From contig CACWZA010000002.1 in NCBI GenBank assembly GCA_902765215.1, positions 1 to 64,000 of the forward strand: a DNA stretch of 64,000 bases, given 5' to 3'. A program made the translations under genes and the position numbers. Below are positions 1 to 64,000 of the stretch, piece after piece. Under the pieces are notes generated by a model that was not told the DNA's origin, did not search any database, and saw only the letters and a program-made list of their open reading frames with translations. Origin of the DNA: an uncultured bacterium (lineage in GTDB: Bacteria; Cyanobacteriota; Vampirovibrionia; Gastranaerophilales; Gastranaerophilaceae). The first letter of the stretch is position 1; each line of letters begins with the position of its first letter.

Positions 1-3000
1 GTAGCAGAATTAGAAACAGTTACTGCTCAAAAACAACAGGCAGAAACAGACCTTGCAACAGCACAGGGAACTATTACAAATCTGAACGGTCAGATAGATG
101 ATCTTGAAGCAGACAAAGCAGGTTTGCAATCAGATCTGGCAACTGCTAATGCGACGGTAACATCTCTTACAAATGAAAAAGAAACACTTGAAGGTCAGGT
201 TACTACTTTAACAAATGCAAAACAAGATCTTCAAGACCAGCTTGATGCTATTGCTAATGGTGCAAAAGATCCTTCAGCCTTTGATGAGGGTACAACTTCT
301 GCAGGAAAAGAATCTGATTATGACAGATTAGTATTTGCAAAATCAAATTTTGATAATTGTAATTTTACAAAAAATGGTAATGATCTTGTTATTGAATACT
401 TTGATGATAAGAACGGAACAGAGGGTAGTGAAACTTTAACACTTACAGATTATTTCACTACTGCTGACAAGATAGATACATTTGTTGACAAAGACGGCGT
501 CACTCACAGTATTTCAGATGCTTTGAACAGTGGTGTTACCATTCAGGGATCAGCTGCAAATGAGGAATTTACCCCGACAGCACCAAAAGAAGTTTTTGTT
601 GTTGGCGGCGGAAATGATACATTCAACAGTGTTACCGAAGCAAACGCTGCAGGTGATAAGATACAACTGACAACCGGTACTAAACAGTCAGATGTAACAT
701 ACTCCAGAACTTTCGGAAGTGATGATTTGGTTGTCAACTATGCTGACGACAAGTCTGTGACACTTAAGGACTATTTCACACAGAATAAGTATACTCCAAA
801 AACACTTGTTGCTGATGATGCAGAGTTTGATATTGCCGCTGATTTAGAAACAAAAGGTATTACAGTAAACGGTACTGATAATGCTGATACCTTCACTCCG
901 ACAGCATTGAAAGAAACTTTTGTTGTAAGTGACGGAGATTATATCAAGGGTGGTAACACTGATGCTGATGCCCAAAATGCAGCCGGCGACAAGATTAAGT
1001 TGCCGGGTTCAAAATCAACTGTAACATACAGCAGAAGTGCGACTGAAGATAATGATTTAGTTATTACCTACGGTTATTCTCATGATAAATCTATAACAGT
1101 ACAAGGGTATTTCGGATCAGACAGTTATTATCCTAGAACGGTTATTGATAGTAATAATGAAGAATTTAACCTCAGGGCTGATGTTGAAAATAAAGGTCTT
1201 ACTTTATTTGGTGATGGTGATGATACTTTCGTTCCTACAGAGGACACAGAAACTTTTGATGTAAGTAATGGAGATATAATTGATGTTACACAAACTACAG
1301 AAAACGATGTTGCAGGTGATAAGATAAAAATAAAAGGAACAAAAGATCAGGTATCCTATACTAAAGTTGTACACGAGCTTGCGGCTGATGATTTAGTTAT
1401 TCACTATGATACTGATAAGACTGTTACTATAGGCGGGTATTTCGGATCAGGCGGTTTAGATGTATACTATCCTGATACAATTAAGGCAGGTTATGAAGAA
1501 TTCAGTCTTGATGCAGATATAGCAGAAAAGGGAATTATGGTTTCCGGTGAAGAAGTTTTCAATCCAACACCTGCAAAAGAAACTTTTGTTGTAAGTAATG
1601 GAGATATAATTGATGTTTCTATTGCCGAAGAATCAGATGTTGCAGGTGATAAGATAGAAATAACAGGAACTAAAGATCAGGTATCCTATACTAAAGTTGT
1701 ACACGAGTTTGCGGCTGATGATTTAGTTATTCACTATGATACTGATAAGACTGTTACTATAGGCGGGTATTTCGGATCAGGCGGTGTTATTGCATACCAT
1801 CCTGAAACAATTAAGCCTGGTAGTGGCAGCGAATTTAGTCTTGATGAAGATATTGCAACCAAGGGAATCACTTTTGAGGGCACAAGTGGTGATGATTACT
1901 TCACTCCGACAGCTTATAAAGATGTCTTTATGATAAATGGTAATGATACTATATATGCTAAAAGTGGTGCGTATCCTACTAGCGAAACGACAGATGATGT
2001 GATTCATTTATCATGTTCTAAATCTGATATAACTTATGAAAAAGACGGAACTGATTTAATTATAAATTATGGTACAGGTAAGAAAGTAACATTAGAAACA
2101 TTTTATGATGAAAATAGCGATGATGAACCTTCAGGTGCAAAAACTATGACTGTTGTTACCTCAGAGGGTACCTTTAGACTTATTGATGATCTGAAGAATA
2201 AAGGTGTTAAACAAGTGGGTACCGACAGCGATGATAAATTCATGATATCAGAATTTAAAGATATACTTGTACTTGCAGGCGGTGATGATACATATATAGG
2301 CAGTGATGGTGCATCTTATACTGAGAGTAAAATGCTAGATGATACTATACAATTTGACTGTAATAAATCTCAAATTTCTTATGCCAGAGGTGGATCCTAT
2401 GGGGACGATTTAATTATAACTTATCCTTCCGGTACGTTAACAATAGAATACTACTTTACTGATGCCGGTGCAAGCAGTGTACAAATTGTCACTAATAATG
2501 GTACTGTTCGTATTGGTGCTGATTTAGAAGCAAAAGGATATACAATATACACCGATCCGAATGAAAGTACTACTTTCACTCCAACAGAAGAAAAAGAAAC
2601 TTTTGCTGTTAAGAGTGGCGATTCTTTTGCCTTTACGGCTGAGAATTCTTATGAAAAAGTAGCAGGTGATAAGATACAACTGACCGGTAACAGAAGTGAT
2701 GTATCCTACAGCAGAGAATCTAATTCGGGTGATTTAGTTATTAACTACGGTTCCGGTAATCATATAACAATGAATTCTTATTATTCATCTACTTATTATT
2801 ACCCTGAAACACTTAAAACAAGTGATAAAGAATTCAGTCTTGAAGCAGATATTGCAAGTAAAGGTGTTACCGTTACAGGTACAAATAACCCTGATAACTT
2901 CACTATTACAACAGCCAAGGAAACCTTTGTCGTAGGTAATGGTGATAAAATTGGTTATTCGTCTTCTGTTGGCTACACTGACGGTGATAAGATTGAAATT

Positions 3001-4080
3001 ACAGGAACCAGAAATGAAGTATCATACAGTGTAAGTGAAGATGATTCAAATGATTTAGTTATCACTTATGATTCAGGTAAAACAATAACAATAGATGAAT
3101 ATTTCGATGAAAGTAAGTATAACCCTGAAAAACTTAAAATAGGTGGTTCTGAATTCTATATTTATGCTGATATGATGAAGAAAGGTCTTACATTTGAAGC
3201 ATCTTACGGTTCGGACAGCACCTTTACTCCGACAGAATATATAGATACCTTCGTTTTCAACGGCGGAACCGATAAAATAAATTGTGCTAAATATGATGGC
3301 GTTGACTATGAACCGTATGATTTTTCAGGTGATAAGATTGAAATTAGTGGTTATCCTCTTTCTGATATTAAATATTCAATATCAGGTAACCCTACTACTG
3401 ATGGTGACTTAATTCTTACCTACGGCAGTGGCAGCAGCTATTCAGTCACTCTGAAGAATTACTTTGCAAATCCGGATGCGGGTTCTATCAGACTTGTTAC
3501 ATCAGATAAACCGAACGGAATCGACATAAGTTCTGATATTATTATTAAGGGTTATGTCATTGACGGTGGAGCTATGTACAAGAAAACTGAGGGTACGAGC
3601 GGTAACGATTCGTTCAAAATTTCTGATGATGCTGAACTCTTTGTTGCTAATGGTGGTGATGATACTTATACATACGAATCAAGCGGCGGTTATCAGCAAT
3701 CAGTTGGTGACAAGATAGAATTATTAGGTAACAGAGCAAATGTATCGTACTCAAAAGTTGGTGAAAATGACAAAGACCTGAAAATAACATACGATGGCGG
3801 TACAGTTACAATCCCTGGTTATTATGAATCCGAGTCGAATACCGGATACTGCGGTAATGTTAAACTTAAAACCGCTGATGATGATGATTTCACAGTTGCT
3901 GCAGATATGGCAGCTAAAGAAAGTCCGAGCGGTTCATTTGCTTCAAATAACAGAATTGCAACACTTTCATTTGATGCAGCAGCATGGCAGTCTGCAGGGG
4001 CAGACAGTGCAATGACTGATGTCGCTATGAATAATCCTGATGAGGTTAACCTCATGCAGATATATACAAATAATGCGTAA
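1..4080 (+). CDS. Giant repeat protein with coiled-coil segment and haemolysin-related repeats (5' end outside window)
   Basis: The frame is open from base 1, so the gene starts upstream; 1359 codons are visible. Positions 1-260 encode a Gln/Glu/Leu-rich heptad-like coiled coil. The rest is about eleven units of roughly 110-118 residues. Each carries a DLxIxY-x(2-5)-T-x(4)-YF motif, at about nt 382, 724, 1053, 1390, 1720, 2053, 2407, 2734, 3052, 3406 and 3775, followed by FTPTxxKETFVV-like and GDKI-like motifs. The DLVITY...YF core resembles the haemolysin-type calcium-binding-related domain (Pfam HCBP_related) found with RTX beta-rolls, but the GGxGxDxLx nonapeptides themselves are sparse. 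The protein is Asp- and Thr-rich and acidic, suggesting a secreted or surface protein; I see no C-terminal sorting motif. Adhesin or S-layer-like function is inference. A terminator follows the stop codon. Confidence 0.75.
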   Translation, partial: VAELETVTAQKQQAETDLATAQGTITNLNGQIDDLEADKAGLQSDLATANATVTSLTNEKETLEGQVTTLTNAKQDLQDQLDAIANGAKDPSAFDEGTTSAGKESDYDRLVFAKSNFDNCNFTKNGNDLVIEYFDDKNGTEGSETLTLTDYFTTADKIDTFVDKDGVTHSISDALNSGVTIQGSAANEEFTPTAPKEVFVVGGGNDTFNSVTEANAAGDKIQLTTGTKQSDVTYSRTFGSDDLVVNYADDKSVTLKDYFTQNKYTPKTLVADDAEFDIAADLETKGITVNGTDNADTFTPTALKETFVVSDGDYIKGGNTDADAQNAAGDKIKLPGSKSTVTYSRSATEDNDLVITYGYSHDKSITVQGYFGSDSYYPRTVIDSNNEEFNLRADVENKGLTLFGDGDDTFVPTEDTETFDVSNGDIIDVTQTTENDVAGDKIKIKGTKDQVSYTKVVHELAADDLVIHYDTDKTVTIGGYFGSGGLDVYYPDTIKAGYEEFSLDADIAEKGIMVSGEEVFNPTPAKETFVVSNGDIIDVSIAEESDVAGDKIEITGTKDQVSYTKVVHEFAADDLVIHYDTDKTVTIGGYFGSGGVIAYHPETIKPGSGSEFSLDEDIATKGITFEGTSGDDYFTPTAYKDVFMINGNDTIYAKSGAYPTSETTDDVIHLSCSKSDITYEKDGTDLIINYGTGKKVTLETFYDENSDDEPSGAKTMTVVTSEGTFRLIDDLKNKGVKQVGTDSDDKFMISEFKDILVLAGGDDTYIGSDGASYTESKMLDDTIQFDCNKSQISYARGGSYGDDLIITYPSGTLTIEYYFTDAGASSVQIVTNNGTVRIGADLEAKGYTIYTDPNESTTFTPTEEKETFAVKSGDSFAFTAENSYEKVAGDKIQLTGNRSDVSYSRESNSGDLVINYGSGNHITMNSYYSSTYYYPETLKTSDKEFSLEADIASKGVTVTGTNNPDNFTITTAKETFVVGNGDKIGYSSSVGYTDGDKIEITGTRNEVSYSVSEDDSNDLVITYDSGKTITIDEYFDESKYNPEKLKIGGSEFYIYADMMKKGLTFEASYGSDSTFTPTEYIDTFVFNGGTDKINCAKYDGVDYEPYDFSGDKIEISGYPLSDIKYSISGNPTTDGDLILTYGSGSSYSVTLKNYFANPDAGSIRLVTSDKPNGIDISSDIIIKGYVIDGGAMYKKTEGTSGNDSFKISDDAELFVANGGDDTYTYESSGGYQQSVGDKIELLGNRANVSYSKVGENDKDLKITYDGGTVTIPGYYESESNTGYCGNVKLKTADDDDFTVAADMAAKESPSGSFASNNRIATLSFDAAAWQSAGADSAMTDVAMNNPDEVNLMQIYTNNA
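1261..1785 (+). repeat. Recent 330-bp in-frame duplication inside the repeat protein
   Basis: Bases 1261-1455 and 1591-1785 are nearly identical at a fixed offset of 330 bp (110 codons). Both begin with a gtaagtaatggagatata block and end with ttcggatcaggcggt. Other repeat units of this gene are much more diverged, so these two look recently copied or homogenised. Confidence 0.9.
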
Positions 4081-4103
4081 ACATTGTTTGTAACAGGTTA
4101 TAA

Positions 4104-4135
4104 AAAAAGAGGCGGACTAAAATCCGCCTCTTTTT
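4104..4135 (+). terminator. Rho-independent terminator of the repeat protein gene
   Basis: A perfect stem (aaaaagaggcgga, loop ctaaaa, tccgcctcttttt) sits 24 bases after the TAA stop and ends in a T run. Confidence 0.92.
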
Positions 4136-4163
4136 GTTGTGTGGTGAATTTGGTATCGGATAT

Positions 4164-4200
4164 TTCCCCCCTTCCGCAGGGGGGATAAAGGGGGGGGTGG
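4164..4200. repeat. C/G-run hairpin in intergenic DNA
   Basis: Six C at 4166-4171 can pair with six G at 4179-4184 across a ttccgca loop, followed by a further run of eight G (4190-4197). This is far more GC-rich than the surroundings. It lies just before another structured repeat and may be a degenerate copy or part of the same element. Confidence 0.6.
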
Positions 4201-4220
4201 CGGTTGAAAAAATTAAAAAT

Positions 4221-4303
4221 ACTCCCCTTCCGCTGTTGTATATTTCGTGAAACTCAATAACAACAGCTCCTTCCCCGAGTTGGGGACGGTTGAGATGGGG
4301 AGT
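4221..4303. repeat. Structured intergenic repeat, copy A (three-way junction)
   Basis: The outer stem ACTCCCC (4221-4227) pairs with GGGGAGT (4297-4303). It encloses arm 1, GCTGTTG (4232-4238) with CAACAGC (4261-4267), and arm 2, TCCCC (4272-4276) with GGGGA (4282-4286). The layout and several words (CCGC, TTGTA, CTCC) match the element at 12496-12556, so both look like members of one REP- or MITE-like family. No coding potential is evident. Confidence 0.65.
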
Positions 4304-4335
4304 GATAGGGCAAGTAGTTTTCTATTATTGGTAAA

Positions 4336-4364
4336 TTGACTAAAAAAAACGGAAATGATAAAAT
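4336..4364 (+). promoter_or_regulatory. Promoter of the GT2 fusion gene; predicts a leaderless mRNA
   Basis: TTGACT (4336-4341), a 17-nt spacer and extended -10 TGaTAAAAT (4356-4364) are followed by six bases and then ATG at 4371. Initiation about seven bases after the -10 box would fall on the start codon, and there is no Shine-Dalgarno sequence. Confidence 0.8.
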
Positions 4365-4370
4365 TATTCT

Positions 4371-7016
4371 ATGGTTGATATTTCGGTTTTAGTCCCTGTA
4401 TATAATGTGGAGAAATATTTAGAACGTTGCTTGGACTCTGTTTTGGAACAACAGTTTGACGGTAGTCTTGAAGTAATTTGTGTTAATGACGGCTCAACCG
4501 ATAGTTCGGGCGAGATTCTGGAGGAGTATTCAAAGCGTTATCCCAACCTGAAAATTATTAATCAGAAAAATCAGGGACTTGCATCTGCAAGACTCTCTGC
4601 CATAAATACTGCAAAAGGTGAATATATAGGTTTTGTTGATTCTGATGATTGTATAGGGGAAGGTTATTTTCAAAAACTGTATTCCGAAGCCAAAAAACAT
4701 AATGCCGATATTGTTGCAACAACAAAAGTTCTGATGTGTGGAAGCAATCCAATCCCTGCAATAAAAGATTGCGGGATAAGTCGTGATGCAAAAATTATAG
4801 AGGGAAAAGACGATAGGGCGCGAATTATTATTACAACAGGTATTTGCTGGAATAAAATATATAAAAAATCATTTCTTGATAAATACGACATCTGCCATTT
4901 TGGTAATGCCCCGGGAACTGATAACTATTTCACAACCTGTTCCGTTATAAGGGCAAATATAATAGCGGTCGTCCATGATGCACCATATTACTATACTATG
5001 CGTGAAGATTCCATAACTCATGTGATTAAAGGGAAAAAAGAGTTTGGCATTTTTGAAAATTATGCATCTATTGACAGATGGATAAATAATCAGTCTGATT
5101 TTTCCGAAATCGAAAAAAAATACTGGTTATATATAAACAATAAAAGAAAACTCCGTGATTTTAACGTGTTTTATCATACGATGGAACCCGAACTCCAAAA
5201 CGAGTTTTTGTCAGCAGCAATAGAGAATTTAAAAACAGATAATCTTATTGTTTCTCTGACTTCATATCCTGCAAGAATAAATACGGTTAATCAGACAATT
5301 CTGACTTTATTAAACCAAACAGTAAGGGCGGAAAAGGTTATTCTATGGCTGGCGGAAGAACAGTTCCCGAACAAAGAAAAGGATTTACCGCCACAATTAT
5401 TGGATTTGACATCTAAAGGTCTGACTATAGACTGGTGCGAGGATATTAAATCATATAAAAAACTTATCCCTGCAATGAAAAAATATCCGCAGGCATTAAT
5501 TGTTACGGCTGATGATGATATATTATACAAAAATAACTGGTTAGAACAACTTTATAGTGCTTATATAAAAGAACCTGATTATATTCATTGTCACAGGGCG
5601 CATTATGTTATGTACGGGGGAAATGAAATTTTACCTTATAAAAAATGGCAACATAATATTCCAAAATTTAAACCATCGTATAACAATTTTTGTACGTGTG
5701 GGGCAGGTGCTTTGTACCCTCCTGATTGTTTCCATCAAGATGTTATGAGAGAAGATTTATTTATGGAATTATGCCCTAATGCTGATGATATCTGGTTTTG
5801 GGCAATGTGCGTGTTGAACAACAAAAAAATAAATATTGTTGCCGATTCTCAGCCGCTCAGGTTAGTAGACGGAACACAGGAAGAAGCACTTTGGTATTCT
5901 AATATCAACGATGGAGGTAATGATGCCCAGTTGAAAAAACTCACTGAGCATTATCCCGAAATATTGAAAAAACTGGATAAAACCGCTAATATATCCGATT
6001 CAAAAGGAATTGCCATATCAGTCGTTATCCCTGTTTATAACGTGGAAACATACCTGAAAAGATGTCTTAATTCTATCGTGGAACAGAATTTCCCGAAAGA
6101 TAAATTTGAGATAATATGTGTTGATGACGGTTCTACTGATAGCTGTCCGCAAATTTTGAAAGAGTTTGAGAGTCAATACGAAAACTTTAAGTCTGTTTTC
6201 CTTGATAAAAAGGCAGGGACAAGCAAAGGCCCGGGGGAAGCAAGAAATACGGGGCTGGAAAAAGCACAGGGTAAATATCTTTTGTTTATGGATGCGGATG
6301 ATTTTATTATGCCGAATGCTTTGGATATTTTATACAATTATGCGGAGGCAAATAATCCTGATGTTGTCGTATTTGATTTCTATAAAGGGAAAGCAGGCTC
6401 CGTTAAACCAAATATACACAGTTTCCCAAATATCGCTCAAAAATACGGAAACGAACCGTTTAACGCTGAAACAGCAGAAACGTTTGTGTACAGATGTCTG
6501 CCTGTTGCACCTTGGGGAAAATTGTATCTGCGTGATTTAATCAAAGATTTCCGCTATATAAAAGATATATATTATCAGGATGTACCTTTCTGGGATTTGG
6601 TTTTCCTTAATGCAAAAAGAATCAATTATCTGCCGTGTCCTCTTTATTTTTACGATGCTTCACGTGATACAAATATTACATCAGCAAAAAATGAAAAAGT
6701 TTTTGATGTCTTTAAATCATTTGGTGCTTCCCGTGAAAATCTGAAAAAATACGGGTTTTATGAGAAATACAAAAATATATTTTGTGCCCATGCGACCTGT
6801 AATTTCTTTAAACATTTGAGTAACGTTAGTGATGATTTGAGAAAAGCCTTTGTTGATGAGATTAAAAAATTTGAACTAGATGTAAATACGAGTGATTTTC
6901 TTAAAGAAGATTTTCATGATTATGAATACGAAATTTTTAAACTCATGAAATATATTCAAAATAATGATTATGACACAGTAATTGATACTCTGAAAAAGAA
7001 TGAAATACTGAAATAA
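4371..7016 (+). CDS. Three-domain glycosyltransferase (GT2 - central DDD domain - GT2)
   Basis: Predicted 881-residue cytosolic glycosyltransferase for surface glycan synthesis. The N-terminal GT-A domain has VPVYNV near residue 8, NDGSTD at 39-44 and DSDD at 90-93. A central domain (about 290-540) starts with an IVSLTSYPARI motif and carries ADDD near 380, resembling capsular/LPS glycosyltransferase-like domains. A second GT2 domain starts near 549 with IPVYNVETYL and has MDADD near 640. The C-terminal domain closely resembles the three separate GT2 genes encoded convergently just downstream. Start: the leaderless promoter places the first transcribed base at this ATG. Sugar specificity cannot be read from the sequence. 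A polymerase-like multi-domain enzyme making a repeating unit is possible. Confidence 0.85.
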   Translation: MVDISVLVPVYNVEKYLERCLDSVLEQQFDGSLEVICVNDGSTDSSGEILEEYSKRYPNLKIINQKNQGLASARLSAINTAKGEYIGFVDSDDCIGEGYFQKLYSEAKKHNADIVATTKVLMCGSNPIPAIKDCGISRDAKIIEGKDDRARIIITTGICWNKIYKKSFLDKYDICHFGNAPGTDNYFTTCSVIRANIIAVVHDAPYYYTMREDSITHVIKGKKEFGIFENYASIDRWINNQSDFSEIEKKYWLYINNKRKLRDFNVFYHTMEPELQNEFLSAAIENLKTDNLIVSLTSYPARINTVNQTILTLLNQTVRAEKVILWLAEEQFPNKEKDLPPQLLDLTSKGLTIDWCEDIKSYKKLIPAMKKYPQALIVTADDDILYKNNWLEQLYSAYIKEPDYIHCHRAHYVMYGGNEILPYKKWQHNIPKFKPSYNNFCTCGAGALYPPDCFHQDVMREDLFMELCPNADDIWFWAMCVLNNKKINIVADSQPLRLVDGTQEEALWYSNINDGGNDAQLKKLTEHYPEILKKLDKTANISDSKGIAISVVIPVYNVETYLKRCLNSIVEQNFPKDKFEIICVDDGSTDSCPQILKEFESQYENFKSVFLDKKAGTSKGPGEARNTGLEKAQGKYLLFMDADDFIMPNALDILYNYAEANNPDVVVFDFYKGKAGSVKPNIHSFPNIAQKYGNEPFNAETAETFVYRCLPVAPWGKLYLRDLIKDFRYIKDIYYQDVPFWDLVFLNAKRINYLPCPLYFYDASRDTNITSAKNEKVFDVFKSFGASRENLKKYGFYEKYKNIFCAHATCNFFKHLSNVSDDLRKAFVDEIKKFELDVNTSDFLKEDFHDYEYEIFKLMKYIQNNDYDTVIDTLKKNEILK

Positions 7017-7047
7017 TTGTGCTCAGCGGGTTTGATGGCAAAATGGG

Positions 7048-8040
7048 TTATTCCAAAATACTGTTACTTTTCAGAGTTTTATCAGTCGTTTCAAAATCGT
7101 GTTCTTTTATGTAGTTGATGATTATCATTGCATTTTTTTCAACCGGATGAAGTTCTTCTTCCCCAAATGCATTAAAATCTGTAATGATATCAAGTTTTTT
7201 TATCGTTTCAATAAACTCTTTTCTTAATTCGGGTTTTATTTCCCTCATTTTATTAACCAAATTAAAGGCATAATGCCCATAATGTATGGCTTTGAATTTT
7301 TCAAAATATCCTGCTTCTCTCAAAATGTTTTCCGTTAAAGAAAACGATCTGAATAAATCAAAAGATTTGATACCGTTTGCTTTTGAGATAGCACCGCTCC
7401 GTTTAATTGTATAAAAATAAAGCGGTTTCGGATAATAATACACTTTTTTTGCTCTTGTATAAACGAAAGCCCAATAAGGAATATCCTCATAAAACATTCC
7501 GTATTCAAACCTTAAATCTTTTATTATATCGCTGAGATAAAACTTTGCCCAAACGGCAGGCGGAAAATAGCGATAAATAAGGGTATCCGCCGTATCTATA
7601 TTGAAAGGGATATCGTTATATTTCTCTGCAATATTTTTAAAATGGTGTCGGGCAACCTTTTCACTCCCTTCTTCCCCAAGCACATGATCAAAAACAACAA
7701 GGTCTGCTTTTCGTTCTTCTGCGTATTCGTACAGTTTCGCCATAGCATCTTTTTTCAGAAAATCGTCAGAATCGACAAACATTGTGTATTTGCCCGTAAT
7801 GTGTTTTATTGCGGTATTTCTCGCACCCGAAAGCCCCTGATTGTTCTGATGTATGGCTTTGATATTAGGGTATCTTTTTGCATATTTATCAAGTATCTCG
7901 CCCGATTTATCGGTTGAGCCGTCATCAACACAAATAACTTCAAATTCACCCGTAAATGTTTGCTCAATAATTGAATCCAAACATTTCCTCAGATAGTTTT
8001 CTACATTATAAATAGGTACTATTACGGAAATATCCGTCAT
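7048..8040 (-). CDS. GT2 family glycosyltransferase, paralogue 1
   Basis: 330 residues. The N-terminal GT-A domain has IVPIYNVENYL, VDDGSTD and FVDSDDF, typical of bacterial family 2 transferases acting on nucleotide-sugar donors. The C-terminal half (FKAIHYGHYAFN and others) is shared with the next two genes and with the C-terminal domain of the 881-residue fusion. There is no membrane segment. It is the last of three tandem paralogues on the minus strand, with a 19-nt gap to its upstream neighbour and its own SD (GGGGGG before AATAATG). Its 3' end converges on the fusion gene with a 31-nt gap. Likely in the operon making the local surface polysaccharide. Confidence 0.88.
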   Translation of the reverse strand: MTDISVIVPIYNVENYLRKCLDSIIEQTFTGEFEVICVDDGSTDKSGEILDKYAKRYPNIKAIHQNNQGLSGARNTAIKHITGKYTMFVDSDDFLKKDAMAKLYEYAEERKADLVVFDHVLGEEGSEKVARHHFKNIAEKYNDIPFNIDTADTLIYRYFPPAVWAKFYLSDIIKDLRFEYGMFYEDIPYWAFVYTRAKKVYYYPKPLYFYTIKRSGAISKANGIKSFDLFRSFSLTENILREAGYFEKFKAIHYGHYAFNLVNKMREIKPELRKEFIETIKKLDIITDFNAFGEEELHPVEKNAMIIINYIKEHDFETTDKTLKSNSILE

Positions 8041-8059
8041 TATTGCCCCCCGTTTTATC

Positions 8060-9052
8060 TTAACTCCAAAGCCTGTTGTTTTTCATCATTCTGTCAGTCG
8101 CTTCAAAATCGTGTTCTTTCATATATCTGATTATTTTTATCGCATTGGTTTCCATTTCAAGTAAATCTTCTTTATCAAATTCTTCGTATTCAATATCAAA
8201 CGGGTATTTCTTTACCGATTCATAAAATTCCCTTCTCAATTCGGGCTTTAATCTTACCATTCTGTTCAGTATGTTGCAGAAAAAGTATGAATAATGAATG
8301 GCTTTGAATTTATCAAAATACCCCGCCTCTCTCAAAACCTTTTCCGCAAGCGAAAAAGCTCTGAATACATCAAAAGTTTTCACCCCTTTTGTTACGGTAA
8401 TGGCATCATCCCTGCGTGAAGTATAAAAATATAATGTTTTCGGGTAATAATAAATGTCTTTTGCTTTTGTAAAAACTTCTGCCCAGTGAGGTACATCCTG
8501 ATTGTTTAAATCAAACTCAAATTTTATATCTTTGATTAAATCTGTCAGGTAAAATTTTGCCCATGTAGAAACGGGAACATAATGATATACAAATTTCTCC
8601 GCCGTATCAATGTTGAACGGGGTTTCTCCATATTTTTCGGCAATATCAGGCAAAGTGTGTTTGTGTACATTTTTTACCATATCAGTTCCGCTTAAATAAT
8701 CAAAAATTACTACCTCTGCATTATGGCTCTCGGCGTAATTGTATAACTCCTCTAATGCCCGTTTTTCTATGAAATCGTCAGAATCAACGAACATTGTATA
8801 TTTCCCCGTAACGTGTTTCAGTGCTGTATTTCTTGCACTCGAAAGCCCTTGATTATTTTGATGTATCGCTTTGATATTAGGATATTTTTTTGCAAATTCA
8901 TCAAGTATCTCACCCGATTTGTCGGTCGAGCCGTCATCTACACAAATAATCTCATAATCACCCGTAAATGTTTGACCGACAATCGAGTTTAAACATCTCG
9001 CTAAAAAATTTTCAACATTATAAATTGGTACGGTTACAGAAATATCTGTCAT
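8060..9052 (-). CDS. GT2 family glycosyltransferase, paralogue 2
   Basis: 330 residues, alignable over its full length with its two neighbours. VPIYNVENFL, VDDGSTDKSGEIL and FVDSDDF mark the GT-A nucleotide-sugar fold and metal site. The SD GAGGA lies about ten bases before the ATG. The order of the three paralogues and their short intergenic gaps suggest tandem duplication and co-transcription. Divergence between copies is concentrated in the middle and C-terminal parts, which usually set acceptor specificity, so the copies may add different sugars. That last point is inference. Confidence 0.88.
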   Translation of the reverse strand: MTDISVTVPIYNVENFLARCLNSIVGQTFTGDYEIICVDDGSTDKSGEILDEFAKKYPNIKAIHQNNQGLSSARNTALKHVTGKYTMFVDSDDFIEKRALEELYNYAESHNAEVVIFDYLSGTDMVKNVHKHTLPDIAEKYGETPFNIDTAEKFVYHYVPVSTWAKFYLTDLIKDIKFEFDLNNQDVPHWAEVFTKAKDIYYYPKTLYFYTSRRDDAITVTKGVKTFDVFRAFSLAEKVLREAGYFDKFKAIHYSYFFCNILNRMVRLKPELRREFYESVKKYPFDIEYEEFDKEDLLEMETNAIKIIRYMKEHDFEATDRMMKNNRLWS

Positions 9053-9087
9053 TATACGGTTTCCTCATTCAATAATTGATTTATTTA

Positions 9088-10074
9088 TTACCAAATTTCC
9101 CTTGCTTGCATAAGTTTTTCAGTATCCTCAAAATTATGCTCTTTTACATATCTGATTACTTTCATGTTATCTTTTTCAAACTTATAAAAATCTTCCTTAT
9201 CAAATTCGTCATAATTTATGTCGATAGGGTATTTTTTTATTGTTTCAACAAATTCTTTTCTCAGTTCAGGTTTTATCCTTTGCATTCTGTCTATAAGATT
9301 GCAGGTGAAATGAGCATAATGGATTGATTTGAACTTTTCGAAATATCCTGTTTCTCTCAAAATGCTTTCAGAAAGTGAAAATGCTCTGAATACGTCAAAC
9401 GCTTTTATTCCCGTTGTTTGGGTAATCGCATCTTCCCTTTTTACGGTATAAAAATAAAGTGCTTTCGGGTAATAATATACCCTTTTTGCTTTTGTATAAA
9501 CATTATCCCAATGAGGAACGTCCTGATTATTCAAATCAAACTCAAATTTTATATCTTTTACTAAATCCGTCAGATAGAATTTTATCCATGTGGCGACAGG
9601 CACATAACGATATACAAACGGCTCTGCCGTATCTATATTGAAAGGTTTATCGCCGTATTTATCTGCAATATTTTGAAAATGCTGGCGTCTGACTTCTTCA
9701 ATACCTTCCGTTCCGCATAAATAATCAAATATTACAACATCAGAATTATGGCTTTCTGCGTAATTGAATAATTCCTCCAATGCACGTTTTTCAATAAAAT
9801 CATCGGCATCAACGAACATTGTATATTTCCCCGTAACATATTTCAGTGCGGTATTTCTTGCCTCTGAAAGCCCCTGATTATATTGGTGTATGACTTTTAT
9901 TTTAGAATGTTTTTTTGCAAATTCATCAAGTATCTCGCCCGATTTGTCGGTTGAGCCGTCATCAACACAGATAATCTCAAAATCACCCTTAAATGACTGA
10001 CCGAGTATAGAGTTTAAACATCTTGCCAAATACTTTTCAACATTATAAACAGGTACCGTTACGGAAATGTCCAT
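9088..10074 (-). CDS. GT2 family glycosyltransferase, paralogue 3
   Basis: 328 residues; first gene of the tandem trio. It has VPVYNVEKYL, DDGSTDKSGEIL and an altered metal motif FVDADDF (DADD rather than DSDD), as in the C-terminal domain of the 881-residue fusion. Upstream on the minus strand are overlapping TATACT-like -10 boxes (10101-10111) and an AAGGGAG motif about 15 bases before the ATG. The trio probably has its own promoter separate from ugd, which lies 70 bases upstream. A cytosolic enzyme with unknown sugar specificity. Confidence 0.88.
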   Translation of the reverse strand: MDISVTVPVYNVEKYLARCLNSILGQSFKGDFEIICVDDGSTDKSGEILDEFAKKHSKIKVIHQYNQGLSEARNTALKYVTGKYTMFVDADDFIEKRALEELFNYAESHNSDVVIFDYLCGTEGIEEVRRQHFQNIADKYGDKPFNIDTAEPFVYRYVPVATWIKFYLTDLVKDIKFEFDLNNQDVPHWDNVYTKAKRVYYYPKALYFYTVKREDAITQTTGIKAFDVFRAFSLSESILRETGYFEKFKSIHYAHFTCNLIDRMQRIKPELRKEFVETIKKYPIDINYDEFDKEDFYKFEKDNMKVIRYVKEHNFEDTEKLMQAREIW

Positions 10075-10144
10075 ATTCTAAATCAAGCTCCCTTGCTTTT
10101 AGTATAGTATAACGGGGCGTAATTGTCCAGAAATTGAACGATGG

Positions 10145-11443
10145 TTATCGGCCTATCTGATAACATTCAAAAGAGTTTTCTTTCAGATATTCGGCATCAT
10201 AGAGGTTTCTTCCGTCAAATATAATCGGGGTTTTCATCATCTGTTTTATTTTTTCAAAATTCGGGTGTCTGAACTCGTTCCATTCAGTCATTAAAAGCAT
10301 TGCATCCGCCCCGTCAAAAACATCATATAAAGTATCTGCAAAACTAACCCCTTTAGTTAAAACTTTTGCAGCATTCTCTTTTGCTTTAGGATCATAAGCT
10401 CTGACACTCGCGCCTGCCTCGACAAGTTTTTGTATAACAGTTATTGCAGGTGCTTCCCTTACATCGTCAGTCTTTGGTTTAAATGCCAGTCCCCAGACGG
10501 CAAAGGTTTTGCCAGTCAGGTTATCCCCAAAGCGTTTAAAGATTTTTTTCGTAAAAATTTCTCGCTGTATCTTGTTCGTATAATCAACAGATTTTATTAT
10601 AGGCATATCGCAGCCGTATTTTTCCCCTGTTTTTATCAGCGCTTTCAAATCTTTCGGGAAACAACTTCCGCCATAACCAAGCCCCGGGAAAAGAAACTTG
10701 TTCCCTATCCTTGAATCTGCGGTTATCCCCATTCTTACCATCTCGACATCTGCACCAACCTTTTCACACAGGTTCGCTATCTCGTTCATAAACGATATTT
10801 TTGTTGCCAAAAATGAATTTGATGCGTATTTTGCAAGTTCGGCAGATTTTGTGTCCATTACCATTATTCTGTTGTTTGTTCTGAAAAATGAGGTGTATAA
10901 ATCTTTCATGATTTTTGTCGCTTTATCAGACTCTGAGCCGATTATAATTCTGTCAGGATACAAAAAATCTTCGACTGCATTTCCCTGTTTTAAAAACTCA
11001 GGGTTAGAAACGACATCAAAAGGATAACTTGTATTGGCTTTTATAGTTTCCCTAATCATATCCGCTGTACCGACAGGAACGGTAGATTTATTCACAATAA
11101 CCTTATACCCGTTTAAAGATTTTCCGATTTCTTCCGCTACACTCATTACATACTGCAAATCGGCATTCCCGTCTTTATCCTGCGGAGTTCCCACCGTAAT
11201 GAAACAAACATCTGAAAATTCGACTGCCTCTTTTATATTTGAAGAAAAAGATAATCTGTTTTCTTTTGTGTTGTGTTTTATGAGTTCTTCAAGCCCCGGT
11301 TCAAATATCGGAATAAGTCCCTGTTCGAACTTTTGCAGTTTTTCTGAGTTGTTGTCAACGCAAATGACATCATTACCCATATCTGCAAGGCAGGCCCCCG
11401 TTACTAAACCGACATATCCTGTTCCTATTACCGATATCTTCAC
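10145..11443 (-). CDS. ugd: UDP-glucose 6-dehydrogenase
   Basis: Oxidises UDP-glucose to UDP-glucuronate with two NAD+. The N-terminal Rossmann motif is IGTGYVG. The family motif GYGGSCFPKD contains the catalytic Cys, residue 261 from the start chosen here. The C-terminal NAD/UDP-binding domain carries WGLAFKPKTDD. Start: a longer reading would begin at an ATG at 11461. I prefer GTG at 11443 because GTG overlaps the upstream epimerase stop as GTGA, with a GGGGG SD six bases before it, giving the normal 432 residues. It is translationally coupled to the epimerase, so the two steps from UDP-glucose to UDP-galacturonate are encoded together beside the glycosyltransferases. Confidence 0.95.
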   Translation of the reverse strand: MKISVIGTGYVGLVTGACLADMGNDVICVDNNSEKLQKFEQGLIPIFEPGLEELIKHNTKENRLSFSSNIKEAVEFSDVCFITVGTPQDKDGNADLQYVMSVAEEIGKSLNGYKVIVNKSTVPVGTADMIRETIKANTSYPFDVVSNPEFLKQGNAVEDFLYPDRIIIGSESDKATKIMKDLYTSFFRTNNRIMVMDTKSAELAKYASNSFLATKISFMNEIANLCEKVGADVEMVRMGITADSRIGNKFLFPGLGYGGSCFPKDLKALIKTGEKYGCDMPIIKSVDYTNKIQREIFTKKIFKRFGDNLTGKTFAVWGLAFKPKTDDVREAPAITVIQKLVEAGASVRAYDPKAKENAAKVLTKGVSFADTLYDVFDGADAMLLMTEWNEFRHPNFEKIKQMMKTPIIFDGRNLYDAEYLKENSFECYQIGR

Positions 11444-12390
11444 AGATTCCCCCTTCTCCATTCAACAAATTTTCTGATTCCTTCTTCAAAATTTGTTTCA
11501 GGTGAGTAGCCAAGTAAATTCTTTGCTTTTGTTATATCGCTTACAGTCTTATTGACATCACCCTGCTGGAATGGTAAATTGTTTATTTTGGCGGTTTTAC
11601 CCAAGGCTTTTTCAATCGTTGAAATTACATATTTTACGGTTACAGGATTCCCGCCGCCAAGGTTTATGATTTCATAATCGGTTTTGTCGTATTCAATAGC
11701 AGAACATATCCCTGCAATTATGTCGTCAATATAAGTATAATCTCTTAAAGCGTTTCCGTCGCCATATACGGGCAGCGGTTCGTCCTTCAGCATCAACTCG
11801 GTGAACTTTCTTATTGCCAAATCAGGGCGTTGTTTTGGCCCGTAAACTGTAAAAAGTCTTAAGCACAAAGCAGAAATCCCGTATAATTTTGAATATGTGT
11901 ATAAAAACTGTTCGCAGGCAGACTTCGTTGCCGCATACGGTGAAACAGGTTCTGATATTTTTAAATCTTCCGAAAACTTTTCTGCCGTGCAATTCCCGTA
12001 TACAGAAGAAGATGATGCAAACACAATCTTCTTTATATCAAAACTTTTCATACATTCAAGGATATTTACCGTCCCGTATATGTTTGAATTAACATATTTT
12101 AGCGGAGCTTCAATAGAAGATCTTACGCCCGCACAGGCAGCAAGATGCACTACTGTATCTATTTCGTTCTCCGAGAATATTTTGTTGAGTAACTCTTTAT
12201 TGCAAATATCGCCCTGATAGAGTTTGTAGTTCGGGTTGTTCAGGTTTGGTTCAACATTTTGCTTTTTAAGATTAACATCATAAAAATCGTTAAAATTGTC
12301 TATAACAAGCACTTTAATGCCATCTTTCAGAAGTTTATCCGAAAGGGTTGAACCTATAAAGCCTGCGCCGCCGGTTACCAATATTTGCAT
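11440..12390 (-). CDS. NAD-dependent epimerase, probably UDP-glucuronate 4-epimerase
   Basis: 316-residue extended short-chain dehydrogenase. GGAGFIGS near residue 7 binds NAD, and SSSSVYG followed by SPYAATK supplies the catalytic Ser and YxxxK. GPKQRPDLAIRKF is typical of the UDP-glucuronate/UDP-galacturonate epimerase group, and the coupled ugd gene supports that substrate. UDP-glucose 4-epimerase remains possible. Start: an upstream in-frame ATG at 12444 would add 18 residues but lies inside the promoter. ATG 12390 has a GAGGT SD and puts the Rossmann motif at the usual position. Confidence 0.88.
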   Translation of the reverse strand: MQILVTGGAGFIGSTLSDKLLKDGIKVLVIDNFNDFYDVNLKKQNVEPNLNNPNYKLYQGDICNKELLNKIFSENEIDTVVHLAACAGVRSSIEAPLKYVNSNIYGTVNILECMKSFDIKKIVFASSSSVYGNCTAEKFSEDLKISEPVSPYAATKSACEQFLYTYSKLYGISALCLRLFTVYGPKQRPDLAIRKFTELMLKDEPLPVYGDGNALRDYTYIDDIIAGICSAIEYDKTDYEIINLGGGNPVTVKYVISTIEKALGKTAKINNLPFQQGDVNKTVSDITKAKNLLGYSPETNFEEGIRKFVEWRRGNL

Positions 12391-12415
12391 AAATACCTCA
12401 CAAAAATCTATTGTG

Positions 12416-12444
12416 ATTATAGCATAAGCAAAGTGTTCAAACAA
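12416..12444 (-). promoter_or_regulatory. Promoter of the epimerase-ugd operon
   Basis: On the minus strand TTGTTT, a 17-nt spacer and extended -10 TGcTATAAT (12416-12424) precede a leader of about 20 nt with an SD. This rules out the upstream ATG as start. Confidence 0.8.
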
Positions 12445-12495
12445 ATTTCGATAGGATAAATGTGGTGGTGATGAAAGAAATGAGAATTGCCCCTC

Positions 12496-12556
12496 ACCCG
12501 CATTTGTACGAAATCAAAGATTTCTACAACTGCTCCCTCTCCAAGAGGGAGAGGGT
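12496..12556. repeat. Structured intergenic repeat, copy B
   Basis: The outer stem ACCC (12496-12499) pairs with GGGT (12553-12556). Arm 1 pairs GCATTTGT (12500-12507) with ACAACTGC (12526-12533), with one mismatch, and is capped by GAAATC-aaa-GATTTC. Arm 2 is CTCCCTCT-cca-AGAGGGAG (12533-12551). Layout and words resemble copy A at 4221-4303. Confidence 0.7.
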
Positions 12557-12568
12557 ATATATATAATC

Positions 12569-12596
12569 AAAAAAGCGGTGCTGACACCGCCTTTTA
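12569..12596 (-). terminator. Terminator of the 569-residue hypothetical gene
   Basis: Stem GCGGTG-ctga-CACCGC (12575-12590). Read on the minus strand it is followed by a T6 run, 55 bases after the stop codon. Confidence 0.85.
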
Positions 12597-12649
12597 TAAT
12601 ACCTATGTTTTTCACACTAACCACTTCCGTCAGGTGCCTATCCCTGCAC

Positions 12650-14359
12650 CTAGCTACTGAAGGTTTTGAAGCCGCTGTCAACTTCTTTGCTGACAACTTT
12701 TTGACAAGCTTCCATTTCTGTCTGCAGGGCACTTTGTTCAGTGTTCAACTGTTCAAGTTTTAATTGCAGTTGTCTGTCTTGTGCCTGTATTACTTCCGTC
12801 TTTGCGTTAATGTCTGCAACGTTCTTGTCATATTGGTCTTTGTCATAGTAGTACTGGTTCATTGCATCATTATAAGCATCTTCGTCTTTTATGGTTTCTA
12901 CATTTAATGTATAAACGACAGAGTCGTCTTCAAATTTCGCCGTTGAAAATCTCCCCGCACCATCTGTTTCCAACAACGCCTTTTTCGTTTCAGATACTTT
13001 TGTATTTACATATATTGAATCATAATATGATAATTTTGTTTGCTGGCTGTCAATACTGTTATCAGCAACAGAGTTCTTGTCGTATGCACTCAGCAAGCTT
13101 TCGTCCATATCTGCGGTTGTAGTATAGTATCTTTGTCCTGCCATAGTGAACATATAAATCGTTCCGCCGATATAGTTGCCGTTTTCATCAAAACATGCCT
13201 TCAGTCTTTCGTATGACTTTCTGTCACCTTCATTTGCACCCATATCTTTTAAAATCTGATTGAGTTCGGTGATGATAGTCATGTCGTCTTTGTACATTTC
13301 TTCTGTCAGCATTGTCAAAGGACAGTTACCTACATAAGAATAATCACCAAAAGTAGGGTGGTTTGTAGCTGACTGAGTTGTCATTGTATCGCCGACTTTT
13401 AAATCTCTCAAGGTTTCTTCAGATATGAAGTTTGTCCCGTCAGTATAATATCTGTTTAAATCTTCTTTTCGTGTTTCTATCGGCCCAAACTTAGATCGCT
13501 TTGCATCCTGTACATCTTCCAGGCAAGTGTAAACAGTATTCCCGCCTTCATCTGTTCCGCTGTAATAATGCTTGTCAGGATCATACTTCGCCCCATAGGT
13601 AAGTTTGAGTTTTCTCAGATTTTCAAGCCCTTCCGCTGTGTCACCTGAGGTGTCAACATATGTATTAAAGTCTACCGTTTTTTCTGTAGGAGGATCGGTT
13701 GACGGATCTTCCCAAGTGTGTGTGATTGAGATGTTGTCATAATCGTCAACAATTTCGTGACCTTCCGGATCTAGCGGATAGGTAATCGTAAACGTATCCG
13801 TGTCATTCTCAAACGCTGTTCTTCCGTACATTGCATCCAGCTGTTCAACAGTATCTATGCTGTCAGCCTGACTGCATAGTGTGTATGTCGTAGTGAATGT
13901 TTTACCTGCAACATTTGTCAAATCAAGCGTAAAGGTATCTTTGTCCGCATTATATGATATAGCGTTCACTGTGAAATTTCTATCCAGATTTTTTGAAAAA
14001 TGGTTTGTTTTTGTTGCCTGAACCTGCGGGTCATTCAGGTATTTTCGTTGTCCTGTATAGACATTTTCATAGTGATAACTTGTTGTTACATAGTTGTATT
14101 CTTCTTCAGGTTTTGCAAGTTGATAATAGTTTTCAAGTACAAAAGTCATATCCCCGTCTGACCAAGAGTACTGTAATCTTGTAAAATCTGTTGTATTTGG
14201 TGGGGTAGGAACGGACATTGCGAGCATTTGGTTGAATAAGTCAGCACTCTGGTTTGACAGATTTAATCTTTGTTGGTTAATCTGTTGCCCTTCGTATTCG
14301 CAGTTAGTTTTTCTTGCAGATAACTGAAGATATCGTGCCTGAGAAGCTGCTAAACCCAC
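12650..14359 (-). CDS. Large hypothetical protein with MGLAASQARY N-terminus
   Basis: 569 residues, Asp/Thr/Tyr-rich, with no signal peptide or membrane segment. The first 50 residues (MGLAASQARYLQLSARK, then EYEGQQINQQRL) are helical with an SxR...N...Q..NQ pattern. I recall this from a family of hypothetical proteins in these gut lineages, and it is loosely like N-termini of flagellar axial proteins. The middle is beta-rich. The last 70 residues (from about QYYYDKDQY) form a Gln/Glu coiled coil, so helical ends flank a variable centre as in type-III-exported axial proteins. Export is inference only. Start is GTG with an AGGA SD seven bases upstream; the promoter has a perfect TTGACA. Monocistronic. 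Confidence 0.75.
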   Translation of the reverse strand: MGLAASQARYLQLSARKTNCEYEGQQINQQRLNLSNQSADLFNQMLAMSVPTPPNTTDFTRLQYSWSDGDMTFVLENYYQLAKPEEEYNYVTTSYHYENVYTGQRKYLNDPQVQATKTNHFSKNLDRNFTVNAISYNADKDTFTLDLTNVAGKTFTTTYTLCSQADSIDTVEQLDAMYGRTAFENDTDTFTITYPLDPEGHEIVDDYDNISITHTWEDPSTDPPTEKTVDFNTYVDTSGDTAEGLENLRKLKLTYGAKYDPDKHYYSGTDEGGNTVYTCLEDVQDAKRSKFGPIETRKEDLNRYYTDGTNFISEETLRDLKVGDTMTTQSATNHPTFGDYSYVGNCPLTMLTEEMYKDDMTIITELNQILKDMGANEGDRKSYERLKACFDENGNYIGGTIYMFTMAGQRYYTTTADMDESLLSAYDKNSVADNSIDSQQTKLSYYDSIYVNTKVSETKKALLETDGAGRFSTAKFEDDSVVYTLNVETIKDEDAYNDAMNQYYYDKDQYDKNVADINAKTEVIQAQDRQLQLKLEQLNTEQSALQTEMEACQKVVSKEVDSGFKTFSS

Positions 14360-14393
14360 TGTCTCGTCCTTTCATTTTTATAGTTTTACCATG

Positions 14394-14421
14394 GTTATAA
14401 TGATTTTTTGGGGTTTGTCAA
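14394..14421 (-). promoter_or_regulatory. Promoter with consensus TTGACA for the 569-residue gene
   Basis: Minus strand: TTGACA (14416-14421), 16-nt spacer, TATAAC (14394-14399). Just upstream on the same strand is a tandem GTTGAAAC-g-GTTGAAAC and CATG-rich DNA, a possible activator site. Confidence 0.75.
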
Positions 14422-14520
14422 CATGCTATATCACCCCATAATACATGTTACATGCATGTTTCAACCGTTTCAACACCTTAGCGGTAAATTTCATTTATTT
14501 GGATGAGATGGGTTTATAAC

Positions 14521-16344
14521 TTATACAAGTGCGCCCTGTTTTTTAAACTGCATTTCATATAACATTCTGTATTGGCCGTGTTCTATATTCATCAATTCGT
14601 CATGTGTGCCGAGTTCTACAAGCTGGCCTTCGTTGATTACTGCTATTCTGTGAGCATTTTGAATGGTTGATAATCTGTGTGCAATCACAAATACAGTCTT
14701 GTTTTGGATAAGGTTATCCAGCGCCTTTTGTACAATCGCTTCAGATTTGTTATCTAATGCACTAGTTGCTTCGTCAAGAATAACTATTGGTGATTTTCTT
14801 ATCATTGCTCTTGCAATCGCGACTCTTTGTCTTTGTCCGCCCGATAATGTCGTTCCTCTTTCTCCGAGTATGGTATCAAGTCCGTCAGGCATCTCTGCAA
14901 GCATTTCTTCAAGGTGTGCTGATTTAACTGCCTGTTCAAGTTCTTCCTCAGATGCGTTAGGGTCACCCATCATTATATTTTCTCTGATTGTACCTGTGAA
15001 AAGGAAGTTATCCTGAAATACCATTGCTATATTTTTTCTCAGACTGTTGAGTGAAATATCTCTTATATCAACTCCGTCTATCGTTATTGAACCTTCATTA
15101 ACATCGTAAAATCTTGGAATAAGGTTTACAAGTGTTGATTTCCCGCCACCTGAGTTTCCGACAAGTGCTATTGTTTCACCTTTTGCAATTTCCATACTTA
15201 TATTATGAAGAACCGTCTTTTCTTCATTATACGCAAAACTTACATTGTTAAATTTAATAGAATCATTTAAACCGTCAAGTATTGCAGGGTTTTCCCTGTC
15301 ATGTATAGAAGGTTTAATGTCGAATAATTCAAATACGCGTCCCAAAGCAACGAAGATGTTTTGGATACTCGTAAGAGTGCCGCCTAAAGTCTTCATTGGT
15401 TTGTACAACAATAAAAGTGATGTTACAAACGATGCGAAATCCCCTGATGTCATCGTTCCGCTTCTGATAAGCTGTGTTCCGACAGCCAAAACGATAGCAA
15501 TACCGACAGAAGCAATTGAATACATAAGCGGAGACATCCATGCAGAGCGTTTTACTAACGACATAGCAATATCAAACGATCTGTGTACCTGACTGTTAAA
15601 AACTTTTATTCTGTCTTTCTGCAGGCAGTATGCTGAGATAACTTTGTTGCCTGCATAAGTTTCGTTGAAGTTTGTTGTCATATCGCCATTTACAACCATT
15701 GTTTGGTTAGAAGTTCGTTTGACAACCTTTCTGATAAGTGCAACAGGTACAAATGCTACGCATAAAACCGCAACTCCAACAATGGCAAGCTGCCATGAGC
15801 TGTATAACATAACAAATATTAATCCTAATGCTCCGACAAAGCTTGTGACGATGTTTTTGCATTTGTCAACAAGGTTCTTTGATGCGGTATCAGGGTCGTT
15901 TAAGTATCTTGAAATGATTATACCTGATGCGTTTTCATCATAAAAAGCAGTATCCATATATACAAAGGTTGAGAATAAATCTCTCTTTACTGCGTTAGTA
16001 ATTTTTTGGCTTGTCCAGTTTGTGAGATATGAATTTAAGTATTTGAAAAAGCCCTGTGTCATTGCAAAACCGACAACCGCAAACGGAATAACAAATGCAA
16101 GAAAATCAGGCTGTATTGAGTATGCGTGTCCAAAAAGTGAAAATTCCCACGGTTTGTTTCCAATTACAAAATCCATGTATGGTTTAAGGGAAAAAGCAAC
16201 TATACCGTCCAGTAACCCGACAGGAAGTGCAACAAGAAACCCGAGTATTACTCTGCCCATAACAGGTTTGATATAAGGGTAAACCCTTTGCAATAACCAA
16301 CTGTATCTGAATGAATTGTTTGCTTTCGTTTTACTTAATTTCAT
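14521..16344 (-). CDS. MsbA-like ABC exporter (fused membrane and ATPase domains)
   Basis: 607 residues. Residues 1-330 form a six-helix type-IV exporter transmembrane domain. The ATPase domain has GNSGGGKST near residue 395, the LSGGQRQR signature near 500, VILDEATSAL as Walker B and the IAHRLST switch histidine. The order and size match half-transporters of the MsbA/lipid flippase group, which work as homodimers in the inner membrane. In this polysaccharide and envelope context a lipid or lipid-linked glycan is the likely substrate, but peptide or drug export cannot be excluded. Upstream are TATAAT (16378-16383, minus) and an AAGGAT SD. Probably monocistronic, since both neighbouring gaps hold other signals. 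Confidence 0.88.
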   Translation of the reverse strand: MKLSKTKANNSFRYSWLLQRVYPYIKPVMGRVILGFLVALPVGLLDGIVAFSLKPYMDFVIGNKPWEFSLFGHAYSIQPDFLAFVIPFAVVGFAMTQGFFKYLNSYLTNWTSQKITNAVKRDLFSTFVYMDTAFYDENASGIIISRYLNDPDTASKNLVDKCKNIVTSFVGALGLIFVMLYSSWQLAIVGVAVLCVAFVPVALIRKVVKRTSNQTMVVNGDMTTNFNETYAGNKVISAYCLQKDRIKVFNSQVHRSFDIAMSLVKRSAWMSPLMYSIASVGIAIVLAVGTQLIRSGTMTSGDFASFVTSLLLLYKPMKTLGGTLTSIQNIFVALGRVFELFDIKPSIHDRENPAILDGLNDSIKFNNVSFAYNEEKTVLHNISMEIAKGETIALVGNSGGGKSTLVNLIPRFYDVNEGSITIDGVDIRDISLNSLRKNIAMVFQDNFLFTGTIRENIMMGDPNASEEELEQAVKSAHLEEMLAEMPDGLDTILGERGTTLSGGQRQRVAIARAMIRKSPIVILDEATSALDNKSEAIVQKALDNLIQNKTVFVIAHRLSTIQNAHRIAVINEGQLVELGTHDELMNIEHGQYRMLYEMQFKKQGALV

Positions 16345-16377
16345 ATTTTTATCCTTGTATTTATCTGTTTTTATTAA

Positions 16378-16383
16378 ATTATA
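16378..16383 (-). promoter_or_regulatory. -10 box of the ABC exporter gene
   Basis: TATAAT on the minus strand, about 34 bases before the ATG. The leader carries an AAGGAT Shine-Dalgarno sequence. Confidence 0.6.
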
Positions 16384-16508
16384 ACCTAAATAAAGGCGGT
16401 CTAGGTAAATTTTTATAAAGTTTTTATTAATAATTTATTGAATATAGTTCATCTTCATAATATTATTTCTCTCAGGTAAAGTATTGTGTAAATTAAAAGG
16501 AGGTTTCA

Positions 16509-16715
16509 ATGCCTATTAAACCTATAGGAACAGTTATTCCGAGAAAATCAAGATTATTAACCAATAGAGCAAGTGAACATATTAGAAAATCAGAACCGCA
16601 GCCGCGTACTGTTATTAACTCGTTTGAATTTCAGGCGGGATTTGTTCCGGCTCCCAAGGCTAAAGGTAGTGTTGACCATGCAAAGGTTCAGCATTTTATA
16701 GATTCTATAGTATAA
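16509..16715 (+). CDS. Small basic hypothetical protein (68 aa)
   Basis: 68 residues, rich in Arg, Lys and Pro, with no signal peptide or membrane segment and no family I recognise. Reality is supported by a near-perfect AAAAGGAGG SD six bases before the ATG and by a strong 12-bp-stem terminator right after the stop. It is a single-gene unit between the divergent ABC exporter and the convergent mannosidase. The basic composition (about 13 Lys/Arg) would suit nucleic-acid or ribosome binding, but this is only a guess. Confidence 0.75.
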   Translation: MPIKPIGTVIPRKSRLLTNRASEHIRKSEPQPRTVINSFEFQAGFVPAPKAKGSVDHAKVQHFIDSIV

Positions 16716-16729
16716 AATTGATTATGTAC

Positions 16730-16768
16730 AAAGGGCTGTCATTATTTGACAGCCCTTTATTTTTTTTG
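16730..16768 (+). terminator. Terminator of the 68-aa gene
   Basis: Perfect 12-bp stem AAAGGGCTGTCA / TGACAGCCCTTT with loop ttatt, followed by an A and eight T. Confidence 0.93.
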
Positions 16769-16772
16769 AAAA

Positions 16773-18845
16773 TTATAAAATAACACACTTATGATATATG
16801 TTTTCAATCTGTTCTTTCAGGTCGTTGCCTAAAAATATACTGTAACTTACTCTGTTTTCTCCGAGTTGTTGTAAATTATCTGTTTCGATAGGCGGGCCTG
16901 CAGGTGTTGTGCGGGCAGGGTTTTTGGGGTTGGATATTACTCCCGTTGCCCTCAAAACAGGCAATCTTAGTTCTGTTTTGTAAACTTCATATTGAGTGAG
17001 TCCGCAGGTTACTATCCCGATATCATTAGCACAAACCCCTCTTTGCATAGGTGCATTGTTTGATTTGACTTCTATCCCTTTTTCTTTAGGTAAGTTTTCT
17101 CTTGGGTTGTAATCAGAATCAAATGTCCGCTCAATTATCTGTCCCAAATCTTCTGAAAAGGTTTTTGTTACAGGACTTAAAGTATCTATTACAAATTCAA
17201 GTAAATGATTTTTCTTTGTGTTTGTCCAATTAATATTGAAATCCAGGTGTTTGGAATCTTTGCCAAGACTGATTTCAACATTTAAAATATCATCACCTGA
17301 TTTGACCTCAACCCCGAGCACAGAACAGGTCGTTCCCTCTTTAAGAACCTTTGATGATAATATTTCTGCCACTTTTCCGTTATCATTTTCGCAGTAACCC
17401 GTATTGTAACTGTCCCCGTTATCGATATAATCAACAAACTTCGCAGTTTTATTCCCTATAACCATATTTCCGTTTTCAACAAGCAGATAAATATGTGAGT
17501 TCCCGATACAGTTATCGGTTACAAAAACATCTGTTTCGTCATTTTCAGGTGGCAGTTTGTTTTCACCTGTTTTTATGCCCGATATGTGCAGGGCATATTT
17601 ATAAATGTCTGTGTAATCCTCTGTAACAGGGATTCTTTGGGTATCTGTCAGAAGTTTTTTGTCAAATCCTCTTTTCTGAGAAACAACCTGATAAGGGTGG
17701 CTGTTTGTTGAACAAAATTCCAAAATGCCGCTGTATTCCTTATCTGAAAGGTTTATTATTTTATCCTCTTTCCCTTCAAAAGTGAGTTCGTCAACGATAG
17801 TATCAGCGATTTGAAGAATTTTTTTGTATCTTGTTATATTTTCGCTGTGAACATCATCCGTTGAGCAACCGCAAATACTGTCGTGTGCCTGATTTTGGAT
17901 AAGCATCCGATAAGCATATTCTATCAACGGCTGATATTTGTCCGCTTCATAATATTTGACAAGTCTGTCTGCTATATCAAGTTTGTAACTTGATATAGTG
18001 TTATATCGTTTAATGTCATTTCTTGAGGAATACGAGCCCTCTAAGATAAAGGTTTTTGAGTTATCCCTTAGTTCTCCCTCTTGTTTATATTGAGAAAATC
18101 TGTCTTTTACCGCTTCGATATAATCAAAAATTGTTCCGATAGTTATTTCATAGCCGTCAAGTAGTTTGTTTATATCTTCAATCTGTTCTTTGAGGTTTTG
18201 TTCTACCCCAAGGTGATCGGCACCAACAGGTAGCAAGATTGTATCACCTGATTTTTCCGCAATTTTATCAAGATTATTCTTTAAAAATTTTGCTTTTTTA
18301 TTCATATCCCATGGGGTTGAGAAAACATCGTTAAAATATCCGCGGACAAGATTTATTGTGTCAATTCCGTTCCATGTGAATTCTGCGGGAATATCTCCGC
18401 AGCCGCGCCATACTACCGCTGTATCAATTCCAAATTCTTTCAAAATAGGAATTGTGTTTGCACTGTGTCCGAAGGTGTCTGCAAAATATCCGACGAAATC
18501 ATTACAGCCAAAGTCTTTTGCCGTTTTTAGCCCGAGTTCAAGATTTTTTCTGAAACATTTTTCGTCCGTTAAAAACTCGTCAACCAGACAGTAGAAAGGC
18601 CCGATAAACAGGCGTTTTTCTTTTATAAAATGTCTTATCTGTTCCTCTTTTTCAGGGCACATTTCCAAGTAGTCGAGCAGTGCGGCTGTCTGTCCGTCAA
18701 AGTAAAAAGAAGGTAATTGATTCGTTTCAAGCATATCAAGAACATTATCAAAGGCTCTCAATAATCTCATTCTGAAGATTTCAAACTCTCTGTACCATTC
18801 TCTGTCCCAATGAAAGTGGACATATGCAATAACCTTTTTCTTCAT
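16773..18845 (-). CDS. GH38 family alpha-mannosidase
   Basis: 690-residue glycoside hydrolase with no signal peptide, hence cytosolic. The zinc/catalytic motif HFHWDREW lies near residue 9. FADTFGH holds the nucleophile Asp, and QAHDSICGCSTDDVH is the conserved GH38 C-terminal catalytic-domain block. Family members trim terminal alpha-mannose from imported N-glycan or mannan fragments, which fits a gut lifestyle. Start: an ATG at 18878 would add 11 residues but overlaps extended -10 TGgTAAAAT. ATG 18845 has a GAGGGT SD and begins MKKKVIAYVHFHW as is normal for the family. It converges on the 68-aa gene. Phosphomannose-type variants of GH38 remain possible. Confidence 0.93.
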   Translation of the reverse strand: MKKKVIAYVHFHWDREWYREFEIFRMRLLRAFDNVLDMLETNQLPSFYFDGQTAALLDYLEMCPEKEEQIRHFIKEKRLFIGPFYCLVDEFLTDEKCFRKNLELGLKTAKDFGCNDFVGYFADTFGHSANTIPILKEFGIDTAVVWRGCGDIPAEFTWNGIDTINLVRGYFNDVFSTPWDMNKKAKFLKNNLDKIAEKSGDTILLPVGADHLGVEQNLKEQIEDINKLLDGYEITIGTIFDYIEAVKDRFSQYKQEGELRDNSKTFILEGSYSSRNDIKRYNTISSYKLDIADRLVKYYEADKYQPLIEYAYRMLIQNQAHDSICGCSTDDVHSENITRYKKILQIADTIVDELTFEGKEDKIINLSDKEYSGILEFCSTNSHPYQVVSQKRGFDKKLLTDTQRIPVTEDYTDIYKYALHISGIKTGENKLPPENDETDVFVTDNCIGNSHIYLLVENGNMVIGNKTAKFVDYIDNGDSYNTGYCENDNGKVAEILSSKVLKEGTTCSVLGVEVKSGDDILNVEISLGKDSKHLDFNINWTNTKKNHLLEFVIDTLSPVTKTFSEDLGQIIERTFDSDYNPRENLPKEKGIEVKSNNAPMQRGVCANDIGIVTCGLTQYEVYKTELRLPVLRATGVISNPKNPARTTPAGPPIETDNLQQLGENRVSYSIFLGNDLKEQIENIYHKCVIL

Positions 18846-18907
18846 AAATACCCTCTTTGATATGAATAATTTTACCAAAATTTTTTATACAATTCAAATA
18901 TATAAAT

Positions 18908-18937
18908 AAAAAACCGATTTTATTAAACCGGTTTTTT
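18908..18937. terminator. Bidirectional terminator
   Basis: AAAAAACCG (18908-18916) pairs with CGGTTTTTT (18929-18937), giving T runs on both strands. It lies 26 bases after the stop of the minus-strand 152-aa gene. Confidence 0.8.
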
Positions 18938-18962
18938 ATTTTATTTTTTGTTAAATTTAGCC

Positions 18963-19421
18963 TTATTGGATAACACTGTCTATTTCTTCGATTATACCAT
19001 TATCATGAGTGCCTGCAACATAATCGCTGCTTTCAGGGCGGGTATATCTTTCAAGTCTGATATTAGAGTCCCCAATCCTATTTGCCTTTTTTTCTGCTCT
19101 GTCTAAGAATTTTAAGCTTCCGTTTCTGTGGATTAGCCCTTGTGCTGTAACATAATTTTTTATTGCAGTACTTGCATTGTTATCAACAACTTCAGCAGCC
19201 AATGCGTTTCTGTGTTTTGCTTTTCTTATAATGATGTTTGGTAATTTCCCATTTTGTCTTGAAACTGCTTCATCAAATTTGTTCCAAAATTGTTCATATC
19301 CTTTTTTTGAAAGTTTTGATGTTTGCTCCTTGATAATTTTGTCCGCATTGTTTTCCAGTAAAACAGACATCCCAAAATTCGGTTTGTTGCAGCTTAAGCT
19401 GTTATTTATTGTTATATTCAT
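18963..19421 (-). CDS. Hypothetical protein with N-terminal NFGM motif (152 aa)
   Basis: 152 residues, Lys- and Asn-rich, no signal peptide or membrane segments. The N-terminus (MNITINNSL, then KPNFGMSVLL) has a short polar lead followed by an FG motif, a pattern I associate with many uncharacterised proteins of gut Gastranaerophilales. An AGGAG SD lies six bases before the ATG, and terminators bracket the gene, so it is a single-gene unit. No domain is recognised. Positions around 50-105 are helical and basic. Confidence 0.7.
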   Translation of the reverse strand: MNITINNSLSCNKPNFGMSVLLENNADKIIKEQTSKLSKKGYEQFWNKFDEAVSRQNGKLPNIIIRKAKHRNALAAEVVDNNASTAIKNYVTAQGLIHRNGSLKFLDRAEKKANRIGDSNIRLERYTRPESSDYVAGTHDNGIIEEIDSVIQ

Positions 19422-19451
19422 TTTTATCTCCTGTATTTGCTCGCATTGGTA

Positions 19452-19493
19452 AAATACCCCTAAAAGATTTTATTTGTCAGTTTTGGGGTATTT
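19452..19493. terminator. Terminator after the transketolase N-half gene
   Basis: AAATACCCC (19452-19460) pairs with GGGGTATTT (19485-19493). On the minus strand it follows the transketolase stop by 21 bases. A run of T flanks the plus-strand side, so it could act in both directions. Confidence 0.75.
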
Positions 19494-19514
19494 TTTTAAA
19501 ATATATTACAAAAT

Positions 19515-20345
19515 TTATTTTGTCAGTTCTGCCAATGCCTGTTCAAACTGTTCGTCATTAGGTGCTTTACCGTGCCAGCCTGCATTGTTTTCCATAAACG
19601 AAACCCCTTTGCCTTTAACTGTGTTTGCAATTATAGCAAATGGTTTGTCTGCTTTTTTACCCTGTTCAACTGCATCATAAATGGCATTGAAATCGTGTCC
19701 GTCAATAGTTACGACTTCCCAGCCGAAGGCCTCCAGTTTTTTATCAAGCGGGTTTAATGAGGTGACTTTTTCTGTTTCACCATCTATCTGTAGTCCGTTT
19801 CTGTCTATGATAGCAATTATGTTATCAAGTTTTCTGTGGGCGATTTGCATAAATGCTTCCCATACAGAACCTTCCTGAAGTTCGCCGTCACCGAGGTATA
19901 CAACGACATTTGCAGGGTTGTTATCAAGTTTCAGTCCGAGTGCTATACCGCAGCCGACAGAAAGCCCTTGTCCGAGTGAACCGGTTGAAACCTCAATCCC
20001 GTCAAGTTCTTTGCAGCAAGGGTGCCCCTGCAGTCTTGAACCGAGTTTTCTGAAGGTCATCAGTTCTTCTTCAGGGAAGAAGCCTTTTTGTGATAAAACG
20101 GAATATAAAAGTGCTGATGCGTGCCCTTTTGATAAAATAAATCTGTCACGGGTTTCAAAATCTTTCGATTTCTTCCATTCTGTAGGAATGTTAAGCGATT
20201 TTTGGTAGAGTACATTTAAAATCTCTACCCCCGAAAATGCTCCGCCTATATGACCTGATGCAGCATTATGTACCATTTTTAAAATATTTATTCTTGTTTG
20301 GTTGCAGATTTTTTCCAGTTCTAAAATTTCATTGTTTGATAACAT
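19515..20345 (-). CDS. Transketolase, N-terminal subunit
   Basis: 276 residues covering only the thiamine-diphosphate pyrimidine/diphosphate half of transketolase. SGHIGGAFSGVEIL, SKGHASALLYSVL, the TPP motif LGDGELQEGSVWEA and NTVKGKGVSFMEN are all present. Split transketolases have a second subunit of about 310 residues supplying the pyrimidine-binding and C-terminal domains, normally the next gene. Here the gene is followed by a terminator and an unrelated hypothetical, so the partner is not in this window. The SD is weak. Eleven bases separate it from the TagA-type gene, with which it is probably co-transcribed. Role: pentose phosphate pathway, or a specialised sugar-phosphate transfer. 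Confidence 0.9.
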   Translation of the reverse strand: MLSNNEILELEKICNQTRINILKMVHNAASGHIGGAFSGVEILNVLYQKSLNIPTEWKKSKDFETRDRFILSKGHASALLYSVLSQKGFFPEEELMTFRKLGSRLQGHPCCKELDGIEVSTGSLGQGLSVGCGIALGLKLDNNPANVVVYLGDGELQEGSVWEAFMQIAHRKLDNIIAIIDRNGLQIDGETEKVTSLNPLDKKLEAFGWEVVTIDGHDFNAIYDAVEQGKKADKPFAIIANTVKGKGVSFMENNAGWHGKAPNDEQFEQALAELTK

Positions 20346-20356
20346 ATAATAAACTC

Positions 20357-21079
20357 CTATTTGAATAATTTTTCTTTAGTAACCCTGAGAACGAAAAGCG
20401 GTAAGGTTGGGAAAATTCGCTTAAACCTTTCAGGTTGTTTGACTGTTCTGTAGAGCCATTCAATCCCAAGTTTTTGGTAAATTTCCGGTGCGCGTTCAAC
20501 CGTTCCCGACCAGACATCAAAACTTCCGCCTACGCCGACCATTAGCCCGTACGGAAGGATATTTCTTGCTTTTTTAATAAACTTTTCCTGTTTTGGTGAG
20601 CCGAGTGCAACCAGTACTAAACGAGGTTTTGCTTCAGCGAGCTCCTGCAATACTCTCTCGTCGTCCTGAAAATATCCGTCTTGAGAGTATACTATATTCA
20701 GGTTTTCAATCTCTTTTTTCAGGTTTTCTCCTGCAAGGTTTATAACCTCAGGTTTTGCCCCGATTATTGCGACAGGAAGATTGTTTTGAGCAGATAGTTC
20801 AAGCATTCTTCTTGCAAAATCAATGCCCGCAATTCTGTCAACAGATTCCCCCAGTATTTTTAGCCCTATTTTTACCCCGACTCCGTCAGGGATAACCATT
20901 TCCGAATTGTTAAGAATTTCGGCAAATTCGCTGTCTGTTTTTGCACAGTCAAACATTTCAGGGTTGATTGTTACAACCTGTGAAACTTTGTCCTCTTTTT
21001 CCAGTTCTAATGCCCTCTCAACTGCACCGTCAAAGGTGAAGGTGTCTATTTCGTAACCTAATAATTTTACTCTGCTCAT
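20357..21079 (-). CDS. WecG/TagA/CpsF family glycosyltransferase
   Basis: 240 residues with the family pattern: TINPEMFDCAK, VIPDGVGVKIG, RIAGIDF, VALGSPKQEKF, GVGGSFDVWSGTVERAP and GIEWLYRTVKQPERFKR. Members add N-acetylmannosamine or N-acetylmannosaminuronate to lipid-linked GlcNAc at the cytosolic face of the membrane (teichoic acid linkage unit, enterobacterial common antigen or capsule). Family GT26. The promoter places the transcription start at the ATG (leaderless). The likely role here is an early step in a surface polysaccharide, consistent with the UDP-sugar and GT2 genes upstream. Confidence 0.92.
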   Translation of the reverse strand: MSRVKLLGYEIDTFTFDGAVERALELEKEDKVSQVVTINPEMFDCAKTDSEFAEILNNSEMVIPDGVGVKIGLKILGESVDRIAGIDFARRMLELSAQNNLPVAIIGAKPEVINLAGENLKKEIENLNIVYSQDGYFQDDERVLQELAEAKPRLVLVALGSPKQEKFIKKARNILPYGLMVGVGGSFDVWSGTVERAPEIYQKLGIEWLYRTVKQPERFKRIFPTLPLFVLRVTKEKLFK

Positions 21080-21085
21080 GACTTC

Positions 21086-21091
21086 ATTATA
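21086..21091 (-). promoter_or_regulatory. -10 box predicting a leaderless TagA-family mRNA
   Basis: TATAAT on the minus strand, then six bases (gaagtc) and the ATG at 21079. There is no Shine-Dalgarno sequence. Confidence 0.7.
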
Positions 21092-21202
21092 CTTGAAAAA
21101 ATGAAATAAGTATATATAATAGAGTTAACCTGTATGAAAAACTTTAGACTAATGGTTTAAATATAAGTCGTACGGGCAGATTTTAAAACTATCATGAAAA
21201 AA

Positions 21203-21232
21203 TTGAACAATTTAAGATTTTTTTCGTTTAAT
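21203..21232 (+). promoter_or_regulatory. Promoter of the Lys/Ala-rich secreted protein
   Basis: TTGAAC (21203-21208), 18-nt spacer and TTTAAT (21227-21232), followed by a short leader with an AAGGAGG SD. Confidence 0.55.
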
Positions 21233-21254
21233 AAGCAGATAAGGAGGCAACTTC

Positions 21255-21938
21255 ATGAAGAAAATTTTATCAACATTATTGGTTTTAGCATTGGCAACAT
21301 CAACTGCAATGGCAGGAACAAGCGCTGTAGGTGCTTTGAATAAGGCTACATCAGCAGTTAATAAGGCAAACGCTCAAACAAACAAGGCTATTAACAAAGC
21401 AAGTACGGCAACAACAAAGGCTACAAATAAGGCAAATACTGCTACAACAAATGCTGCTAAGAAAGTAACTAATGCTCAGGCTCAGGCTGAAGCAAAGGCA
21501 AAAGCAGAAAGAGCAAAGCTTGAAGCAGCAAAGAAAGCACAAGAACAAAAAATTAAAGATGCTGAAGCAAAAGCAAAGGCTGCTAAGAAAGCTCAGGAAG
21601 ATAAAGTAAAAGCTGAAAAAGCAAAAATTGAAGCAGCAAAGAAAGCGCAAGAACAAAAAATTAAAGATCAAAAAGCGAAAGCTGAAAAAGCAAGAAAAGA
21701 TGCTGAAGCAAAAGCAAAAGCTGCTAAAAAAGCTCAAGAAGACAGAGTAAAAGCAGAAAAAGCTAAAATTGAAGCAGCTAAAAAAGCTCAGGAACAAAAA
21801 GTTAAAGATGCAAAGAATGCTGCTAAAAACACAGTAAAAGCAGAAAAGAAAACAATTTCTGATACAAAGAAAAATGTCAAAAATGCTGCTAAAGCTGAGA
21901 AAAAAGCATGGACAGATTTGTTCAAGTTTGGTAAGTAA
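21255..21938 (+). CDS. Secreted Lys/Ala-rich helical repeat protein
   Basis: 227 residues. A clear Sec signal peptide (MKKILSTLLVLALATSTAMA) is followed by an Asn/Thr/Ala-rich stretch. Residues 75-195 are almost only Ala, Lys, Glu, Gln and Asp, in three imperfect blocks built on EAKAKAAKKAQED and EKAKIEAAKKAQEQ. Heptad-like spacing predicts a long charged single helix or coiled coil, comparable in composition to the periplasmic linker of TolA. It ends WTDLFKFGK. It has its own promoter, a strong AAGGAGG SD and a terminator. A periplasmic spacer or cell-envelope structural role is plausible, as is nucleic-acid or polyanion binding. Function unknown. Confidence 0.8.
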   Translation: MKKILSTLLVLALATSTAMAGTSAVGALNKATSAVNKANAQTNKAINKASTATTKATNKANTATTNAAKKVTNAQAQAEAKAKAERAKLEAAKKAQEQKIKDAEAKAKAAKKAQEDKVKAEKAKIEAAKKAQEQKIKDQKAKAEKARKDAEAKAKAAKKAQEDRVKAEKAKIEAAKKAQEQKVKDAKNAAKNTVKAEKKTISDTKKNVKNAAKAEKKAWTDLFKFGK

Positions 21939-21959
21939 TTAAAACTTTTTATATTGAAG

Positions 21960-21988
21960 GAGCGGAGTTATTAAACTTCGCTCTTTTT
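21960..21988 (+). terminator. Terminator of the Lys/Ala-rich protein gene
   Basis: GAGCGGAGTT (21960-21969) pairs with AACTTCGCTC (21974-21983) with one mismatch, then five T. Confidence 0.85.
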
Positions 21989-21994
21989 AATTTA

Positions 21995-22003
21995 TGCTAT
22001 AAT
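21995..22003 (+). promoter_or_regulatory. Extended -10 of comM; predicts a leaderless mRNA
   Basis: TGcTATAAT, six bases, then ATG at 22010, with no SD. It begins only a few bases after the T-run of the preceding terminator and has no good -35, as expected for an extended -10 promoter. Confidence 0.8.
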
Positions 22004-22009
22004 TAGTTT

Positions 22010-23542
22010 ATGGTATGTAAATCAATAACAGCGACGACAATAGGGTTAGATGCACACATAATAGAGGTGGAAGTTGATGTTATAAACTCACTTCCGAGTA
22101 TCACTATTGTCGGCTTACCTGATAATGCGGTGTCTGAAGCGAAAGAAAGGGTTCGTTCAGCGATAAAAAATTCGGGTTATACTTTCCCGAAGGGAAAAGT
22201 TGTTATCAACCTCGCTCCCGCCGATTTAAAAAAAGAAGGAACATTTTTTGATTTACCAATAAGTGTCGGTATTCTTCAGGAAGAAGGGGTTATCGAGTCT
22301 GAGGCAATAAAAGATATTGCATTTGTCGGTGAACTTTCTCTTGACGGTTCTTTGAGAGGGGTAAACGGAATTTTATCAATCGCAACGGGGCTTAAAAATA
22401 ACGGAATAAAAACCGTAATTGTTCCGACAGAGAACGCAAAAGAGGCGGCTCTTGTTCAGGGGATAAATGTTATAGGGGCAGAACATCTGACAGATGTTGT
22501 AAATCATTTTTCGGAATCCCCAATATCACCGACGGTGGTTGATATTGATAAATATTTGGCATCTGCCCTGAAGGAAGAATATATTTATGATTTTAAAGAT
22601 GTAAAAGGTCAGCTGAAGGCGAAAAAAGCATTAGAGATAGCGGCAGCGGGCGGTCACAATATACTTATGTCGGGTTCCCCGGGGTCAGGGAAAACTCTTA
22701 TGGCAAAATGTCTGGCATCTATTCTTCCGCCGTTGGAGTTGGATGAGGCACTTGAACTCACAAAAATATACAGTATAAGCGGATTAATCTCTAAAGACGA
22801 ACCGCTTATGACAAAAAGACCGTACAGACCTGTTCATCACACAGCATCATCAGTCGGGATTATCGGGGGCGGTCAAAATCCAAAACCCGGAGAAATTACC
22901 CTTGCGCACAGAGGGGTGTTATTCCTTGATGAAATGGTTGAGTTCCCGAGGGTGGTTCTGGAAACTTTAAGACAGCCTTTAGAGGACGGTTATGTGGTTA
23001 TATCAAGGGCAAAAAGTTCTATTACTTATCCGTCTAAATTTATGCTTGTTGGTGCTATGAATCCTTGTCCTTGCGGATTTTTAGGTGATGTTGAAAAACA
23101 GTGTACATGTTCTGATATTCAGATACAGAGGTATAAATCAAGACTTTCAGGCCCTCTGCTGGACAGAATTGATATGATTATTGATGTTCCGAGGCTGACG
23201 GCTGATGAACTTCTGAATATTGATGAAAAGACTGAAACCTCTGCTCAGATAAGAGAAAGAGTTGTTAAGGCGCGCAAAATTCAGGTTGAAAGATACAAAG
23301 ACGAGGGTATTTTTACAAACTCCGAGTTGACGGCTAATCAGATTGAAAAATACTGTGTGCTCGATGAGAAGGCGCAGCAGTTGATGAAGTCTGCCGCAGT
23401 AAAATACGGACTTTCGGGCAGAAAGTATTCAAGAGTGCTGAAACTGGCAAGAACTGTTGCAGATTTGGATAATTCAAAAGATATATCTGTTCTGCATCTG
23501 TCACAGGCTTTGCAGTACCGTTCAGAAGGTGAATCCGTTTAA
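22010..23542 (+). CDS. comM: ComM/YifB family Mg-chelatase-like AAA+ ATPase
   Basis: 510 residues, the usual family length. The N-terminal Lon-protease-like fold has IVGLPDNAVSEAKERVRSA and FFDLPISVGIL. The AAA+ domain has Walker A GSPGSGKT near 222, Walker B LFLDEM and the family signature AMNPCPCG with zinc-like cysteines (GFLGD, then CTCS). GPLLDRIDMIIDVP is followed by the Mg-chelatase C-terminal domain. ComM is a hexameric helicase that extends branch migration during integration of transforming DNA. It is single-copy in many non-competent bacteria too, so competence should not be assumed. Its stop overlaps the convergent mntP stop by four bases. Confidence 0.95.
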   Translation: MVCKSITATTIGLDAHIIEVEVDVINSLPSITIVGLPDNAVSEAKERVRSAIKNSGYTFPKGKVVINLAPADLKKEGTFFDLPISVGILQEEGVIESEAIKDIAFVGELSLDGSLRGVNGILSIATGLKNNGIKTVIVPTENAKEAALVQGINVIGAEHLTDVVNHFSESPISPTVVDIDKYLASALKEEYIYDFKDVKGQLKAKKALEIAAAGGHNILMSGSPGSGKTLMAKCLASILPPLELDEALELTKIYSISGLISKDEPLMTKRPYRPVHHTASSVGIIGGGQNPKPGEITLAHRGVLFLDEMVEFPRVVLETLRQPLEDGYVVISRAKSSITYPSKFMLVGAMNPCPCGFLGDVEKQCTCSDIQIQRYKSRLSGPLLDRIDMIIDVPRLTADELLNIDEKTETSAQIRERVVKARKIQVERYKDEGIFTNSELTANQIEKYCVLDEKAQQLMKSAAVKYGLSGRKYSRVLKLARTVADLDNSKDISVLHLSQALQYRSEGESV

Positions 23543-24078
23543 AACAGGTTTTTAACGGCAAGTCCTATGAGTATGACTCCGCCCATAATTTCTAAGAAGT
23601 TAGATTTAAAGATTTTTAGTTTATGCCCTAAATAATACCCTGCAAGAGAGTTTATAAAGGTAACTGCCCCTATGGTTATGATAGAAAATTTAAGCGGACT
23701 TGAAGTCAGCGACAGAGATATCCCCGCAGAAAAAGCATCAATACTTGTTGCTATCCCGATTAATAGCAGTGATTTCATATTTAAACAAAGTTTTTGAATT
23801 TCGCTTTTATTTGCCGCTTCAAATATAAAAGTGAGCCCAAGGTACATGAATATTAAAAATACTATCCATTTGCCGTAAGGTGCAACATATGATTTTACTA
23901 TATTAGTAAAGAAATATCCCAATAACGGCATAAATCCCTGAAAGAATCCTGTTGTTAGTGCAAGCGCGAAGGCACTTCTTTTGTGCCGCATTTCAAGGCA
24001 CAACCCGTAAGAAAACGATACAACGCAGGCATCAATTGATAATGCTATTGCAAGCAGTATTATTTCAGAATAGTTCAT
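23539..24078 (-). CDS. mntP: MntP-like manganese efflux pump
   Basis: 179-residue membrane protein of about six helices built as an inverted repeat. Each half carries the hallmark acidic motif: ALSIDACVVSFSYG in helix 1 and ATSIDAFSAGISL in helix 4. Members export Mn2+ through the inner membrane. The start lies inside the upstream DUF4127 gene (14-base overlap) with a GAGGT SD, so translation is coupled. No manganese riboswitch is seen, as the gene has no leader of its own. Similarity to the YtaF sporulation branch of this family is possible. Confidence 0.88.
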   Translation of the reverse strand: MNYSEIILLAIALSIDACVVSFSYGLCLEMRHKRSAFALALTTGFFQGFMPLLGYFFTNIVKSYVAPYGKWIVFLIFMYLGLTFIFEAANKSEIQKLCLNMKSLLLIGIATSIDAFSAGISLSLTSSPLKFSIITIGAVTFINSLAGYYLGHKLKIFKSNFLEIMGGVILIGLAVKNLF

Positions 24079-25426
24079 CTGTTACCTCTATTTCAAACAG
24101 TCTGTTCCACGGGTAAAAATATTCGTTTCGGACAGGTAAATCAAGCAGTTCGGAAACCTTTTCCTCATACGGTTTCATCACAGGCTGAATATTACAAGGT
24201 TCACTTATAGTCTGTCTGATATTTGCCTGATAAGCCCAGTCGTCTAAAAACCTTATCATTTGTACTTTTTTGAAGGCGGTTTCGTTATAAGTTCCGTTTT
24301 TTTCTGCATTAAACTTTACCTTAGCACAGCAAATCAGGCTCCCCAGACTGTTTGCACTTGTGTTCCAAGCACTGTAACCGTAGAACCCGTCATATCTGAA
24401 ATTCTTAAAAAGTTCTGATACGAAGTTGTTGTCTGCACCGTTTGCGTTTCTGACATCTGCTATCATATAAGGTGTTTCAGGCGGAATAAATTTCCCCGAG
24501 AACTGTTCTGTGTCTTGTTTCATGACAATTTCGCCCTGATGATCTTTGAAATTGTTCACAACAAGTGTTATATCGGAGTCGTTTCCGTCAACAATATCAA
24601 CCCCTGCAAATTTGAGCTGGTTTTCAACAGATTTTTTAATAGAAACATCTTCATAATTTGAGATTAAATCAGTGCTTTCAGGTTCAGTATAAACGGGGTT
24701 AACCTTCATCTCACAGTTAATTGCCTTTGAAATAAGGCTCATCGGTATTTCATCAGCACCTGTTATGACCTGTCCGCCCATTCTTACAAGGTGGTTTGCC
24801 TCCATTACATTAAAGCCGTACTCTGCACAGTCGTCTTTTGAGAAGATTAGCGTATCAAAGAACCCTTGCTTTTGCCATTCCAGATAGGTTTGGTTTATTC
24901 GGAAGTTTCTGTTTCTTGTCATTTTATAGTCTGCAAGAATATTTGGCGGGATAAGGTTTTTGACAGGACTTTCAAGTCCTAAGCTGCTTGCGTACTGGTG
25001 TTTTGTGTAGGAATATTCAAAAATGAGTTTTCCGTATTTATCCCAGTATTCCTTTTCTTCTTCGTTACAGTTGTTATTTGAAATTCGCATAATGCTTGAT
25101 ACAGCATATATTTTTGCGTTTTTGGTTTCCAATACTTCTTTAAAATCGTGCACCCGTCTGAAGATATCGTTAAAATGCTCGTTGCTTCGTCTTGACGGAA
25201 TGAGTCCGCCATAAGCAATTGTGTCGAGTGAAATCACAATAGCATCAACTTCGGGTAATTGATTAAGCCAGCTGTATAAACCGACAATATCCGCATCTTT
25301 TGTCAGTCCGCCAAGCATTTTGCGTGGAGGCATATATAGTTCGATACTTGTGTCAATTTTTGCTATATCCTGAATAAGATTGTAGCATACAGGTCTGTTG
25401 TCTATCGGAATTACGCAAAGTTTCAT
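24065..25426 (-). CDS. DUF4127 family protein
   Basis: 453 residues with the characteristic start CVIPIDNRPVCYNL, PPRKMLGG and VISLDTIAYGGLIPSR, matching Pfam DUF4127. The family is uncharacterised. No signal peptide or membrane helices are seen. Conserved Asp, Arg and His positions (IDNRP, NANGADNNF, SAWNTSANSLG) look enzymatic. The promoter predicts a leaderless mRNA, and the gene overlaps mntP. It is divergent, across a 45-bp promoter region, from a sugar ABC permease, so a role in carbohydrate use is possible but unproven. Confidence 0.85.
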   Translation of the reverse strand: MKLCVIPIDNRPVCYNLIQDIAKIDTSIELYMPPRKMLGGLTKDADIVGLYSWLNQLPEVDAIVISLDTIAYGGLIPSRRSNEHFNDIFRRVHDFKEVLETKNAKIYAVSSIMRISNNNCNEEEKEYWDKYGKLIFEYSYTKHQYASSLGLESPVKNLIPPNILADYKMTRNRNFRINQTYLEWQKQGFFDTLIFSKDDCAEYGFNVMEANHLVRMGGQVITGADEIPMSLISKAINCEMKVNPVYTEPESTDLISNYEDVSIKKSVENQLKFAGVDIVDGNDSDITLVVNNFKDHQGEIVMKQDTEQFSGKFIPPETPYMIADVRNANGADNNFVSELFKNFRYDGFYGYSAWNTSANSLGSLICCAKVKFNAEKNGTYNETAFKKVQMIRFLDDWAYQANIRQTISEPCNIQPVMKPYEEKVSELLDLPVRNEYFYPWNRLFEIEVTDELF

Positions 25427-25432
25427 AAATTC

Positions 25433-25441
25433 ATTATAACA
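25433..25441 (-). promoter_or_regulatory. Extended -10 of the DUF4127-mntP operon (leaderless)
   Basis: Minus strand TGtTATAAT, six bases (gaattt), then ATG at 25426. It shares a 45-bp divergent region with the permease promoter. Confidence 0.8.
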
Positions 25442-25456
25442 TTAATAATATTAGTA

Positions 25457-25465
25457 TGATAAAAT
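25457..25465 (+). promoter_or_regulatory. Extended -10 of the sugar permease gene (leaderless)
   Basis: TGaTAAAAT, six bases (cttact), then ATG at 25472. There is no SD. It lies 15 bases from the opposing -10 box. Confidence 0.8.
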
Positions 25466-25471
25466 CTTACT

Positions 25472-26287
25472 ATGAGAAAGTTTTTGACAGGTACAATATT
25501 AGTTCTGACTGCAATCAGTATGCTTGCACCGTTTTTGGTTATGCTGTTGATATCTTTATCATCAGATAATCAGATTACCTTTACGGATATTTCGGGGCTT
25601 GTTCAGTCGTTAACCTTGAAGAATTATCACAATGTTACGAACTCTATTCCTGTCTGGAGATATTTCTTTAACAGTTTGTTTGTTTCGGTTATGACGACTG
25701 TCGGGCAGGTTGTTGTGGCAACGCTTGCAGGGTATGCGTTTGCAAGAATAAATTTTAAATTCAGAAATGTAATCTTCTTCTTGATTCTGATAACAATGTT
25801 TATTCCGCCGCAGGTAAATATAATTCCGCTGTTTTTCCTTATGAGGGAATTGCATTTGGTAGATACTTATTCTGCCTTAATCTTACCCGGGATATTTGGC
25901 GGGTTTGGGGTGTTCCTGATGAGGCAGCATTTCCTGACTTTTCCGTCAGAATTGGAAGATGCATCAATTATTGACGGTTGTAACAAGTTACAGATGTTTG
26001 TGAAAATAGTTTGTCCGCTTGCACTTCCTGCGATTGCGACACTTTCAATATTTACTTTTATAGCCAGCTGGAACAGTTTTATCTGGCCGTTAATCGTAAC
26101 AAATTCAGAAGCCATGAGGACACTTCCGTTAGGGCTTGCCGTATTCAAAGGCAGTTACAGAGAAATTATTGAGTGGGGTGATTTGCTTGCCTGTGCGGTT
26201 ATATGTACAATTCCTGCCATCGTTATTTTCCTGATGGGTAAGAAATATATAATCAACGATGTAATGAAAGGCGGAATTAAAGAATAA
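25472..26287 (+). CDS. Carbohydrate ABC transporter permease (MalG type)
   Basis: 271 residues with six predicted helices. Helix 1 is at residues 4-27. The cytosolic EAA loop near residue 164 (EDASIIDGCNKLQMFVKIVCPLALP) docks the ATPase. SWNSFIWPLIV and the C-terminal KKYIINDVMKGGIKE are typical of the MalG/LacG family of sugar importers. It would pair with a MalF-type permease, a binding protein and a shared ATPase, none of which is in this window, so it is an orphan subunit here. Substrate probably an oligosaccharide. Confidence 0.9.
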   Translation: MRKFLTGTILVLTAISMLAPFLVMLLISLSSDNQITFTDISGLVQSLTLKNYHNVTNSIPVWRYFFNSLFVSVMTTVGQVVVATLAGYAFARINFKFRNVIFFLILITMFIPPQVNIIPLFFLMRELHLVDTYSALILPGIFGGFGVFLMRQHFLTFPSELEDASIIDGCNKLQMFVKIVCPLALPAIATLSIFTFIASWNSFIWPLIVTNSEAMRTLPLGLAVFKGSYREIIEWGDLLACAVICTIPAIVIFLMGKKYIINDVMKGGIKE

Positions 26288-26327
26288 TTGTTAAGTTACA
26301 AACTGGACTTAATTGGGAAATCTGTTA

Positions 26328-26333
26328 TAGAAT
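26328..26333 (+). promoter_or_regulatory. -10 box predicting a leaderless TPR-gene mRNA
   Basis: TAGAAT, six bases, then ATG at 26340. An alternative overlapping TGtTATAGA (26323-26331) leaves eight bases. No SD is visible. Confidence 0.5.
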
Positions 26334-26339
26334 AATGGT

Positions 26340-27467
26340 ATGAAGAAACATCTTAAAACTATTTTAAAATTATTGGTTGTGCTGGGGCTTGTGTTCATGA
26401 TTGTTTTTAAACAAGACTGGATACATATTAATGTCATTAACCGCCTTGAAGGGATGTTTCTTGTATATAAAGGGGACAGAGCATACCGTAAAAACAAACA
26501 TTCCTTTGCGATTGAATATTATAACAGAGGGTTACAGCTTTATCCGAAGCACTATACAGCATGGTATAACCTCGGGAACCTTTATGTAGTATATGAAGAT
26601 TACTATGCCGCTGTTGATGCGTACACAGAGGCTATAAAATACAACCCGAAATATGTTGCGGCAAGAATGAATTTGGGTATTATTCAGGCAGAAAAACTGG
26701 GTAATTTTGATGCAGCAATAGAACAATATGACAAGATTATTACAACAAATTATCATATCTGGTCTATCCCGATTATTTTCAGTAATAAGCGAAGTTCCAG
26801 AGCAAACAGAGGTCTTGCATATTACAATATGGGCAGAGCGTACAGACAAAAAGCGCTTTACCTGACTGATGATCAACGGTATATGACAAATCAGCTCCTT
26901 TTGAAATCTGCTGAAGCATACGAAAAAGCCTGCAAAATTTTGAAGAAAAATTCTGATGCGAGATACAACCTTGCACTCGATTATCACCTTTTGGGGAACT
27001 ACAGAAGTGCAGGTAAAAATTATTGTAAGGCGATAGAATTAGCACCTATGAACTATGTTGCACACTATAATCTCGCAATTCTGTTAAGAAGAATGAAACG
27101 GTACAAAGATTCTCTTGCTGAGCTGGAAAAAGCATCTTTGATTGTTTCAACAACAGATTCAACCGTCAATGCCTATTATATCTTTGGGATATTGGCAGAT
27201 GTTTCACACTCCTATATGGACTATAAGTTAGATCCTGTCTATTCGCATCTCGTTTCTGATACGGATAATCAGGAGGTTGATACATCTAAAAATAAAAAGA
27301 AACATAAAAAGAAAAAAGATAATGAAGATGCTGAAGACGATGCGGTAATTTATATAAGCGAGGACGGAAAAGTCAGACCGTCAAAAGATTTGGACAAGCA
27401 AATGATGAAAGATATGTCCAGATGTGAAGGCTATTCTTATTTTAGGAACCAAAGTAATGAATATTAA
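26340..27467 (+). CDS. Membrane-anchored TPR protein
   Basis: 375 residues. The N-terminal hydrophobic segment (residues 8-24) is an uncleaved anchor or signal. Then come about six tetratricopeptide repeats with YxxxLGNLY, Y-x(3)-GRAYRQKA and YNLALDYHLLGNYRSAG spacings. A charged tail after 310 contains a KNKKKHKKKKD cluster. TPRs mediate protein-protein contacts, and the topology suggests a periplasmic or membrane-tethered scaffold. Its 3' end overlaps the diguanylate cyclase start by 11 bases, so the two are co-translated and may act together. Partner unknown. Confidence 0.85.
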   Translation: MKKHLKTILKLLVVLGLVFMIVFKQDWIHINVINRLEGMFLVYKGDRAYRKNKHSFAIEYYNRGLQLYPKHYTAWYNLGNLYVVYEDYYAAVDAYTEAIKYNPKYVAARMNLGIIQAEKLGNFDAAIEQYDKIITTNYHIWSIPIIFSNKRSSRANRGLAYYNMGRAYRQKALYLTDDQRYMTNQLLLKSAEAYEKACKILKKNSDARYNLALDYHLLGNYRSAGKNYCKAIELAPMNYVAHYNLAILLRRMKRYKDSLAELEKASLIVSTTDSTVNAYYIFGILADVSHSYMDYKLDPVYSHLVSDTDNQEVDTSKNKKKHKKKKDNEDAEDDAVIYISEDGKVRPSKDLDKQMMKDMSRCEGYSYFRNQSNEY

Positions 27468-28869
27468 TGACTCCCGTGTTTTAAATAATCTTTTTAGCGC
27501 AATTTGTATGAATAATAATGTCGAGGAGCTCTCTGACGATTTGAAGTCTGTATTGTCAGATTATTATGATGTTTCTGAAGTGAATATTTTGTATTTTGAT
27601 GACAAAATATCAAAACTAAAAAATGTTGTTAAAAACTTTGATTTGGCGGAAGAATATTATTCGGCTGAAAAAATGACGGTTTTAGAGGAAATCTTTAACA
27701 GGTTAAAAAATACAAAATGTGTCCTGAATGATGATATTAATCTGCCTGAAGGTGCCTTCGATAGCGATAAAATTCCCGTCAAAACACTCTCTTCGGCACT
27801 TGTTTATGAAGGTCAGACAGCAGGCATGCTGAGAATAAAGTTCAGAAATAAAGTTGAACTCAAACCTGATGATTTGAAGTTTTTTGAGATGTTTAGCAAT
27901 AATCTTGCATTAAAGGTTATAAATATTGTATTATCCCGTCAAATTGAGGTAAATTCCGCTTTTTACAAATCAATGAAGGATATTGCAAAGATTATTGAAA
28001 CTCAGTACGATTTTCAATACATAATTCCGCTGATAGGGGAAATGATTGATAAGTTTGTAATGAACCATCTTATTTATATTTTTATAAAAAATGAAGATGG
28101 GAAATATAACCTTTTCTGGCCGAGTGCGTGCTGGAACAAAAAAGTCTACGAGTTAATAGAAACCCTGACTCCCGAAACGAGTGTCCAAATATCAGAGGAC
28201 AAAAAAACGGGTGCTTTTCCGCTTGTGAGTGAGGGTTCAATTACGGGCTGTATCGTTGCGCACAGTACGATTGACAAATTAACTGAGGAAGAAATCGGCT
28301 ATATAACAGAACTGACAAAACAATCAGCGGTTACAATCGAACGGGCAAACACATATTCGGAAATACTTAAAAATGCAACAATGGATGCTCTGACAGGGTT
28401 AAATAACAGGCGACAGTTTGAAATAAGACTCGGGGAACAATACGCAATCGCAAACCGTCAAAACACACCTTTGTGTGCGATAATGCTCGATATTGATTTC
28501 TTTAAAAAATTCAACGATACCTACGGACACGCAACAGGTGATGCTGTTTTGAGAACGACGGCTAATGTTATAAAATCTCAGCTCCGTGAATATGATATTC
28601 CGTCAAGATATGGCGGGGAGGAATTTTGTATACTGCTCCCTCAAACGAATATTGAAGAAGCAAAAGTCGTAGCGGAAAGACTTCGTTCTGCTGTTGAACA
28701 GGAGGAGGTCGAAATAGAGGGCGGACAGAAAATTCACCTCACAATCAGTATCGGTTTGGCGGAATTAGATATTAAAGATATGCCCGATGATTTGTATATG
28801 AAGGCGGACAGGGCTTTGTATGAGGCCAAAGAGGGCGGACGAAACAGAGTTGTTGTTTATTCAAAATAA
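27457..28869 (+). CDS. GAF-GGDEF diguanylate cyclase
   Basis: 470 residues. Two GAF-like sensory regions (about 20-170 and 180-305) precede a GGDEF domain starting DALTGLNNRRQFE. The active-site loop is GGEEF near residue 387, a catalytically competent variant. DIDFFKKFNDTYGHATGD carries the metal-binding Asp. An RxxD inhibitory site upstream of the loop is not obvious. It would make c-di-GMP from two GTP in response to a small-molecule or redox cue. Start: GTG at 27424 is possible, but ATG 27457 with AGGAA upstream overlaps the TPR stop and fits coupling better. c-di-GMP fits the exopolysaccharide and export genes in the window. Confidence 0.9.
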   Translation: MNINDSRVLNNLFSAICMNNNVEELSDDLKSVLSDYYDVSEVNILYFDDKISKLKNVVKNFDLAEEYYSAEKMTVLEEIFNRLKNTKCVLNDDINLPEGAFDSDKIPVKTLSSALVYEGQTAGMLRIKFRNKVELKPDDLKFFEMFSNNLALKVINIVLSRQIEVNSAFYKSMKDIAKIIETQYDFQYIIPLIGEMIDKFVMNHLIYIFIKNEDGKYNLFWPSACWNKKVYELIETLTPETSVQISEDKKTGAFPLVSEGSITGCIVAHSTIDKLTEEEIGYITELTKQSAVTIERANTYSEILKNATMDALTGLNNRRQFEIRLGEQYAIANRQNTPLCAIMLDIDFFKKFNDTYGHATGDAVLRTTANVIKSQLREYDIPSRYGGEEFCILLPQTNIEEAKVVAERLRSAVEQEEVEIEGGQKIHLTISIGLAELDIKDMPDDLYMKADRALYEAKEGGRNRVVVYSK

Positions 28870-28909
28870 ATTACCCCAAATGCTTGATATCTTAAATAAA
28901 AATATTATA

Positions 28910-28915
28910 TATAAT
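28910..28915 (+). promoter_or_regulatory. -10 box seven bases before the next gene
   Basis: TATAAT, seven bases, ATG at 28923. It predicts a leaderless or near-leaderless mRNA. A TTGATA lies at 28884-28889 with a long 20-nt spacer. Confidence 0.5.
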
Positions 28916-28922
28916 ACTGGAT

Positions 28923-29501
28923 ATGAAGAAGTTATTAGTACTAATATTTTCAATATTTTTGGTTACCTGCACGGTCAATGCGGACGACACTCTTACAAGA
29001 GATTATGACGGGGTGGAAGTGCCTGCGGGAAGTTTTATTCCTGTTTTGGCATTGCAGGACTTTTCAACTGCATACAGTGACAGTACAAACGAGTTGAAAT
29101 TTGTCTGCTATAACGATGTGTATGAGTTTGAAACGGTAATCATTCCTAAAGGAACGGTTTTTTACGGATATATTGAAAAGAAAAATGAGCCGGTCATAGG
29201 TACTCATGCTTCAATGATGGTGCGGATAACAAAACTTGTCTTTCAGGACGGGTTTACTATCCCTGTTGTGGGATATATCCATACTCCGAACGGCAACATT
29301 ATAGGCGGTGAAATGACAATGCCTGCAGTTTGGGATAAACAGCCTCATTATCATAAAAGAATTGCAAGACATTTTGTTGGTGTGCAACAGTACGTTCCGG
29401 GTTCACACAGGAAAATGGGCGAACACGTGACGGTTGCTTCAGGTGCTAATTTATTAATTGTGCTAATGCAACCGTTGTATATTACTCATACATTGTACTG
29501 A
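28923..29501 (+). CDS. Secreted protein with TrbI/VirB10-like IP-x-G motifs, member 1
   Basis: 192 residues. A signal peptide (MKKLLVLIFSIFLVTCTVNA) is followed by one compact domain: VPAGSFIPVL near 36, IPKGTVFYGYI near 75, MMVRITKLVFQDGFTIPV near 98, and a C-terminal GANLLIVLMQPL. This order (P-x-G entry, IP-x-G-x-x-x-G, then a strand ending in FxDG) resembles the beta-barrel domain of TrbI/VirB10 and is shared with two other genes here (29611 and 48427). No conjugation genes are near, so it is probably an envelope beta-domain with its own role. Periplasmic; function unknown. Confidence 0.65.
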   Translation: MKKLLVLIFSIFLVTCTVNADDTLTRDYDGVEVPAGSFIPVLALQDFSTAYSDSTNELKFVCYNDVYEFETVIIPKGTVFYGYIEKKNEPVIGTHASMMVRITKLVFQDGFTIPVVGYIHTPNGNIIGGEMTMPAVWDKQPHYHKRIARHFVGVQQYVPGSHRKMGEHVTVASGANLLIVLMQPLYITHTLY

Positions 29502-29519
29502 TTTAGCAATGTAAATAAA

Positions 29520-29547
29520 TTGACATATTTGAGTTTAATATTAAAAT
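29520..29547 (+). promoter_or_regulatory. Promoter with consensus TTGACA
   Basis: TTGACA (29520-29525), 16-nt spacer, TAAAAT (29542-29547). It gives a leader of about 55 nt with an AGAGGGGG SD before ATG 29611, and probably drives the operon through the ExbD genes. Confidence 0.75.
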
Positions 29548-29610
29548 ATATTATAGAGGTGTTTTAACGTGGGTTACTACTGTAAAACAGAGTAATAAAG
29601 AGGGGGAATT

Positions 29611-30351
29611 ATGCAGAAGAAAATAAGTTTATTACTTGCGGCAACAATGTTGACAATGAATATTTCGCTTGCAGGGCCAAATTACAGTTATACTCAGGGT
29701 TCTGTTCCTGCATCAAATAAGAGTTATTATAACAATAACGCACAATATCCGCAAAATAATACTTTGAAAGGCCGCGTAGTTACAGTTCCTGCAGGCCAGA
29801 TAATTCCTGCAGTTACAACTGTTCCAATTAGTTCAGCTAATGCTTATCAAGGTCAGGTTGTTTCAATCGCTCTTGGGCAAGATTTCTATTACAACGGTGC
29901 TTTAATTGCTCCTGCAGGCAGTTCAATTGTCGGTAATGTTATAGAAGTTACACACGCAAAACACGGTACTCTGAACGGTAAATTGGCAATTAGATTTAAT
30001 CAGATTGTTACACCTCACGGATTCCAGATACCTATATCTGCAATCATCAAAACTGACGACCATACCGGTGTATTGGTCGGCGGTACTAAAAAAGATGTTG
30101 CTAAATCATACGCAAAAGATGCAGTTGGCGGTGCGGCAGTAGGCGCACTCTCAGGGGTTGTTTTCGGTGCGTTGGCAGGCGGAAGTATCGGCAGAGGTGC
30201 TGCTTTAGGTACTGCAGTCGGTGCCGGCGGCGGTGCTGTTAAAGCAATATGGGATAAAGGTAAAGATGTCGATATCCCTGCAGGTGCGTCGTTTGATATT
30301 GAGTTGACGCAGCCTATTACGACAACTCCTACTTCTTCTGATTATGAATAA
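29611..30351 (+). CDS. Secreted protein with TrbI/VirB10-like motifs and Gly-zipper, member 2
   Basis: 246 residues. After a signal peptide (to about residue 22) come an Asn/Tyr/Gln-rich linker and the same domain as its upstream neighbour: VPAGQIIPAV, IAPAGSSIVGNVI, AIRFNQIVTPHGFQIPI. A glycine/alanine segment (about 172-212; GGAAVGALSGVVFGALAGG) looks like a glycine-zipper membrane insertion, and a closing PAGASFDIELTQPI strand follows. It precedes tonB-exbB-exbD-exbD in the same orientation, 72 bases upstream. It may be an outer-membrane or periplasmic partner of that energy-transducing system. Function unknown. Confidence 0.65.
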   Translation: MQKKISLLLAATMLTMNISLAGPNYSYTQGSVPASNKSYYNNNAQYPQNNTLKGRVVTVPAGQIIPAVTTVPISSANAYQGQVVSIALGQDFYYNGALIAPAGSSIVGNVIEVTHAKHGTLNGKLAIRFNQIVTPHGFQIPISAIIKTDDHTGVLVGGTKKDVAKSYAKDAVGGAAVGALSGVVFGALAGGSIGRGAALGTAVGAGGGAVKAIWDKGKDVDIPAGASFDIELTQPITTTPTSSDYE

Positions 30352-30423
30352 GGAAACAGAACTAGGACATTTAGAGGATAATTTTAAATTATGTTTGATT
30401 TAAGATTACCTTGAGAAAAGAAA

Positions 30424-31632
30424 ATGAGCATATTAGGAAATAAATACGAAATTATAGATGAACAGGGGCACGAGGGTTATACCTTACCGGCTGTAATAAG
30501 AAAAGATGAAAAGGAATTGTCTTTTGAAAAGGCAATTGCGATATCTACTGCATTACACCCGCTTACGGTTGCTGCAATCTGGCTCACTATCTTTTTACTT
30601 GGGCTTCTTGGTATCCATTTCTGGATAGCAACTCCGCCTGATATGAATAAAAAAGATATCGAGTTTGTACTTGTTGATAAACAAGACACTCCGCGTGACC
30701 CTAATACGAGAAATCGTGCAGAAATAAGTTCTCGTTCAGGTGGGGAAAGAGTAGATAAAAAGAAACCTTTATCTCTTCCTGCAGCAAGTAAAAAACCTGC
30801 AAAATCATCAGCTTCATCTGATTTGCAGAAGATGGTTCAAAAACAGCAAAAAGCTCTTCAGACTCAGGCACAGCAAAAGAAAACTGTTCAGAAACCAGTA
30901 CAGTCAAAAGCTGTTGATCAGCCAAAACCGGATGCTACAAGACAGTTTACGAAACCTTCGCCAAAACCTCCTGCAGCAAGACCTACGGCAGCACCGTCAA
31001 ACAGACCGGTTTCTGCACCAAAAACAGTCGCACCTAGGCAGACAACTCCGTTTGCAGTTCCTGTTCCGACAGGAGCACCAAGAGGCAACTATTTAGCTAC
31101 AGGCCCTGTTGGTGGTACAGGTGCCAAATCGGGTTCAGCATCAGGCGGTCATGCAACAGGCGGTACAGGCGGAACTAAGCGTTATGCTCCTACTCCGTCA
31201 TTGTCAACCTATTCAGGTTCAGGTACGGGTTCATCAAGAGGTACCGCAGGCAGTAAAGGTACAGGCGGTTACGGCAGCGGCGGTAACAATCCTGGTGGCG
31301 GCGGTGGCCGTCCGGGTATCGATGCCATCAAAGAACCTGACTTCGGACCTTATATGAGAGAATTACAAAGACGTATTAAATATAACTGGCACCCTCCTAA
31401 AGGGAACGAAAGCAGAAAAGTTGTATTGTTATTTAAAATTGCTAAAAACGGTCAACTTTTATCTTGCAGAGTATATCGTTCTTCAGGATTGCCAAGCGCA
31501 GACCAGGCTGCTCTGAATGCGGTTAAAATGACTGCTCCGTTCAGACCGTTGCCGGCTGATTATAAAGGTACAAATATAGATATTCAATTTACGTTTGACT
31601 ACAACGTATTTGGGGCATCTATGTCAAGGTAG
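30424..31632 (+). CDS. TonB-like energy transducer
   Basis: 402 residues. A cytosolic N-terminus of about 40 residues is followed by one membrane helix (about 42-66), a Lys/Pro/Gln-rich periplasmic stretch, a Gly/Ser-rich linker (about 220-300) and a C-terminal TonB/TolA-type domain. That domain runs from MRELQRRIKYNWHPP through VVLLFKIAKNGQLL, RVYRSSGLPSADQAAL and APFRPLP. The C-domain would contact outer-membrane partners and the helix ExbB/ExbD. The long N-terminal extension before the helix is unusual for TonB, and the C-domain WxPP pattern also fits TolA-like or TonB-family C-terminal proteins. First of a TonB-ExbB-ExbD-ExbD operon; the SD is weak (GAGAAAAG). Confidence 0.85.
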   Translation: MSILGNKYEIIDEQGHEGYTLPAVIRKDEKELSFEKAIAISTALHPLTVAAIWLTIFLLGLLGIHFWIATPPDMNKKDIEFVLVDKQDTPRDPNTRNRAEISSRSGGERVDKKKPLSLPAASKKPAKSSASSDLQKMVQKQQKALQTQAQQKKTVQKPVQSKAVDQPKPDATRQFTKPSPKPPAARPTAAPSNRPVSAPKTVAPRQTTPFAVPVPTGAPRGNYLATGPVGGTGAKSGSASGGHATGGTGGTKRYAPTPSLSTYSGSGTGSSRGTAGSKGTGGYGSGGNNPGGGGGRPGIDAIKEPDFGPYMRELQRRIKYNWHPPKGNESRKVVLLFKIAKNGQLLSCRVYRSSGLPSADQAALNAVKMTAPFRPLPADYKGTNIDIQFTFDYNVFGASMSR

Positions 31633-31676
31633 AAAATATTATTAGAAAATAAGGAAAACAGAAAGAGGATAAAATT

Positions 31677-32327
31677 ATGGAATTATTACTTCATTCAATT
31701 AAAATGGACTGGCCGGTTCTTTTGCCAATCTTGATTTGTTCAATTTTGGTTTTGGCGGCAGTTATTAACAGAGTTAGTTTTTACAACAAGAATAAAAGAG
31801 ATGTTGTTCTCTTTATTCCTAAATTGCAAAAAGAATTAGCAAAAGGTAACTTAGTCGGTGCTCAAAATATCGCTATCCAGTGTGGTGGCGTTATCGGTGA
31901 AGTTACCGAAGAAGCAGTAAGAATCTTCAATGAACAAAAGAAAGGGTTCTCTCGTTCATTCGATATCGCTGCAAGTTTGGCATCAAGAAAATTGGAAAAC
32001 CACTTAACAATCCTCGGTACAATCGGTGGTGTTGCACCGTTCTTAGGTTTGTTCGGTACAGTTGTCAGAATTCTTTATACTTTCCAAGATTTGGCAACAC
32101 AAGGTAACCAGTCAGCAGCAGTTGCAATGGGTATCGGTTCAGCATTGATTGCTACCGCTTTCGGTCTTGGGGTTGCAATCTGTGCGGTTATCGCGTTCAA
32201 CTCTTTCCAATCTATTGTGAAAAGATATGAAGACGATTTCCAATTGATTAAGTTGTTGTTCTTAAGTTTTGTTGATTCTGACGATGATTCTACTAAAACA
32301 TCATCTTCTACAATCGCTTTAGGTTAA
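31677..32327 (+). CDS. exbB: ExbB/TolQ family proton-channel subunit
   Basis: 216 residues. Three helices with the cytosolic loop after helix 1 match ExbB/TolQ/MotA. The conserved block LGTIGGVAPFLGLFGTVVRIL and the pore helix GIGSALIATAFGLGVAICAV are both present. It assembles as a pentamer around ExbD in the inner membrane and couples proton flow to the transducer. The SD is AGAGGAT. It sits between the TonB-like gene and two ExbD genes, which settles MotA as unlikely; TolQ remains an alternative name. Confidence 0.92.
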   Translation: MELLLHSIKMDWPVLLPILICSILVLAAVINRVSFYNKNKRDVVLFIPKLQKELAKGNLVGAQNIAIQCGGVIGEVTEEAVRIFNEQKKGFSRSFDIAASLASRKLENHLTILGTIGGVAPFLGLFGTVVRILYTFQDLATQGNQSAAVAMGIGSALIATAFGLGVAICAVIAFNSFQSIVKRYEDDFQLIKLLFLSFVDSDDDSTKTSSSTIALG

Positions 32328-32354
32328 TGAAGGGAATTAGGTAAGGCAAATAAA

Positions 32355-32807
32355 ATGGCTATTAAATCAGGCAAAAATGCAATGTTCACAGAAATAAATA
32401 TCACACCGTTGACAGATATTTTCCTCGTTCTGTTGATTATTATGATGGTTGTTGCTCCGACCTTCCAGTCGATGAACAACAATGTAACAATTCCTGAAAT
32501 CAATAACGGTACTGCTGTTGAACAACAAAATGCAACTGTTTCCGTCACCCGTGACGGCAGAATTTTCCTGAACGAAACAGCCGTTTCTGCCGATAATTTA
32601 GCGGTCGAACTTGAAAAATTAAAACCAAGCCTCTCTAAAGAGGAAGTCGTAGTGAGAGCCGATGAAAAAGCTAAAAGCTCTGTAATTATGGATATTATGG
32701 ATGCTGCTCAGGAAGCTCAATACAAAAAATTGGTCGTTGCAGGTGAGCCGTTAACCAAAAAAGCACAAAAAGAACTTGAAAAAAATCTGGAAAACAGCCA
32801 GTATTAA
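32355..32807 (+). CDS. exbD: ExbD/TolR family protein, copy 1
   Basis: 150 residues. A short cytosolic N-terminus is followed by one helix bearing the proton-relay Asp in EINITPLTDIFLVLLIIMMV, then a periplasmic domain (VSVTRDGRIFLNETAVS, VVVRADEKAKSSVIMDIMD) of the ExbD/TolR fold. The last 15 residues are a Lys/Glu tail. The gene is separated from exbB by 27 bases with an AAGG SD. Works with ExbB and the TonB-like protein. Confidence 0.92.
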   Translation: MAIKSGKNAMFTEINITPLTDIFLVLLIIMMVVAPTFQSMNNNVTIPEINNGTAVEQQNATVSVTRDGRIFLNETAVSADNLAVELEKLKPSLSKEEVVVRADEKAKSSVIMDIMDAAQEAQYKKLVVAGEPLTKKAQKELEKNLENSQY

Positions 32808-32818
32808 GGGTAAGATAA

Positions 32819-33196
32819 ATGAGAGAAAATTTTAACGAAATTAATATTACACCGCTTACAGATATCTTTTTGGTACTGTTGATTATCATGATGGTTATTG
32901 CACCTATGATGGATCAACAGGGTTTGAATCTTACCGTCCCGCAGGCTGTTAAAGAACAAAGCACAAAAGAGTTCAAAACGATTAATTTCATGGTTAGTGA
33001 TGATGGCAGATATTATCTCGACGGCGATGAAGTGCCTTTGGAAGATTTATCTACAACAATCTCTTCAAGAATGGAATCTTGCCCTGACGGGTTATTAATT
33101 ATCCCTGAACCTAACTCCGAACACAAGGCACTGGTAAAACTTATTGATGTCGCGCGCAGTGTAGGGGTTTCTTCTGTTTCTGTTCAGGGTGGCTAG
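32819..33196 (+). CDS. exbD: ExbD/TolR family protein, copy 2
   Basis: 125 residues, paralogous to the preceding gene. The helix EINITPLTDIFLVLLIIMMV is identical in sequence, but the periplasmic domain has diverged and lacks the charged tail. It starts 11 bases after copy 1. Two ExbD genes after one ExbB are common where the channel forms mixed dimers or serves two transducers. Last gene of the operon; the next recognisable terminator is at 33452. Confidence 0.92.
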   Translation: MRENFNEINITPLTDIFLVLLIIMMVIAPMMDQQGLNLTVPQAVKEQSTKEFKTINFMVSDDGRYYLDGDEVPLEDLSTTISSRMESCPDGLLIIPEPNSEHKALVKLIDVARSVGVSSVSVQGG

Positions 33197-33230
33197 ATAT
33201 AAAATTTAACCCCTCAAAATATAGCTTTTA

Positions 33231-33263
33231 AAATATAGTATATCCTAAGTATATACTATATTT
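33231..33263. repeat. Perfect 13-bp inverted repeat
   Basis: AAATATAGTATAT (33231-33243), 7-nt spacer cctaagt, ATATACTATATTT (33251-33263). It lies 35 bases after the second exbD. No T run follows, so it is a weak terminator candidate, an mRNA-end stabiliser or a protein-binding site. Confidence 0.75.
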
Positions 33264-33339
33264 CAGACTGTAACAAAAATAGAAAAAAACAATCAAAAAA
33301 AGCAATTCAGTCAGAAAAAAAATCTTTATATAAGTACGG

Positions 33340-33481
33340 GAATTAAAATTTAATAGTTGAATCGAGGATGAAAGAGTCGATTATCGAAAGATAAAGACTA
33401 AACAAAAAATTCTTTTTATACTCTCTCTTAATATCCTCGTGTTTATTTAATGTTTGTCGCTACTCGACAAACTTTTTTTTT
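33340..33481 (+). ncRNA. Candidate structured small RNA
   Basis: There is no ORF here. An outer helix CGAGGAT (33363-33369) pairs with ATCCTCG (33433-33439). Inside, AGTC (33375-33378) pairs with GACT (33396-33399), enclosing TTATC-GAAA-GATAA (33381-33394), a stem closed by a GNRA tetraloop. The element ends in a strong terminator at 33452-33481. A TATAAG (33329-33334) could be its -10 box, though its -35 is poor. The following gene has its own promoter downstream of the terminator, so this is an independent transcript or a long 3' region of the exbD operon. It matches no RNA family I can name by eye; the 5' end is uncertain. Confidence 0.5.
33452..33481 (+). terminator. Strong Rho-independent terminator
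   Basis: GTTTGTCG-ctact-CGACAAAC followed by nine T. Confidence 0.92.
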
Positions 33482-33490
33482 GGGGTGGGG

Positions 33491-33513
33491 GGGGTAAATG
33501 AAAGGGGTAAATA
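33491..33513. promoter_or_regulatory. Tandem GGGGTAAAT motif
   Basis: GGGGTAAATg (33491-33500) and GGGGTAAATa (33504-33513), 13 bp apart, upstream of the kinase promoter. The reverse complement of the same word occurs at 60107-60120, with a close variant (AACCC for ACCCC) at 60152-60165. Possible operator. Confidence 0.4.
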
Positions 33514-33576
33514 TAAAAAAGGTTTGTAAAATGTAGTTATTCTGTTTATTATTTCATTTGCCTGAAAAAGTTTTTG

Positions 33577-33585
33577 TGTTATTAT
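33577..33585 (+). promoter_or_regulatory. Extended -10 of the kinase gene
   Basis: TGtTATTAT, giving a leader of about 20 nt with GTGGAAAG before ATG 33612. It overlaps the longer reading from TTG 33558, which argues against that start. Confidence 0.6.
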
Positions 33586-33611
33586 GTTTTCATAAAAATA
33601 AAGTGGAAAGT

Positions 33612-34514
33612 ATGGCTACAGAAAACAACAACGACGGAATTAATAACTTAATCGAAAAAGAGATTAATTCTAATGATAAGATTTTCAAACCTGATTTTTC
33701 TCAGAAGACAGGACGAGAGTTGTTGGCCTTTTACCTACAAACGAAATTTAAACAGGCACTGGCTTATGATAAGAGAGCTGAAAAGTCTGTTATTGTCGAT
33801 ATAAAGAGTGATTTTATTTCCCGATTTACAAAGAGATTGATAAATACCCCTCAAAAACGCATCCTCATAGGAATAACTGGGGAATCTGCTTCGGGAAAAT
33901 CTACTATATGTAATGAAATCACTAACTTTATCAGTCGTTTTAATCAGCCTGTGGCTATTGTAAGGACTGATAATTATTTTAATGACATTTCTGATTTGAT
34001 TAAGAAATACGGCTCGTTTGATGCACTCAGAGATAACGGCTACGATATTGATTCTCCGAAGAATTTCCAGCTGGATATTATGAGAAATGATTTAGAGGCA
34101 ATTGCCCGCGGCGAAGATATTGATATTCCAAGATATTTGCTTAACGGAACCGGGGTTTCTGTTCCGAAATCTATGCATATTAAATCTGATAAGATTATCA
34201 TAGTTGAAGGTGTTGCAACAATGTATGAGCCGATACAGGATATTTTTGATATTAAAATCTTTGTTGAAGCTGATGAAGAAATCAGAAAAGAAAGGTTTAT
34301 GTCGCGTGCCGTAAATGCGAGAAATCAGGATTTGGAAAATGCCCAGAAACACTGGGAATATGTGTTAGATGCGGGTAAAAAATATATTATCCCTTCCCGT
34401 GATAATATGGATATCATTCTGAACGGAGATTGTAATCTTCCTTACTTTACTCAGATATTAGAATACCTCTATACAATAACAAATAACTTCCAACAGCCTG
34501 CTAATAATGATTAG
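33612..34514 (+). CDS. Uridine kinase / phosphoribulokinase-like P-loop kinase
   Basis: 300 residues. The first 90 are a poorly conserved charged lead. The kinase domain has Walker A GITGESASGKST near 93, a substrate-binding RTDNYFND, the lid/base region DIDSPKNFQLDIM and IIIVEGVATMYEP. The latter holds the EG motif of the uridine kinase/pantothenate kinase/PRK family. ERFMSRAVNAR is the Arg-rich lid. It phosphorylates a nucleoside or a related sugar alcohol; strict assignment to uridine is not secure because of the N-terminal extension. Convergent with the TrmB-type gene (6-nt gap). Confidence 0.8.
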   Translation: MATENNNDGINNLIEKEINSNDKIFKPDFSQKTGRELLAFYLQTKFKQALAYDKRAEKSVIVDIKSDFISRFTKRLINTPQKRILIGITGESASGKSTICNEITNFISRFNQPVAIVRTDNYFNDISDLIKKYGSFDALRDNGYDIDSPKNFQLDIMRNDLEAIARGEDIDIPRYLLNGTGVSVPKSMHIKSDKIIIVEGVATMYEPIQDIFDIKIFVEADEEIRKERFMSRAVNARNQDLENAQKHWEYVLDAGKKYIIPSRDNMDIILNGDCNLPYFTQILEYLYTITNNFQQPANND

Positions 34515-34520
34515 TAGTGT

Positions 34521-35339
34521 TTAGTTAGAGCGGTAGATGTTATTAACCCCTAATACTTTATCGTACAACCGTTTAAACCCGTTTCCGTATTTGTACATTA
34601 GTTCTTCCGTCATTGTGTGCTGAATATCAAGGATAAGCATATCGTGAATCATCAGTTCCTTTATAAGGAAAACAATATCTGCGTTCTTTGTCCAGATTCC
34701 GCCCGCTGCCTCTGACGGATTAGTCGGTATTCTTCCGTAAAAAGATTCCTTGTCGTCTACTGCTATAATTACTACACGACCGTTAAAATACGCTTCCAGT
34801 TTTTTAGCAAAAGGATGTTCAAATACCATTCCGAAACGGCTCTGAAGTCTGTCGTAGCCGACAATTCTTATTTCAACATTTCTGTTATACGCATCAAGTA
34901 AGTCCTGTTCTATTTTCTTAAAATCTTGTGACCATATTTCTAAATATATCTCTTTTTTTGCGTTTTTGATTATTTCAACAAGTTTTTCGTGAGTCTTTAT
35001 ATCCCCGCTGATAGACATTATCGGTTCAAGATAATCTTCTTTTACATTAGGTAAATGCTTATCCAGAAACTCAATATTGTTCGTCATTTTGCGTTTGTAT
35101 CTTTTTGTCAATTCAGACGGTTTAATCGGTGAATAAGTAACTGGTTTATCCGGTGATGAGGTTACAATTTGCTTTTGTGTCAGGACTTTTAAGGTGTCAT
35201 AGGTTCTTGATTGCGGAATATCCGCAATTTTGCTGACTTCATATCCAGTTGCGGGATATTGTTTCAGAAGTGCAACATAAACCTTTGCCTCATAAGTGTT
35301 TAGCCCTAACTCTTTTAAACTCTCAATAATCTTATCCAT
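34521..35339 (-). CDS. TrmB-type transcriptional regulator
   Basis: 272 residues. The N-terminal winged helix (residues 1-75: LGLNTYEAKVYVALL, then IADIPQSRTYDTLKVL) is the TrmB DNA-binding domain. The C-terminal half (EIYLEIWSQDF onwards) resembles the phospholipase-D-like sugar-sensing domain of the same family. These regulators control sugar transport and metabolism. The promoter has both boxes and an ATG six bases after the -10, so the mRNA is leaderless. The target genes are unknown; the GH77, GH38 and permease genes of the window are candidates. Confidence 0.87.
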   Translation of the reverse strand: MDKIIESLKELGLNTYEAKVYVALLKQYPATGYEVSKIADIPQSRTYDTLKVLTQKQIVTSSPDKPVTYSPIKPSELTKRYKRKMTNNIEFLDKHLPNVKEDYLEPIMSISGDIKTHEKLVEIIKNAKKEIYLEIWSQDFKKIEQDLLDAYNRNVEIRIVGYDRLQSRFGMVFEHPFAKKLEAYFNGRVVIIAVDDKESFYGRIPTNPSEAAGGIWTKNADIVFLIKELMIHDMLILDIQHTMTEELMYKYGNGFKRLYDKVLGVNNIYRSN

Positions 35340-35345
35340 ATCACG

Positions 35346-35374
35346 ATTTTATCAAATTTGGGGTGTCTTTGCAA
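35346..35374 (-). promoter_or_regulatory. Promoter of the TrmB-type gene; leaderless
   Basis: Minus strand TTGCAA (35369-35374), 17-nt spacer, extended -10 TGaTAAAAT (35346-35354), then six bases (cgtgat) and ATG 35339. Confidence 0.85.
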
Positions 35375-35381
35375 ATATTTT

Positions 35382-37733
35382 TTAGATATGTGCGATTTCG
35401 TTAATGTCCTCTGTAAGGTATTCCTGTCGTTTGTTGAAAATGTCCGCAATCATTGATTTATATGTTTGATATGACTCTGATGAATTGAGTTTTTCTGCCT
35501 GAAGCGGAGCTATATATTCAATCTTAAAGTCGTTTTCGTTTCTTTCTGCTATTCTGATTGCTCCGCAGTCTTCGTAGGTTTCGAGCATTGTTTCTATAAT
35601 GTTCCCCGTGAGCCCTAAAAAGCAGGCACTGCTGTTCAGGTCAAAGATTCCGTCTTTTGAGTTGCAAACATATTTTATCATTCCGCCTATTGTTTTAAGG
35701 TAGTCAAATCCCTTTTCAGTATCAATATCATAGCTCATATAATGTATTCTTACAGGTTGTACTTTTTTCATTATATCGTCCATAATATCGTCACTTGGCG
35801 GATAGTCAAAAAACATAATACCGTCAGTTGGCCTTAGTGATTGTCTGTTGACAATTCTTTTGTATATTTCAGGATATGGTTTAAGGCTTTCTGCTATTGA
35901 GTGCTTTTCTGCAAATACGCAAAAATCAATCTTTGCGGTTTTAAGATAGCCATTAACTTTATCAAGAATATCTGTTTTTCTTCTGTTATCGTAGGAAATG
36001 ATTTTTGAAGTTTCCTCCTCAACAAGACAATCTGAATGAAGGTCTTTTATCATGAGCTGGATATAGATGTTTCCGTTGAACAGATTTATATTCGGCGAGA
36101 ACGCTATATCGAGTTTGTCGCCTTTTTTCAGCCCGATATCTCCGTAGGACCACCATATTGCATTGAAAGTCCGCCCGTCTTTTTCAACAATCAGTTTTAA
36201 GTGTTCGTTATTTGAACCCATAAGTTTTTTTTCTGTTAGGGTAAAATCTTTCATCGCAAAGACAGGTGCAGGGTTAGATGCTCCGCATGGCTCAAGTCTT
36301 TCAACTTCTTTTACCAAATCTTCCGTTAAATCTTTTGTTTCGAGTTCCATATCAATGTTTATAACAGGAGTGAGTTTTTGGTTTTGCATAAGAAGGTTAT
36401 AAGAATCAATAAGTGCCTGTCTTACATCTTCAAATGTTGATTTTTCAGGTGAAAAATAGAGTCCCGCAGCAAGTGCGTGTCCGCCAAACCCGTCGAGTTT
36501 ATCGGAAATGTTTGAGATTATTTCGTGAAGGTTAAGTTCTTCACAACCCTCTACCCCTCTTGCAGAACATCTGATTTGTTTTGTGTTTTCCGAATAAGTC
36601 ATTAAGAAGGTTGGTTTACCGTATTTTTCAACAATTTTCGAGGCAACAATCCCTATAATTCCTATATGCCAGTCTTCTTTATAGAGCACGATAATATTAT
36701 CTTTTATTTTTGATGCCATTTTATCGGCTTCTTCAAATATTTTGTTGCATAATTCCTGACGAATTTTGTTAAAGTTATCAAGTGCCATAACAGAGAGTTC
36801 AATTTCTTGTTTGTTATCGCTAATCATTACATTAAGTGCATCTTTAACAGTGCCTAAACGGCCGCAGGCATTTATCCTCGGGGCAACCCCAAAGGCAATC
36901 TGTTCAGAGGTTATTCCGTCTTCTATATTTGTATAACCTGCGTTTTCAAGTACTCGTTTTAGCCCGTAGTGTTTCCCTTTTGAGATTATATCAAGCCCTT
37001 TTATAACATAATATCTGTTTTCCCCGATTAAAGGTACAATATCGGCAATAGTTCCGACTGCAACATACGGTAAAATATCAAGTGAAAATTCGAGTTTGTC
37101 AAACCTTTCCAGTATTCCCTGAGCCAGTTTGAAGGCAACTCCAACCCCTGCAAGCGCAGTCATATAATTGATTTCTTTTGTACTCAGTTTTTCATCAAGT
37201 GAGTTTTGTGCCTTCGGATTGATTATTGCATAAGCATCAGGAAGTTCTTCCCCCGCTTCGTGGTGATCTGTTATAATAACATCTTTATTGAAGCTGTTGA
37301 TAAATTTAACTTCTTCAATATTACTGATACCGCAGTCCACAGTTATGATTAGTTTAGGTTTAACACTAACCATCAGTTTTACAAGTGCATTAGAGTTAAG
37401 CCCGTGCCCGTCCATTTCTCTTGACGGGATAAAGTAATCAACATCTGCTCCCAAATGGCGGAAGGTTCTTATCAAAAGTGAGGTTGAGGTTATTCCGTCT
37501 GCATCAAAGTCACCATAAATAAGAATTTTTTCTTTTTCATTGATAGCTTTTTCTATTCGGTCTACTGCTTTTCCCATATCACAGAAGGTATTCGGGTGAA
37601 GCAGAGTTATTTCCATAGGGTTTAAAAACTCCTTCATTTCTGTAGCAGTTTTTATTCCTCTCACCAACAAAAGTCGCTCAATAAGCGACTTTGTTTGGTT
37701 GCTGTTATTTATTTTCCATTCTTTTTTTATCAT
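35382..37733 (-). CDS. recJ: Single-stranded-DNA-specific exonuclease RecJ
   Basis: 783 residues. The DHH phosphoesterase core is intact: YGDFDADGITSTSLL (motif I), TVDCGIS (II), TDHHEAGE (III, DHH), and DHHA1 with GGHALAAG near 440 for the nucleotide. An OB-like domain follows (LMGSNNEHLKLIV), then about 220 extra C-terminal residues as in the longer RecJ forms of Firmicutes-type bacteria. RecJ resects 5' ends in recombination and mismatch repair with Mn2+ or Mg2+. The ATG begins one base after the ctp stop, so the two are co-transcribed and coupled. Confidence 0.95.
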   Translation of the reverse strand: MIKKEWKINNSNQTKSLIERLLLVRGIKTATEMKEFLNPMEITLLHPNTFCDMGKAVDRIEKAINEKEKILIYGDFDADGITSTSLLIRTFRHLGADVDYFIPSREMDGHGLNSNALVKLMVSVKPKLIITVDCGISNIEEVKFINSFNKDVIITDHHEAGEELPDAYAIINPKAQNSLDEKLSTKEINYMTALAGVGVAFKLAQGILERFDKLEFSLDILPYVAVGTIADIVPLIGENRYYVIKGLDIISKGKHYGLKRVLENAGYTNIEDGITSEQIAFGVAPRINACGRLGTVKDALNVMISDNKQEIELSVMALDNFNKIRQELCNKIFEEADKMASKIKDNIIVLYKEDWHIGIIGIVASKIVEKYGKPTFLMTYSENTKQIRCSARGVEGCEELNLHEIISNISDKLDGFGGHALAAGLYFSPEKSTFEDVRQALIDSYNLLMQNQKLTPVINIDMELETKDLTEDLVKEVERLEPCGASNPAPVFAMKDFTLTEKKLMGSNNEHLKLIVEKDGRTFNAIWWSYGDIGLKKGDKLDIAFSPNINLFNGNIYIQLMIKDLHSDCLVEEETSKIISYDNRRKTDILDKVNGYLKTAKIDFCVFAEKHSIAESLKPYPEIYKRIVNRQSLRPTDGIMFFDYPPSDDIMDDIMKKVQPVRIHYMSYDIDTEKGFDYLKTIGGMIKYVCNSKDGIFDLNSSACFLGLTGNIIETMLETYEDCGAIRIAERNENDFKIEYIAPLQAEKLNSSESYQTYKSMIADIFNKRQEYLTEDINEIAHI

Positions 37734-37734
37734 A

Positions 37735-39093
37735 TTATTTTGTGTTTATTGGCAAGGATTTTTCCAAATGAATTGTACTATCCTCTAGCATTCTCTTTTC
37801 TTTTGCTTCTGTTGCACTGTCTTCAGGTTTGTTAGTTGCAGATGTTTTTGAATCTGCTTTTGCAACAGGTGTTGTTAAGTAATCAGGAATTGGTTCTCCG
37901 CATTCTTTTAACAACAGTTTCAAACCTTCTTTTAACTGTACATCGTCTTTATTTTTAACATTTTCAGCGGTTAACTGTACAATGTAATCAGGAGTGATAC
38001 CTTTTTTGTGGATATCTGTTCCGCTTGGAGTGAGATATCTTTGGATAGTAATGTTAACACCTGCATCATCAGACAGTTTGTTAATTTCCTGTACAAGACC
38101 TTTACCAAAGGTTTGTTCCCCGACTAAGATTGCTCTGCAGTTATCTTTCATTGCACCTGAGAATATTTCACTTGCAGAAGCTGAACCCTTGTTCACAAGT
38201 ACAACGAGAGGTTTGTTTGTAATTCTGATTTTTGCTGCTCTTGTTGTATCTTTGTAGCCGTATCTGTCTACTGTACTGACTATTCCGCCGCCCTGCAGGA
38301 ACATATCAGACATCAATATAGCATTACTCAGCAATCCGCCAGGATTTGAACGAAGGTCTAAAATATAACCTTTTTTAGTGTTTTGTGTGTTTTTAAGAAT
38401 ATTTAAAACTTCCTGAGATGCGTTCTTGCTTATGAAAGAACTTAATCTGATATACTGTATGCTGTCAGGAATCTTTGTATCAATAGGTGTTTTTGTTGAA
38501 ACTGATTTGATTTCAATTTCTGCACGGGTAATTGTGTATGCTTTTGGTTCTTCATTTTTTCTTTTTACCAAAATTGTAACCTGTGTGCCTGCGTTACCTC
38601 TGATTTTGTCAGCGGCTTTATCAATTGTGATACCTTTTGTGCTTACTCCGTCGATTTCCAAAATCAGGTCGTCTGTTTTGATACCTGCTTTATCTGCAGG
38701 TGAACCTTCGATAGGTGCTATGACAACAAGTTGTCCGTCTTTCATCCCGATTTGGATACCGATACCCTGTAAAGAACCTTTAATAGAAGAAGTTTCTTCA
38801 GCAAATTCTTTCGGGTCTAAAAATCTTGTATACGGGTCGTTCAGACTTGCAAGCATTGTATCGATTGCAACATAGGCATCTTCTTTTGTTTTCATTTGGC
38901 TGTCGTATCTGTGTCTCCAGATATTCCAGTCCTGTGAGTTATCGGTCTGATCAACATATTTGAGGTTAATCAGTCTCCAAACTTCATCATATAATTGTTG
39001 CGGTGTTACTGCAAAACTTGCCTGCATACCGCCTATAAACATCATTACAAATATATTAAATGTTATAAAAAATTTCTTGCTAAATATTTTCAA
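37735..39093 (-). CDS. C-terminal processing peptidase (S41 family)
   Basis: 452 residues. A signal peptide (to about 28) directs it to the periplasm. A PDZ domain (about 110-195: GIGIQIGMKDGQLVVI, AGIKTDDLILEIDG) precedes the S41 protease fold. There, NKGSASASEIFSGAM holds the catalytic Ser and GEQTFGKGLVQ the Lys of the Ser-Lys dyad. The tail after 400 is Lys/Glu/Thr-rich and disordered. It trims the C-termini of exported proteins. Start is TTG at 39093, chosen because a strong GGGAGG SD lies seven bases upstream and no ATG fits the signal peptide. First gene of the ctp-recJ operon. Confidence 0.93.
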   Translation of the reverse strand: MKIFSKKFFITFNIFVMMFIGGMQASFAVTPQQLYDEVWRLINLKYVDQTDNSQDWNIWRHRYDSQMKTKEDAYVAIDTMLASLNDPYTRFLDPKEFAEETSSIKGSLQGIGIQIGMKDGQLVVIAPIEGSPADKAGIKTDDLILEIDGVSTKGITIDKAADKIRGNAGTQVTILVKRKNEEPKAYTITRAEIEIKSVSTKTPIDTKIPDSIQYIRLSSFISKNASQEVLNILKNTQNTKKGYILDLRSNPGGLLSNAILMSDMFLQGGGIVSTVDRYGYKDTTRAAKIRITNKPLVVLVNKGSASASEIFSGAMKDNCRAILVGEQTFGKGLVQEINKLSDDAGVNITIQRYLTPSGTDIHKKGITPDYIVQLTAENVKNKDDVQLKEGLKLLLKECGEPIPDYLTTPVAKADSKTSATNKPEDSATEAKEKRMLEDSTIHLEKSLPINTK

Positions 39094-39140
39094 AATGTTA
39101 CCTCCCTACACAAAGGATTTCCTAAAAATTTCATAACTAC

Positions 39141-39170
39141 ATTATACAATAAGTAAATTTATATTTCCAA
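39141..39170 (-). promoter_or_regulatory. Promoter of the ctp-recJ operon
   Basis: Minus strand TTGGAA (39165-39170), 18-nt spacer, TATAAT (39141-39146). The leader is about 40 nt with an SD before the TTG start. Confidence 0.75.
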
Positions 39171-39197
39171 TATTAAAATGGTAAATTTTAGGGTGAT

Positions 39198-40433
39198 TTA
39201 GTATTTTTCCATTCTAAAGATTGTCGAATATTTATGTGCACCGTAATAAAGTTCGATAAGAACGAAGTTATTGTCCAAATCGGTCAGTTCGATATTGCAC
39301 TTAATTTCAGGTCGTCGTTTTGATTTTCTGATGTATTTCCCCCAAGCGTTAAGGAATTTTACCTGCCATCTTGCGGATCTTGTCATATCAAGTTCTTTTA
39401 AGTTGTCACGATAGTAGTTTGCAGGAGTGAATTTTTTTTCAAATGCAGGAACAATATATTTTACCGTACCTGCCTCCTTGAACAGTATGTACCAGTCGTC
39501 CTTATACTGTCTTGGGGTTAAAAGGTAATATCCCGGCTCAATAGTCATTGTTTTGAAATAGAGCGGAGAATTTAACCTCAAAAGCGGGTAAGGTGACCAT
39601 GTTGTATCTTTCATATCGTAATACTGGTCAGGATCTACCCCGTGTACAAATGAGAAAGTCGGCACCTGCATATCTCTGTATGCCTGTTCATAATCGTCCT
39701 GTGTGTATGTTTTTTGTTTTTCTTTTTCTTCTTCCTGTGATGCACTTTCTCCGTCAGGAACTATCTTCATCCCGTTTTCAGGGTTTATGTTTTTTAATTC
39801 TTCTTCCCATTCCTGAATATACAAATCGCTTTCTACATCTTTGTATTTCCCATACTTAGGTTTTGGGGTTTTTTGTTTTTTTTGTTTCTTTGCTTTCTTC
39901 ACTTTTTTTGTTGTAGATACGGCTTCTGCTGCTGCTTCTGCTGCATTGTTAACAGCATCTTTTGAACTTTTTACCGAATCTTTTGTTTCTTGTTTAGCTT
40001 TATTTATTTTATTTTTTGTATTCTCTGTTTTTTCTTTAACTTTTTTATCAGGAGTATAGTTTCCGTTTTGAACATTTTCTTTTGCAGCATCATTTACAGG
40101 GTTGGATGCTCCGTCAAGAGCATCTTCTAAAGAAGTGTCCCCGTTAGAATCTTCTTCTTCCTCATATTCCTCGTACTCTTCTTCTGAATCGTTGGTTGAG
40201 TTTGCTTTTTCAACTTCGTCTTTTGTCGGAAGCTGCGGATTACGGGCATCTTCTTCCTCAACCTTTACATCCTCGTGTTGTTTGTATACTCCCGGCATGT
40301 ATTCACTCTCGTCAGATTTTACCTCTGACGGGACATCTGCAGCCGCAGGACGCATTGCAGGAACAGGGTTGTCTGCGTATGCGATACCGCCCAGTGCTAT
40401 TATGATAAATAAAGTCAGAACACTCTTTCTCAT
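39198..40433 (-). CDS. Secreted protein with low-complexity linker and C-terminal folded domain (411 aa)
   Basis: 411 residues. A signal peptide (MRKSVLTLFIIIALGGIAYA) is followed by a disordered Glu/Ser/Asn-rich region (to about 130), a Lys/Ala helix (about 130-190) with a KKAKKQKKQK cluster, and a folded domain from about 255. That domain has VPTFSFVHGVDPDQYYD, IEPGYYLLTPRQYKDDWYILFKE and FVLIELYYGAHKYSTIF. No family is recognised. The promoter and ATG spacing (TAAAAT, six bases) fit the leaderless class, although AAAGGT lies directly before the ATG. Periplasmic or surface; it may be anchored by its basic helix to the envelope. Function unknown. Confidence 0.7.
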   Translation of the reverse strand: MRKSVLTLFIIIALGGIAYADNPVPAMRPAAADVPSEVKSDESEYMPGVYKQHEDVKVEEEDARNPQLPTKDEVEKANSTNDSEEEYEEYEEEEDSNGDTSLEDALDGASNPVNDAAKENVQNGNYTPDKKVKEKTENTKNKINKAKQETKDSVKSSKDAVNNAAEAAAEAVSTTKKVKKAKKQKKQKTPKPKYGKYKDVESDLYIQEWEEELKNINPENGMKIVPDGESASQEEEKEKQKTYTQDDYEQAYRDMQVPTFSFVHGVDPDQYYDMKDTTWSPYPLLRLNSPLYFKTMTIEPGYYLLTPRQYKDDWYILFKEAGTVKYIVPAFEKKFTPANYYRDNLKELDMTRSARWQVKFLNAWGKYIRKSKRRPEIKCNIELTDLDNNFVLIELYYGAHKYSTIFRMEKY

Positions 40434-40439
40434 ACCTTT

Positions 40440-40445
40440 ATTTTA
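40440..40445 (-). promoter_or_regulatory. -10 box six bases before the 411-aa gene
   Basis: Minus strand TAAAAT, six bases (aaaggt), ATG 40433. The spacing matches the leaderless class, but aaaggt could act as a weak SD for a longer transcript. Confidence 0.45.
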
Positions 40446-40489
40446 ATGATTATTTTCAAAAAAAACAAATATTTAATAAAAATACCCCA

Positions 40490-40519
40490 TAAACAAAAAT
40501 AACAGGTCTGAAACCTGTC
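40490..40519 (-). terminator. Terminator of the 137-aa gene
   Basis: ACAGGT (40502-40507) pairs with ACCTGT (40513-40518). On the minus strand it is followed by a T-rich tail. It lies about 30 bases after the stop. Confidence 0.8.
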
Positions 40520-40547
40520 TTCAAAGGCTAATCAGTAATACTACTGT

Positions 40548-40961
40548 TTAGTAATATTCGTTTTCTTCTTCCTCTTTTTCCTGAGAATCTTTTTCTTCGT
40601 CGTGTTTATGTTTTTTGTCGTTCTTTTCGTCAAATTTGACGCTTGAAACAATGCCCTCGGTTTCTTCAAGAAGTTTTTTAAGGTCGGCAGAAGGGTTAAA
40701 TTTTGGCAGCTTAGAATTGATAACTGAGGCAACATTCATCATAGCCAACGAATTTAAAGTTGCATTCAGTTGAGCACTGTTGTCTATGTACTTGTTTGTG
40801 TTCATCGCTTGGTCTTCTTCACCGGCATCGACACGTCCATATTCTGTTCCTTGACTTGCCCTATCGTCGCTAGTCTTGGCAGCGGTTCCGGATATGTCAC
40901 CACTTTTGAAGTTAAACGCACCTGCCACACCGTAGAAGCCAGCGGCTCTGTTGTCTACCAT
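40548..40961 (-). CDS. Small hypothetical protein with charged tail (137 aa)
   Basis: 137 residues. The N-terminal half is small-residue-rich (MVDNRAAGFYGVAGAFNFKSG), the middle is helical and hydrophobic (AQLNATLNSLAMMNVASVI, residues 62-80), and the last 35 residues are nearly all Lys, Glu, Asp and His. No signal peptide. AGGGGT lies six bases before the ATG and a terminator follows, so it is a single gene. The absence of a Sec signal, with a polar Gly/Ser/Ala-rich N-terminus, is reminiscent of type-III-exported proteins, but this is weak inference. Confidence 0.65.
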   Translation of the reverse strand: MVDNRAAGFYGVAGAFNFKSGDISGTAAKTSDDRASQGTEYGRVDAGEEDQAMNTNKYIDNSAQLNATLNSLAMMNVASVINSKLPKFNPSADLKKLLEETEGIVSSVKFDEKNDKKHKHDEEKDSQEKEEEENEYY

Positions 40962-41250
40962 GCATGTACCCCTATTTTTTGAGTCTGCTCAGTGATGTGT
41001 CCTGCCCCTGTTTATTTAAGCATACCCTTCTGAATAATATTCTAAATCATCTAAAGAGATTATTTTGCCAGTTAATAATTGTATCTTGTACAATTGTAGG
41101 CTAAATCTCAATAATAACACGAAAAACCCGACTTCATAAAACTTAATAAATGTACATAATATAGAGTTTTGTTAAGTCTTGTAACAGTTATAGGCATGTC
41201 AGAAACTCAATATGGTAAAAATACTTTATATTTATAGTGAGGCAGTAGTA
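40962..41250. other. Divergent intergenic region
   Basis: 289 bases between the 137-aa gene and the CHAP-like gene. It contains CAATTGTATCTTGTACAATTG-like repeated words (about 41084-41098) and several AT-rich -10-like stretches, but no convincing promoter pair or ORF. An in-frame ATG at 41212 would extend the CHAP-like gene by 13 residues; I prefer 41251. Confidence 0.4.
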
Positions 41251-42765
41251 ATGACCGAGAGTAATCCGTTAAATTATCTTTTCAGAATAGACGATGGTAC
41301 CAAAGGTATCACTAAAGAGCAGTTTCTTACCAGATACAGCGAGATGAAGGCTGCAGGTGTAAATAGTGAATCGTCTATCTTCTCAAGCGGTGTTGAAGGA
41401 AGTATTGAGCAACTGTTCGATACTATCAACAAAAGCGGTGATGATAATTTTATTGATGCTTCAGAGATTGCGGCACTTGCTTCTAACAGTACTGATGATG
41501 GTGAAAATGTTTTATCTGAATCAGATTTGGTGAAATTGTATCAGGATATGGCAGATAACATAATGAAAAACTATTTATCTACCAGCCCTGAAGTTATGTA
41601 TAATACTTCGATGAGTAAGTTTGGCGACCATCCTGAAGAAAATACTTACATTCAGGATTTATCGGGGCAAATCCAAACCTTGCAGGATTTGGTTACTTCA
41701 AGGCAAATTACCTCAAACAGTATTATTAAAAATTTGGAAGATCAGATAGCAGATGTCATCAAAAGAAACCTTGATGAAACAAATGATGCGAATAAAAAAT
41801 TCAAGGACAAGTACGATAAAAAACAGCAAGAGCTCAATAAATATATCAGAAAGTCAAATGAAAATGAGCAGAAATTGCGTGAAGCGGCAGCCCAAAAACA
41901 AGATGCCGAGTTAGAAATCAGGGTCATCTTAGAGGAAATACAATCTTTGGATCAGGAAAAAGACAAAGATAAAATCGCTGATTTAAGAAAAGAATTATCA
42001 ACCGTTCAAAAACGCTTCAATAACGCAAAAGAAGATGTTGATTCTTATACAGAGAAAAAAGAAGATTTAGCAAATAAAATTTCAAAGACTCAATCTGAAC
42101 TCAGCAAAATGAGTAACAGTGATATTTTGCAAAGATTAAACGACGAAAAGAATTCAAAAATTCAGGAGTTGAAACAAAAGATTGCCGATGAAAAAGAAAA
42201 GGCTAAAAACGATATAATCGGCTATAACGATAAAATCAACACTTTAAAACAGGCTCAGGCTTATGCTGTTCAGCATACGCAGGAGGTTGCAGCAAAAAGT
42301 GCGGAATCACTTAATTTTGAATCTCAGTCAGGACGAAAGACAAGTTTTAAAGAATTGAGTGCAAAAGGACTTAAATATTCAAGTGAAAAAGGTCAAAAGC
42401 TCGCACAGGATATCAGAAGCCATTCGGTCGGGTTCATTGGTAAATGTTCAAGATATGTTAGTAATGCGCTTGAAAGAACAGGTCTCGGGCATGAAAGAAG
42501 AGCTTCTGCTCACATGATGGATAGTGCACTTCGCGGAAACGGCAACTTCCGGGAAATTACAGTATCATCGTTAGATGAATTAAAAAGTTTGCCTGCAGGC
42601 TGTATAGTTGTTTATGAAGCAGGTGCAAAAGGATATAATAAGGTTCACGGTCATATTGAGGTTACTCTGGGGGACGGCAGAGCTTGTTCTGATGGGGTTA
42701 CCCGTAACATGAGATTTGCTGAAGGCGAACAAATGCATGTATTTGTTCCTGTTGAAAATGCGTAG
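41251..42765 (+). CDS. EF-hand-like, coiled-coil protein with C-terminal CHAP/NlpC-like peptidase domain
   Basis: 504 residues. The N-terminal 110 residues contain EF-hand-like helices (QLFDTINKSGDDNFIDASEI, with one residue more than the canonical loop, then a second acidic loop). Residues about 130-345 form a long Lys/Glu coiled coil. The C-terminal 110 residues have the layout of a CHAP or NlpC/P60 cysteine peptidase: GKCSRYVSNALE with Cys399, LPAGCIVVY, and VHGHIEV with His466/468. Such domains cleave peptidoglycan. No signal peptide is present, so export would need another route; the fli export genes lie immediately convergent. Start ATG 41251 has a GAGG SD. Peptidase assignment is moderate. 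Confidence 0.7.
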   Translation: MTESNPLNYLFRIDDGTKGITKEQFLTRYSEMKAAGVNSESSIFSSGVEGSIEQLFDTINKSGDDNFIDASEIAALASNSTDDGENVLSESDLVKLYQDMADNIMKNYLSTSPEVMYNTSMSKFGDHPEENTYIQDLSGQIQTLQDLVTSRQITSNSIIKNLEDQIADVIKRNLDETNDANKKFKDKYDKKQQELNKYIRKSNENEQKLREAAAQKQDAELEIRVILEEIQSLDQEKDKDKIADLRKELSTVQKRFNNAKEDVDSYTEKKEDLANKISKTQSELSKMSNSDILQRLNDEKNSKIQELKQKIADEKEKAKNDIIGYNDKINTLKQAQAYAVQHTQEVAAKSAESLNFESQSGRKTSFKELSAKGLKYSSEKGQKLAQDIRSHSVGFIGKCSRYVSNALERTGLGHERRASAHMMDSALRGNGNFREITVSSLDELKSLPAGCIVVYEAGAKGYNKVHGHIEVTLGDGRACSDGVTRNMRFAEGEQMHVFVPVENA

Positions 42766-42782
42766 TGTTTTATTTTGCTGAC

Positions 42783-43568
42783 CTATATGATATTTGCAAA
42801 AGACTGATAGTAGTCAGTGATGATGTTTATTAACATCGGTAAAATCCATACCATAATAGCTGCCCCGAAAACAGGTTTAAACAGGAAGGAAAGTTGGAAT
42901 ACATTTACCTGAGGTGCTGTTTTTGAAATTACACCAAGAATAATATCCTGTCCGAGGGTTGCAAGCAGTACCGGTGATGCTATCTGTAACCCCATAAACA
43001 ATACATTTGAGGTCATTTTTATAAGATAGTCCATGTTTACAATTTTGTCTAACGGTATGCTTGTAGCATAGAGCGGGAAGATTTCAAAACATCTTACAAA
43101 AGCATTAAAAAGCCAGTACATTCCGCCAATTTCAATAAAGATTATTATCCCCATCAGCGAAATAAGTTTTGCAAGGATTGAGGTTTGGGCAGATGTTGTA
43201 GGTTCAAGTACCATCGCAGAACTTAACCCCATTTGCATATTAATCATATCTGCACCTGCATCTATGGCAAGCAAAATGAGTTGTGCCATATATCCAAGCA
43301 GTGCACCTGCAACATAGTTCAGTACAAGTGACAGAATAAAGCTGTTCCCTGCAGGCGGTACCGGAGGATGTTTTGCACAGACAAATATTATTGTCAGCAT
43401 AAGTGCCAGAGATAGTTTTACAAGTCCCGGAATCTCTTTTCTGTTAAGAACGGGCGCCATTCTGAAAAACCCCATAACACGGGCAAAGATTACAAACCCT
43501 GCTGTCAGGTACACCCCAAACATCGGGAACATGTGGCCAAGTTGTGACATTATATCCTGTGCTATCAC
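42783..43568 (-). CDS. fliR: Flagellar/type-III export gate protein FliR
   Basis: 261 residues, hydrophobic, with FARVMGFFRMAPVLNRKEIPGLVKL near the N-terminus and VLEPTTSAQTSILAKL and SPVLLATLGQDIILGVISKTAPQVNVF further on, the conserved FliR/SctT sequence. It forms the export gate spiral with FliP5 and FliQ4 in the inner membrane. GTG start overlaps the upstream stop as GTGA, with a GGAGG SD, so translation is coupled to the small secreted protein. FlhB and FlhA, which normally follow, are absent here; the next gene is convergent. Confidence 0.93.
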   Translation of the reverse strand: MIAQDIMSQLGHMFPMFGVYLTAGFVIFARVMGFFRMAPVLNRKEIPGLVKLSLALMLTIIFVCAKHPPVPPAGNSFILSLVLNYVAGALLGYMAQLILLAIDAGADMINMQMGLSSAMVLEPTTSAQTSILAKLISLMGIIIFIEIGGMYWLFNAFVRCFEIFPLYATSIPLDKIVNMDYLIKMTSNVLFMGLQIASPVLLATLGQDIILGVISKTAPQVNVFQLSFLFKPVFGAAIMVWILPMLINIITDYYQSFANII

Positions 43569-43918
43569 TTAGAATCCTCCACTGAATTTAGTTCGGGAGG
43601 TAAGTCAACAGGTAATACTTTTATTGTATTGTCACCTTTTATTTTTAGTTTTCCGTTGTGTACCGTAGCTTTATAATCACATTTTCTGTTCTTCATGTGT
43701 ACGGCAAAGGATGTTTCTCCGTCGGATATTGAGGTGACAATTAATGACCGTTTTTCATTCATTAATGTTGAAAGGACATGAAACCCGACAATGTTATTAT
43801 TTGCACAGTCAACTTTTGTGATATTTGCAGGCGTAATCATTATACAGCTGTCTGCAAATGCCGTATTCATTGAGCAGGCTGCGATTATCGTTATTAAAAT
43901 TCGTTTCAGTTTAAGCAT
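43565..43918 (-). CDS. Small secreted protein inserted between fliQ and fliR
   Basis: 117 residues. A signal peptide (to AFA near 23) precedes a mature domain of about 95 residues with four Cys in all, one near the cleavage site (DSCIMIT), one at VDCANN and one at KNRKCDYK. There may be one or two disulphides. No family is recognised. GAGGGGAAGG lies close to the ATG. It overlaps fliR by four bases, and its position inside the fli operon implies a role connected with the export apparatus, for example a periplasmic assembly or ring-associated factor. Not a standard fli gene. Confidence 0.7.
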   Translation of the reverse strand: MLKLKRILITIIAACSMNTAFADSCIMITPANITKVDCANNNIVGFHVLSTLMNEKRSLIVTSISDGETSFAVHMKNRKCDYKATVHNGKLKIKGDNTIKVLPVDLPPELNSVEDSK

Positions 43919-43947
43919 CCTTCCCCTCTTTTGTTTTATTAAACTGA

Positions 43948-44439
43948 TTATCTGCCGATAATTTTATTTGTTTCAATAAAGTTAGGTTTCGGCATAGGAT
44001 TCCGTGGTGATTTGTCGTATTTGAGTTTCCCGTCGTGGTTGAGGAACGGCGCATCACTCGGACGTCTTATAACCTCTTTCAACTGAAGGTTATGAGGATA
44101 TCTGTCGGATAATTCCCCCTGCATATAAGGTGAAGTGTATCTGTAATAGTCTGAGGCAAGTGCGTAAGAGTCTTGTCTCGGAACTATATTGAAGGCAATA
44201 CCCATTCCTTCATTAAACAGGTTTGTGAGAAGTCTAACAAATCCCATGCCGCCGACTATGATTACCAAAAATACTGCAAAAATCTTTGGTGCTGCCGCAA
44301 TCGTTTGTTCCTGTACCTGCGTAACAGCCTGTATAATACCTACAATAAGACCAATCGCCGCCGCTGTCAGTACACACGGCATTGATATTGACAACATTGT
44401 CATAAATCCTTTTGCTAAATATTCTAATAGTAATTCCAC
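43948..44439 (-). CDS. fliQ: Export gate protein FliQ with unusual C-terminal extension
   Basis: 163 residues, against about 89 for normal FliQ/SctS. Residues 1-85 are the two-helix hairpin: AIGLIVGIIQAVTQVQEQTI is the conserved QxxTQxxE(Q)T block, and the second helix is KIFAVFLVIIVGGMGFVRLL. Residues 86-163 are a polar Tyr/Pro/Lys/Asp tail (RYTSPYMQGEL ... KSPRNPMPKPNF) with no match I know. Start is GTG with an upstream GAGAGGA. It lies between fliP and the small secreted gene. The tail could bind another export component. Confidence 0.9.
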   Translation of the reverse strand: MELLLEYLAKGFMTMLSISMPCVLTAAAIGLIVGIIQAVTQVQEQTIAAAPKIFAVFLVIIVGGMGFVRLLTNLFNEGMGIAFNIVPRQDSYALASDYYRYTSPYMQGELSDRYPHNLQLKEVIRRPSDAPFLNHDGKLKYDKSPRNPMPKPNFIETNKIIGR

Positions 44440-44463
44440 TTTTATTACTTCCTCTCTGATTTT

Positions 44464-45105
44464 TTAAGTATTATAACTTTGTACAAGCCCCTGAACAATC
44501 AATGCCCAGCCGTCTACGGCAATAAATATCAGCAGTTTGAACGGCAAGGAAATGATTGTAGGCGACAGCATGAACATACCGAGTGCCAGCAAGATGTTTG
44601 CTACAATCAGGTCAAGTACGATAAACGGAACGAATACTATAAACCCGATTTCAAATGCCGTTTTTAGTTCGCTCAGTATGTATGCAGGCGCAACCTGCCA
44701 AATTGTTATTTCTTCAGGAGTTTTTGGCTGTTGTTTATTTGCAAGCTCTACAAAGAATGCCAAGTCACTTTCTCTGGTTTGCTTCATCATAAATTCTTTC
44801 AGCGGTTTTGAACCTTCTGTTATAGTCATTATCATATCCTGATTTTTCGTGAACGGAACAGAGCCTAAATCGTACATCTTTTGGAATACTCCGCCCATTG
44901 TGTAGAAGGTCAGAATCATACTTAAACCGATGATTACAATTGATGGCGGTACCTGTTGTGTACCTAATGCTGTTTTAAGCATTGAGAAAACAATTGTAAA
45001 TCTCAAAAAACTTGTCATACAACAAAACATAAATGGTAATATTGAAAACATCGACATTACCAATAACATTTGTAGTACAGGGTTAAAATTTGCAAAAACA
45101 TCCAT
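44464..45105 (-). CDS. fliP: Export gate protein FliP
   Basis: 213 residues, lacking the cleaved N-terminal leader of enteric FliP and thus SctR-sized. Conserved blocks are TSFLRFTIVFSMLKTALGTQQVPP, WQVAPAYILSELKTAFEIGF and SPTIISLPFKLLIFIAVDGW. Four helices; it forms the pentameric base of the export gate. FliP and SctR cannot be told apart by eye, but the neighbouring fliO favours the flagellar lineage. Coding on the minus strand in the order SpoA-fliO-fliP-fliQ-X-fliR. Confidence 0.94.
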   Translation of the reverse strand: MDVFANFNPVLQMLLVMSMFSILPFMFCCMTSFLRFTIVFSMLKTALGTQQVPPSIVIIGLSMILTFYTMGGVFQKMYDLGSVPFTKNQDMIMTITEGSKPLKEFMMKQTRESDLAFFVELANKQQPKTPEEITIWQVAPAYILSELKTAFEIGFIVFVPFIVLDLIVANILLALGMFMLSPTIISLPFKLLIFIAVDGWALIVQGLVQSYNT

Positions 45106-45127
45106 TTTTATTTAATTCCTTTTTATT

Positions 45128-45529
45128 CTAAAAATTTAATTTACTTCTAATCTCTTTCATAATTGGTTTTCTTATTGGTGCTACATTATCCTGCAGATTT
45201 ATTGCATCTTCGGATAAATCAACATTGTGTTTTACCACTCTGCGTGTTTTTCTCTGCGGAGCCTGAACAACCTCTGACGGAGAGTCCTCGAGTTTTGAGA
45301 TTAGCGTTGTTCTGTCAAAGTCTGCAGCAATCAAAAATCTTTCGTTTCCGTTTCTTATGATGTAGAGTGATTTTCTTGCAGAAAGGCTCAGAGTGTCTTC
45401 AACCTTGAGTGTGTGGTTGCTTTTTACTCCCAATGCGTTAACATTGAATTTCTTATACACAAAAAGAGCAAGAATAATCAGTCCAACCATTGCCAATAAG
45501 TAAACTATAAAATTTCCTAAATATCCCAT
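45128..45529 (-). CDS. fliO: FliO-like membrane protein
   Basis: 133 residues. One N-terminal helix (about 6-25) precedes a small SpoA-like or beta domain with the FliO signature VEDTLSLSARKSLYIIRNGNERFLIAA. A basic cytosolic tail (RKTRRVVKH) and a predicted disordered end follow. FliO chaperones FliP assembly in flagellar systems and is absent from most virulence type-III systems, so its presence points to a flagellar-derived apparatus. AAGGA lies upstream of the ATG. Confidence 0.8.
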   Translation of the reverse strand: MGYLGNFIVYLLAMVGLIILALFVYKKFNVNALGVKSNHTLKVEDTLSLSARKSLYIIRNGNERFLIAADFDRTTLISKLEDSPSEVVQAPQRKTRRVVKHNVDLSEDAINLQDNVAPIRKPIMKEIRSKLNF

Positions 45530-45557
45530 CTTCCCAAGTCCTTATAATTATTGTTTT

Positions 45558-46766
45558 TTATTCGTCTAAATCAAAATCGCTGTAGTCAAATTCTTCGCCG
45601 CCTTCTGCAGGTGCTCCCTGAGCAGCGCCTTCTGCTTGTTTTACACCTGCGTTAGGTGCAATAGTTACGTCTGAACCTGCTGCTGCAGCCATATTAACCA
45701 TTCCTTCAACGCTCTTCATTCCGTTAAATTCGTTTGCTGTTACGGTTGTGATTTTTACGCCGTATCTGTCATTGACTATTACTAATTCGCCGTCTGCAAC
45801 AACTTGATCCCCAACTTTTAGTGATACTTTGTTGTTATAAACTGAACTGATATCAACAACTAAACCTTCCTGGATATTCTTTAAATCTCCAAGAGGGACT
45901 TTGATTTTTTCAAATTCTGCACTCATCTCAATCTGCAGACTATCCCATAGATTTGTTATGCTGCTTGTATCCATATTTTTATCCTCTCCATTGTTATCTT
46001 CGTTTTCTTCTTCGTCGTCATCCAGCGGTAATACAATTGCCATATTTGGTTTTACGGCAAACGGCTGAAGGATGTTATCGTATATCAGAGTCATTTCTCT
46101 TGAATTACTGTTATCAAATACGATAATATCGCCAACATCTAAATTCTTAACATCATTAACTGCGAAATCTGTTGAACCGACTTTAATCGTTACTTCAACA
46201 GGGCTGTTTTTGAAGATCATTTCGTTGATTACCTTATCTTCCGGTATCGGTGGAAGCGGAACAGGTTTAAGTGTTGATTTAGGGAAAGATATTATAAATC
46301 TTGCACTCTCGTCTGAGGACATATTTCGTACAAAATAACTCACATTTACCGTTACAGGATATTTTTCAAGGTGAGTTTTATCAACATTATCACGAATTTT
46401 TTCGTATAAAAATTCGTTAAAGGTTGTGATAATCTTTGCCTCTAAATCGCTGATATTTGATAATTCAAATTTTTTGTTGCTTTTGCCTAAAATCTTATCA
46501 AGTATGACCATAATCGCATTTTGCGATATTCTTATGAACACATCATTCTTAGGGTCTAATGATATTTTTGTTACGAAAAAGCTTTCATTCTGGGTAAGAA
46601 CATTCATATTTTCACTTAATCCCACCATTTTAAATTCAAATCCGGGATCAAAAAATTCATCACAAGCTGCCTGAACAGGCCCTTCAAATGTGGTCTTAAA
46701 CCACTCAAACTGATCGTTCAATTCACTTGTAAATGTTGTTTTTATTGTGTCTTTTTTTGTTTCCAT
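45558..46766 (-). CDS. Cytosolic ring protein with two SpoA domains (FliM/FliN/SctQ-like)
   Basis: 402 residues. Residues about 25-180 look like a CheC/FliM-core-type domain (ILDKILGKSNKKF, then LEAKIITTFNEFLYEKI). The first SpoA domain is near 195-250 (VEVTIKVGSTDFAVNDVKNL, then VKPNMAIV). A Glu/Asp-rich linker with DDDEEENEDNN separates it from the second SpoA near 290-345 (IKVPLGDLKNIQEGLVV, then VNDRYGVKITTV). FliM has one SpoA and FliN one; two in tandem is the SctQ arrangement, here with a FliM-like core. It would build the sorting platform or C-ring under the export gate. Strong GGGGAAGAG SD. First gene of the cluster. Confidence 0.85.
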   Translation of the reverse strand: METKKDTIKTTFTSELNDQFEWFKTTFEGPVQAACDEFFDPGFEFKMVGLSENMNVLTQNESFFVTKISLDPKNDVFIRISQNAIMVILDKILGKSNKKFELSNISDLEAKIITTFNEFLYEKIRDNVDKTHLEKYPVTVNVSYFVRNMSSDESARFIISFPKSTLKPVPLPPIPEDKVINEMIFKNSPVEVTIKVGSTDFAVNDVKNLDVGDIIVFDNSNSREMTLIYDNILQPFAVKPNMAIVLPLDDDEEENEDNNGEDKNMDTSSITNLWDSLQIEMSAEFEKIKVPLGDLKNIQEGLVVDISSVYNNKVSLKVGDQVVADGELVIVNDRYGVKITTVTANEFNGMKSVEGMVNMAAAAGSDVTIAPNAGVKQAEGAAQGAPAEGGEEFDYSDFDLDE

Positions 46767-46927
46767 TGAGTACTCTTCCCCATAGGTATCGTATTACATT
46801 TATGCCTATGTTAACATCAACTATATGTATGAGATTACCAAATATTAAATGAAAAATTGTGTATAGTTATTAATCTAATAATCAGATTTCAAAAGGCAAT
46901 TGTGTTTTATTTTTCAATCTCTTTTGG

Positions 46928-46936
46928 TGGTATAAT
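46928..46936 (+). promoter_or_regulatory. Extended -10 of tsaC; leaderless
   Basis: TGgTATAAT, six bases (caagtt), ATG 46943, with no SD. Confidence 0.82.
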
Positions 46937-46942
46937 CAAGTT

Positions 46943-47530
46943 ATGCTAAGCGAGAATGAAAAACAAAAAATAAAAGATGTTTTGTGCTCGGACGGTGTTA
47001 TAGCATTTGTGACAGATACCGTTTGGGGGTTGGGATGTCTGCCTGAAAGCGAAAAAGCTGTAAAGCGTATTTATGAAATTAAGCACCGTGATGTGAAAAA
47101 ACCATTAATTCTTATGTCGCACGATATTTATCCCTTAATCAAATATACTGATAATATTCCAAAAGAAGGGCATAAACTCATAAAACAGTATTTCCCCGGG
47201 GCGCTTACCCTCGTTTTGGAAAAGAGTATAGAAACTCCTGATTACATAACTTCGGGGCTTAATACAGTAGGGATAAGGGTTCCTGATAATCAGGTTTTTG
47301 CAGAAATTTGTAAGTCTGTTCCGACTCAGGTTTTGGCAACAACAAGTGCAAATCTTTCTTCTCAGCCTGCCGCTCTGACTTATGATGAGGCGGTTAAATA
47401 TATCGGCAGTGAGGTGGATTATGTCGTTGAATCTCACGGGCTTACCGCTAATGGTACGGCTTCAACCGTTGCAGGACTTATTTCGGGTGAAATTAAAATC
47501 TTCAGACAGGGCGATATTTTTATTGATTAA
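46943..47530 (+). CDS. tsaC: L-threonylcarbamoyladenylate synthase
   Basis: 195 residues, the short YrdC/TsaC form without the Sua5 domain. It makes threonylcarbamoyl-AMP from Thr, bicarbonate and ATP for the t6A37 modification of ANN-decoding tRNAs. Motifs: FVTDTVWGLGCLP, IYEIKHRDVKKPLILM (the KxR basic site), YFPGALTLVL and SANLSSQPA. Leaderless promoter. The 3' end overlaps the convergent tspO gene by 11 bases. Confidence 0.93.
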   Translation: MLSENEKQKIKDVLCSDGVIAFVTDTVWGLGCLPESEKAVKRIYEIKHRDVKKPLILMSHDIYPLIKYTDNIPKEGHKLIKQYFPGALTLVLEKSIETPDYITSGLNTVGIRVPDNQVFAEICKSVPTQVLATTSANLSSQPAALTYDEAVKYIGSEVDYVVESHGLTANGTASTVAGLISGEIKIFRQGDIFID

Positions 47531-47909
47531 GTATAAAATATCCAAAATTCAGGTAGGTTGCATATATCAGCCATAAAAAATATGGTACGAGAAGGTATGC
47601 CGCAGTCTTTGATGTTTTGTGAAATTCTATTATTGTCAGGAAAATGGTTATATCCAGCATTAAAATTAAAATGAGCGCATAACCTATGAGCTGCAGTCCG
47701 AAAAATACCGGACTCCACAGCAGGTTCAACGCCAGCTGAATAAAAAAGAATGTATAGCCCCAAAATTTGTTTTCCCCATTTTTAAGCATATAAATAACAA
47801 ATGAAACAAACATAGTTGTGTACAAAAAAGCCCACGCAGGTGAAAATATCTGATTTGGCGGTGTGAATGGCGGTTTTGTTAAGTTGTTAAACCAGTCTGA
47901 ATTAAACAT
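47520..47909 (-). CDS. tspO: TspO/MBR family membrane protein
   Basis: 129 residues with five predicted helices. It has the family pattern WFNNLTKPPFTPPNQIFSPAWAFLYT at the N-terminus, QLALNLLWSPVFFG in helix 3 and LVPYFLWLIYATYLNF in helix 5. TspO binds or degrades porphyrins and responds to oxidative stress. It is slightly shorter than the usual 155 residues. TAAAAT lies six bases before the ATG (leaderless class). Confidence 0.9.
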   Translation of the reverse strand: MFNSDWFNNLTKPPFTPPNQIFSPAWAFLYTTMFVSFVIYMLKNGENKFWGYTFFFIQLALNLLWSPVFFGLQLIGYALILILMLDITIFLTIIEFHKTSKTAAYLLVPYFLWLIYATYLNFGYFILNQ

Positions 47910-47915
47910 ATCCGT

Positions 47916-47921
47916 ATTTTA
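47916..47921 (-). promoter_or_regulatory. -10 box of the tspO gene; leaderless
   Basis: Minus strand TAAAAT, six bases (acggat), ATG 47909, with no SD. Confidence 0.6.
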
Positions 47922-47975
47922 AATCATAGGGGTGAAGTTTTAAATTGCCAAGTTGTCTGATTCTTTATAAAGTGA

Positions 47976-48269
47976 TTAAAAGTTGTTCCGCTTTTTCCAT
48001 TCGTCTATCATTTTATTTGTTTTCAGCCGTTCTTCTCTTTCTTCAGGGGTTTCATCTTTGTATTTGTTATGGTCAGAGATTATTCTTTTTATCACCAGTA
48101 TGCCGATTACAGAAGCGATGACAAGAAAAATGTAAAATTTATATTCCCATATCAAAGCCAGTAATATTATAATAAATACCCATCCCAGAAAGCTCATAAT
48201 TGCTCCGCCGACAGCAATTCCGCCTGAACCTGATAAAAGAAGTAAGATTAATAGTGCACTTAAACTCAT
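47976..48269 (-). CDS. Small membrane protein (97 aa)
   Basis: 97 residues. Three closely packed hydrophobic segments (about 5-20, 23-40, 44-62) are followed by a charged cytosolic tail with KYKDETPEEREERLKTN. An AGGAA SD and an upstream TGaTATTAT -10 on the minus strand support it as real. No family recognised. Confidence 0.65.
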   Translation of the reverse strand: MSLSALLILLLLSGSGGIAVGGAIMSFLGWVFIIILLALIWEYKFYIFLVIASVIGILVIKRIISDHNKYKDETPEEREERLKTNKMIDEWKKRNNF

Positions 48270-48426
48270 TGTTTTGTTCCTGTGTCTTGCTACAATAATA
48301 TCATAAACTGTATATGTGTCATATGTGGACGCATCAAAAATTTAATAAAAACCTGATGGTGCCTTTTTAATATTTTTATAATATACTATGACAAGCGGTA
48401 GTTAGTATATTGAGAAGAGGAAGAAA

Positions 48427-49116
48427 ATGAAAAAAATTATATCATTCATGTTGGTTTTACTGATGAATTTTACAATGGTTAGTCCAGTATTAGCGGAAAC
48501 AGATGAATATGCCGAACAACAGGATACACCTGTTTTGTCAACCGAAATTGAAGAAGAAACTGTTTATTTAAGTCCGAAAAGTACATATATTCTTGAATTA
48601 GAATCGGATATAGATGTGAACGAAACAAATAAGAATGATGAAATATTTTTTAGTCTGGTTTCAAAAGTTCAGGCTTCTAACGGGATGTATATACCGGAAC
48701 ATACGCGTTTTGTCGGCAGATTCAGCAAAATTAAAAAAAGTGAGCCTATGTTTAAAAGAGCAAGAGCTTATATTATTATAGATAAAATAATTTTTCCGAA
48801 TGATAAAGTTTATACAGTGCGTATGGAACCTAAAAGCGGAAGTGATTTAAAATCTTCTCAGTTCTTAAATACTGTAAGAGCAATCCCTGCCGGGGTTGGA
48901 ATTATTGCATTTTCTGCATTAAGTGTTGCTGTTGTTGCAATAGAATCAGTGACTGTTGTCGGTTTGGTTGTCGTTCCAAGAACTTGTAAAGGGTTTGGGC
49001 TTTTAATCAGTTCTATGGCAAAAGGATTGAACTATAAATTAAAAGCAGGAAACAGAATTGCGTTTAAGTTAGATACGCCTGTAAGTATTCAATTAAGCGA
49101 TGTTTTATCAAAATAG
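48427..49116 (+). CDS. Secreted protein with TrbI/VirB10-like motifs, member 3
   Basis: 229 residues. The signal peptide ends near residue 26 (SPVLAETDEY). The domain shares order with the genes at 28923 and 29611: VYLSPKSTYILELESDI, YIPEHTRFVGRFSKI, IIIDKIIFPNDKVYTV, a hydrophobic or Gly/Ala/Val-rich segment (about 158-185), and a closing NRIAFKLDTPVSIQL strand. GAAGAGGAAG SD. It is followed by the cupin gene (26-nt gap), with which it may be co-transcribed. A periplasmic or outer-membrane beta-domain protein of unknown function. Confidence 0.65.
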   Translation: MKKIISFMLVLLMNFTMVSPVLAETDEYAEQQDTPVLSTEIEEETVYLSPKSTYILELESDIDVNETNKNDEIFFSLVSKVQASNGMYIPEHTRFVGRFSKIKKSEPMFKRARAYIIIDKIIFPNDKVYTVRMEPKSGSDLKSSQFLNTVRAIPAGVGIIAFSALSVAVVAIESVTVVGLVVVPRTCKGFGLLISSMAKGLNYKLKAGNRIAFKLDTPVSIQLSDVLSK

Positions 49117-49142
49117 AATTTTAGTTATGAGGATATAGTTAT

Positions 49143-49556
49143 ATGCAGAAAATCATAAAATTATCAGTAATCTTATTTTTAACATTTTTATGTATAGCGA
49201 ATGTGTCGTATTGTGCAGAGAAAGAGGTATTATTAAAAACGACTGCAACATGGGATAATGCCGAATATAAAAAATTAAAAATAAAAAATCCGGAAGTAAC
49301 TGTATTAAAGATTGTTATCGGTGTTGGCGAAGAATTGCCTATGCACAAACATGATTTAGTGAATGTTGCCTATGTCAAGAAAGGCACCTTAACGGTTGTT
49401 ACCGATAAAAATGAAGAAATAACCCTTCACGAAGGGGAAAGTCTCCCTGAATTGGTCGGGAAATATCATTACGGCAAAAATACGGGAAATGAACCTGTTG
49501 AGCTGATTGTTTTCTATCTCGGAGAAAAAGGAACACCCCTGTCTGTAAATAAGTAA
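49143..49556 (+). CDS. Exported cupin domain protein
   Basis: 137 residues. A signal peptide (to about 24) precedes a single cupin barrel: GEELPMHKHDLVNVAYVKKG carries the HxH metal ligands, EITLHEGES the Glu/Gly of motif 1-2, and YHYGKNTGNEPVELIVFYLG motif 2. Metal binding in the periplasm or at the surface, possibly a sugar isomerase or binding protein; specificity unknown. Confidence 0.85.
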   Translation: MQKIIKLSVILFLTFLCIANVSYCAEKEVLLKTTATWDNAEYKKLKIKNPEVTVLKIVIGVGEELPMHKHDLVNVAYVKKGTLTVVTDKNEEITLHEGESLPELVGKYHYGKNTGNEPVELIVFYLGEKGTPLSVNK

Positions 49557-49577
49557 AAGTTTAACCTGTGTTCTGTT

Positions 49578-50207
49578 TTATTTGAAAAAATCCGTATGCA
49601 GGTGGTGCCAGTTTACATTTTTCTTTATAACTTTGGCAGGAGTCCCCGCTATAATGGTGTTTTCTTCCGTAAAACTTTTTGTAACAAGTGAGCCTGCTCC
49701 GATAATGGTGTTATTTGGGATAGTGACATCTTTTAGAATTGATGCACGCATTCCGACCCATACATGATCGCCTATAGTAACTCCGACTTTTGGTCTGTTC
49801 AAAATACTCGAATCTTCTGTGCTAAATATTGTGTGTCCGTCACTAACTCTTATTATAATTCCATATGAAAACATACAGTCTTTTCCTATAGAAACTTTTA
49901 AATTGGGCTCATCGTGATTTTCAATTAATGCCTCTCTGCAGGCAAAATTTTCTTGTATTATGACTTCTGAATGATTTTTTGCGGAAATTTGTAAGTTTAC
50001 TATTTCATAGGTAGATGGGAAAATCTCAACATATGAGTTACTTTCTGCCAAAATATGGCAATTTTCAAAATGTATGGGCTCGTGGATAACAACCATTGAA
50101 TATGTTGTTCTGAACTCAACATCTAACCCCTCTACGGTTCTGTCCTCGTGGATATTGCCCTCTGCATCTATAACGACAAGTTTGTTTTTTGTTATTTCTT
50201 CTTCCAT
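49578..50207 (-). CDS. Left-handed beta-helix acyltransferase
   Basis: 209 residues. Hexapeptide-repeat coils begin near residue 90. The acetyltransferase block VGVTIGDHVWVGMRASILKD, IPNNTIIGAGSLVTKSF and AGTPAKVIKKN is that of the NodL/LacA/capsule acetyltransferase family. The first 90 residues (VEFRTTYSMVVIHE ...) are a different beta-rich lead domain, so the protein is a fusion or extended form. It would acetylate a sugar in surface glycan. The SD is far (AAGGA about 16 bases upstream). Confidence 0.87.
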   Translation of the reverse strand: MEEEITKNKLVVIDAEGNIHEDRTVEGLDVEFRTTYSMVVIHEPIHFENCHILAESNSYVEIFPSTYEIVNLQISAKNHSEVIIQENFACREALIENHDEPNLKVSIGKDCMFSYGIIIRVSDGHTIFSTEDSSILNRPKVGVTIGDHVWVGMRASILKDVTIPNNTIIGAGSLVTKSFTEENTIIAGTPAKVIKKNVNWHHLHTDFFK

Positions 50208-50296
50208 TTATAATACTAATTCCTTCAGCATTAATTAAAACAAATTTTTCGGTATATTGCAACAAAATCAAATAAAAACTGTTCCGTTAAAATACT

Positions 50297-50605
50297 TTAT
50301 CGACATAATGAAGGCATATATTTTGAAAACCAAGACGGGATTATCCCATTACTTGACAAGATTTCTCTGAAAAAGCTGTCTTTTTTATAATAAGACCAGC
50401 TTAGAACTTTAATCCCGTAGTCAGGTAAGTTTTGGGCAATAAATTCTTCTGTGGAAATTCCTCTGTCCCGTTTGCAATATTGTAAAATGTCTTTTACACA
50501 AGCTTTTATGTACCTTACTTCGTCTTCTGATAAATACGGGTTTCTGATTTTACCGCTTTTTGTATAAAGCTTAAACCTTTTGTTGTGAATTATTCCGTGT
50601 ATCAT
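50297..50605 (-). CDS. Hypothetical protein (102 aa)
   Basis: 102 residues, basic and aromatic-rich (YLSEDEVRYIKACVKDI, SWSYYKKDSFF), no signal peptide or membrane helix. AAAGGGAT lies seven bases before the ATG. Helical N-terminal half; no family recognised. It lies at the left edge of an A+T-rich segment. Confidence 0.55.
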   Translation of the reverse strand: MIHGIIHNKRFKLYTKSGKIRNPYLSEDEVRYIKACVKDILQYCKRDRGISTEEFIAQNLPDYGIKVLSWSYYKKDSFFREILSSNGIIPSWFSKYMPSLCR

Positions 50606-50929
50606 TTCTATCCCTTTATTTAAACCGTTTTATGTAATCCTGATAGTTGTGTTTCTCTAAAAAATAATTAAAAACGATTTTTAAAATTCCCCTAAGTCTG
50701 AATACAATAGATTATAATAAAATTTCCGCCTTATTGCAATAAGTGTAAAAAAGCAAATAGTTTGCTCATGTTTAACAGATAGTTTGACCATTTACGGTGA
50801 GATAAATTTTGTGACTTTAATATTTTAAATTAAAAAAAATATTGGTAAAATTACTATGTCCAATTTTGACGCGGTAAAGGAATATAATATTATTATGATA
50901 CAATAGAAAAATAAAATAAGGAGTAAATT
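50606..50929. other. Intergenic region before the four-gene cassette
   Basis: 324 bases without a gene. It contains a perfect 14-bp palindrome CTTATTGCAATAAG at 50731-50744, the repeated word atagtttg, an upstream TGgTAAAAT (50843-50851), and the extended -10 of the cassette, TGaTACAAT (50896-50904). A 16-codon ORF from 50856 is too short to support. Confidence 0.5.
50896..50904 (+). promoter_or_regulatory. Extended -10 of the four-gene cassette
   Basis: TGaTACAAT, giving a leader of about 20 nt with AAGGAG before ATG 50930. Confidence 0.6.
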
Positions 50930-51091
50930 ATGTTTACGCAGAAATTTAAAGCCAAAATTTATGTCGAAGGTTCAAACTTTCCTATTGAAGTTGAAACAGA
51001 TGCGGCAAATCGCCAACAGGCACAAAAAATAATTGAAAGTAAGTACAAAATTAAAAAATGGTTTGTACATCCTGTTCCTGCAATAAAATAG
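50930..51091 (+). CDS. Small protein of the cassette (53 aa)
   Basis: 53 residues: FKAKIYVEGSNFPIEVETDA, AANRQQAQKIIESKY, then KIKKWFVHPVP. Two beta strands and a helix are predicted, like a small wedge or beta-alpha fold; there is no signal peptide. A good AAGGAG SD lies six bases before the ATG, and the stop is 11 bases before the next gene, so it belongs to that operon. It resembles the N-terminal part of various small phage and plasmid proteins; no function assigned. Confidence 0.7.
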   Translation: MFTQKFKAKIYVEGSNFPIEVETDAANRQQAQKIIESKYKIKKWFVHPVPAIK

Positions 51092-51102
51092 AGGATTAAA
51101 TA

Positions 51103-52338
51103 ATGGAAAAAGAATACGAATATTGCGAAGGGTTTGACCCTATAATTGATGAAAACTCCAAAATACTTATTCTTGGAACTTTGCCAAGTAATGAATCAAT
51201 TGAAAATTACAAAAAAACAGGAAATCAGGATTATTATAAAGATAGTCGTAATCGTTTTTGGAAAGTTATTTCACAATTATTTCTTGATGGCAAAGATATA
51301 AAAACAGAAAGTTATGAATACAAAAAAGAACTCTTATTAAATAATTACATTGCCTTGTGGGATGTTTTAAAAAGTGCCGATAGACCAAAGGGTAAATCTA
51401 AAGATGATTTTAAAAATCCGACATCTAACGATATTAAATCTATTTTAGAAAAATATCCAAATATAAGTTATGTATATTTTAATGGAAAAGGAAAGGCACT
51501 AAATTATTTTAATAAATTTAACCATGATATTTATATTGAATTTCCACAAATAACTTTCGCTTGGCTTTATTCAACAAGCGGAAATAATGGCAATTTCAAG
51601 ATTGAACAATGGGAAAATGCTTTAAAGATATGTGAAAAAGAAGTTGTGACCAATAATAACAATGAAGTCATATCATACTTTAAAAACTTATATGATGAAA
51701 TTAAAAATACAAGTATAAATGAACAAAAAGCTTCTGAATACCTGCAACAATTATGTGAAAAAGCCATAAATGGTTTTCCGGGTTTTAGTGATTCTGTTGA
51801 TAAACTTGTAAATGATTATCTAAAAGAATATAAAAATCCAGAAGTGGCACTAAAAGAATTAATTAAAAATCAAGTAATAAAATGTACAACATCAGGTTTT
51901 ATAACAGGATGCCCTGGCTTATTAGCAATTCCAATTGCATTGCCTGCGAATATTTGCAGTGTTTTATATATACAGTTAAGAATGATTGCTGCAATTGCCA
52001 AAATACGTGGATATGATATTTATTCAGACCAAGTTCAAACATTTGTATTTTCATGTTTGGTAAAGGGTGGTATTATTGATGTTGTAAAAGATACAGGAAT
52101 AAAAATCGGGAATAAGGTTTCATACAGTATATTAAAGAAACATATTTCAGGTAAAATGTTAACAGCAATTAATAAAAAAATTGGCACAAGAGTTATAACA
52201 AAATTTGGGGAAAAAGGCATTATTAACTTGGTAAAAATACTGCCACTTGTAGGTGGGGTTATAGGTGGTGGAATTGATTATTTATACACAAAAGATATCG
52301 CCAATAATGCTTGTAAACTCTTTACAAAAATAAAATGA
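51103..52338 (+). CDS. Fusion of uracil/hypoxanthine-DNA-glycosylase-like domain and EcsC-like domain
   Basis: 411 residues. The N-terminal domain (about 1-180) has the fold pattern of the uracil-DNA glycosylase superfamily, in its hypoxanthine (family 6) branch: GFDPIIDENSKILILGTLPS, DSRNRFW, NYIALWDVL, SYVYFNGKGKALNYF and STSGNNG. The C-terminal domain (about 215-411) matches EcsC: ALKELIKNQVIKCTTSGFI, GLLAIPIALPANICSVLYIQ, RMIAAIAKIRGYDI and KILPLVGGVIGGGIDYLYT, with amphipathic, membrane-associating character. In UDG superfamily enzymes the base is excised from deaminated DNA; the normal water-activating residues need alignment to confirm. I do not know this fusion. Second gene of an A+T-rich cassette. 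Confidence 0.75.
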   Translation: MEKEYEYCEGFDPIIDENSKILILGTLPSNESIENYKKTGNQDYYKDSRNRFWKVISQLFLDGKDIKTESYEYKKELLLNNYIALWDVLKSADRPKGKSKDDFKNPTSNDIKSILEKYPNISYVYFNGKGKALNYFNKFNHDIYIEFPQITFAWLYSTSGNNGNFKIEQWENALKICEKEVVTNNNNEVISYFKNLYDEIKNTSINEQKASEYLQQLCEKAINGFPGFSDSVDKLVNDYLKEYKNPEVALKELIKNQVIKCTTSGFITGCPGLLAIPIALPANICSVLYIQLRMIAAIAKIRGYDIYSDQVQTFVFSCLVKGGIIDVVKDTGIKIGNKVSYSILKKHISGKMLTAINKKIGTRVITKFGEKGIINLVKILPLVGGVIGGGIDYLYTKDIANNACKLFTKIK

Positions 52339-52351
52339 TTTGAGGTGTTTT

Positions 52352-53221
52352 ATGCTTATAATTTCCATTTCAATAATAGTATTTAGTATTATACATTATT
52401 TTATTTCAAAAACTGTTAGTCTTGAAACAATATTCGGATTTGATACTGATAATATTTTTGATAATATATTCTCTAAATTATGCAATGTTTTTATAGGATG
52501 GATTTTTAAATTTATAAATTATTTTATTGCATTTGTTCTAACTTATGTATTTATGAATCTCGGTTTAGGTTTATTTAAAGTAGAATTGAATGTTGAACAT
52601 ATAGGAAAAACAAATATAAATAATGAGCAAGTACAAAATGTCGATAATACTTTAACTTCTAATCTTAAGAATATAACATTAGAATTAAATAATCTGATTG
52701 TAGAATTTAAAAATAACTCTAAAAAGCAAAATGATAAAAACTTTACTGATTTTTATAAAAAACTTCAGCAAAAATCAATAGATATAAGAACTTACACAAT
52801 TAATGATATTACATATTTCTATGAAAAAGAGCAATTATTACAGGAATTAGAAAAAGAAAGTATCAAATTCTCTGATAATAAACAAACAAAAGAAATAATA
52901 TTAACCAATTATCCTATTTTTAAATTCGGATATTATGAATTTGCAAGAGGTTTTGAAGTTAATTATGAATATTTAATTTCACAAGTCAAACCATATTTAT
53001 CTGAACAATGGATTTCGTATCTGCTGTTGCTGAAAGAACAAAATCTTGATACACATAAGCTTCAACCAAATGCGGATGAAATTGATTCTTCTTTTTGTAT
53101 GAAATGGAAGAATAAACTTGAAACTTTCCTAACAACTTATCCAGATTTTTATTTAAAAGACGATATTAAAAAAGAAATAGAAAATTATAAAGAAGCTCTT
53201 AAATCAATAGGTTTAGAATAA
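52352..53221 (+). CDS. Membrane protein of the cassette (289 aa)
   Basis: 289 residues. Two membrane segments (residues 1-16 and about 50-75) precede a cytosolic region of about 215 residues with coiled-coil (NLKNITLELNNLIVEFKNNSK, one residue over many Asn) and helical segments. An alternative TTG at 52340 is weaker; ATG 52352 has a GAGGTG SD five bases upstream. No family recognised. It could be a membrane effector or anchor partner for the glycosylase/EcsC fusion. Confidence 0.7.
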   Translation: MLIISISIIVFSIIHYFISKTVSLETIFGFDTDNIFDNIFSKLCNVFIGWIFKFINYFIAFVLTYVFMNLGLGLFKVELNVEHIGKTNINNEQVQNVDNTLTSNLKNITLELNNLIVEFKNNSKKQNDKNFTDFYKKLQQKSIDIRTYTINDITYFYEKEQLLQELEKESIKFSDNKQTKEIILTNYPIFKFGYYEFARGFEVNYEYLISQVKPYLSEQWISYLLLLKEQNLDTHKLQPNADEIDSSFCMKWKNKLETFLTTYPDFYLKDDIKKEIENYKEALKSIGLE

Positions 53222-53224
53222 ATT

Positions 53225-53452
53225 ATGCTAAATGCTCAAAATGAACAATATTATGAACTTTCTGACGAAGAAATTAAAGACATGTGCAAAAAAATGCGTG
53301 AAATGGGTTATGAAAAATTTTATAATCTGAAGCCTAAATCGCAAAAGTTAATGTCAAAATTAGAGTGGAAGTTCAGGTGTTTTATACATAAAGCCAAAAT
53401 AAAAATTGAAAACAGTCTATCGTATTTTCTAAACAACAATGAGGAAGAATAA
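53225..53452 (+). CDS. Small charged protein of the cassette (75 aa)
   Basis: 75 residues, rich in Lys, Glu and Met, helical (ELSDEEIKDMCKKMREMGYEKFYNL). It starts three bases after the upstream stop and ends the operon. The N-terminal acidic helix could bind another protein; function unknown. Confidence 0.6.
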   Translation: MLNAQNEQYYELSDEEIKDMCKKMREMGYEKFYNLKPKSQKLMSKLEWKFRCFIHKAKIKIENSLSYFLNNNEEE

Positions 53453-53562
53453 ATTTATCAAACCGAAAAAGAGCATATTATCGGTAAAATAGCACACTAC
53501 CCCAAAACGCTTGAAAATAGTGAGTAAATAGATTTACTTTGAGTGTAAAAATGAGTAAATTT

Positions 53563-53670
53563 GAGTAGTTTGCAAATTTTATATTTCCGTAACTTCCGAC
53601 CAGACAAACCCCTAATATGAGCGGGTTTCAATGATTACTTGCAAACTATCTGCAATCGGCAAACTACTCA
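53563..53670. repeat. 11-bp inverted repeat beside the tRNA gene
   Basis: GAGTAGTTTGC (53563-53573) and GCAAACTACTC (53660-53670) are perfect inverse copies 86 bp apart, with a further GCAAACTA variant at 53642. They lie between the cassette and tRNA-Ala. Confidence 0.55.
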
Positions 53671-53694
53671 TCTTTCTACAATAAGCTTATAAAT

Positions 53695-53728
53695 AAAAAA
53701 GACGATAACAAAAGTCATCGTCTTTTTT
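53695..53728. terminator. Terminator of the tRNA-Ala gene
   Basis: GACGAT (53701-53706) and ATCGTC (53717-53722), flanked by A6 and T6, work in either direction. It lies two bases beyond the tRNA CCA end. Confidence 0.85.
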
Positions 53729-53729
53729 A

Positions 53730-53805
53730 TGGTGGAGGATAGGAGATTCGAACTCCTGACCCCCTGCGTGCAAAGCAGGTGCTCTACCAGCTGAGCTAAT
53801 CCCCC
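53730..53805 (-). tRNA. tRNA-Ala(TGC)
   Basis: 76 bases with encoded CCA. The acceptor GGGGGAT/ATCCTCC pairs with one G-U. The D-arm is AGCTCAGCTGGTAGAGC and the T-arm AGGAGTTCGAATCTCCT. The anticodon loop reads CTTTGCACG with anticodon TGC. Its promoter and terminator are intact, so no insertion within the tRNA is visible. Confidence 0.97.
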
Positions 53806-53821
53806 TTGGATTAACAAGTTG

Positions 53822-53850
53822 ATTATAATATGCTGAAATTTTTTTGTAAA
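53822..53850 (-). promoter_or_regulatory. Promoter of tRNA-Ala
   Basis: Minus strand TTTACA (53845-53850), 17-nt spacer, TATAAT (53822-53827), ending 16 bases before the mature 5' end. Confidence 0.85.
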
Positions 53851-53914
53851 GTACCTTTTTTAAAAATTTTTAAGTTGCTACCGCTAAATAGCAATTTTTT
53901 ACCTTCACATGTTT

Positions 53915-53920
53915 TATATC
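53915..53920 (+). promoter_or_regulatory. -10 box of the GH77 gene; leaderless
   Basis: TATATC, six bases (agcagt), ATG 53927. It overlaps the longer reading from ATG 53909. Confidence 0.55.
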
Positions 53921-53926
53921 AGCAGT

Positions 53927-55963
53927 ATGAAAATAGGTTTTTTACAAAATCAGTCAGTACATCAGTATACCCCGTCCTTCCAGCGTAAGCTGCGTGAGGA
54001 TGAGAAGCCTGAGTTCGAAAGAACAATGAACGAAGCTTTTGATTATCTGGGTATTAATAACCGTGCGCTCATAGTTCACGGCTCATCTTTCCCGAGCAAC
54101 AAGGATATACATCAGCAAAAAATTTCGCCTAAGTACTATCTGGCAAAAATTAACGGCAAAAACCCTTATATCGGTTCCCCATACCTCGCAAAAGATTTTA
54201 CCGATTTTGTAAAAATGAATGGGTTCAATTCTATCCAATTAGGCCCGAACGGAAAGCTCAACAAACGTGATAACTCACCTTATCACGCATCCGTATTTGC
54301 CAAGAATGAATTGTTCCTCAATTACGAATATCTCAAAGAGGACAGATACGCAAATATCCTCACTCAAAACGATTTTAACGATATTGATATATTTAAAAAA
54401 CGCACCCGCGGTAACTATGATATGGCAGATTTCGACGAAGCACAGGCTATTTCTAAAATGGTTACAAAACGCGCGTTCAAAAACTTTAAAACCCAGCTTC
54501 GTGCAGGTAACCCAAATGCACTTGCTCTGAACGATGAGTTTATAAAGTTTAAAAATGAGAATGAATACTGGCTCGAAAAAGACAGCGTTTTCCGTCTGTT
54601 CTCTGATATTCACGGCTCAGATAATTTTGAAAAATGGGATAATGAACTCGACAAAAATATAATATCACTCATAAATCAAGGCGATAAAGCTGCCCTGACA
54701 AGATATTATCAGGTTAAAAACAAACCTCGTTCAGCCCAAAAAATTGATGAATATAAATTTATCCAGTTCCTCGTTGATAAACAGGAAAAAGAAGATAAAC
54801 TCAACCGTAAACAAGACGGAATAAAATATATAGGTGATCTGTTGGTCGGCTTCTCATACGCTGACGAATGGGCAAACCCTGATGCATTTCTGAAAGACTG
54901 GCGTGTCGGCTGTCCTAACGGCGGCAAAAACGGCGGCCCTCAACTCTGGAACATAGCCGTTCTTAACCCAAATACCCTGTTTAATGAGGACGGTTCTTTA
55001 GGCGTATCCGGACAATTACTTAAAAATAAAATCGAAAGAACAATCGACGGAGTTGAAAATATCAGAGTTGACCACGTTATGGGACTCGTTGATCCGTACA
55101 TCTATAAATCTTCAGCAGTGAGAGAAGACGGAACAATTGATGTTTCAAACAGAAGTTATTTATCTCACCTGCACGATGTTGACCCTGATTTTAACTATCC
55201 GAAAATAATGCATAAAATTCTTTTACCTACTCTCAGAGAACACAACATTGATCCAAAAGATGTTGTCTGGGAAGATTTAGGCTCTCAAAGTCAAACCTTC
55301 CAGGATGTGTTCTATGGCGGGAAATACTTCGACGAAGTTGACGGCGAAAGAGTTGTTAGAGAATTCCCTGACGAAAAAATGACAGGTATTATGTATTCAA
55401 AAGGCAACAAAATGGAAGGAATACAAGGCCCTCGTTACAGCTTTATGGCTACTCACGATAACGAGCCGTCTGCCCAGCTGCTTCAGCAGGACTGGATATA
55501 TTCAAACGAAGGCTGGAATCCTCTCTATCTTGCAGGATATCTGATTCCGCCATATAACGATGAACAGGCAAAAAAATCTGCTCAGTTCTGTCAGGAAATT
55601 GAACGCAATCAGGAAACAAGACTTAAAGCAAAATATGCTGAACTCTTCCGCGGGACTCCTAATGTTCAGATTATGTTCTCTGACTTCTTCGGTATAGATA
55701 AAACCTACAATGTCGGCGGTCAGGATAACGACGAAAACTGGAAGTTAAGAATTAACCCTGACTACGAAGATACCTATCACAGATCAATCGTTACAGGGGA
55801 AGAACCTGTTATGAATATGCCTGAATTACTCTCAATCGCAGTTAATTCAAAGGCAGGACTGTCAATCGCAAAAGGCGAAAAATCAGAATACGAAGCAACA
55901 TCAGAAATTGCAGACCTGAACGCAAGACTGAACCACTGGCAGGAAGTATTAAAAGAGAGCTAA
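53927..55963 (+). CDS. malQ: 4-alpha-glucanotransferase (GH77)
   Basis: 678 residues. The GH77 barrel has LVGFSYADEWANPDAF, the nucleophile Asp in NIRVDHVMGLVDPY and the acid/base Glu in VVWEDLGSQSQTF. FMATHDNEPSAQL holds the third acidic position. It disproportionates maltodextrins or glycogen. Compared with MalQ it has extra N-terminal and inserted segments (about 130-300), as in the larger forms. The N-terminus contains a short FLQNQSVHQYTPSFQRK lead. ATG 53927 is chosen because it lies six bases after a -10 box; ATG 53909 is in the promoter. Convergent with the histidine kinase (one base apart). Confidence 0.9.
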   Translation: MKIGFLQNQSVHQYTPSFQRKLREDEKPEFERTMNEAFDYLGINNRALIVHGSSFPSNKDIHQQKISPKYYLAKINGKNPYIGSPYLAKDFTDFVKMNGFNSIQLGPNGKLNKRDNSPYHASVFAKNELFLNYEYLKEDRYANILTQNDFNDIDIFKKRTRGNYDMADFDEAQAISKMVTKRAFKNFKTQLRAGNPNALALNDEFIKFKNENEYWLEKDSVFRLFSDIHGSDNFEKWDNELDKNIISLINQGDKAALTRYYQVKNKPRSAQKIDEYKFIQFLVDKQEKEDKLNRKQDGIKYIGDLLVGFSYADEWANPDAFLKDWRVGCPNGGKNGGPQLWNIAVLNPNTLFNEDGSLGVSGQLLKNKIERTIDGVENIRVDHVMGLVDPYIYKSSAVREDGTIDVSNRSYLSHLHDVDPDFNYPKIMHKILLPTLREHNIDPKDVVWEDLGSQSQTFQDVFYGGKYFDEVDGERVVREFPDEKMTGIMYSKGNKMEGIQGPRYSFMATHDNEPSAQLLQQDWIYSNEGWNPLYLAGYLIPPYNDEQAKKSAQFCQEIERNQETRLKAKYAELFRGTPNVQIMFSDFFGIDKTYNVGGQDNDENWKLRINPDYEDTYHRSIVTGEEPVMNMPELLSIAVNSKAGLSIAKGEKSEYEATSEIADLNARLNHWQEVLKES

Positions 55964-55964
55964 T

Positions 55965-57218
55965 TTAAACCTGCTGAGGAATTTCCACAATAAAGGTTGA
56001 ACCGTTATTTACTTCACTCTTTATTGATATTTTACCGCCATGAAGTTCTGTGAGTTCTTTTGTAATAGTCAGACCTAACCCCGTCGAGCTTTCCTTTTTT
56101 GTATATGCACTGTCTAACTGGACAAACTTGGCAAAAATCTTGCCGTGATATTTTTTGTCTATCCCTATCCCGTTATCATGAACCATCAGAACAAAACTGT
56201 TTTTTTCTTTCTTTGCAATAATTTCAACTTCTTCTTTTTCAGGGCTGAACTTAATTGCGTTGTTTACCAGATTATATAAAATCTGCTGTATCTTTTGGTA
56301 GTCTGCATTCACCTTGAAATCATCTTCGCAATCAATAATCAGCCGTACCCCTTTTTTAGAGGCAAGCGGTTTTAGTATATTAGCAACTTCTGTCAGCGCC
56401 TGCATAATATTGAAATCTGAACGGACGAGCTTCATCGCCTTTGCCTCAATTTTAGAAATATCCAAAATTTCGTTAATCATTCCCAAAAGATGCAACCCCG
56501 AAACTCTTATATCCGAAACATAATCTTTTTGTTTGTCGTTCAGTTCCCCATACAACCCCTCGGATAAAATCTCTGAAAACCCCAGTATTGCATTCAAAGG
56601 TGTTCTCAATTCGTGAGATACATTAGCCAAAAATTCCGTTTTTACCTTATCCGCCTCAAGTATTTTTTCGTTTTGTTCTTTTATTATTTTATAGGCGTTA
56701 TTCTTTTCTATAAGTCCGTCCTTCAGCGCCTTTAACTGTATTTTAAAAACATTTGAAAGTTCCAGATCTTTTATAACATAAGAAATTATTGAATTGCATA
56801 TTCCGAGTACGGATAAATCTTCTTCGGAATACATATTCTTCTTTTTGCTGCCAAGAATTAAAAACCCGTAAATAGTCTGCCCGACTCCGAGTTTATGCAG
56901 AATATAAGATTTCCCTCCGACAAAATTTAATGACTTAATAATGGATGATTTTTCATCTAAAAGGCAGCCCTTATCAGAGTATAAAAACTCAATATCTTTT
57001 TTTGAAATCTTATAAACTTTATCAATAAGTTCTTTATTAAGGTTAGAGAACTTTAACTGTACCGTATTGGGGTTGAGGTAGTATATATACCCGAAATCGT
57101 ATTCAAAAATTTCGCTCAGTTTTTGAAAAATATTTGCTCCCTCTTTATCCTCTTTTAAATTTATTTTAAATAAAGACGGTATTTGCTTTAAAAGTTCATC
57201 GTTTTTTAATTTGACCAT
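55965..57218 (-). CDS. Sensor histidine kinase, cytosolic GAF type
   Basis: 417 residues without membrane helices. Residues about 10-160 form a GAF-like sensor region, then a coiled coil and HisKA with FLANVSHELRTPLNAILGFSEIL (phosphorylated His202). The HATPase has N-box QILYNLVNNAIKFSPE, G1 VHDNGIGID and G2 STGLGLTI. No response regulator is adjacent, so it is an orphan kinase. The promoter -10 lies six bases before the ATG (leaderless). Signal unknown; SYILHKLGVGQTIYGFLIL suggests a GAF ligand domain. Confidence 0.92.
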   Translation of the reverse strand: MVKLKNDELLKQIPSLFKINLKEDKEGANIFQKLSEIFEYDFGYIYYLNPNTVQLKFSNLNKELIDKVYKISKKDIEFLYSDKGCLLDEKSSIIKSLNFVGGKSYILHKLGVGQTIYGFLILGSKKKNMYSEEDLSVLGICNSIISYVIKDLELSNVFKIQLKALKDGLIEKNNAYKIIKEQNEKILEADKVKTEFLANVSHELRTPLNAILGFSEILSEGLYGELNDKQKDYVSDIRVSGLHLLGMINEILDISKIEAKAMKLVRSDFNIMQALTEVANILKPLASKKGVRLIIDCEDDFKVNADYQKIQQILYNLVNNAIKFSPEKEEVEIIAKKEKNSFVLMVHDNGIGIDKKYHGKIFAKFVQLDSAYTKKESSTGLGLTITKELTELHGGKISIKSEVNNGSTFIVEIPQQV

Positions 57219-57224
57219 AGTTTT

Positions 57225-57230
57225 ATAATA
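57225..57230 (-). promoter_or_regulatory. -10 box of the histidine kinase; leaderless
   Basis: Minus strand TATTAT, six bases (aaaact), ATG 57218. Confidence 0.6.
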
Positions 57231-57269
57231 TACATTTAATCTTTATCGTTCAACTTTTTTACAAAACTT

Positions 57270-57299
57270 TTGGACATTTTGGCGATATTTTGATATTAT
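57270..57299 (+). promoter_or_regulatory. Promoter of the mgtC-like gene
   Basis: TTGGAC (57270-57275), 18-nt spacer, extended -10 TGaTATTAT (57291-57299). The leader is about 24 nt with a GGAGAG SD, so this gene is not leaderless. Confidence 0.75.
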
Positions 57300-57329
57300 G
57301 AAATAGCAATAAGAATATCGGAGAGCAAA

Positions 57330-58073
57330 ATGGGACATTTGGAACACATATTTTCATCATACAATGTTGATTTGTTTATGAGAGTTTTATCCGCAATTTG
57401 TTTGGGGTTCATCATCGGTTTTGAACGGGAAATAACAAACAAATATGCAGGGTTGAGAACTCATATTTTAGTATGTTTGGGTGCTTGTGTGTTCACAATT
57501 ATTTCAATCTTCGGATTCCCTGAACTCGTTGACTGGCACATAGAAGGTTATAACCCTACAGGTGTCCGTGATACTGCCCGTGTTGCCGCACAAGTCGTTA
57601 CAGGTATCGGGTTTATCGGTGCAGGTACTGTATTAAGAAACGGCCCGACTGTTTTCGGTCTGACAACGGCTGCAACTCTCTTTATGGCAGCAAGTGTCGG
57701 TATGGCTTGCGGTGCAGGCATGTACGGTTTGGCAATAGTTGCCGCTATCCTCTCTGTAGCCGTTCTTACCCTTATCAGAATATTTGAAAAACGCGTTCTT
57801 AACAGATGTGCAAAAAATATCAGACGATTAAAAATCAATCTGCATTGTCATAATGAAAAAATCGACAGTATAAGAGATTATATCGTTTCTAATTTTAAAA
57901 CGGTTGATGCACTTAAAATGCATAAACTCGTGGAAAACCCAAGTATGTCTAAATTCTCAATCGTAGTTGAAGTCGTAAGCAAACGACCTGTTCAGTATAT
58001 CTACGACAAATTAGGCACCCTTGACGGGATAGAATCAATCGCAATAGATACGGTAAATGAAGCCGGAAAATAA
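57330..58073 (+). CDS. MgtC/SapB family membrane protein
   Basis: 247 residues. The N-terminal part has RVLSAICLGFIIGFEREITN, LRTHILVCLGACVFTI, GIGFIGAGTVLR and GLTTAATLFMAASVGMACGAGMYGLA, the MgtC/SapB signature, with about four helices. The C-terminal 90 residues form a cytosolic ACT-like domain (LKINLHCHNEKIDSIRDYI). MgtC-type proteins affect magnesium homeostasis and F-ATPase activity, but many members have no defined role. Confidence 0.92.
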   Translation: MGHLEHIFSSYNVDLFMRVLSAICLGFIIGFEREITNKYAGLRTHILVCLGACVFTIISIFGFPELVDWHIEGYNPTGVRDTARVAAQVVTGIGFIGAGTVLRNGPTVFGLTTAATLFMAASVGMACGAGMYGLAIVAAILSVAVLTLIRIFEKRVLNRCAKNIRRLKINLHCHNEKIDSIRDYIVSNFKTVDALKMHKLVENPSMSKFSIVVEVVSKRPVQYIYDKLGTLDGIESIAIDTVNEAGK

Positions 58074-58090
58074 CTAACCCAATTTAAACT

Positions 58091-58360
58091 TTATTGCCCC
58101 GAGAAGGTGCTGAACGCAGCCAACCAAGTGTCATCGTTGTCGTTCTCGTCCATTGCCTGATAAATTTCGTACTCAATCTCGTCCTTTGAAATCTGGGTTG
58201 CTGCCATTGCCTCTTTATTACTGAGGGCTCGGAAATCAGATTCACCCATATTTCCGGAAACAGAACGCAAGCTGCTCAGCCTGCCCGATTGAGTATGTGC
58301 AATGCTGTTGGCTGAACTGTGCATACCGCCTATGTTACTGCCGCCGCTAAATGGATTCAA
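58091..58360 (-). CDS. Small Gly/Ser-rich hypothetical protein (89 aa)
   Basis: 89 residues: an N-terminal small-residue-rich segment (NPFSGGSNIGGMHSSANSIAH) and an acidic C-terminal helix (KDEIEYEIYQAMDENDN). No signal peptide. The start is TTG with an AAGGAG SD seven bases upstream; no in-frame ATG precedes it. It is divergent from the glycosidase gene across 455 bp. Shares the signal-less, small-residue-rich N-terminus of the 137-aa gene. Function unknown. Confidence 0.6.
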   Translation of the reverse strand: MNPFSGGSNIGGMHSSANSIAHTQSGRLSSLRSVSGNMGESDFRALSNKEAMAATQISKDEIEYEIYQAMDENDNDDTWLAAFSTFSGQ

Positions 58361-58445
58361 TTTAAAGCTCCTTATTTATCAAAGCACCTGGCTTCTCATG
58401 AATATAAAGTTTTTTTCTCACCCTTGATTTCAAGCTCAAAAAATT

Positions 58446-58464
58446 GTGTAACATGTCTTTACAC
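58446..58464. promoter_or_regulatory. GTGTAA-N7-TTACAC inverted repeat
   Basis: GTGTAA (58446-58451), 7-nt spacer, TTACAC (58459-58464). It shares the GTGTAA half-site with the array at 58538-58642. Probable protein-binding site on the side of the 89-aa gene. Confidence 0.45.
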
Positions 58465-58537
58465 TTGTGTTTACATGATTTCGGGGGTTTTTAAAATTTT
58501 TTCTTAAAAATTAGCCAAAATTGGGGTGATTTCCCCT

Positions 58538-58642
58538 AATAGTGTAACTTTTACTATTAAAAATTTAGTCAAATTCCCAAATAGTGTATGTTTTACTATT
58601 ATTAAATTGCTGAAAGTTAGACATAGTGTACATTTAACATTA
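58538..58642. promoter_or_regulatory. Operator-like array: three palindromes with exact 42-bp period
   Basis: AATAGT-N9-ACTATT at 58538-58558 and at 58580-58600; a degenerate third copy CATAGT-N9-ACATTA at 58622-58642. The N9 is GTA-rich (gtaactttt, gtatgtttt, gtacattta). Period 42 bp is four helical turns. It lies about 60-170 bp upstream of the glycosidase promoter. The 58361-58815 region also holds GGGG-N6-CCCC at 58523-58536 and no ORF. Confidence 0.6.
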
Positions 58643-58703
58643 TTTAGTTTTGTAAAAATATTGTTATTATTGAGTTGTAAACTGTTTAAAAATGTTAAAA
58701 ATG

Positions 58704-58712
58704 TGGTATAAT
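58704..58712 (+). promoter_or_regulatory. Extended -10 of the phosphodiester glycosidase gene
   Basis: TGgTATAAT, followed by a leader of about 97 nt to ATG 58816. The leader contains a GAGTG...CACTC hairpin (about 58742-58768) and repeated TTACTCC or TGTTACT words. Confidence 0.7.
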
Positions 58713-58815
58713 ATTAATGTAAGGGGCTACAAAACCCAAACAGAGTGTTACTCCCCACTAACCACTCTCTAATAAAAAAGGTATCTGTTTACTCCATGAA
58801 ACTATAGGTGTTACT

Positions 58816-60063
58816 ATGGATACCATTTACTCCGGGTTTAATCAAGAAAAATTCTTAATACTGTGTGCTAATGTGATACTGGTTGCATCATTTGTATTCT
58901 CTCAGAACAGCTTCGTATTCGCAGATAACATTAAGATAGTAAACGGTATAGTATCAACCCCTCTTATAAATACAATTCAAATAGAAAGAAACCTGGACAA
59001 AATTGTTACAGAGGAGAAATCGGAGGCAGAATTTAACGCATACATATCTAAAAAATATGCCAATTGTAGAATTTACAGTGTTGATAAAGGAATAAAACAT
59101 ATAAAACTTGTCAGGTATTATCAGGGGCGACCTGTCAGGTTGAACATTATCGAAGCGGACAGAAGTATTAATCCGAAGATTAATGTAGAACCGGTTTTAG
59201 CCTCAGCAACTCTTTCTCATAAGGCATCAATAGCAGCTATGGCAAGGAAAAATCAAGCGCTCGTAGCAGTTAATGGTGCCTTTTTTCTTCCACAGACCGG
59301 TTGTCCTTTAGGCACTATGATGGTAGACAAAAAATTATATACAGGCCCTGTATTCAACAGGGTTGCGTTAGGAATCTCAGATGACGGGTTCAAGATGGAC
59401 AGAGTAAGTCTTAACGCAACATTAAAAAGAGGCTGGGATACCATTAAAGTAGATAACATTAACCAGCCGAGAATGTCTGTAGGGTTCACCCTGTGCTACA
59501 CCCCTGATTGGGGCTCAATGTCACCGGCTACCCCGAAAAATGGTTTGCAAGTTGCCGTCTCAGACGGAAAAATAATATCTATTACTAAACAAAGGACTCC
59601 TATCCCTTTGAACGGCTATGTTCTGGTCGGGCCGGCAGCTAATTTATCAAGCCTGAAAATCAATGACAAGGTAGACCTCAATGTAAAAACATTACCTGAA
59701 TGGAATGATATTAATCACATTATTAGTGGAGGTCCTTACCTTGTCAGAGATGGACAGGTTTTTGTTGATGTGCAGGAACAGAAATTGCTCGCAATAGGCG
59801 GGCGTAACCCTCGTACCGCAATCGGTTACACTAAAGATAATAAAATTATCATTGTTACCGCTGACGGCAGAGAAGGAAGTTCTATCGGTATGACACTGAA
59901 AGAACTCGCTTTTCTTATGCAAAAGCTCGGTTGTGTAAATGCTATGAATTTAGACGGCGGCGGTTCAACAGTTTTGTATGTTAAGGGCTCAATTGCAAAC
60001 AAACCTCCTGTTCAGGGCGGTATCGCACTTTCTAACGCACTGACTATTTCTGTAAAACAGTAA
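58816..60063 (+). CDS. Secreted phosphodiester glycosidase family protein (NAGPA domain)
   Basis: 415 residues. The N-terminal hydrophobic segment (about 13-35) is a signal or anchor. The NAGPA/DUF2233-like domain has VAVNGAFFLPQTG, YVLVGPAANL, HIISGGPYLV, RNPRTAIGYT and NAMNLDGGGSTVLY, all family hallmarks. Family members remove GlcNAc from phosphodiester-linked sugars or act on teichoic acid and exopolysaccharide. AGGTG lies five bases before the ATG. Long leader and upstream operator array suggest strong regulation. Confidence 0.88.
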   Translation: MDTIYSGFNQEKFLILCANVILVASFVFSQNSFVFADNIKIVNGIVSTPLINTIQIERNLDKIVTEEKSEAEFNAYISKKYANCRIYSVDKGIKHIKLVRYYQGRPVRLNIIEADRSINPKINVEPVLASATLSHKASIAAMARKNQALVAVNGAFFLPQTGCPLGTMMVDKKLYTGPVFNRVALGISDDGFKMDRVSLNATLKRGWDTIKVDNINQPRMSVGFTLCYTPDWGSMSPATPKNGLQVAVSDGKIISITKQRTPIPLNGYVLVGPAANLSSLKINDKVDLNVKTLPEWNDINHIISGGPYLVRDGQVFVDVQEQKLLAIGGRNPRTAIGYTKDNKIIIVTADGREGSSIGMTLKELAFLMQKLGCVNAMNLDGGGSTVLYVKGSIANKPPVQGGIALSNALTISVKQ

Positions 60064-60106
60064 GATAAGGTTATTGTGATATTAACTATTAGGGTGTGTT
60101 TCTTTT

Positions 60107-60165
60107 TTACATTTACCCCACCCCCTCATCTATTTGTTTGATTTTGGTTTGTTACATTTAACCCA
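60107..60165. promoter_or_regulatory. Direct repeat TTACATTTAMCCCA, two copies
   Basis: TTACATTTACCCCA (60107-60120) and TTACATTTAACCCA (60152-60165), 45 bp apart, between the glycosidase and the zinc-ribbon gene. Read on the other strand, they share the GGGKTAAAT core with 33491-33513. Confidence 0.4.
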
Positions 60166-60241
60166 TTTTGAAAAAATATGCTAATATGATGTTGGGGAAT
60201 TAAATAAACTCGAGTTACATAATTATAGGTTATTTAGACAG

Positions 60242-63202
60242 ATGCTTTGTCCAAAGTGCAAAACAGAAATACCGGATAACAGTTTGAAGTGCAGTAACTG
60301 TGGCGCAAAAGTAGGAAGGTTATGTCCTAACTGCAAAACACATAATGTGCTGACTTCTTATGTTTGTAAAAATTGCGGGCATGAATTACTTAAAACATGC
60401 CATAATTGCGGTGCAATGAATACAAGCAAGTCTACTACCTGCAGACGCTGCGGTGCGGTCATGACAAAAGATAATAACCAGACAACCCCAATCCCTAACA
60501 AAAACCCTATAATTGATGCTATGCCTAAATATGAGGCTGTATATTATTCCCAACAAAATGCAAAAGAAAAACTTAAAGAAAGTATTTTGAACAATAAAGT
60601 TAAGGTTATTGGTATAAACGGCGACAGCGGTTCGGGGAAAAACCTTGTTATAAAATTTGTATCAACAGAGTTGAAAGATAAAGGTTATGTTTGGCTTTCA
60701 GGTAAATGCTCAAGCCATACAAAATTAACTCCGTTCGGCTATATTCAGGATGTATTGCTCGGTCTGTTTAACCTTAATACCTTCTGTATTGATATAGAAA
60801 ACCTGAAAAAAGAATCACTTAAATTCTTTAAGCAGGATTTCCCTGACTTTACCCAAAACGAAGTTTACGATTTTATTAATTTCCTATACCCCGAAAAATT
60901 GGGAGAGTTTAAGAATATCCATTCAAATAAAAATAAAACCTTTGATATTTTGTTTAAGGTATTTAGAACGATTTCCCAATCAGCGGAAGTTGTTCTTACG
61001 GTGGATAATTTCTCAGATATTGATGTTATGTCATTAGAGTTTATTAAGCAAATGTTGGAAATCCCTGAAATTTCTGACAGTCTGACGATTATTCTTGCAT
61101 ACTCGGAATCGCGTGCAGCCCAAGTTTGTATGCATATTGACGGGTTCGGTGATGATGCTTATGAGAATATTGCGATTGCTCCTCTGCCGAGTGAAAAGCT
61201 GCTTCCGATTTTGGATAAGTACAGTGAGCTGGCGCTTTCAATTGAGCAAAAGAATTTAATCAATAAGTATTCAGGCGGTAACCCTGCTTATTTCGAGCAG
61301 TATGTAAACCTTACTGCAGATAAGTTGAGATGCGGAATCCCGTTTGCAGTTCCTCAGACGATAGAAGAAGTCGTTTCCGAACGACTTAAACTTCTGAAGG
61401 AGGAGGACAGTATAGCATACAGAGTTCTTACGGCTGTTGCTATTCTCGGCTGTAAGTCTAACCCGATTATCCTTAACATGTTTGGTGATGTTGATTTGGA
61501 TCAGTTAGATTTGATTTTGAATAAACTTACTAAGCTGAATTATTTGGTTGCACTCTCTAATGTAACCTATGAATTCAAGAGTATGAGTTTATGGAAAATG
61601 ATTTGGGCCGAATTGAGGGCAGATAAAGAGCATTATAAATCTGTCTGCGAGGAATTATTTGTTCTGCTTCAAAATTATCACCTTTCTTCGCTTGCACCTT
61701 TGAGTTATATGGCGAAAGATTTGGGGTTGGCTCAACAGTATCTGAGTGTATGGACGGCAGGGGTTCAGACTGCTGCATATATCGGTGATACAAGTCTTTT
61801 TGTTACGGCTCAGAAACAAATTTTGGATATTGTTGAGAATAATAAAATTAAATCATCAGAAAATATCAAAAGAAATATTTATATTCAAAGCGGTAAACTG
61901 CTTGAAAAAACTAACCCTCAGGAAGGGCTTGAATTTTTGACTAAGGCTCTGAGTATGGACTTATCTAAGTACGAAGAAATAGACATTCTTGGCTATATTG
62001 CATCGTGTGCAATGAAAACGGAAAACTATTACGGTGTTATTGAGTGTGTTGATAATGTTTTAGATAAGTTTGAGGATACTTCTTCAATAGAGTATGCGGT
62101 TATTAAATCACGTAAATTAAAAGCGTTGAACAAAATAGGTAATTTCGGTGAAGTTGTTTCACTTGCGGAAAATGAAGTAATACCTGTTATTGAGTCGACT
62201 CTGGCTAAAAAATCGTTCAAATATAAATGGGTGAGCGAAGATGAAGTGTTTGAAACCTGGATAATGACTCTGTTTGCATTAACAAAAGCACTCACAAGAC
62301 AGGGTAATGACAGAGCATTCAAGGTTATAAACGAGTTGTTTAAAATACTTGAGGCAAATGATATTCACGACAAACAGTTCTTCTGCAGTCTGCAGTTAGA
62401 ATTGGCTCTTGCTAATACAATCAAGGGCAATATAAAGATGTCAAATAAAATTCTGAATGATATCTATGAAATTTATAAAAATTCGGAAGTTATAAATTCG
62501 CGTGTTGTTTCAAGACTGAATTTAATCAGTTTATTAAACAAATTCTTTACTGACAGAGATCAGATAAAAATGGAAGAATTGTTTGATATTGCGACTTTTG
62601 CCGATAATATCAATGACAAATTTACAAAAAATGTTTCAAAACTGATTTTGGGTAAAATAATTCTGGAAACACAATCTGCACAGAGTGCAATTAGTGTTTA
62701 TACAAAACAGTTAGAATACTTTGCCAACGAAAAGAATGCGGTAGGCGTTCTTCTTGGCTGGTATCTTACAGCGGAAGCAACAATAAGGGTAGATAAGCAG
62801 CAGGCTTTGGATATTGCGACAAAAGCATTGGGTATTGCTCAAAAACCTGAAATCTGCAACCACTACTTTACACTCTTATTTGATAAGTTGATTTGCAGAA
62901 TTTATATTTCACTTAAAGATTATGATTCTGCAAGAATATATGCTGACAGGGCATTAACTATTGCCAAAGGGTATGATATTAAGTACCAACTGGCGAAATT
63001 GTATCTGATATCGGGCGACTGCCACAGAAAAATGGTTGATACCGCAACGGATAAAAAGGCATGTATAGCTAATGCTCATGAAATGTATAATCTGGCATTA
63101 AAGATTAATGAGGTGCTTGAAATTGGCTCTCTGGCTAAGGATATAGTACAGAAAACAAATGAGTTGAATATGTTAAGCAAAGCAAACGGGATTGCGTTAT
63201 AA
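60242..63202 (+). CDS. Zinc-ribbon, P-loop ATPase and TPR protein (STAND-like)
   Basis: 986 residues. The first 75 residues hold six CxxC pairs (CPKC, CSNC, CPNC, CKNC, CHNC, CRRC), i.e. three zinc ribbons. A P-loop NTPase follows from about 105 with GDSGSGKN near 127-134 and Walker B VVLTVDNFSD near 248. The K-N in place of K-S/T weakens the nucleotide site. A winged-helix-like and TPR-rich region follows, with AVAILGCKSNPIILNMFG, then A-x-x-L-G-x-A repeats to the C-terminus. This order fits AAA_16/STAND regulators, which act as signal-transducing switches. No effector domain is seen. Starts after a weak promoter; function unknown. Confidence 0.85.
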   Translation: MLCPKCKTEIPDNSLKCSNCGAKVGRLCPNCKTHNVLTSYVCKNCGHELLKTCHNCGAMNTSKSTTCRRCGAVMTKDNNQTTPIPNKNPIIDAMPKYEAVYYSQQNAKEKLKESILNNKVKVIGINGDSGSGKNLVIKFVSTELKDKGYVWLSGKCSSHTKLTPFGYIQDVLLGLFNLNTFCIDIENLKKESLKFFKQDFPDFTQNEVYDFINFLYPEKLGEFKNIHSNKNKTFDILFKVFRTISQSAEVVLTVDNFSDIDVMSLEFIKQMLEIPEISDSLTIILAYSESRAAQVCMHIDGFGDDAYENIAIAPLPSEKLLPILDKYSELALSIEQKNLINKYSGGNPAYFEQYVNLTADKLRCGIPFAVPQTIEEVVSERLKLLKEEDSIAYRVLTAVAILGCKSNPIILNMFGDVDLDQLDLILNKLTKLNYLVALSNVTYEFKSMSLWKMIWAELRADKEHYKSVCEELFVLLQNYHLSSLAPLSYMAKDLGLAQQYLSVWTAGVQTAAYIGDTSLFVTAQKQILDIVENNKIKSSENIKRNIYIQSGKLLEKTNPQEGLEFLTKALSMDLSKYEEIDILGYIASCAMKTENYYGVIECVDNVLDKFEDTSSIEYAVIKSRKLKALNKIGNFGEVVSLAENEVIPVIESTLAKKSFKYKWVSEDEVFETWIMTLFALTKALTRQGNDRAFKVINELFKILEANDIHDKQFFCSLQLELALANTIKGNIKMSNKILNDIYEIYKNSEVINSRVVSRLNLISLLNKFFTDRDQIKMEELFDIATFADNINDKFTKNVSKLILGKIILETQSAQSAISVYTKQLEYFANEKNAVGVLLGWYLTAEATIRVDKQQALDIATKALGIAQKPEICNHYFTLLFDKLICRIYISLKDYDSARIYADRALTIAKGYDIKYQLAKLYLISGDCHRKMVDTATDKKACIANAHEMYNLALKINEVLEIGSLAKDIVQKTNELNMLSKANGIAL

Positions 63203-63232
63203 TAAAAAGAAAACTGACAAAAGGGATATAAA

Positions 63233-64000
63233 ATGAAGAAGGGATATTTAAGTTTAGCGATTTTAATAGGTTTAACTTTGTCTGTGAGCGGAGTATCCGC
63301 AAAGATGACAAAGGAAGCACACCAGTATTACCAGCAGGCAAGTGTTTGTGAATACAAACAGGATATGCTCGGTGCAATTAAGCTTGTACAAAAGGCAATA
63401 GAGGTCAACAATGATGACGATGTTATGCTTTATACAAAGCTTGGAGGGTTATATTCAAATGTCGAACAATATCAGAATGCGATTGCTGCCTATAAAAAGG
63501 CCGCTGAACTCAGACCGAATGATGCATTTATATATGTAAGTCTTGGCAGCATTTATCAGACAATAGGTGATAATGCTAATGCAATGACCGCATACAATAA
63601 GGCGCTTGAACTTTGTCCCGAATACAAATACAACTATATAAATGTTGCTAATGTTGCTTTGGCGCAAAAGAATTACAATGAGGCTGAAGAATATTTTAAC
63701 AAGTTTCTTGAATTATATCCTGATAACGATGAGGCAAAAGCAAATCTTGCCGAAGCATATTTTATGAACAATAAAGCTGATAAAGCATGTACATTATTTA
63801 AATCAATGTACGAAAAAAATCCTGACGGGTTTAAAGAATATGCAAAATACGGAACGGCTTTGTATAAACAAAAAGAATATAAAGAGGCTATTCCAATCTT
63901 AGAAAAGGCAGTAGAACAGGATGAAAACAGCGTTAAGTCTTTGGCTCAATTGGCATTATGTTATCAAAATTCTGATGATTTCCCTAATGCTGAAAGAGTT
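63233..64000 (+). CDS. Secreted TPR protein (3' end outside window)
   Basis: 256 codons visible and open at the window edge. A signal peptide (MKKGYLSLAILIGLTLSVSG, then VSA) precedes a run of canonical tetratricopeptide repeats: YTKLGGLYSNVEQYQNAIAA, YVSLGSIYQTIGDNANAMTA, YINVANVALAQKNYNEAEE and so on, seven or more units. AAAAGGGAT lies seven bases before the ATG, 30 bases after the zinc-ribbon gene, so it is probably in the same operon. Periplasmic or outer-membrane scaffold. Confidence 0.88.
   Translation, partial: MKKGYLSLAILIGLTLSVSGVSAKMTKEAHQYYQQASVCEYKQDMLGAIKLVQKAIEVNNDDDVMLYTKLGGLYSNVEQYQNAIAAYKKAAELRPNDAFIYVSLGSIYQTIGDNANAMTAYNKALELCPEYKYNYINVANVALAQKNYNEAEEYFNKFLELYPDNDEAKANLAEAYFMNNKADKACTLFKSMYEKNPDGFKEYAKYGTALYKQKEYKEAIPILEKAVEQDENSVKSLAQLALCYQNSDDFPNAERV

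Follow-up and report, generated by a model that had tools for sequence, protein, structure and literature searches.

A probable family-wide small RNA gene in Gastranaerophilaceae and its candidate trans-encoded antisense partner

An intergenic region behind the exbD genes of an uncultured bacterium of the family Gastranaerophilaceae raises the question of whether it encodes an RNA of its own, which part of that RNA is conserved, and on what it might act. The region lies in the window, the 64,000-nucleotide stretch of DNA analysed here, which belongs to a 2.15 Mb draft genome. Gastranaerophilales are relatives of Cyanobacteria that inhabit gut and rumen and do not photosynthesise, and named records with relatives of the exbD of the window include 'Candidatus Gastranaerophilales bacterium' MAGs. 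No account of small-RNA regulation in Gastranaerophilales was found in the open-access literature.

The RNA A gene in the window

The region contains the following features, all on the plus strand:

33338–33480, +, RNA A gene, recognised by homology; the start is inferred from promoter and conservation, and the end is the T run of the terminator
33302–33307, +, -35-like element GCAATT, from the GCAATT-N16-CTTTATA consensus of 37 RNA A copies
33324–33334, +, -10-like element CTTTATATAAG, kept in homologues and in the consensus
33363–33369, +, 5' arm of the long helix P1, CGAGGAT; genus-specific, in 8 of 8 genus sequences, six of seven pairs invariant; resembles CGAGGAUAU of RNA B
33375–33399, +, hairpin P2, AGTC..GACT with inner TTATC-GAAA-GATAA; genus-specific, four pairs with two-sided changes, weak
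33408–33456, +, conserved 3' module AATTCTTTTTATACTCTCTCTTAATATCCTCGTGTTTATTTAATGTTTG, antisense to RNA B; from a 23-sequence alignment, model R1 and its complement in RNA B leaders
33433–33439, +, 3' arm of P1, ATCCTCG, within the 3' module; located by script and in the genus alignment
33452–33481, +, intrinsic terminator GTTTGTCGCTACTCGACAAAC with T run; from a terminator scan, stem covarying across genera
33235–33259, +, palindrome TAGTATAT..ATATACTA (TAGTATATCCTAAGTATATACTA), upstream of the RNA A promoter; similar in own-genus relatives, at loci L002, L007, L008 and L013

The initial annotation had described a candidate structured small RNA, in which a CGAGGAT/ATCCTCG helix encloses an AGTC/GACT helix with a GAAA-capped hairpin. 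Direct reading and a script placed these elements at 33363–33369 and 33433–33439, 33375–33378 and 33396–33399, and 33381–33394 (TTATC-GAAA-GATAA), respectively. The terminator stem (33452–33472) with its T run follows 12 bases past ATCCTCG, as annotated, and is the one such site found by the scan, against 0.2±0.5 expected. The RNA A region folds more stably than expected by chance, at −31.8 kcal/mol with z −3.94, an energy that none of 200 shuffles equalled. The minimum-energy fold retains the CGAGGAT/ATCCTCG helix and the terminator, and other pairs replace the AGTC/GACT and GAAA hairpins. The next gene had been assigned a promoter of its own beyond the terminator; a promoter-like site is indeed located there (33558–33585), but such matches are common (7 found, 2.6±2.0 expected), which makes this part of the annotation weak.

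A better promoter candidate, for RNA A itself, is GCAATT followed after 16 nucleotides by CTTTATATAAG, which is conserved in homologues. The consensus GCAATT-N16-CTTTATA is clear in 37 distinct RNA A copies, which were chosen by a looser pattern of the same promoter layout, so that 16 of 53 distinct copies were non-matching, cut off or otherwise left out. The region upstream of the tRNA gene in the window differs from it and is TTTACA/TATAAT-like. Judging by the promoter-like consensus, RNA A is probably transcribed from this element. RNA A has the sequence features of an intrinsically terminated trans-acting small RNA, since it is intergenic and has its own promoter, recognised by consensus only, and its own terminator. 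The palindrome at 33235–33259 is located about 100 bases 5' of the RNA A start and is a possible operator of the RNA A promoter. A G-rich repeat GGGGTGGGGGGGGTAAATGAAAGGGGTAAATATA is positioned 3' of the terminator (33482–33515), and similar repeats occur on contigs C12, C23 and C28 (L002, L006 and L005).

The initial annotation could assign the RNA to no known class, and database comparison agrees. The covariance models of Rfam release 15 (4227 families) include 6S, Yfr-type and SRP RNAs and riboswitches. Taking a covariance-model match at the gathering score as the criterion, only a tRNA was matched in the window. A search of the region at E≤10 yielded only sub-threshold chance matches, the best of which, to STnc390, reached 21.1 bits against a gathering score of 50 and was on the terminator. 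No family reached the gathering score at the RNA A or RNA B places of nine further loci. No description of RNA A was found in titles and abstract openings of the open-access literature. The segment 33338–33480 looks like a real small-RNA gene that had not been catalogued before.

Distribution and conservation of RNA A

BLAST with 33320–33480 as the query detected relatives of RNA A in 183 of the 191 family genomes and in 40 of 41 genera. In most of the other genera, the alignment covers the 3' module and terminator only. Model R1, which describes RNA A, was run on 240 genomes of the class, where it matches 138, and on 146 of the phylum, where it matches 62, and among the matches listed none is outside the family; 82 genomes without a match in the class search and 64 in the phylum search are unlisted. 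Five family genomes are among the listed non-matches of the class search, a figure that rests on listing order.

RNA A is located about 140 nucleotides behind exbD in the window and is placed similarly in L007, L008 and L013, and copies from other genera in L036, L039 and L040 are directly behind an open reading frame. The genome of the window contains a second copy on another contig (97% identity over 278 bases), between a dnaJ-like gene and another open reading frame, and in L010 RNA A is on the strand opposite to exbD. Because other copies of RNA A sit elsewhere, the exbD neighbourhood is incidental. The second copy, the orientation in L010, the promoter-like element and terminator, the missing Rfam match and the family-wide homologues together support the initial proposal of a small RNA well at the sequence level.

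Several copies of RNA A are located at contig ends in genomes G030 and G018, so that draft assemblies probably understate how many copies a genome has. In two IMG/VR contigs (L240:795–870 and L241:4475–4700), a run of genes that look phage-like by eye adjoins the 3' end of RNA A, and in L241 host-like genes are positioned on its other side, which raises the possibility that prophages insert at the RNA A gene. Two partial matches were rejected as copies of RNA A: L003 has only the promoter and first bases in common with RNA A and so is no full-length paralogue, and L004 proved to be the antisense leader described below. Other genes with a start like CTTTATATNAGTACGGGRATTA, as in RNA A, are present at L003:1501–1560 and in L066 near position 4166, which suggests that the promoter and leader class extends beyond RNAs A and B.

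The conserved part of RNA A is a linear, pyrimidine-rich 3' module, UUUUAUACUCUCUCUUAAUAUCCUCGUGUUUAUUUAAUGUUUG, which is almost invariant and fused to a covarying terminator. An alignment of 23 sequences drawn from many genera shows hardly any variation in the module beyond the number of CU repeats. The sequence of the terminator stem changes while its pairing stays: 96% of cells are paired, three pairs show two-sided changes, and none of 500 shuffles reached the covariation score. For the annotated fold within the genus, 90 of 500 shuffles reached the covariation score of the whole structure. In the eight sequences of the genus, the long helix has seven pairs, of which six are invariant and the last fails in three; covariation of this helix is uninformative, because its pairs never vary except for the last one. 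Hairpin P2 has four pairs with two-sided changes in the genus, which is weak covariation support.

The long-range helix and hairpin were found in the genus of the window only, and the 5' half of RNA A differs elsewhere. Pairing of the 5' part with the module ranges from z −0.65 to −2.09 in the eight copies from this genus. Over 37 copies from many genera, it is no better than in shuffles overall (mean z −0.57), and therefore the annotated fold is a genus-level feature; as a core conserved beyond the genus it was ruled out, and the term 'structured' in the initial annotation is right only in part. Direct reading of the own-genus RNA A shows a likeness between its 5' arm, AATCGAGGAT-GAAAGAG, and the beginning of RNA B, so that this RNA A seems to hold a partial mimic of its partner. 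In five loci of one genus (L023, L024, L026, L027 and L029), translation by eye of the RNA A 5' half gives an open reading frame of 27 codons (MGIKEIIDKIFIYISPQLVPQPVRVRN and variants) with many synonymous changes. RNA A of that genus is a possible dual-function RNA.

RNA B and its complementarity to RNA A

A weak match to the module in the genome of the window (C10:49982–50020) is its reverse complement and is located at the ribosome-binding region of an open reading frame of 56 amino acids. Homologues of this small gene (MSVLNTYDINAKAN..., 51–56 amino acids), which carries a B-type promoter, are present in 7 of 60 family genomes, and the antisense leader precedes it in the genus of the window and in genus g40. 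When ten genomes were searched with the module, further reverse-strand matches emerged, which have a promoter-like element directly before them, a terminator-like hairpin after them and no open reading frame between. These loci read as genes for short RNAs, which we call RNA B.

The RNA B promoter typically comprises TTTTGTAACAA, TGAAATT and TATATACTTTATATATAT in 65 sequences selected on the last of these elements, and the RNA A and RNA B promoters have their -35 and -10 elements in the same register. The promoter is typically followed by CAUUAAAUAAACAC(GAGGAUAUU)AAGAGAGAG, often a second AGAGAGAG, and then UUCCUAUUCCUACCUUCCUAA and the terminator. Most non-coding RNA B loci lack an open reading frame of 40 amino acids. 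A promoter-anchored RNA B pattern occurs at 55 places among the matches listed, in 46 of 181 genomes, and the reversed control pattern at six. With a threshold of E≤1e-3, model R2 of RNA B finds matches in 91 of the 240 genomes; at E≤6.1e-7 it finds them in 81, and 79 of these 81 also have RNA A. Ten weak R2 places are the reverse strand of RNA A and were dropped, so that four of the 91 genomes (G086, G052, G016 and G174) lose their only RNA B match; the R2 matches in G034 and G308 are doubtful. Conversely, R1 matches the opposite strand of RNA B at G246:C7, G073:C2, G044:C44 and G259:C3. By subtraction, about 50 family genomes have no R2 match, which is only partly explained by the variant RNA B forms of genera g6 and g25, and G025 and G296 have RNA B and no RNA A match. 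RNA A and RNA B are located on different contigs or at different positions, for example on C2 and C12 (RNA A) and C10 (RNA B) of G000 and on C1 and C2 of G073; they are not encoded on opposite strands of one locus, as a cis-encoded antisense pair would be. In L163:1634–1886 (G073), RNA B adjoins the large SRP RNA (RF01854). The minus strand of L015 (7560–7300) contains an intergenic unit that combines AAAAAGCAATTC..CTTTATATAA with a strong terminator-like hairpin and lacks a long open reading frame; it is a candidate for another small RNA.

The 5' end of RNA B, for example CAUUAAAUAAACACGAGGAUAUUAAGAGAGAGUA, is antisense to the RNA A module over up to about 40 nucleotides. The 35 nucleotides after the promoter pattern of 30 RNA B loci were compared with RNA A: 22 pair with it at a level reached by at most 5 of 200 shuffles, and 18 at a level reached by none. 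Pairing is weaker in L140, L142, L149, L150 and L166, and the pattern matches in L151, L167 and L169 look like chance. Fourteen of 20 RNA B loci outside the training set of R2, many of which had been found via the 3' part, also pair at ≤5 of 200 shuffles; G025 and G296, in which RNA A has no match, were paired with the consensus module. The six loci that miss this level are G053 (42 of 200), G140 (41), G025 (42), G101 (152), G121 (11) and G075 (7). The leaders of coding RNA B form predicted duplexes of −36.2 (G000), −35.8 (G034) and −46.8 kcal/mol (G040), each unmatched by 300 shuffles. Among the seven leaders of the small gene, these three, which come from two genera, are at 0 of 300, one is at 1 of 300, and three show no pairing. 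The pairing covers the ribosome-binding region of the small gene in the genome of the window, and the complementary stretch in G040 is upstream, in the leader. By sequence analysis, both genes are present, conserved and complementary to each other well beyond chance. RNA B is separately encoded and, in sequence and computed energy, complementary to the putative effector region of RNA A, as a sponge RNA would be.

Possible roles of the two RNAs

The Hfq family PF17209 was not found in 20 relatives, including the genome of the window, by a search that was positive in 5 of 14 known genomes used as a control. A host that encodes Hfq, which defines Hfq-dependent small RNAs, was thus found in none of the 20, and the apparent lack of Hfq fits the 20–40-nucleotide pairing of RNA A and RNA B. 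Messenger RNA targets were sought among 153 genes of the same genome, in which the complementarity of the module to gene starts differed by −4.24, compared with −3.25±0.51 for shuffled modules, only a slight excess. The gene gpsA had the top energy in this sample and was rejected as a conserved target, as most leaders of its 26 orthologues are ordinary and only three (G000, G034 and G141) were unmatched by 100 shuffles. Regulation of mRNAs by RNA A is thus supported by the B-type small gene in two genera, but not by the 153-gene sample or gpsA. The rpsT-like gene starts were discarded because they matched mostly the end of the query, including an invented part of the terminator. The start of a gene that we take from the look of its protein to be atpB-like, AAAAGAGAGAGTATTACTATG, was noted as a complementary candidate for RNA A. 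A type I toxin–antitoxin system was rejected, since on inspection the coding form of RNA B specifies a charged, not a hydrophobic, peptide, and most non-coding loci show no open reading frame of 40 amino acids.

Based on the conservation of the module and its complement, a mechanism can be proposed. RNA A is probably a family-wide regulatory small RNA that is sponged by trans-encoded RNA B, or the two titrate each other, through long pairing that does not depend on Hfq. The segment 33338–33480 would give rise to a trans-acting RNA, the effector of which would be the linear 3' module with CUCUCUCUU and UAUCCUCG, complementary to purine-rich ribosome-binding regions. RNA B, expressed from a related promoter type at a separate locus, would act through its antisense 5' end as the sponge or antagonist of RNA A. 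In the genome of the window, the ribosome-binding region of the small gene borne by RNA B would likewise lie within the stretch paired with RNA A, which might repress translation of that gene. We infer transcription, duplex formation, the direction of sponging and translational repression from the DNA.

The roles may be reversed, which we consider unlikely though worth weighing. RNA B would then be the effector, regulating mRNAs through its C-rich segment UUCCUAUUCCUACCUUCCUAA, and RNA A the antagonist that silences it, for example by duplex formation and cleavage. The C-rich segment is conserved beside the RNA B terminator and persists in the loci with the shortest antisense part, and RNA A was detected in more genomes than RNA B, all of which would fit such an arrangement. 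However, conservation is far stronger in the RNA A module, as expected for a seed with multiple partners, and the C-rich segment has no extra complementarity to gene starts in the own-genome sample. More improbable still is simple antisense repression by RNA A of chiefly one mRNA, that of the small B-type gene, with the non-coding RNA B loci as decayed forms. The promoter of the small gene and the complementarity of its leader in four genomes agree with this possibility, but RNA A is nearly universal while the gene is present in few family genomes, three of its leaders lack complementarity, and gene-less RNA B, the 3' part and terminator of which are conserved, is widespread. An exbD 3' tail or a structured element acting in cis, to which the placement of some copies behind exbD or another open reading frame might point, is very hard to reconcile with the promoter-like element of RNA A and with its reversed, duplicated and otherwise placed copies. 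Nor do we give appreciable weight to a DNA attachment site or repeat, for the multiple copies at contig ends and the abutting prophage-like segments are countered by a terminator stem that stays paired while its sequence changes, a promoter-like layout at fixed spacing, and complementary RNA B leaders located just downstream of promoters.

Returning to sponging or mutual titration of RNA A, we speculate, with less confidence than in the pairing mechanism itself, that an apparently Hfq-less family runs a conserved two-RNA switch. It would combine a near-universal RNA A, often present in several copies and almost frozen in its module, with a mirror-image RNA B that is encoded in trans under a related type of promoter and can gain or lose a coding function while its antisense start is kept; in the genus of the window, RNA A would in addition carry an internal RNA B mimic, CGAGGAU, that folds back on the module. 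If true, the near-universal small RNA and its conserved partner would be a central regulator in Gastranaerophilales and a natural test case for small RNA–sponge circuits with long pairing and without Hfq. The definition of RNA A, RNA B and their two promoter types suffices for a direct search in existing metatranscriptomes.

Rfam families resemble RNA A as short intergenic RNAs with a terminator, and none reaches the gathering score for it; the one match near RNA B is the neighbouring large SRP RNA in L163. In enteric bacteria, the small RNA GcvB is titrated by the sponge RNAs SroC and AgvB, which resembles the relationship proposed for RNA A and RNA B; the pairing in those other bacteria is shorter and Hfq-dependent. 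CrfA of Caulobacter crescentus is reported to be a sponge small RNA that inactivates the sibling small RNAs SisA-D, a small family of related RNAs, and was identified with Hfq (PMC12559287). The likeness to the proposed mode of action lies in a small RNA that acts as a sponge of others and in a pair of two non-coding transcripts, whereas no Hfq was found in the relatives searched for RNA A and RNA B, the complementarity of the two extends up to about 40 nucleotides, and RNA B sometimes carries a small gene. In Campylobacter jejuni, CJnc190 is reported to target a G-rich ribosome-binding site and to be antagonised by the cis-encoded antisense RNA CJnc180 (PMC8687705). That system would share with RNA A and RNA B a small RNA directed at a purine-rich ribosome-binding site and an antisense RNA antagonist; unlike CJnc180 and its target, RNA A and RNA B are encoded at separate loci.
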